From a virus, in IMG/VR virus record IMGVR_UViG_3300027847_001060, positions 1-20,340 of that record: a stretch of 20,340 nt of DNA. The stretch is one strand, 5' to 3'. Below the pieces are notes generated by a model. That model made no database searches, was not told where the DNA came from, and saw nothing but the letters and a program-made list of their open reading frames with translations. Positions 1 to 20,340 of this stretch are shown piece by piece. Numbering within the stretch: the first letter of the stretch is position 1; each line of letters begins with the position of its first letter. Position numbers and translations under genes: made by a program.

Positions 1-14
1 TAATCAAAATTTAG

Positions 15-40
15 GCTGCCGCGATGTAAATCGCGCCAGC
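15..40 (-). terminator. Interrupted inverted repeat, possible weak terminator
   Basis: A 4+6 bp stem (GCTG, one C/C mismatch, CGCGAT) pairs with its complement around the loop GTAA. Read on the minus strand, downstream of the kinase gene, the stem is followed by CTAAATTTTGATTA, which is only modestly U-rich. It could end transcription of the minus operon. It could also be a structured site belonging to sequence outside the window. The structure is seen directly; the terminator role is inferred. Confidence 0.35.
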
Positions 41-116
41 ATCCCGATTGTTACTGTCAAGAAGTTAGCAAGAAGGGTGCATTTCATGTGGTCTTGTGTG
101 CGGGCCGGAGAAATAA

Positions 117-147
117 CACAACATGTTGTGGAATCGAAATCCACAAC
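117..147. repeat. Overlapping palindrome and hairpin, mutually exclusive folds
   Basis: Positions 117-130 form a perfect 14-bp palindrome (CACAACATGTTGTG). Its right arm is reused in a second perfect 8-bp inverted repeat, GTTGTGGA at 125-132 and TCCACAAC at 140-147, with a 7-nt loop. The two folds cannot form together. The element lies in the 169-bp stretch without a gene between the window edge and the kinase stop codon. A seven-A run (150-156) follows on the plus strand; no U-tract follows the stem on either strand, so it is a poor intrinsic terminator. It may be a protein-binding site. I see no tRNA or credible ORF in 1-169. Confidence 0.5.
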
Positions 148-169
148 TTAAAAAAACTTAGTGGTATCG

Positions 170-1117
170 TTACGGAAAAACAACATCATCACGGCGTACT
201 ACGCACGTCCCAACTCTCCGGCAAACACTAGCCGCCGCAGAATTCGCCATGCGTAAGCCTTCCTTGATCCCAATCCCCATCGCTTGAGCGGCAACGAACA
301 CAGCGATTACCGTGTCGCCAGCACCAGTGACATCTATTACTTCAGTAATTGATGATCCACTAACGTCGAAATCTTCTTCGCCCGAATAAAATATCCCCCC
401 GCTTCCAAGGGTTAATAGAATCGCCTCTATCCCGAACTTTTTTCTGAGAGCGGAACACCCTTCTGTCAAGTTCTTGAGGTCGCCACCCGCTTTCGCATAT
501 TCTTTCAGGTTCGGCGTGATAGTGAAACATCCCCGGTAAATATTCCAATCATCACTTTTGGGATCGACATAAACCTGAAGCCCCTGGTTGACAGCGATTT
601 GTATAATTTTCTGGGCGGCTCCTCCCAAGTGCTTTCCATAGTCCGATAAAATCACTGGACCCGTATGCTCGCGGAGTGCCTCCACTAGATATTTAAGAAA
701 GTCACCGGCCACGAACGGGCCAACCTTTTCACGGTCAACCCTTAAAATGTGTCGATTATCCGAGATAAATCTTGTTTTCAGGGTTGTGGGGATAGCGTCT
801 TCCATCTGAAGATGGACGCTTGAGACATCCTTTAATTGGTCGGCCAGTATGTCCGCTTCGGCATCCCGCCCCGTAACCCCCATCAAAGCCGTCTTAATTC
901 CCATCGCTTGGCAATTTAACGCAACATTCGCCGCGCCACCAGCCCGATAGTCGGTGGCTCCTTGTAACATAACCGGAACTGGAGCCTCCGGGGATAGGCG
1001 ATCACACCTCCCAGACACATATTTGTCCAGAATAACGTCGCCCGTCACGAGAACTTTGTCATATATCAAGGTGCACCTCGCCCTAGTATCAATTGTACCA
1101 TTATGGAGTGTATCCAT
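170..1117 (-). CDS. PfkB-family sugar kinase, HldE kinase-domain type (heptose-7-phosphate kinase)
   Basis: A 315-residue ribokinase/PfkB kinase whose closest family by eye is the N-terminal half of HldE/RfaE, which makes heptose-1,7-bisphosphate on the ADP-heptose route to LPS. Visible motifs are VLVTGDVILDKY (22-33), the substrate loop LSPEAPVPV (41-49), the PfkB N-terminal signature around GGAAN (60-64), and the C-terminal signature DVTGAGDT with the GAGDT anion hole and catalytic Asp (265-269). The length equals the kinase domain alone; the C-terminal nucleotidyltransferase of bifunctional HldE is absent. The start ATG at 1117 has an AAAGAGGT Shine-Dalgarno; a TTG at about residue 17 would remove a weakly conserved tail. 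It is the last gene of the leftward operon, 54 bp after the Q-position gene, and looks like accessory cargo. Activity on heptose phosphate is inferred from family resemblance. Confidence 0.85.
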   Translation of the reverse strand: MDTLHNGTIDTRARCTLIYDKVLVTGDVILDKYVSGRCDRLSPEAPVPVMLQGATDYRAGGAANVALNCQAMGIKTALMGVTGRDAEADILADQLKDVSSVHLQMEDAIPTTLKTRFISDNRHILRVDREKVGPFVAGDFLKYLVEALREHTGPVILSDYGKHLGGAAQKIIQIAVNQGLQVYVDPKSDDWNIYRGCFTITPNLKEYAKAGGDLKNLTEGCSALRKKFGIEAILLTLGSGGIFYSGEEDFDVSGSSITEVIDVTGAGDTVIAVFVAAQAMGIGIKEGLRMANSAAASVCRRVGTCVVRRDDVVFP

Positions 1118-1171
1118 CCCATTTTTACCTCTTTATTATCAAGTACTTACAGCGTTCACCTATTGACAGGG

Positions 1172-1678
1172 TTACTCTGCGACATGACCCGAGTCCTGCA
1201 ACGCCTGTTGCGCGCCAGTCATTGCCGACGCCAATGCGATGTCCAGTTTATCAATTATTTCTATCTGCCATCGCGAAATTGTAGAACTCCCAACGCCATA
1301 TTTTTTCCCCCACCACTTTGTGGTATGTCGGGGCCGCTCCATCGCCCAACCCCTCACAATGTCAAACGTGAACCACTTATCCCTAGACAAAGATTTACTC
1401 ACCCACCCGGCAATCTCCTCGCCGCGTTCATATCCACCAGTGAAATAAGTTTGGAGAATGGCGCACTCCAGTGGAGTCAAGACCTTCTGAACAGCCTTCA
1501 AGATATAGTTAGCCTCGACAATCTTCTCCCAAGGCGAACACCCAACGCAATACTCTATGCCAGACGTTTTCCGAGCCATCCGATAAATTGACGGTGATTG
1601 GCAAATCGGTGTTCGAAGGCGACGGATTGCCCAAGATATGGCTACATGAGCAGATGGGAAATCAGGGTCACCGGCCAT
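1172..1678 (-). CDS. Phage HTH protein in Q-antiterminator position
   Basis: A 168-residue protein starting MAGDPDFPSAHVAISWAIRR. I recognise this opening, of the form PDxPSAHxAISWAxR, from phage proteins that sit just after a Holliday-junction nuclease gene. The C-terminal part (about 120-145) contains a helix-turn-helix-like stretch, WGKKYGVGSSTISRWQIEII. ATG 1678 is preferred over upstream in-frame codons because GGAGAGAG lies just before it and the gene then overlaps the preceding stop by 11 nt. Its place at the end of the replication-type operon is where lambdoid phages carry Q or another late activator, so a regulator of the late operon is a reasonable inference. The sequence alone does not show antitermination activity; another DNA-binding role is possible. 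Confidence 0.6.
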   Translation of the reverse strand: MAGDPDFPSAHVAISWAIRRLRTPICQSPSIYRMARKTSGIEYCVGCSPWEKIVEANYILKAVQKVLTPLECAILQTYFTGGYERGEEIAGWVSKSLSRDKWFTFDIVRGWAMERPRHTTKWWGKKYGVGSSTISRWQIEIIDKLDIALASAMTGAQQALQDSGHVAE

Positions 1679-1985
1679 GGGCTCTCTCCAACATCTCGAT
1701 AGCAACCCCACTCTTTATGTGCTTATCCGTGACTCGAATAACGCAGATACCCATAAGAGCGGCCTCATTATATTTCTCGCAATCCGAAATGAATCCCTGC
1801 GGTCTGTTGTGCCTACCTCGGACCCACACTCCACCCTCGACCTCACAAGCAACTTTAAGAGAGGGCCAATAAAAATCAAACTTCCACCTGCGAGTGGGGT
1901 GAAACCTATACTCCCTCTCCGGGACATTCATCCCTACCGCCTTGATTTGCATGAGCATTTCTTCCTCTAGAGTACTTGAAGACAC
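1668..1985 (-). CDS. DUF559/Vsr-like PD-(D/E)xK nuclease, likely RusA substitute
   Basis: A small nuclease of about 105 residues belonging to the DUF559/Vsr-like branch of restriction-endonuclease-fold enzymes. The core reads EREYRFHPTRRWKFDFYWP, then VACEVEGGVW, then GFISDCEKYNEAALMG and a terminal VIRVTD. The Asp of KFDFYWP and the ExE of CEVEGG fit the metal-binding acidic residues of the fold, and DCEKYNEA is the usual conserved helix. In phage operons this family often takes the place of RusA between replication genes and the Q-position gene, so cutting of branched DNA is the likely role (inferred). GTG 1985 is chosen because AAGAGGAG ends 7 nt before it and the protein then starts SSSTLEEEML like its relatives. 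The longer frame up to 2012 would begin inside the T-run of a terminator. Confidence 0.8.
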   Translation of the reverse strand: MSSSTLEEEMLMQIKAVGMNVPEREYRFHPTRRWKFDFYWPSLKVACEVEGGVWVRGRHNRPQGFISDCEKYNEAALMGICVIRVTDKHIKSGVAIEMLERAHGR

Positions 1986-2010
1986 GCTGTTACTCCTCTT
2001 TGCACATAAC

Positions 2011-2037
2011 AAAAAAAATCCCCGCCGAAGCGAGGAT
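2011..2037 (-). terminator. Intrinsic terminator with UUCG tetraloop inside the leftward operon
   Basis: On the minus strand the stem TCCTCGC pairs with GCGGGGA (one G-U pair) around a TTCG loop closed by C-G, the exceptionally stable UUCG tetraloop. An unbroken run of eight T residues (2018-2011) follows directly. This is a textbook rho-independent terminator. It lies between the 73-residue gene and the DUF559 nuclease gene, so the nuclease, Q-position and kinase genes need read-through or their own promoter. Confidence 0.9.
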
Positions 2038-2062
2038 GGAGAGGAATGAGGTAAAGCCGGGG

Positions 2063-2284
2063 CTATTTATCATGGCCCTTCTTCTTTATCCAAATTTCAA
2101 CACTGTCGAGAGGCCCAAAGTACTCGCGCACTACGGTACACAAAGCGACAGCATCAGGCATATTTTTTTTCATCCAGTCCCACTGGCCGCGTTTCGACCC
2201 AAACTTTTTTTGCCAATGGGTCGGGGCAGTTTTTTCTTCTGGATAATAACCAAGAATCGAAACCTCTTCTGTTAATTCACGCAC
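2063..2284 (-). CDS. Small early protein of unknown function
   Basis: A 73-residue hydrophilic protein, MRELTEEVSILGYYPEEKT at the start and rich in Lys, Trp and aromatic residues (THWQKKFGSKRGQWDWMKK), ending IWIKKKGHDK. I do not recognise a family. No membrane segment or cysteine cluster is visible. The start is taken as GTG 2284, overlapping the stop of the upstream replication-type gene by 8 nt; a GGGG stretch about 10 nt upstream is a weak ribosome site, so translational coupling is likely. The UUCG-loop terminator follows its stop codon by about 25 nt, so it is the last gene of the unterminated proximal part of this operon. A DNA-metabolism accessory role is possible from position only. 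Confidence 0.6.
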   Translation of the reverse strand: MRELTEEVSILGYYPEEKTAPTHWQKKFGSKRGQWDWMKKNMPDAVALCTVVREYFGPLDSVEIWIKKKGHDK

Positions 2285-2870
2285 CCAATATTTTCCCCAT
2301 ACCAGTTGTCCTCAAATGGTCCCGACAGCGTTCTCCCCAATCTTCCATCGGCTCATCATCCTTTCTGGATAACCCCATAGACGCTAGTGTATCCGCAAGC
2401 AACCGAAGATGCACCTTATTATACTTTCGCGTCCAATGCCAAGCGCAAACCATGCCGTTGTCCTCAACGTAATGCGTTCCATCCTTCTCGCAACTGATGC
2501 ACTTCTGAACCGGGCCAGATTCAACCGGGTCTTTGACAACACGAGCCTCATCCTTCCACCTCTCTCCGTTAAGCCATGTAGTGGGGTTTGGCCGAGATGG
2601 GAGAAAAACACCATTTTGCTTTCTAGTTCGCTCGTCCGGGTAAAGTTCAACCATCTTTCGACGATACGCCTCTTGCTTGGCAAACTCCTCCTTTATTACG
2701 CCAAAAAGCGTAAGCCACTCTTCCTCACGCACCTTCTTGAATGGCTTCTTGAAGGCATCCCGTGCCGTCCCGTGACCAACCTTGGCCCCGACACCCTTGG
2801 GCAACAAAGACCAAAAAGACTCAAACATCGTTGTCAATTTAGTATCTTGTTTTTCTGTCAACTTCTTCAT
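2277..2870 (-). CDS. Replication-associated phage protein (O/helicase-loader C-terminal type) with a zinc-like cluster
   Basis: A 197-residue protein. Residues about 15-45 (FESFWSLLPKGVGAKVGHGTARDAF, given here in part) match the 'FxxFWxxxPxKxGKxxAxxAF' segment common in the C-terminal half of phage replication initiators and helicase loaders. This is followed, as in those proteins, by SRPNPTTWLNGERWKDE. A C-x2-C (CISC) and a C-x2-H (CAWH) about 20 residues apart could bind zinc. No winged-helix initiator domain is present in front, so it is shorter than a full O-type protein and may be a loader or a stand-alone C-terminal module. ATG 2870 has GGAG seven nt upstream. It is the first firmly supported gene after the leftward promoter candidate, which fits an early replication gene. 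The exact function is inferred. Confidence 0.65.
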   Translation of the reverse strand: MKKLTEKQDTKLTTMFESFWSLLPKGVGAKVGHGTARDAFKKPFKKVREEEWLTLFGVIKEEFAKQEAYRRKMVELYPDERTRKQNGVFLPSRPNPTTWLNGERWKDEARVVKDPVESGPVQKCISCEKDGTHYVEDNGMVCAWHWTRKYNKVHLRLLADTLASMGLSRKDDEPMEDWGERCRDHLRTTGMGKILGA

Positions 2871-3009
2871 TCCGATTCTCCATAACCATACTAATGCCGA
2901 AAAATTGATCCGGGGTCAAGTTCTTTGGGATCGTGAGCCTTTTGCAGGGAGACTTGACCAACTCTTGTCTGCGGAGGTTAGCGTCAGGTTCGGGCGATGT
3001 AGGGTTTAT
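2839..3009 (-). CDS. Possible hidden small ORF with no standard start, leader of the leftward operon
   Basis: Between the leftward promoter candidate and the replication-type gene one frame stays open for 56 codons and reads like protein: NPTSPEPDANLRRQELVKS, then PCKRLTIPKNLTPDQFF, then GISMVMENRNEE. The frame is closed upstream by a TAG at 3016-3018, so the only codons for a full-length start are ACG or ATA behind an AGGGA; a TTG at 2961 would give a 40-codon version with a weak ribosome site. It overlaps the 5' end of the next gene by about 30 nt. It may be a real short early gene with an unusual start, a remnant of one, or chance. No family is recognised. Confidence 0.25.
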   Translation of the reverse strand: MNPTSPEPDANLRRQELVKSPCKRLTIPKNLTPDQFFGISMVMENRNEEVDRKTRY

Positions 3010-3021
3010 CGTTCCCTACAT
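2997..3021. promoter_or_regulatory. Perfect 8-bp inverted repeat, operator candidate
   Basis: ATGTAGGG (2997-3004) and CCCTACAT (3014-3021) are perfect complements around the 9-nt spacer TTTATCGTT. The 25-bp element lies just downstream of the leftward promoter candidate, within the first 40 nt of the predicted transcript. That is a typical place for a repressor operator, or for a leader hairpin. The core TTTATCGT recurs at 3222-3229 in the rightward leader. No repressor gene is adjacent. Confidence 0.5.
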
Positions 3022-3044
3022 ATGCGGACCTCCGATAGGGACCA

Positions 3045-3073
3045 TTCTTACAAACTCCCACGAGAAAAGTCAA
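3045..3073 (-). promoter_or_regulatory. Leftward early promoter candidate
   Basis: On the minus strand TTGACT (3073-3068) is followed after exactly 17 nt by TAAGAA (3050-3045), preceded by a TG. The -35 matches consensus in 5 of 6 positions; the -10 is weak. It would drive the replication-type gene starting at 2870, with a leader of about 165 nt. This is inferred from consensus only. Confidence 0.45.
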
Positions 3074-3135
3074 TACCCAAAAACCCCAGTGTTTATGCGG
3101 CCTCAGAGGGAGACTTATTCTCCATGATATTCTTC

Positions 3136-3164
3136 TTGACAATATCTTGACAAAAGTTTAGAGT
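3136..3164 (+). promoter_or_regulatory. Rightward early promoter candidate with duplicated -35 element
   Basis: TTGACA at 3136-3141 is a perfect -35; a 17-nt spacer leads to TAGAGT (3159-3164), 4 of 6 to the -10 consensus. The nonamer TCTTGACAA occurs twice, at 3134-3142 and 3145-3153, 11 bp apart, so the spacer carries a second copy one helical turn away. This could be a tandem protein-binding site overlapping the promoter. It would drive the recombination/integration operon starting at 3392. Confidence 0.6.
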
Positions 3165-3263
3165 TCGCTGGATGAAAATTAGTAAGGAGGTGTTCCACCC
3201 GAGCCTCACGGGCCAACGCTTTTATCGTACATTTTTTCGTTGCGCCCAGACATCGGTAGTGGG

Positions 3264-3281
3264 TCGCGCTGTCGGGCGCGA
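3264..3281 (+). other. Leader hairpin 1
   Basis: TCGCGC pairs perfectly with GCGCGA around the loop TGTCGG. It has no U-tract, so it is not an intrinsic terminator. It lies 40 nt after the boxA-like CGCTTTTA. Confidence 0.45.
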
Positions 3282-3338
3282 AGGCGCGGGAGCCTCCTCC
3301 GAGTTTATCCCAAGCCAAAAACCCGGACAGTCGGGGAA

Positions 3339-3366
3339 GCCACCGGGCCCGGAAGAGCCCGGTGGC
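3339..3366 (+). other. Leader hairpin 2, 10-bp GC-rich stem
   Basis: GCCACCGGGC pairs perfectly with GCCCGGTGGC around an 8-nt loop. CCCTTTGATC follows, so the U-tract is too short for a good terminator, although a weak or protein-assisted pause or stop is possible. The stem ends 14 nt before the GAGGAA ribosome site of the first gene and does not cover it. Confidence 0.6.
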
Positions 3367-3391
3367 CCTTTGATCACAACGAGGAATAGAT

Positions 3392-3568
3392 ATGCCCAAT
3401 CCCAAGATGTTCGTAAAAGATGGATGGCAAGGAATTTGGAGGCCAGAAAGGAAGATGCTCGACATCTATCGTTTGGAAGATGACCGCGCTGACCTAAAAG
3501 ACGAGTTGTCGATAAAGGTTAAGTCTGAAAAGCGGGCCAAAGAATACTTCGATGCGCTACAAGAATAA
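3392..3568 (+). CDS. Small first gene of the rightward early operon
   Basis: A 58-residue protein, MPNPKMFVKDGWQGIWRPE at the N-terminus, then a charged, probably helical C-terminal half (RLEDDRADLKDELSIKVKSE). ATG 3392 is supported by GAGGAA five nt upstream. The stop overlaps the next gene by 17 nt, the usual packing in this operon. No family is recognised. It occupies the place of lambda N, the first gene after a structured leader, but its composition does not show the Arg-rich N-terminal peptide of known N proteins, so that role is only a positional idea. Confidence 0.6.
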   Translation: MPNPKMFVKDGWQGIWRPERKMLDIYRLEDDRADLKDELSIKVKSEKRAKEYFDALQE

Positions 3569-3875
3569 AAAGTATCTTGCGTGGTTGGCGCAAAACGAAC
3601 ACGAGTGCGTTATGTGCGGACATGAAGGATGGGACGATAACCAAATCATTCCACACCACGCAATTTCCATACCCGGATTAGCCCTTGGCGGTACAGGAAT
3701 GAAAGCGTCCGACACCTTGGCGATGCCAATGCATGTCAAGTGCCACATCGAATTTCATGCAGAGTTTCACAAACACAAAGAGGAGCAACCAATTTGGCTG
3801 ATGAAATCACAGGAGAGAATTTTGCGATTGATATGCAACCAGACCCGCACCTTCTCTTGGACCGTAAATGGATAG
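3552..3875 (+). CDS. HNH/Ref-like (DUF968-type) zinc nuclease homologue
   Basis: A 107-residue protein resembling the Ref/DUF968 group of phage HNH-fold proteins, whose P1 member Ref is a RecA-dependent nuclease. It begins RYKNKKYLAWL, typical of that group. C19-x2-C22 is followed by H35-H36 and by the block GMKASDTLAMPMHVKCHIEFH, here summarised by C64, H65 and H69, where the relatives have the second zinc/metal half-site. The HH pair and following H fit HNH chemistry, but I cannot confirm a complete catalytic set. It lies directly upstream of the recombination genes, consistent with DNA repair or recombination. Its start overlaps the preceding gene. Confidence 0.7.
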   Translation: MRYKNKKYLAWLAQNEHECVMCGHEGWDDNQIIPHHAISIPGLALGGTGMKASDTLAMPMHVKCHIEFHAEFHKHKEEQPIWLMKSQERILRLICNQTRTFSWTVNG

Positions 3876-4066
3876 CACTGATTATCCTAGAGAATTGCGA
3901 AGAGATTGTTGATCTCATGCGACCATTGCTAAAAAAGAGTCTTGGGGTCCAGCCATTGACAGAACAGGAACACGCGCTGATATCTTTCTTCGAGGAAGAG
4001 GCGCGCTTCGGGATTTATACTGAGGATCAAAAGGAGGCGGGCGCAGGACCGGGTCGCAACACATGA
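3794..4066 (+). CDS. Small early protein of unknown function, TTG start
   Basis: About 90 residues, starting (L/M)ADEITGENFAIDMQPDPH and continuing with an acidic amphipathic stretch, WIALIILENCEEIVDLM, then LTEQEHALISFFEEEARFG. The start is decided by the ribosome site: AGAGGAG (3779-3785) sits 8 nt before TTG 3794. The in-frame ATG at 3833 is 16 nt from its nearest GGAGAG and is the alternative. The gene overlaps the HNH gene by 82 nt in another frame. No family, cysteine cluster or clear membrane helix is recognised. The 63-nt gap after it holds only the ribosome site of the next gene. Confidence 0.55.
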   Translation: MADEITGENFAIDMQPDPHLLLDRKWIALIILENCEEIVDLMRPLLKKSLGVQPLTEQEHALISFFEEEARFGIYTEDQKEAGAGPGRNT

Positions 4067-4129
4067 CTGCTCGTCACCCTCGTGTTGGGTGGACCGCTTC
4101 TTACATACTACTTCGGAGGAAAAATACCA

Positions 4130-4486
4130 ATGAGTAATATTGTAAGTGATGATCAGGTTAGCAAAGCGTTGGATTTTCTTTCTACCACCGATAGAGATTG
4201 CGCTGTCAAGAAAGCCCTGATGAAAGGGTTAGAACATCAGCGTCACACACAGAAGTCTCTCGCGATGCTTGACGCCGAAACCAAGAGCATTCATTCGGGG
4301 GAGAAATTATCTGTCTCGAAAAAAGAAACGCTCGCTTTTACGTCGGATCGATACGTTGAGTTCTTACAGAAATATGAAACTTCTGTTGTCGAGTATGAAA
4401 CGATCAACAACCAACGCCACTACCAGATTGGGCTAATTGAAGTGTGGCGATCTGAACAAGCAAACCGAAGAAAGGGAAACATATGA
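4130..4486 (+). CDS. Conserved phage protein found upstream of ERF recombinase
   Basis: A 118-residue, mainly helical protein. It opens with SDDQVSKALDFL and closes with IEVWRSEQANRRKGNI; the 'AWRTQSANYRG-I' type ending is one I associate with small proteins encoded just before ERF or RecT recombinases. No catalytic motif is visible. ATG 4130 is preferred over an in-frame start at 4082 because GGAGGA (4115-4120) lies 9 nt upstream. Its stop overlaps the ERF start as ATGA (4483-4486), implying translational coupling and a shared role, perhaps as a partner of the annealing protein. The role is inferred from position. Confidence 0.65.
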   Translation: MSNIVSDDQVSKALDFLSTTDRDCAVKKALMKGLEHQRHTQKSLAMLDAETKSIHSGEKLSVSKKETLAFTSDRYVEFLQKYETSVVEYETINNQRHYQIGLIEVWRSEQANRRKGNI

Positions 4487-5256
4487 CAAATGAAAAGAGT
4501 GGACTGATTTCAAAACAAATAGGCGAGTGGGTCAAACAGCCGGGAGAAGAAATGATTACGGGAGATAGGATGAGCGAGTTTTTTAAAGCGAATGACGAAG
4601 AAGAGGAGGTTGAAGTCTCCAAAGGTTTTTTTTTCATCTCCCCAAATCGGTCAAATCTCTTTATGGCTTTGTCAAAAGCGCAGGGCGAGATCGATGCGGC
4701 GATGAAGACAAATGAAAATAGTTACTTCACTTCAAAATATGCGGACATCCACGACATTGGTCAGGCCGTGAAAGGGCCGTTAGCAAAAAATGACTTATTT
4801 TATTCGCAACTCTGGATGAAGGGTGCCAGCCCTAAAGAAGTTCTCATAGTGACGCTTGTTGGGCACAAGTCTGGCGAGTACCTGCAAACCGAATCAAGTA
4901 TGCAGTGTAAGGAATACGATAACCCACAAAAAATGGGAAGCATTATTTCTTATGCAAAACGGTATGCCTTATCCGGAATTCTGGGCGTTACTTCCACAGA
5001 AAAAAGACTAGACGACGACGCCAACGTGGTGACGATGACCGAGGTGTCCGATCCGAAGACGCTTTTGAAATTGAAAGGGGCGGCTTCGTCAGGTGCTAAG
5101 TCTCTAACGTCTGCTTGGAAGAACCTCAGAGTAGAGGATCGAAAAAAGATATCGCCAGCGGACATATCTTCCCTAAAATCAGAGGCTAAGAAAAATGAAC
5201 CTTCAACAACAAAGCCCCCAGTGGTTCGCGGCGAGGGAGTCCAGACTGACGGCTAG
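4483..5256 (+). CDS. erf: ERF-family single-strand annealing recombinase
   Basis: A 257-residue single-strand annealing protein of the ERF superfamily (P22 Erf type), which pairs complementary single strands exposed by a processive exonuclease. The core spans about 58-182: LFMALSKAQGEIDAAMK, YFTSKYADIH (81-90), then GSIISYAKRYALSGILGV (152-169) followed by an acidic DDDAN, all characteristic. About 57 residues precede the core, longer than usual, including an acidic patch (DEEEEVEV) and a run of three Phe encoded by nine consecutive T (4626-4634). The C-terminal tail is Lys/Ser/Pro-rich. Start ATG 4483 overlaps the upstream stop by 4 nt. The exonuclease gene begins 62 nt before this gene's stop, in another frame, so the pair is tightly coupled. 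Confidence 0.9.
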   Translation: MTNEKSGLISKQIGEWVKQPGEEMITGDRMSEFFKANDEEEEVEVSKGFFFISPNRSNLFMALSKAQGEIDAAMKTNENSYFTSKYADIHDIGQAVKGPLAKNDLFYSQLWMKGASPKEVLIVTLVGHKSGEYLQTESSMQCKEYDNPQKMGSIISYAKRYALSGILGVTSTEKRLDDDANVVTMTEVSDPKTLLKLKGAASSGAKSLTSAWKNLRVEDRKKISPADISSLKSEAKKNEPSTTKPPVVRGEGVQTDG

Positions 5257-5800
5257 TGATTTTGGTTCAGCCGCCGGGGTTAAAGGAGCCTACAAGACGC
5301 GAAAAAAATTATGGGAACTAAAAACAGGGCGAGACTGGGTTGAGAAAAATGACTTCATGCAATATGGGTTGGATACGGAACCCATTGCGAGGGCTACGTT
5401 TGAGGTTATTACAGGCGACATCGTGCGCGATAGCGATCTTGTTATCCATCCTGATTTTGATTTTCTGGCTTGTTCACCTGATGGGCTTATTGGTTCTGGG
5501 AGTGTTTTGGAGATTAAGTGCCCGACTAGAGCCGTACACAGTAGCATCAGTGAACAATTTCTTGGACAAATCTTTGGGCAACTTGCCTGTACTGGACGAG
5601 AGACTGCCTTATTTTTTTCGTACCACCCACGAGGACAACGATTATGGCAAGTAAAGTGGTCCGAAGAATACTGGAATTGGCTGTTCCCACTATTGGAGGA
5701 TTTTTGGAATCATGTTATCGAGGATGAATGCCCCCAAAGAAGAAAGCGTGAATCATTCACTGGAGAGTTGGAAATCAGCGAACTGCCGATCATGCGTTAA
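5195..5800 (+). CDS. YqaJ-type viral recombinase exonuclease
   Basis: A 201-residue lambda-exonuclease-fold (YqaJ) nuclease that resects double-strand ends for the ERF protein. Visible elements are the N-terminal SPQWFAARESRLTASDFG (7-24), the conserved Glu in GLDTEPIA (58-65), the catalytic Asp in SPDG (94-97), ExK in LEIKCP (E106, K108) and the Gln-rich helix QIFGQLACTG (125-134). Length and motif spacing fit a complete enzyme. ATG 5195 has AGAGG nine nt upstream and lies inside the end of the ERF gene. The exonuclease plus annealing protein pair is a classical Red-like module. Confidence 0.92.
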   Translation: MNLQQQSPQWFAARESRLTASDFGSAAGVKGAYKTRKKLWELKTGRDWVEKNDFMQYGLDTEPIARATFEVITGDIVRDSDLVIHPDFDFLACSPDGLIGSGSVLEIKCPTRAVHSSISEQFLGQIFGQLACTGRETALFFSYHPRGQRLWQVKWSEEYWNWLFPLLEDFWNHVIEDECPQRRKRESFTGELEISELPIMR

Positions 5801-5966
5801 CTATTCGGCAATGATTACGCCAAGCGGCCCCTCGCCGTTCAAGCACGAAGAGGACGTAGATACGCCGCCGCACACAGTAAAATACTACACCAAGCAAGGA
5901 TTTTGCTGGCATCACAAAGACGATCTTTTTGTCACCCGCGCCTGTGGCGCATTTCAGAGGAAATAA
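5712..5966 (+). CDS. Small cysteine-rich, probably zinc-binding phage protein
   Basis: An 84-residue protein with NCRSC in its middle, a GFCWHHK motif and a CGAF ending. The C-x2-C, C-x-H-H and final C pattern suggests a zinc-stabilised fold of the short phage 'NCRxCxxF...GxCWxH...CGxF' kind. Start ATG 5712 has GGAGGA eleven nt upstream; GTG 5748 is an alternative. It overlaps the exonuclease gene by 89 nt and ends one base before the next gene's ATG. It shares the recombination operon, but its function is unknown. Confidence 0.65.
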   Translation: MLSRMNAPKEESVNHSLESWKSANCRSCVNYSAMITPSGPSPFKHEEDVDTPPHTVKYYTKQGFCWHHKDDLFVTRACGAFQRK

Positions 5967-5967
5967 A

Positions 5968-6243
5968 ATGGCTTACGAACACAATCCCGGAAACGGATCT
6001 CTCTTCAAAAACAAAAGCATGAAGACCGACAAGTCACCAGCGTATACGGGTGGGGGTAAAATAATTATTCCTCCCATGCCCAATGGCGGGGAGTTCATAG
6101 TTGATATTGCTGGATGGATCAAAGATGGTGCCAACGGTAAATATATTTCCCTCTCCTTAAAGGAAGATAAATACTCACCGCAAACCGCCGAGTATGTACC
6201 CGGATCAGACACCCAAGAGATGGATGACGATCTCCCATTTTGA
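5968..6243 (+). CDS. DUF736-like small protein with an SSB-type DDDLPF tail
   Basis: A 91-residue protein starting MAYEHNPGNGSLFKNKSMKT. The pattern 'GSLFKN....K....PxYTGG...IxxPP...F.VDIAGWIKDGxNGKYISLSLK' resembles a family of short phage/plasmid proteins (DUF736-like: GALFKN...P.Y.G......W.S.W.K..K.G..F.S....). The last nine residues are QEMDDDLPF, almost the same as the C-terminal tip of bacterial single-stranded DNA-binding proteins (DDDIPF) that recruits recombination and repair proteins. An OB-fold single-strand-binding role for the phage recombination module is a good inference. The start is fixed by AGAGGAA 5 nt before ATG 5968. Its stop overlaps the TTG of the excisionase gene (TTGA). 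Confidence 0.7.
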   Translation: MAYEHNPGNGSLFKNKSMKTDKSPAYTGGGKIIIPPMPNGGEFIVDIAGWIKDGANGKYISLSLKEDKYSPQTAEYVPGSDTQEMDDDLPF

Positions 6244-6446
6244 ATGCCCTCCTTCTAAGTAGAGCGGATACCCTCCAGTACTTGGGGGTTAGTCGCCACC
6301 TTTTTAATCTTGAGATTCGACCATTCGTTCAAGAGGTTAGATTAGGCAGAAGGATATTTTTTAGGCGGGCAGAAATCAATAAGTTCGTGGAGGAGTTTTA
6401 CACAGAGAGTGCAGTACAGGCGGGGGGATCAAATGGGATTATCTAA
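6240..6446 (+). CDS. AlpA/Xis-like excisionase, TTG start
   Basis: A 68-residue MerR/AlpA-type helix-turn-helix protein: SRADTLQYLGVSRHLFN is the helix-turn-helix, followed by VRLGRRIFFRRAEINKFVEEF, the wing and terminal helix typical of Xis/AlpA DNA-binding proteins (usual length 60-75). The TTG at 6240 overlaps the previous stop by four nt (TTGA); the in-window ATG at 6244 is in another frame and stops at once, so a non-ATG start is required. It overlaps the integrase gene by 14 nt. It is the likely recombination directionality factor for that integrase. Confidence 0.75.
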   Translation: MNALLLSRADTLQYLGVSRHLFNLEIRPFVQEVRLGRRIFFRRAEINKFVEEFYTESAVQAGGSNGII

Positions 6447-7590
6447 ACGAGGCCAAATTTGGCATATGTATAAGATGGTCAAGGTTGGCGGGAACAAGGT
6501 TGAGATTCGAGAAAGTTCTGGGAAGTCAGTGAAGAGAGATGCTCAAGAAATCTTGGATCGAAGGGTTAGGGAGGTCACGGATGAGATTCTTTACGGCAAG
6601 AAACATGGGTGGACCGTTGCTGACGGGTGCCGCATGTATTTGTCTGAGAGGAAGCCCCATCAAATTAAAGATGCCTTGTATCACACAGATATTCTATGCA
6701 GATATTGCGCCGACACTCTCATGTCTAAAGTAAGTCGGTACCACTCCACGGTGGCAAAGATGATTGAGGGCAGATTGAACGAGGGCGTGGCAAACTCGAC
6801 AATCAACCACCATCTAAAGGTTCTTCAGAAGATATTGAATGATGCATCCAAGATTTGGAAAGACGAAGATGGGAATGCTTACTTGGACGCAACTCCAGTT
6901 ATTAGGCTTTTGCCTGTGGATGCAACTGAGGGCCACCCCCTGGCGTTGCTGCAAGAGAACAAATTATTCAACCTTCTTCCAGAGTACTTGAGGGATGCTG
7001 GCAAGTTCGTTATGAATACTGGGCTGCGTAATTCAGCGGCGGCTAGGTTGAGGTGGGAATGGGAAGTCGCCATTCCCGAATTAGGAATAACTGTGTTTGA
7101 TATCCCTCTGAAATTCAAAGGGGAGCGGGTAGTGGGGATCAAGAATGGTCGCCCTCATCGTGTGGTATTAAACTCTGAAGCAAGGGAGGTTGTTGAGCGG
7201 CGCAGAGGCATCCATCCAGAATTCGTACTCACTAAACCCCGCAATCAGGGAGAGGTTCCTTTCGACTCTTGCAGGGGTCTTTACACCACCAGTTGGAAAG
7301 AGGCGGTGAAGAAGGCTGGCCTGAGAGACTGTCGCGGGCAAGGAAATCATTTCAGGATCCACGATTTGAAACACACATTCGGTTCGCGTCTGAGAGCGAT
7401 GGATGTTCGGCTGGAGGATCGAAAGGATTTGCTAGGTCACACCAACGGCGACATCACCACTCATTACTCGGCGGCGGAGACAGAATCTCTGCTAAATCAT
7501 GCTGAGAAAGTTGTTTTGTGGAAAAACAAAAAACCATTAATGGCGGCGGTCAGTTCCGTCACACAAAGAACCATAGGGGAAACGATATGA
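6433..7590 (+). CDS. int: Tyrosine-recombinase integrase
   Basis: A 385-residue phage integrase. The C-terminal catalytic domain shows box I Arg in NTGLRNSAAARLRWEWE (R199), HDLKHTFGSRL (H310 to K313), LLGHTNGDITTHYSA with GH at 335-336, and the nucleophile Tyr at about 345 in HYSAAE. The usual HxxR has Lys at its fourth position; a large phage integrase subfamily reads HDLKHTFG, so this does not indicate inactivity. The N-terminal about 150 residues hold an AP2-like wing and the SAM-like core-binding domain. ATG 6433 is chosen because GGCGGGGGG ends 5 nt before it; GTG 6409 is an in-frame alternative. Stop and next start overlap (ATGA). No attP core or tRNA fragment was seen nearby. Confidence 0.93.
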   Translation: MGLSKRGQIWHMYKMVKVGGNKVEIRESSGKSVKRDAQEILDRRVREVTDEILYGKKHGWTVADGCRMYLSERKPHQIKDALYHTDILCRYCADTLMSKVSRYHSTVAKMIEGRLNEGVANSTINHHLKVLQKILNDASKIWKDEDGNAYLDATPVIRLLPVDATEGHPLALLQENKLFNLLPEYLRDAGKFVMNTGLRNSAAARLRWEWEVAIPELGITVFDIPLKFKGERVVGIKNGRPHRVVLNSEAREVVERRRGIHPEFVLTKPRNQGEVPFDSCRGLYTTSWKEAVKKAGLRDCRGQGNHFRIHDLKHTFGSRLRAMDVRLEDRKDLLGHTNGDITTHYSAAETESLLNHAEKVVLWKNKKPLMAAVSSVTQRTIGETI

Positions 7591-8123
7591 ATGGGGTTAC
7601 TATCACACATACGATATGTGAACGACAATATTGGGAGAGGAGGCGGTCGCCTAACGCAGGAAGTTTTTACTTCGCAGTTGGCTTCTTGCGTCGCCTTCTC
7701 TCCCTTTCGATAGGATATAACAAATCTTGTGGAGTTTGCGGGAGAAGCAAGCACGGCTCACATTTTAAGTGGAAGAGTGGCGCACCCGGTCAGAGGCCCA
7801 CATGTAATGATTGCGTTGAGAAATTAAAAAAGGGAGAGCAAAAAATGATGCAGGACACCTCTATAGATGCTTACCATAGCGTGGACCATAAAAGTTTGGA
7901 GAAAAAGGTATTGTCGCACCTTGCCTTATATGCGGATGGGGCAACTTGTGACGAGTTGGAAATAGCAATGAACGGGCGTCACCAATCTATATCGGCAACC
8001 CTGACACATGCAAAGAAGAAGAGGTTTATTGTCGATAGCGGCGAGAGGCGACCCACTCGCTCTGGGAGACAGGCCATAGTCTGGGAACTTAATAACAACA
8101 AAGGTGATGCGAATGAAATTTAG
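7587..8123 (+). CDS. Zinc-cluster plus winged-helix phage protein
   Basis: A 178-residue two-part protein. Residues 48-76 hold two C-x2-C pairs (CGVC and CNDC) 21 residues apart, a likely zinc finger. Residues 102-168 form a winged-helix-like unit: LEKKVLSHLALYADGATCDE, then MNGRHQSISATLTHAKKKRF, then RRPTRSGRQAIVWEL. This second unit is common in phage genomes as a separate protein. ATG 7587 overlaps the integrase stop and has AGGGGA 6 nt upstream. A second ATG at 7844, with GGGAGAGC before it, could give the winged-helix domain alone, so the gene may be a fusion or have two products. DNA binding is likely; the target is unknown. Confidence 0.7.
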   Translation: MNGVTITHTICERQYWERRRSPNAGSFYFAVGFLRRLLSLSIGYNKSCGVCGRSKHGSHFKWKSGAPGQRPTCNDCVEKLKKGEQKMMQDTSIDAYHSVDHKSLEKKVLSHLALYADGATCDELEIAMNGRHQSISATLTHAKKKRFIVDSGERRPTRSGRQAIVWELNNNKGDANEI

Positions 8124-8358
8124 AAAGCACTTCCAGCGAGACTTATCGATGGCAATAGCGTTCTTGAAAGATGAAGAAACTCTTCAGTCCCAAGCGGACT
8201 CTAATGGGATTACGAGAGAGAGGGTGAGGCAGGTCGTGAATCGAATGCTGAGAATGGCTGGAATGCCTAAGTCAGCGGGGGATAAAACATACAAACTCCG
8301 TAACCTCAAAGGCGACCCAGAAGCAATTGCCTCTATCCGGTCTTTGATCCCGTTATAA
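8113..8358 (+). CDS. Sigma-region-4-like HTH protein
   Basis: An 81-residue protein whose middle (about 20-50) reads DEETLQSQADSNGITRERV followed by RQVVNRMLRMAG. The GITRERVRQV string is close to the sigma-70 region 4.2 DNA-recognition helix (GVTRERVRQIE), which contacts the -35 element. No other sigma regions are present and the protein is too small to be a complete sigma factor. It may bind DNA as a regulator or mimic region 4. ATG 8113 is preferred because AAAGG lies 8 nt upstream; ATG 8107 and GTG 8104 are in frame. It overlaps the preceding gene by 11 nt and the converging late operon by 26 nt. Confidence 0.6.
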   Translation: MKFRKHFQRDLSMAIAFLKDEETLQSQADSNGITRERVRQVVNRMLRMAGMPKSAGDKTYKLRNLKGDPEAIASIRSLIPL

Positions 8359-8650
8359 TATCCCATTCAATGTCAGTAGTGTGGTCGGAGTCTCGACTGA
8401 CTTCGACCTCCTGCTTGATTTCCTTCGGCATCATAGCCAACGCCGCTCGAACATATGTAGAAACATCTTTCTCTCGGCACATTTCAATCGCCTCTTGACC
8501 ATGCACCAGCCAATCAGCAAGAAATGCGTCAACGAATGCTGAACTCATCTTGTCTCTTGATCCGACAGGTCTTCCCTTCCGATTAATTCTTGGGTCATTT
8601 TTTAGGAATGGGCGACCCGGACCCTTCTTCATTGAGAAATCGTTAATCAT
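8333..8650 (-). CDS. DUF5681-like protein, terminase-small-subunit neighbour type
   Basis: A 105-residue basic-to-acidic protein. KKGPGRPFLKNDPRINRKGR followed by PVGSRDK is the 'NPxxxxGRPxGSRNK' signature of DUF5681-like proteins, followed by FVDAFLADWLVHGQEAI and a MPKEIKQEVEV segment. Such proteins usually lie beside terminase genes and are often treated as putative small terminase or DNA-packaging helpers. Here no terminase large subunit follows; instead the gene ends against the integrase operon. ATG 8650 has AGAGG 7 nt upstream and an ATGA overlap with the gene before; ATG 8632 is an alternative. Packaging function is inferred. Confidence 0.65.
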   Translation of the reverse strand: MINDFSMKKGPGRPFLKNDPRINRKGRPVGSRDKMSSAFVDAFLADWLVHGQEAIEMCREKDVSTYVRAALAMMPKEIKQEVEVSRDSDHTTDIEWDIITGSKTG

Positions 8651-8898
8651 CTTAAATCCTCTGGGAGATGCTCCATGATTTCAGTTCTGAACTGAAAGGT
8701 TTCTGGAGATGAATCGCTAAATGTCCCGCTTTCAGACAATTTCTTGAAGCATACGGCCAATTTTCCTTTCAACGTCTTTACTGACATCAGATGTTGTTGG
8801 AACTGCCCCGTTGTCATTGTCTTAATTGGCGCAACCTTCATGTCATCTCCCGTTTCCACACTTAAATTGTTTTCATAAAATTCAGAACTCATCTTCAT
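8647..8898 (-). CDS. Small late-operon protein of unknown function
   Basis: An 83-residue hydrophilic protein, MKMSSEFYENNLSVETGDDM at the N-terminus and an amphipathic middle (TTGQFQQHLMSVKTLKGKL). No recognised motif, membrane segment or signal peptide. Start and stop both form ATGA overlaps with its neighbours (8895-8898 and 8647-8650), so it is translationally coupled to the phosphoesterase and the DUF5681-like gene. ATG 8892 is a second possible start. Its place next to a DUF5681-like gene suggests, weakly, packaging or virion assembly. Confidence 0.6.
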   Translation of the reverse strand: MKMSSEFYENNLSVETGDDMKVAPIKTMTTGQFQQHLMSVKTLKGKLAVCFKKLSESGTFSDSSPETFQFRTEIMEHLPEDLR

Positions 8899-9668
8899 CT
8901 ATCTCGAATTTCTATCTTGTCGAGGAAGTCGGGAAGTTCCATCTTCTCATACTTCCTACACAAGTACTTCGTAGAAAGTTCCATCATATCGTAATCACCA
9001 TCATCAACATCGTGCAACACGATTAATCCACGCCATGTCTCCCGCGCTTGGGGTCCGAGGTAATTTTCTGTATGCAGATAATATGATCCTGCCACCAAGG
9101 CGCGTTGAACTTGCCCGTTGGGCAATGCTCTCGCGCTAACTTCTTTACCTTGGCGATGTCCCTGACATAGGCTCAATCCAACTCTGGCTAATAAACTCTG
9201 CGCGGTCCCCCCATACGCTCTACCTGTGAAAGGCTGGTAAAAGGCATGAGTAAACCAAACGTTATTCAAACTGAAAACTTCCCGGTAAGGGTGTGCGATC
9301 CATCCCTCTACATCTAGATGGTCCAGACCCAGAAGGTTTTCCAGAACGGGATTGTCGTTCACATACCGAACAAGTCGCTCTTCATGGTTGCCAAAAATAT
9401 AATGGAATTCAGGCAACTTCTTGATTCCTTTAAGGCTCTTCCAGAATAACCGCATAGCCTGGTTTCCCGCTGCTATGTCGTTAATTACCCTCTTGCCTTC
9501 AACTTCTTTGCGAGAAGAGTACGAACTCAAGGAGGGAAAGTCCCAATGGTCACCAAGGTGTACAACATGCGTAGGCTTGTAATCTTTGATGGCCCTCGCG
9601 GCCCACCTCATATGATCAATCGGAACTTCGGGTTTTACTTGCGTATCCGGTATTACCAGAATTCTCAC
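8895..9668 (-). CDS. Calcineurin-like metallophosphoesterase
   Basis: A 257-residue member of the calcineurin-like phosphoesterase superfamily. Motifs in order are RILVIPDTQV (Asp 8, Gln 10 in place of the usual DxH), HVVHLGDHWDFP (GD at 39-40), FGNHEER (GNHE at 93-96), THAFYQP (His 141) and GHRQGKE (GH at 170-171). The metal-binding set is essentially complete, apart from Gln in the first motif. The substrate is unknown; phage members include protein phosphatases and nucleotidases. GTG 9668 is chosen because GGGGAG lies 6 nt upstream and the protein then begins directly with the first beta strand; GTG 9683 is the longer option. It overlaps the preceding gene by 53 nt. Confidence 0.85.
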   Translation of the reverse strand: MRILVIPDTQVKPEVPIDHMRWAARAIKDYKPTHVVHLGDHWDFPSLSSYSSRKEVEGKRVINDIAAGNQAMRLFWKSLKGIKKLPEFHYIFGNHEERLVRYVNDNPVLENLLGLDHLDVEGWIAHPYREVFSLNNVWFTHAFYQPFTGRAYGGTAQSLLARVGLSLCQGHRQGKEVSARALPNGQVQRALVAGSYYLHTENYLGPQARETWRGLIVLHDVDDGDYDMMELSTKYLCRKYEKMELPDFLDKIEIRDR

Positions 9669-9939
9669 TAATCTCTCCCCCACATGGGATTTTCTTGAGA
9701 AGCGTTGTAATAGACATAATCATCCCCCTAGGAATCCGATTTAGACCTGACCAGCATCCGGTATCGGGTAAGTGACTATTCGCCAGAACGACGAAGTCAT
9801 GTTTGAATTTCGGTTTCTCAACCAAGTAACCAATCGTGTGAATAACCCACGCGGGCTTCTTCACATAGATTTGCCAGCCACCCTCCTCTTCGGCGTCAAC
9901 CCATGACACCATTACAAGATCGTGGCGGCACGCCTTCAT
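9616..9939 (-). CDS. Small phage protein, 'W-D...W...GYL...IP' type
   Basis: A 107-residue soluble protein. The features are VMVSWVDAEEEGGWQIYVKK, HTIGYLVEKP, VVLANSHLPDTGCWSGLNRI and PRGMI, a pattern seen in short phage proteins that lie between structural genes and terminase-like genes. No catalytic motif. Its ATG overlaps the lipoprotein stop (ATGA, 9936-9939), so it is coupled to that gene, and its last 53 nt overlap the phosphoesterase start. The C-terminal tail (GGEISENSGNTGYASKTRSS) lies in that overlap and is Ser/Gly/Thr-rich, as expected for sequence constrained by another frame. Function unknown. Confidence 0.65.
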   Translation of the reverse strand: MKACRHDLVMVSWVDAEEEGGWQIYVKKPAWVIHTIGYLVEKPKFKHDFVVLANSHLPDTGCWSGLNRIPRGMIMSITTLLKKIPCGGEISENSGNTGYASKTRSSD

Positions 9940-10340
9940 TTCTTTCGCTTCTTAGCCTTCTCCAGCGGGCCGGGTAACAACCATCCTAAAATCATGGGAA
10001 TTACGATTATTAAAATAAGTAACCAGCCTCCCATGCTTACGAGATCCCCTAAGAGGGTCCAGAAATTATCGGGCGCACAATTAGACGCTGTAGTCATGTT
10101 CTCTCCTTTCGATGGGGCCATCAAGTCTACACCGGCACTCATTACAGAGGCAGTCAGACCCCCAGCGACCGCCGGCACAAGGGCACCCGAACTCAATGCA
10201 GATGCCGCACCGGCAGCCACCGTCGTAGCCCCCCCTATGAGAGCCGCCTTTTTCCAGATTTGGCACCCCGCCAGACACGCGCTAAGTCCTATAATTATCA
10301 GTAAACGCAGTGAAATAATCTTTATCTGTGATCTCGACAT
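9936..10340 (-). CDS. Lipoprotein with C-terminal membrane helix, u-spanin-like topology
   Basis: A 134-residue membrane-linked protein. The N-terminus has basic residues, a hydrophobic stretch LRLLIIIGLSACLAGC and a clear lipobox LAGC with lipidation Cys 26, with Gln at the next position, favouring the outer membrane. A glycine/alanine-rich, glycine-zipper-like segment (32-70) follows. A hydrophobic helix MGGWLLILIIVIPMILGWLL (103-122) is followed by the basic tail LEKAKKRKK. A protein anchored at both ends, outer-membrane lipid and inner-membrane helix, in about 130 residues matches unimolecular spanins such as phage T1 gp11. The Gly/Ala-rich middle is unusual for a spanin, so a pore or virion-ejection component is the alternative. 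Its start lies inside the end of the giant gene. Confidence 0.6.
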   Translation of the reverse strand: MSRSQIKIISLRLLIIIGLSACLAGCQIWKKAALIGGATTVAAGAASALSSGALVPAVAGGLTASVMSAGVDLMAPSKGENMTTASNCAPDNFWTLLGDLVSMGGWLLILIIVIPMILGWLLPGPLEKAKKRKK

Positions 10341-13300
10341 TTTTATCGCTTGCCTCTCCGTATCTCCACGCGTTCAAGAATGCTCTCCAATCCCCTTCCG
10401 CTTGTTTCCAAACAAGTAGCAATAATTTTTTGCCAACCTGTCGGTAAAGTTTCCTATTAGAGGGGCTGGTCAAATCCCCCGCTCCCCCATAATCATATCG
10501 CTCTTTATACCCTTCCATATCTGGCTCTTTCCCAAACTTTAGAAACAGTCTTCCCTGCTCTATGAATCTATCAACATACTTTGCCTCTTCTTCGGTTAGG
10601 GTTAACTGGTCCTTCGCGGAGTCCATTAATCCCTTAGTGATCTGCAAGGGGCCATACGCGCTTGACCCATCCTTGGGGGCGAAGGAAGTGCGAACAAATG
10701 GCTTCAATCTATTTAATCCTCGAAACTCTGCTTTGAATATCCCCTTGTACAGATTATCCGCAAGGCGGCTATCTTCCCCGCTCTCCTTAACCATAGATTG
10801 CAGAGACGTAACGTCATCGTTATCTTCAATTTCTGTTGAAGCGCCAGCATTACTTATGAAGGAAAACTTCGACTCCTCCTTCTTTTGGGTGGGTTTATCA
10901 CCCCATAGGTCATACATTCTCTTGGCGACTCCATTCTTTAATATAATGAGTCGATCAAGTTCTTCGCGCCTCTCCAACGGACTAAGTTCAGAGTTACCAA
11001 TAACCTTCATTTGCTTATTTATTTTTCCGATATACGTCGAAGCGTTGTTATAAACCTTGTGCCACTGAAGCAGTTCGCCCTTCTCCGCAAGCAGAGATCT
11101 TTCCTCCTCCACCAGTCCCTCTCGCCTATAATGATTGTAATCAGCCTTGGCGTTATTAACCTTCTTCAACTGTTCATACAGGAACGTCATGGGGAGGGTG
11201 TTGCGTAATGGGCTTTGTGTTATGTACCCCCCAACAGGAATCACTCCGTACATCTGGTCTAATCTCTTACCCTCCAACTCCTTAAAGGACTCAATTGGGC
11301 TATACACCGTTTCCACCGCTCCGGGTATAACAGAGCCTAGCCAACCAAAGTATCCCTTTATCAAGTGATCAGCCTGAACGGGAGATAAAAAATTATCACC
11401 GGGCAACTTATCAATTAGTTCTGAAGTAAACACCGCAACATCGGAGGTGTATTTGTACTTCATATTCGTTTTAGAAATGTTACTGATCCGCCAGCCCAGA
11501 GATTCAATCGGTCGGTCCCTAAAACTATCTTTATTCGTGGCTACTTCCAATGCTGGCTTAAACGCTTGGAAACGCCAATCGAATGCCAACTGATCATGCA
11601 AGATAGACAGGACTCGTTCTCTCACAAAATTTGGATTAGGGCTTTCGTTAATAAAATTTCTGGTAAGAGTTTGGGCTACTGAGGCTATTGCCCCAATCTC
11701 GAAAGGCTTTGGAATTAAGAACCAACCATCAGAAAATGGAATTCTAACCGGCCAGTATGTTTCTTTTTTCCAATTCTCCATGACCTGATATTCTTCATCG
11801 TCCTCCATTCCCAATTCATAAAGGACGCTTGCAAGGGCGATGGTTCCGACAACCCCGAACAGTCTATTTCTCAATGTTTTGTCCCTAGCCGTTCGCCCCA
11901 ACTTGTCCAAGCCTTGTACGCGGGCATTGAGGAATGAAATACCACTTATAAAATACTGAGTCGCTACCCACCCACCATGTGAGGAAAAATTTAAAAGATC
12001 ACGGGCCTCAAACTGCGCTTGCATGTTCCCGACCTCTCCTACACGGTTCATGTAGAGAGCGACGCGGTTAGCATTCTCCAGTCTATTTCCGAAATCCTGG
12101 TAAGCGTCCCACCCTTTCGCTAAGAAAGCAGCGCCCTTTTTCCCCGTGTCGAGTACACGCTCCTCCACTTCTTTCTCGGAAGAAGGCCATCCTCGCTGAA
12201 CCTGCTTTCGACTAAGTTTAACGGTGCGCCTAAGAGCGGAAGGGTCGTCATGCAGGTAGCCCATTACAAAGGCTCCGCCACCAGCAATCATATTTTGATA
12301 AACGATACTGTCTTTTTTGGTATTCGCCATTCCCTTAGCAACGTTCCCAAACACGTTATAGGACATCTCACCAACAGCGATGGAATGCAAGGCGTCGCGA
12401 ATAAGGTTTCTACTCTTGAATGCCGGACTAGCCGTGACGCCGTAAGTGAACACTCTCTTAAACTTAGATAATGTATTCACACCCGGCAACTGCCCCGCGC
12501 TCCAATTCATTGCGAGAAGGGACTTAAGAACCATTTGGTCATTAACTTCGTACCAAACTTTTTTCCCACCTTTCAAAACATAAATATAGTTATCATACTT
12601 GTCAGACTTTGCTTTCCGTTTTCCAAATTCAATCTTTGGGACTTCCTTATCTGGAACTAGATTAGCCGCCCCATGAATGACTGCCGCATCTACAGCGGCC
12701 ACACCCGCTCTATTCTTCATAGAAGCGTTGAGGAGGGCCGCCCAATTCATCATTAGGTTCTCAAGAACATCATTTGTTTGTACTTCGCTACCCTTTAACC
12801 TATGGTGTGCAATAAATGCACTAAAATTTACAAAGTCTCCATTCATCGCGGGGCCGCGAACTTTTGTTCGACTACCCTCTTCGAACTCCCGATAGAATGG
12901 CAGATAGAAATCAGTTAACAAAGCGTTTGCATCCTCTTGGCTAATAGAACCAGACGAAACCGATAACTGAACAATGTCCTTTTGGAACTTTCCCAACGCC
13001 TTCATTTTCTGGGCGTATAAAAGAGTGCGGCTCTTCCCTGTTACGGTTTTCCCTTTGCCGAGATTCTTGAGATTAGTGATGTCATCTTTTGTAAAGTGAT
13101 GCTCCCTCCCTTCATTCATTAATTGACCCGCTCTATGTCCCACAATCCAAGAAAGGAATCTATCAACCTCGCCCTCAAGGGATTCAAGCACGTCTAACAG
13201 ACCTTCGCTTCCAGGCTGGAGAAGATACCCATCAAACTTGCCGTCACGCGTGGTCTCCATAGGCCGTCCGAAGTTGAGAACCGCATGTAACAATCCATGA

Positions 13301-16300
13301 GCATTGTCCGAAAGATGCATCATCTGCCACGCAGTATTTCCCTCTTCTCCCAACAACGCTTTAATACCTCGGTATCGATCAACCGCGCCTTGAGTCGCCC
13401 ATAAAGCCCATCTTCCTCTGGCTTGCTCAATGTGCCTCGATAATGCCCAGCGTTTTGTTCTGCCGTTAGTCTCATTGATCAATGCCAGTTGACGAGGATT
13501 AACGTCATTAGTGGACTGATCTGGGAGGGCAAACATAACTCTCTTGCCGCTAACTACCGGGGTAACCCGTTCCTTTAAGAACCCGGAATCAACCGCAACC
13601 CCTTCAGACTCAACAATAATTCGATAGGTCTTTCTTCGGTCGATGAAGATGCGCTTAATGTACGAGGTGTAGTTATCAATGCCGCGCCCAGCATCTAATC
13701 CAGTTATGTGCGCTGGCTTATGGCCTATACGGTGATTGATGTAGAACGACAGGGCGCTCTCCTTCGCTAACGAACCTTGACTGGCAAGCCTTATTGCCTT
13801 ATCGAGATCTGATGGAAGAACCTGGCTCCTCTGGTCACCCATGTTGGAGAAATCCACCACCGGACCAAGCATTGATAATTTCGAACTCTCAATGGGAGTG
13901 AACCCAAACCGAATTGTCAGCATCGTATCTGAGTCTGCATTTACGAGATGCACGAAGCGTTCTGATGTTGCTCCATCCGTGCTGAAGTTAACCAACAGGC
14001 GGGAACTTTTAGGCAACTGATTAACTCGATCCTGTATATGAGAAAGCGCCTTATCTAATTTGACCTTGGCCTTCTTGTTCTCATGGGGCTGCGCTCGATT
14101 AGATGAGAATGCCTTATTCTTATGGAGTCCAGATAATCTCTTAATTAATATTTTCGGTCGCAAGAAGACATCATCCCTGCCCCGAAGAAGGTTGAGTAAG
14201 ATGGCCGCCTCTTGTTCATCCAAAGTATCCAAACGCGGGTCGGCTTGAGTCAGGGAGAAAGCGACCCCGCTGTCAATAACAGTCTTGGGGTTAAGGCGTC
14301 CTTTATATGCTTGTCGCAAAGCGCCCTTGCTTACCCCAAGCAAATCATTCGAGGTTAAGACTATTCCCTTAAAGTACTGTGCAAGAAAGACTCGAATCTT
14401 TGCATATATCTCCCGCACAATCCCGATTTCTTGCGTGCTTGGATCGGTAACAATTTTGGCGATTACCTCTTCAATAAACTGCTCTTCATATTGAATATTA
14501 GGTGTCCCGTCCTTGTTATCCTTATCTAAGAAACTATAGGAAACACCAATGTCATCGAAGTACGGCTTGAGAGCCTTATCCCCACGTCGGGACATGAGTT
14601 GGCTAATGAGCGCGCCATAGGCTTTCGCCCCGAGCATTCTTTTGAGTCCGAAATGGACACCAACCTCATGCAACAGCGCCTCCCGACTCTCCCCTTCCGC
14701 TATATTTTCAGAAATTAAATAGGAGATTCCAGTTTCTTTATCGTACATCCCCGGCGGCGCAAAAATAGCAAAGGCAACATCTTGGTGCAGTTCTTCCGGG
14801 AGTTCAGAGACATTAGACAGAATCTTTAAGATCCCTTGAGCCTCTAGACTCTCAATATTTTTTGATCCAAAGGCCGCGCCTAGTTCGAGTCTGGTTCGAT
14901 CAACAAAAAACCCGCCTTTGGCGGGTTCTTCTGGTTGGTAAACGACCTTTGATTGGTCGCCGAGAAGGTATGCTACTCGATCAGTTTTGTCAGTTCTTCT
15001 GGAGTCGCGTCCAGGATCAGCCTCTGATTGTGCGCTACGTCCTTCTCCATCCTGTCTTCGAGTTCCTCGGAGTACATGGTCGAATCCCAAGTCTGGACGT
15101 TTTGTGGCGAGGAGTCTTCTCGCGGCTTGTTCATAATCTGTTGCCTCTGATTTTGTATTGTCTGCGCCAAGAATAGCGAATAAATCTTTTTCATGGTACC
15201 AAATCAACGCTTGCAGGTCGGCTGTCGTTGCGTTTATTCCGTCTTGAGATAAAGCATCCTTAACCTGCGCCATGACTCCGCGCATAAACTTACGCTCTGC
15301 ACCGCCTCTAGGCGCATCTTGTAAATTATTATGAACCTCATGCAATCTTTTAATTAAGTGCTTGTCATCAGTAGTCTTTGCAAACGAAGAGCGCGACCAC
15401 TCGCCCGTAAATTCTGCCGCCCATTGAAGTCTCAATTCTTCGTTAGCGATTAGTTCCCGCCGATTGTATCCCATCAAAAGGGGCTTAACTCGTTGAGCGT
15501 CCTTTAACATCAACATCACGTTATTTTGCGTGTTGATCAATTGGGCGACATTTGATGACCTCAATAAATTACCAGTGATTCGGTTCCACGTTCTAGAGAA
15601 CCAAAGGTCTGCTGTTAGTGACTCATAATGCCCATTCAAGTTGCCAAAGAAACTTCCGATTTTAGGACCAAGCACAAGAGCGCCGCGCCCCTTGTGTTCC
15701 TTGAGTTCCCCGCTGACTTTATAACCCCTCTCCGCAAGTTCCCTGACGGTGTACTCCCTTTCAAGGAAATCACTTAGAGCAGACAGTCCCTTTTCATCCA
15801 CAAGTTTGGCAAGCAACTCATGGTTCAACTTCATTGCTTTAGTTGCTTTGCCTTTACCAAAGACTCTAATCCGTGGCTGATTAGTGCCCTCGGTATTGCG
15901 ATAATGCTCATACTGCTCAACCGCGTACTGAAGGTTTTGATCAACGTCTGTGCTTTGAGATGTGATCGCAAGGAACGCCTTCATCATCATCGCGGAATGC
16001 TTATCGGTCAGCAACTCTGGATAGATAACGCCAAAAACCTCCATCATGTTCTGGACTTTCTCTTCATACCAGCCGATGGCATTAGTCTTCTTCGACAACT
16101 GATAACGAATCTCAGCGAGCAAAACCTGTGCGATCTGGTCCCCAGCCTGTTCCGAATGATCATGCGGGGCAATACGACCTTGCTCTCTAGTTCTTTCCTG
16201 CAACCAAAGAGCAACATCGCGATTCCTGATCGCGCCATTGATTCCAGTTCCCTCAATCACCTCGCCTTGCTCTGCCGAAAACAACCCAACAGTGCTTACT

Positions 16301-19300
16301 AGGCTCGATCTATTCGAGGGTAACTCATCAGAAGGCATTAGCGGGAAAGACGCAACAATGGAGTTGCCCTCTATCCGCACACCAGTCTTGCTTGGCGTAA
16401 AGAACTTACTAACCGCCGCCCTGTATAGATTCTTCTGAGCGTCACTTAACTCTTCAAGTTGCGGATTGACCGGACCGAAGGGGCTGGTATTAGTACCTTT
16501 GCTCTTGGGGAGTCGGAATTTTACATTTTGAGCGCCTTCAGCCAACCCCTGAACAACAGGGCGAACTTTGGACTCGATCCATTTCTCTAACTTCTCAGCA
16601 GAGAGGGCAAACAGCAGTCGTTGACCGCCATCCCCTACTCGCCCATAAATGGTATTTTCGGCAGAATCAACATACTCCTGAGAAACCCGTAAGTTGCCAT
16701 CCTCCTCCGCAAGCCCTTCGGGCATTGCAAGTTCTGGATTGGCTAAAAGAGTTTCTTGAATTTCAATAAGCCGATCAGAATCTGCGGCGAGTTCAAGAGC
16801 GAACGCTGGATCTTCCCGCATCGCTTGATTGGTGCTTTCAATTAACTCAACGGCAACTACCTTTTGCTCTTGGGCAATCTGTTCATCTATTTGCTGCTCT
16901 TGAGTCTGCTCGTCTCCCCTCGTCGCCTCTTCAAGTGTAGCGCCGTACTCTTGAGCGAGTTCAAGGTAGGCGTCGTGTCTGTTATCAATGTATTCGAGTA
17001 GATCTGAGAATCCGGCTTCGCGAATTTGATCCCTGAGACTTTCTCCATATGGGTCGCTAACCCAGTCTTGAGTGATTGTTTCTCGGCTGGCGGCGAAGAA
17101 TTCTGTTTGGAAGCCATATGTTTTCCCAAGTTGTGCTTGCAGTCTGCCCAGTCTACGGGCTAATTGACTTTTGTTTAATGAGTCATTATGAATGGTGTAT
17201 TCAAGATCACCAATTCGTACCAGTTCGGACCCCTCACCAACGATGCGCTTAACTTCTCGAAATAACTTTCCGAATTGAGACTCGTTAAGGTTCTTTGTTG
17301 ACTTGAGGTATCCGCCAAGAGAGGTTGTGTCTGCTTCAATATCCAGTGACGAACTAGGGCGGAATGTGGTGACCGAATCCTGACGGTATATAAGCATTGC
17401 AGCAAGAGCATATACCTTTGCTACCAAGTCAGAATCTGAAGATGGGGACAGTGCAAGTATGTTGGCGGGAGTAATAACCTCGCCCTCAGCCCTCTTTCCA
17501 GAGACGCCCTGCTTTACGAATACCTTTGCGATCTCTCCAAGAAGGCCATCTCTGTTGCCAGTGCTGATAATATTAGAAGCGGCAGCGTGAAACTTCTTTA
17601 AGAGAGATCCCTTTAACTTAGCGACACGGGACATGCCAGGAGAAGTCGCGCTTGGTCTAGTCCCAGAAACCACATGGCGACGCGGAGCGGGCCTTGACGT
17701 ATCCTTACTTTTTACGGCTAATTTAGATTCTTCACGGAGCCTCTGCACAGAACGTTTAAGCAGCGCCAACTCACGCTTCTTCCATTTGCCGGTTGTTGTT
17801 GTTTTTGCAAGGTAGCGGTCAAGACCCGCTGCGTCTATCTCAACTTTGCCATCCTTGCGGGTGACAAATTTTTCCTCTATAACTTTTAAGTTATCAGCAA
17901 CACGGCCCTCCGGCGTCTCTTCTCCACGGGATCTTTCTATGGCCGCTTTAAGAGAACTTCTCTCAGAAGTTCTTGCCGACTCTATTTGCGAGTCTTCAAT
18001 CGCCTCCGCATCCATCTCTTGAGCGAAGTCGAGATACTCGTCAATCGTATAGTCCTGAAGGCGAACCGTGCCCAATCCAAAAGAGCGGCCATCCGGACCC
18101 GTAAGAATTATTTCTTTGTTTTTCGGCTTTAAGGAATAGCCAATCTTTTTAAGAACGGCATTCAACCTAGCCATGCTATTAGGGGACTCTAATGCGGCTC
18201 GGTAGTGAAGAACGTCCTCCCTTTTTGTTTGCCTATCTCCAGCGGGTTCACCCCTTCCCCTTTCTGTGGGAATGTTAAAGCGCCTAATCGTTTTGCTAAG
18301 AAAAGGAACAGTTACGCTAACCCCGTCCTCTGTTTGCTTTGCATCAATCTCACCTTCAGAAGGAATCCAAGATAATGCGCCTTCGTTAAAGCCCTTTGTA
18401 GCGCGAGTAGTCTTAGCGGGATCAGTCTTTTTAGACTCCTCAACGCGAGCCTCTCTATGGCCCTCATCGAACCCCTCTTCATAAGACTCCATCCCCCTTT
18501 CTTGATCGATCTGTCCGAGCCTAACGGACGCGGCTTGAGAGAAGGTGTCTACTCGTGCGGCGGTGGGGGTTGTTGCTGTAAATTCCGCCCGCTGGATATT
18601 ATCCATCTTAACAATGATCTGCCCCCTCGCTGAATTACCACGGGAGACAACATCTTTGGATGGGACGGTAATGCGGACTACTTCAGTTCCGGGTCTTTGA
18701 TCTATTCCAGTCTTATCTAGGCTCCCAAGCCCGTAGCCGCTGAGTCTGCTTAATGTGGCTACAGATACTGGAGCCTCCCCCTTAGTTCGCCTTTCCTTTT
18801 CAGCACGAAGAGCATTAAGGTCGGCCAGCACCCCGCCCCTTCCCGCCATCCGCGCCCCGCCACTCGCTTCTTCTGCTGCGAGGTTTTTTTCGATGTCTTC
18901 AATAGTGGCATCAAGTTGACCGTCATCTAATTCGGAAACTTTTTTTCCTTTATTAACTACAGTGGGCGGAGGTATTTCTCCGGGAACGTGATCATCTTGA
19001 AGAGTAAAATCTGTATCTGCGGCAGTATTCCCAATAACAAAATTTGGACTAGATGGGGGTTCAAGAAATACGTCATTACCCTCTAAAAGATTTTGTCCAT
19101 CTGGCCCAACAACAGCAACTTGGCCGGACTCTTCACTCGTTCCTGATACTTTAGTTCTTAATGGATTACCATTTCTGTCATATACAATAATCCATTCGCC
19201 ATCAATCTCTGCCGCGCCTTTCGCTTCTCTGGCTTCGATAGGGGTGGGTACTTCGGTAGGGGTGGGTACTTCGGTAGGTATTTCTGAGGATGGGGATTCA

Positions 19301-20340
19301 AGGAGGGCGGCGTCCTCTGGGGTGAGGGCGACGTATATAGAAACTTCCTCTCCAGAAGTTTCAGAGAGGGTTGCGTCTAAGCGGGCTTGGTATTCAACAT
19401 AGCCGTCTTCTTCCAAAAGACCTTCTACTATCTGGTCTAAATTTCCGCGCAACTCTATGTCGCCTAGAACTTCCTCATAGGCGGCAATGTTTGGAGTGAG
19501 GGGTGATGATTCTGCGTCAATGGACGCATCAACTTGGTCTGCGGCAGCGGCGGTTGCTGAATTAAAGCCAGCCCTCGCCTCATTTATAGCAGCGGGGTCT
19601 AGGGTGCTATTTTCACCCTTTCGAGTGCTGTCGATCTGGGCCTCTTTTATACCCTCTAAGGCTTTTTTGGTAACCTTGGTGGTTCCGGTAATCGCCTTGA
19701 TTGCGCCAACCGTTACCGCACTCTGGCCTATAGAGGTGAAGGACTCAAGCAAAGCCTCTTTAATGCTGCCTTGGCCTGTTGCTACTTCTTCCCCGTAATA
19801 CTCACCAACACCTTCACCCAGCACTTCAAGGCTAGTGGCTCCCAAGATACGGCCAGCGCCCCTTATTCGTGTCTGGCTTCTTGAGAACTTTTCAGCAGCC
19901 TTAGTCACCGAAGAAACAGACGCATCAGTCATAGTGCCGCTTTTCTTGAGGTAGGTCTCCATGGCGGTTGCCATGTCACTTCGCAACTCAGGATTTTTCT
20001 TTAAAGCCGCTACGAGAACCTTCAAGTCGGATTTAGCGACATCCACGCCCGCGTCTTTAAACGCCTTGCCTATCGATGCCTCCATGACTCTTCCGGGGGA
20101 GGTTATAATCCTACCGCCGAGCGCCATTGTGAAAAGATCAACTGCGGCAATTGTAAGACCCTTCTTGGCGCCTTCGGCCCTTATCTGGGCAACAATATCC
20201 GGGTTGCTCATGCCTTCACGGATGGATTCTGCATTCGTAAGGTCGTAACCACGCTCGGTTAAGACATCAAAACCCTTTTCGCCAGTAATGGTCATCACGG
20301 TTCCGGAAGTCATTCCGATAGCGCCTAGAACCAATGGAGT
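10282..20340 (-). CDS. Giant phage polyvalent protein, likely ejected virion protein (5' end outside window)
   Basis: An open frame of more than 3350 residues. The frame runs off the right window edge and its true start is not visible; residue numbers count from the TTG at 20334. Visible parts: an Ala-rich start, an acidic/proline linker with a TEVPTP repeat (about 354-366) and charged coiled stretches to about 1000. A conserved polyvalent-type block around PKIGSFFGNLNGHYESLTAD and LQALIWYHEKDLF lies at about 1550-1725. A zincin-like HEVGVHFGL (H1889, E1890, H1894) is followed by YEEQFIEEVIA. An LPD38-like region at about 2300-2950 includes GVTASPAFKSRNLIRDALHS and a hydrophobic VVGTIALASVLYE (about 2825). 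The C-terminus (about 3195-3345) resembles a lysozyme/lytic transglycosylase: Glu 3203 in FKAEFRG and SSAYGPLQIT (3224-3233). Such proteins are thought to enter the host with the DNA. Cell-wall cutting and peptidase activity are inferred. Confidence 0.85.
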   Translation of the reverse strand, partial: TPLVLGAIGMTSGTVMTITGEKGFDVLTERGYDLTNAESIREGMSNPDIVAQIRAEGAKKGLTIAAVDLFTMALGGRIITSPGRVMEASIGKAFKDAGVDVAKSDLKVLVAALKKNPELRSDMATAMETYLKKSGTMTDASVSSVTKAAEKFSRSQTRIRGAGRILGATSLEVLGEGVGEYYGEEVATGQGSIKEALLESFTSIGQSAVTVGAIKAITGTTKVTKKALEGIKEAQIDSTRKGENSTLDPAAINEARAGFNSATAAAADQVDASIDAESSPLTPNIAAYEEVLGDIELRGNLDQIVEGLLEEDGYVEYQARLDATLSETSGEEVSIYVALTPEDAALLESPSSEIPTEVPTPTEVPTPIEAREAKGAAEIDGEWIIVYDRNGNPLRTKVSGTSEESGQVAVVGPDGQNLLEGNDVFLEPPSSPNFVIGNTAADTDFTLQDDHVPGEIPPPTVVNKGKKVSELDDGQLDATIEDIEKNLAAEEASGGARMAGRGGVLADLNALRAEKERRTKGEAPVSVATLSRLSGYGLGSLDKTGIDQRPGTEVVRITVPSKDVVSRGNSARGQIIVKMDNIQRAEFTATTPTAARVDTFSQAASVRLGQIDQERGMESYEEGFDEGHREARVEESKKTDPAKTTRATKGFNEGALSWIPSEGEIDAKQTEDGVSVTVPFLSKTIRRFNIPTERGRGEPAGDRQTKREDVLHYRAALESPNSMARLNAVLKKIGYSLKPKNKEIILTGPDGRSFGLGTVRLQDYTIDEYLDFAQEMDAEAIEDSQIESARTSERSSLKAAIERSRGEETPEGRVADNLKVIEEKFVTRKDGKVEIDAAGLDRYLAKTTTTGKWKKRELALLKRSVQRLREESKLAVKSKDTSRPAPRRHVVSGTRPSATSPGMSRVAKLKGSLLKKFHAAASNIISTGNRDGLLGEIAKVFVKQGVSGKRAEGEVITPANILALSPSSDSDLVAKVYALAAMLIYRQDSVTTFRPSSSLDIEADTTSLGGYLKSTKNLNESQFGKLFREVKRIVGEGSELVRIGDLEYTIHNDSLNKSQLARRLGRLQAQLGKTYGFQTEFFAASRETITQDWVSDPYGESLRDQIREAGFSDLLEYIDNRHDAYLELAQEYGATLEEATRGDEQTQEQQIDEQIAQEQKVVAVELIESTNQAMREDPAFALELAADSDRLIEIQETLLANPELAMPEGLAEEDGNLRVSQEYVDSAENTIYGRVGDGGQRLLFALSAEKLEKWIESKVRPVVQGLAEGAQNVKFRLPKSKGTNTSPFGPVNPQLEELSDAQKNLYRAAVSKFFTPSKTGVRIEGNSIVASFPLMPSDELPSNRSSLVSTVGLFSAEQGEVIEGTGINGAIRNRDVALWLQERTREQGRIAPHDHSEQAGDQIAQVLLAEIRYQLSKKTNAIGWYEEKVQNMMEVFGVIYPELLTDKHSAMMMKAFLAITSQSTDVDQNLQYAVEQYEHYRNTEGTNQPRIRVFGKGKATKAMKLNHELLAKLVDEKGLSALSDFLEREYTVRELAERGYKVSGELKEHKGRGALVLGPKIGSFFGNLNGHYESLTADLWFSRTWNRITGNLLRSSNVAQLINTQNNVMLMLKDAQRVKPLLMGYNRRELIANEELRLQWAAEFTGEWSRSSFAKTTDDKHLIKRLHEVHNNLQDAPRGGAERKFMRGVMAQVKDALSQDGINATTADLQALIWYHEKDLFAILGADNTKSEATDYEQAARRLLATKRPDLGFDHVLRGTRRQDGEGRSAQSEADPGRDSRRTDKTDRVAYLLGDQSKVVYQPEEPAKGGFFVDRTRLELGAAFGSKNIESLEAQGILKILSNVSELPEELHQDVAFAIFAPPGMYDKETGISYLISENIAEGESREALLHEVGVHFGLKRMLGAKAYGALISQLMSRRGDKALKPYFDDIGVSYSFLDKDNKDGTPNIQYEEQFIEEVIAKIVTDPSTQEIGIVREIYAKIRVFLAQYFKGIVLTSNDLLGVSKGALRQAYKGRLNPKTVIDSGVAFSLTQADPRLDTLDEQEAAILLNLLRGRDDVFLRPKILIKRLSGLHKNKAFSSNRAQPHENKKAKVKLDKALSHIQDRVNQLPKSSRLLVNFSTDGATSERFVHLVNADSDTMLTIRFGFTPIESSKLSMLGPVVDFSNMGDQRSQVLPSDLDKAIRLASQGSLAKESALSFYINHRIGHKPAHITGLDAGRGIDNYTSYIKRIFIDRRKTYRIIVESEGVAVDSGFLKERVTPVVSGKRVMFALPDQSTNDVNPRQLALINETNGRTKRWALSRHIEQARGRWALWATQGAVDRYRGIKALLGEEGNTAWQMMHLSDNAHGLLHAVLNFGRPMETTRDGKFDGYLLQPGSEGLLDVLESLEGEVDRFLSWIVGHRAGQLMNEGREHHFTKDDITNLKNLGKGKTVTGKSRTLLYAQKMKALGKFQKDIVQLSVSSGSISQEDANALLTDFYLPFYREFEEGSRTKVRGPAMNGDFVNFSAFIAHHRLKGSEVQTNDVLENLMMNWAALLNASMKNRAGVAAVDAAVIHGAANLVPDKEVPKIEFGKRKAKSDKYDNYIYVLKGGKKVWYEVNDQMVLKSLLAMNWSAGQLPGVNTLSKFKRVFTYGVTASPAFKSRNLIRDALHSIAVGEMSYNVFGNVAKGMANTKKDSIVYQNMIAGGGAFVMGYLHDDPSALRRTVKLSRKQVQRGWPSSEKEVEERVLDTGKKGAAFLAKGWDAYQDFGNRLENANRVALYMNRVGEVGNMQAQFEARDLLNFSSHGGWVATQYFISGISFLNARVQGLDKLGRTARDKTLRNRLFGVVGTIALASVLYELGMEDDEEYQVMENWKKETYWPVRIPFSDGWFLIPKPFEIGAIASVAQTLTRNFINESPNPNFVRERVLSILHDQLAFDWRFQAFKPALEVATNKDSFRDRPIESLGWRISNISKTNMKYKYTSDVAVFTSELIDKLPGDNFLSPVQADHLIKGYFGWLGSVIPGAVETVYSPIESFKELEGKRLDQMYGVIPVGGYITQSPLRNTLPMTFLYEQLKKVNNAKADYNHYRREGLVEEERSLLAEKGELLQWHKVYNNASTYIGKINKQMKVIGNSELSPLERREELDRLIILKNGVAKRMYDLWGDKPTQKKEESKFSFISNAGASTEIEDNDDVTSLQSMVKESGEDSRLADNLYKGIFKAEFRGLNRLKPFVRTSFAPKDGSSAYGPLQITKGLMDSAKDQLTLTEEEAKYVDRFIEQGRLFLKFGKEPDMEGYKERYDYGGAGDLTSPSNRKLYRQVGKKLLLLVWKQAEGDWRAFLNAWRYGEASDKNVEITDKDYFTAFTDNYRT
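14905..14927 (-). terminator. Canonical intrinsic terminator inside the giant gene, sense orientation
   Basis: On the minus strand AACCCGCC pairs perfectly with GGCGGGTT around AAA, and the right arm runs straight into a T-run (14910-14905 is six T, the first two in the stem). It reads in the same direction as the giant gene and codes for EPAKGGFF in its frame, so the gene would have to be transcribed through it. It lies 45 nt after the stop of the nested ORF at 14973-15134. Confidence 0.85.
14973..15134 (-). CDS. Candidate nested gene in the +1 frame of the giant ORF
   Basis: A 53-residue frame, same strand as the giant gene but shifted. It starts MNKPREDSSPQNVQTWDSTM, continues YSEELEDRMEKDVAHNQRL and ends ILDATPEELTKLIE. 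ATG 15134 has AGAGG (15148-15144) 9 nt upstream. The frame uses all four Leu CTG/CTC codons of a typical expressed gene and has no rare-codon clusters. The giant frame over the same bases is Arg/Gly/Asp-rich linker (RGTRRQDGEGRSAQSEADPG), less protein-like. A perfect terminator follows 45 nt after the stop. An in-frame extension to 15194 exists but lacks a ribosome site. No family is recognised. It could be a real overlapping gene or a former separate gene absorbed into the giant frame; chance remains possible. Confidence 0.45.
   Translation of the reverse strand: MNKPREDSSPQNVQTWDSTMYSEELEDRMEKDVAHNQRLILDATPEELTKLIE
19241..19276 (-). repeat. 18-bp tandem repeat coding for a TEVPTP linker
   Basis: Two perfect copies of an 18-bp unit (plus-strand GGGGTGGGTACTTCGGTA), followed by a partial third copy. 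They keep the giant reading frame and encode repeated TEVPTP, a proline-rich spacer. Copy number may vary between relatives by slippage. Confidence 0.9.

Follow-up and report, generated by a model that had tools for sequence, protein, structure and literature searches.

A probable small overlapping gene in the +1 frame of a giant polyvalent-protein gene of a temperate phage

Background

When a ribosome-binding site, an open reading frame (ORF) and a terminator-like hairpin follow one another inside a much longer gene, on the same strand, do they make up a gene of their own? The question is raised by a 20,340-base IMG/VR fragment of a temperate phage (referred to below as 'the window', meaning the whole stretch of DNA analysed), which encodes an integrase, an ERF annealing protein and a YqaJ/RecE exonuclease. 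A PfkB-family carbohydrate kinase gene is also present on this fragment, at 173-1117 (-). Gene callers discard ORFs nested within long genes. An earlier note on this DNA had described an AGAGG ribosome site, a 53-codon ORF in another frame and a hairpin with a U-tract 45 nt past its stop, all of which proved correct to the base. It had left two readings side by side, namely a 'moron' (a self-contained cargo gene) inserted so that the giant frame stayed open, and a true overlapping gene.

Results and discussion

The giant gene and its modules

The host gene lies at 10282-20334 (-); the window covers at least 3,350 of its codons and leaves its 5' end open. In L013, a contig that is 99.97% identical, the giant ORF measures 3,560 codons from stop to stop. 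Its product is a phage polyvalent protein, one very long chain with domains of the LPD/ART-PolyVal type: it has a C-terminal LPD38 domain (11257-11799 (-), E = 2e-23, 83.9 bits against a cut-off of 27), a zincin-like metallopeptidase module and an all-alpha DUF7178-like domain.

The limits of the DUF7178-like domain (15118-16329 (-)) were set from alignments of relatives, and its end coincides with the start of the nested gene. Its motifs are GWYxxK, GPKIGxFFxNL, DLQAxLWYxEKxLY and DYxxAA, in that order, and AF2 predicts an all-alpha fold (pLDDT 89.6). Weak matches to PF23802 (DUF7178), with E <= 0.1 and 1.2e-5 at best, were listed for 20 of the 39 aligned relatives; the matches listed do not include the domain of the window itself. 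The best viral fold matches of the predicted structure were models named 'ART-PolyVal-like' and 'Large polyvalent protein associated', while a search of the PDB by sequence and fold matched no solved structure. An HhH-GPD glycosylase-like identity, suspected from the motif GPKIGxFFxNL...DRW...NR, was unsupported by the fold search.

The zincin-like module (LLHEVGVHFG; 14540-14900 (-), limits approximate) comes next after the hairpin in the giant frame. In other phages this module is preceded by unrelated sequence, which places the small gene and the hairpin at a module junction.

The nested ORF and its signals

The nested gene occupies 15134-14973 (-), wholly within the giant ORF and in its +1 frame; its 53 codons, followed by a TAG stop, encode the protein MNKPREDSSPQNVQTWDSTMYSEELEDRMEKDVAHNQRLILDATPEELTKLIE. 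The Shine-Dalgarno (SD) sequence AGAGG (15148-15144 (-)) lies inside the giant codons TCA GAG GCA, with a duplex energy of -5.8 kcal/mol, and the ATG, 9 nt downstream at 15134 (-), is formed within the giant codons for (D)YE. Judged from these signals, independent initiation at AGAGG...ATG is likely.

The hairpin begins 45 nt 3' of the nested stop. Its stem and loop, AACCCGCC-AAA-GGCGGGTT, span 14927-14909 (-) and are followed by the U-tract TTTTGTTG, so that the whole terminator-like element (14927-14905 (-)) lies within the giant codons (E)PAKGGFF. The fold has an energy of -17.5 kcal/mol (z -4.1), and no other sense-strand terminator with six or more G-C pairs occurs in the 10-kb giant gene. 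As 0.017 such terminators are expected per codon-permuted giant gene, the hairpin is unusual. Whether it would terminate transcription in vivo is, on its sequence, an even bet. A further terminator-like hairpin, GCCGCC-GATGA-GGCGGC-TTTTTCTTTG, was seen in a relative, L018, where it lies in the giant frame roughly 2.85 kb 5' of the domain motif.

The length of the nested ORF is ordinary: when the synonymous codons of the giant gene were permuted, the stop-limited length from the first start (73 amino acids) was close to the null expectation (mean 58, p = 0.27). Only 4 of 39 families passed this length test at p < 0.05. The 135-amino-acid nested ORF of the L048/L063 family passed codon permutation at p = 0.002. 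Length was therefore dropped as evidence for a nested gene, since +1 frames are naturally open in these genes. For the window alone, the presence here of an ORF of at least 40 amino acids preceded by this SD is of borderline significance (p = 0.057), and it is conservation in relatives that raises the unit above chance.

Selection on the nested frame in close relatives

Scans of viral contigs returned, among the matches listed, two near-identical contigs and six whose upstream domain is about 58-59% identical (L014-L019). In all six, both the giant and the nested frame are retained, as is the hairpin, which is the opposite of the outcome proposed in the earlier note as evidence against a nested gene, namely relatives keeping the giant frame and breaking the nested frame and the stem. 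The stretch comprising SD and start, ATCAGAGGCAACAGATTATGA, is identical at 21 of 21 nt between the window and L018, and the nested proteins share 62% of their residues, the changes being conservative (window MNKPREDSSPQNVQTWDSTMYSEELEDRMEKDVAHNQRLILDATPEELTKLIE, relative MSKRQEDSSPRNVQTWDSTMSSEEVEKQIEQDVQHNVKAILDASPEELKEMMKT). The longer 73-amino-acid form starting at 15194 is not conserved, a stop being present there in the relatives. In L014, L016 and L018 the hairpin reads CCCGCC-TCT-GGCGGG-TTTTCTG; its stem and five giant codons, identical in the relatives, form an island of conservation preceded by 45 nt that cannot be aligned.

Synonymous change was then scored at identical giant residues, counting differing codons in the overlap and in the rest of the gene. 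Only 5 of 33 residues differed in codon in the overlap, compared to 657 of 1057 elsewhere (p = 6e-8), and the nested overlap is the lowest synonymous-difference window of the entire giant gene. A mutation cold spot or a recent recombination would reduce both classes of change, whereas amino-acid changes are undiminished: the giant frame shows 20 amino-acid and 5 synonymous changes in the overlap, compared to 19 and 16 in the 53 codons upstream. By classes of change, omega in the overlap comes to 0.47 (p = 0.017) when computed for the nested frame and to 0.77, not significant, for the giant frame. Constraint is thus not that of the giant frame only, being stronger on the nested one. The suggestion that the nested frame looks more like an evolved protein than the giant frame holds overall, but not for the first 20 or so nested codons, over which both frames are conserved.

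These values rest on three distinct sequences with this version of the nested protein (window, L014-type and L016-type) among the matches listed; searching by DNA pattern brought up no others related to that of the window. Preservation of the nested frame, of the SD and ATG and of the hairpin, together with the synonymous constraint and the lower nested omega, argues for a true overlapping gene rather than a moron or an accident. On this comparative evidence, we consider it highly probable that the nested ORF is a real protein-coding gene. The broader statement, that it is a true overlapping gene with its own initiation in the +1 frame of a giant polyvalent virion-type gene, at the junction between DUF7178-like domain and zincin module, appears very likely.

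The same arrangement in divergent giants

Eighty loci with a DUF7178-like domain were read, of which 45 remained after removal of near-copies. Nearly all domain loci have a +1 ORF of 45-135 amino acids just 3' of the domain, and in most of the approximately 45 divergent giants it is preceded by an SD. The strong SD is often encoded in giant codons, as in AGGAGG within Gln-Glu-Val. Because such ORFs may arise by chance, they were tested one by one. The site was enriched for SD-preceded +1 ORFs relative to the rest of the same genes in 29 of 39 cases at p < 0.1 (Fisher 1e-24, related loci not being fully independent).

Synonymous constraint was significant in 8 of the 10 divergent families tested: those of the window, L007/L008, L078/L080, L028/L029/L040, L038/L049, L065/L050, L063/L074 and L010/L011. 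It was absent in the two other tested pairs, L066/L083 and L069/L066. For families other than the window's, the statistics come from sequence pairs, with incomplete independence among related loci. Synonymous differences in the overlap, compared to those elsewhere in the gene, numbered 1/35 against 406/1022 for L007/L008, 2/40 against 360/908 for L028/L029, 3/34 against 495/1248 for L078/L080 and 8/87 against 305/1139 for L063/L074. The clearest case is L007/L008, where the nested omega is 0.17 and the giant frame is unconstrained; here the nested ORF starts 123 codons past the motif, the usual distance being 13-62. Nested omega was 0.38 for L048/L060, and was not significant in L028/L040 or L066/L083.

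From one family to another, the nested proteins could not be aligned. Since, in addition, no known family was matched, common descent between the families is not shown. Two likenesses were discounted. The first 13 nested residues shared across families (MxKPxxDSSPxNV) were dropped as a sign of homology because the giant motif DYxxAAxR dictates them, and a second apparent nested ORF (EALRR.KVRQLS; L011, L027, L028, L069), judged by eye, was dropped because the conserved giant motif GRYSSxGLAPLEGAP produces it.

A scan of genome contigs yielded five MAG loci. Three phages with annotated records, DC33, ctEw122 and ctQRb9, carry the nested ORF without any annotation for it. Limnohabitans phage DC33 (PQ492659.1; L009, L104), isolated on strain DCL3, has a circular genome of 39 kb, in which a giant gene of 9.4 kb resembles those of the podovirus records MW202640 and MW202722; its nested start lies near record position 27781 (-). 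The record is filed under Inoviridae, an apparent taxonomic error. Elsewhere in the giant gene of L007 (4989-5192, compared with L008), a second segment without synonymous divergence was seen; it contains an SD-preceded +1 ORF of 67 amino acids (MPRTISMKYSEEQAAKRGF...), possibly another nested gene.

Run-through or overprinting

In L026, L037, L045, L071 and L086 the host gene ends shortly past the domain, and the small gene, a normal neighbour overlapping the host gene, reaches past the host stop. At L086 (1531-1800), the host stop is followed by the small gene and then, 57 nt on, by a terminator of eight G-C pairs; this is likely the unfused counterpart of the window's arrangement. On an unrooted tree of the domain, the forms in which the host stops and those in which it runs on interleave, with at least five changes that can be read in either direction. 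The simplest history would be that of a downstream cistron repeatedly run through by the host frame: at first, the small gene would have stood as a separate cistron behind the domain gene and overlapped its 3' end, an arrangement still seen in L045, L071 and L086, and giants would then have been extended through it more than once.

A different history, which competes with the run-through and not with the reality of the gene, is overprinting: the +1 ORF would have been born de novo within an existing giant, and genes that now stop nearby would have lost their 3' part later. The naturally open +1 frames offer ample raw material for this, and it is because the small proteins of the families cannot be aligned and the tree is unrooted that we keep overprinting as a possible history, if a less probable one. 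Against it stand the small genes protruding beyond the host stop, the interleaving of the two forms on the tree, and the terminator, which sits at the junction in the manner of an operon end and which at L086, where the host stops, again follows the small gene.

Other explanations considered

Three further explanations were weighed. First, selection might act on the RNA, as a regulatory RNA or attenuator, with the open nested frame being incidental. The conserved hairpin and U-tract would fit, and Rfam returned a weak rsmX match (14905-14986 (-)) that covers the hairpin and the 3' end of the nested ORF, although with 22.9 bits against a gathering threshold of 56 (E = 0.064) it is sub-threshold and probably due to chance. 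However, constraint spans the ORF but leaves out the unalignable 45 nt that separate its stop from the hairpin, substitutions track the codon rhythm of the nested frame (in the window as in L007/L008 and L048/L060), and constraint is present in other families without the terminator; we therefore judge this explanation very improbable.

The nested frame might also be reached by a programmed frameshift, giant-frame ribosomes slipping into it to make a truncated giant with a nested tail. In the window it has no stop in the 24 codons preceding the ATG, and the relative frame is the same, +1, in all families. But in 13 loci (L028, L029, L050, L051, L083, L078, L080, L020, L061, L048, L075, L038 and L049) an in-frame stop stands one or two codons before the start, often spanned by a strong SD, as in AGGAGGTAGACC-TTG, so frameshifting is not the route there. 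A stop is also present 10 codons upstream of the start in L014, and the letter-for-letter identity of SD and ATG between the window and L018 speaks further against slippage, which we hold to be hardly credible.

The moron reading, that of a recent insertion with its own signals, can be set aside with similar confidence: the unit does have its own SD, a terminator after it, as the morons of lambdoid phages have, and a promoter-like 9/12 match at 15353-15325, but this match is not conserved and such matches are rarer here than in shuffles (11 compared to 19.2), the relatives show no empty site and all six carry the nested protein, which among the matches listed is known at this site alone (eight contigs of two kinds), a +1 ORF fills the same fixed place in deeply divergent relatives, and an insertion would not give an ATG and first 20 or so codons double-coded with the end of a conserved domain.

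The nested product and known systems

AF2 predicts for the overlapping gene's 53-amino-acid product a disordered N-terminus and helices at residues 23-42 and 45-52, the helical part making up the C-terminal two thirds; its net charge is -7. Inspection of the sequence revealed no cysteine, hydrophobic stretch or signal peptide. With the nested protein as query, tblastn gave no match in phage records, and 32 nested proteins compared with Pfam, PHROG, NCBIfam and PADLOC fell into no convincing family, the best weak matches being single ones to DpdF (0.0057) and to a holin PHROG (0.087).

The lambda spanins Rz and Rz1 offer the closest formal parallel: the gene for Rz1, a Cys-lipoprotein for lysis, is embedded in Rz. 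In both cases a small gene lies wholly inside another, on the same strand, in the +1 frame and with its own SD, and both products are expected to be used. Unlike Rz1, the nested product lacks the lipobox cysteine of such a spanin, and unlike in Rz/Rz1 the host is a giant virion-type gene with a terminator inside its frame. Titles and abstracts of the literature gave no account of genes nested in phage polyvalent proteins. Another parallel is offered by de novo overprinted genes, for example the embedded single-gene lysis genes of ssRNA phages (PMC7693330), which overlap other genes and encode small, diverse and unalignable proteins. The nested genes resemble them in these respects, but differ in their fixed place after one domain and in showing no sign of lysis function.

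A possible mechanism

The small protein, acidic and with a flexible N-terminus and two helices, is probably made by ribosomes initiating on the giant's own mRNA. In the window's lineage, the giant frame continues through the small gene and the terminator, and the giant residues there would consequently be mostly a by-product linker. Without close translation of the giant frame, the hairpin could stop transcription, whereas giant-frame ribosomes trailing the polymerase would normally mask it; through such masking, the hairpin would set the share of transcripts that end after the small gene. The small protein may assist the module encoded upstream of it, during packaging or the assembly of virions. 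That it is a helical partner of the DUF7178-like module is the role we favour, at low confidence.

More tentatively still, these loci may represent an unannotated class of small +1 genes tied to the DUF7178-like module. Each would encode a fast-evolving required partner of that module (a chaperone, a packaging aid or an inhibitor), which the giants would have run through repeatedly, one clade also running through a working terminator under ribosome control; we put this forward as a speculation.

Conclusions

At one and the same module junction, dozens of divergent phage giants carry nested genes; none of these is annotated, not even in the annotated isolate DC33. If the reading as overlapping genes is true, an overlooked set of small phage proteins would be added, and the Arg/Gly/Asp-rich linkers of giant virion proteins would be explained as by-products of a second frame. 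The loci would also provide repeated natural cases of a gene's frame crossing a downstream cistron and, in the window's lineage, a test case of a conserved intrinsic terminator within a translated gene.
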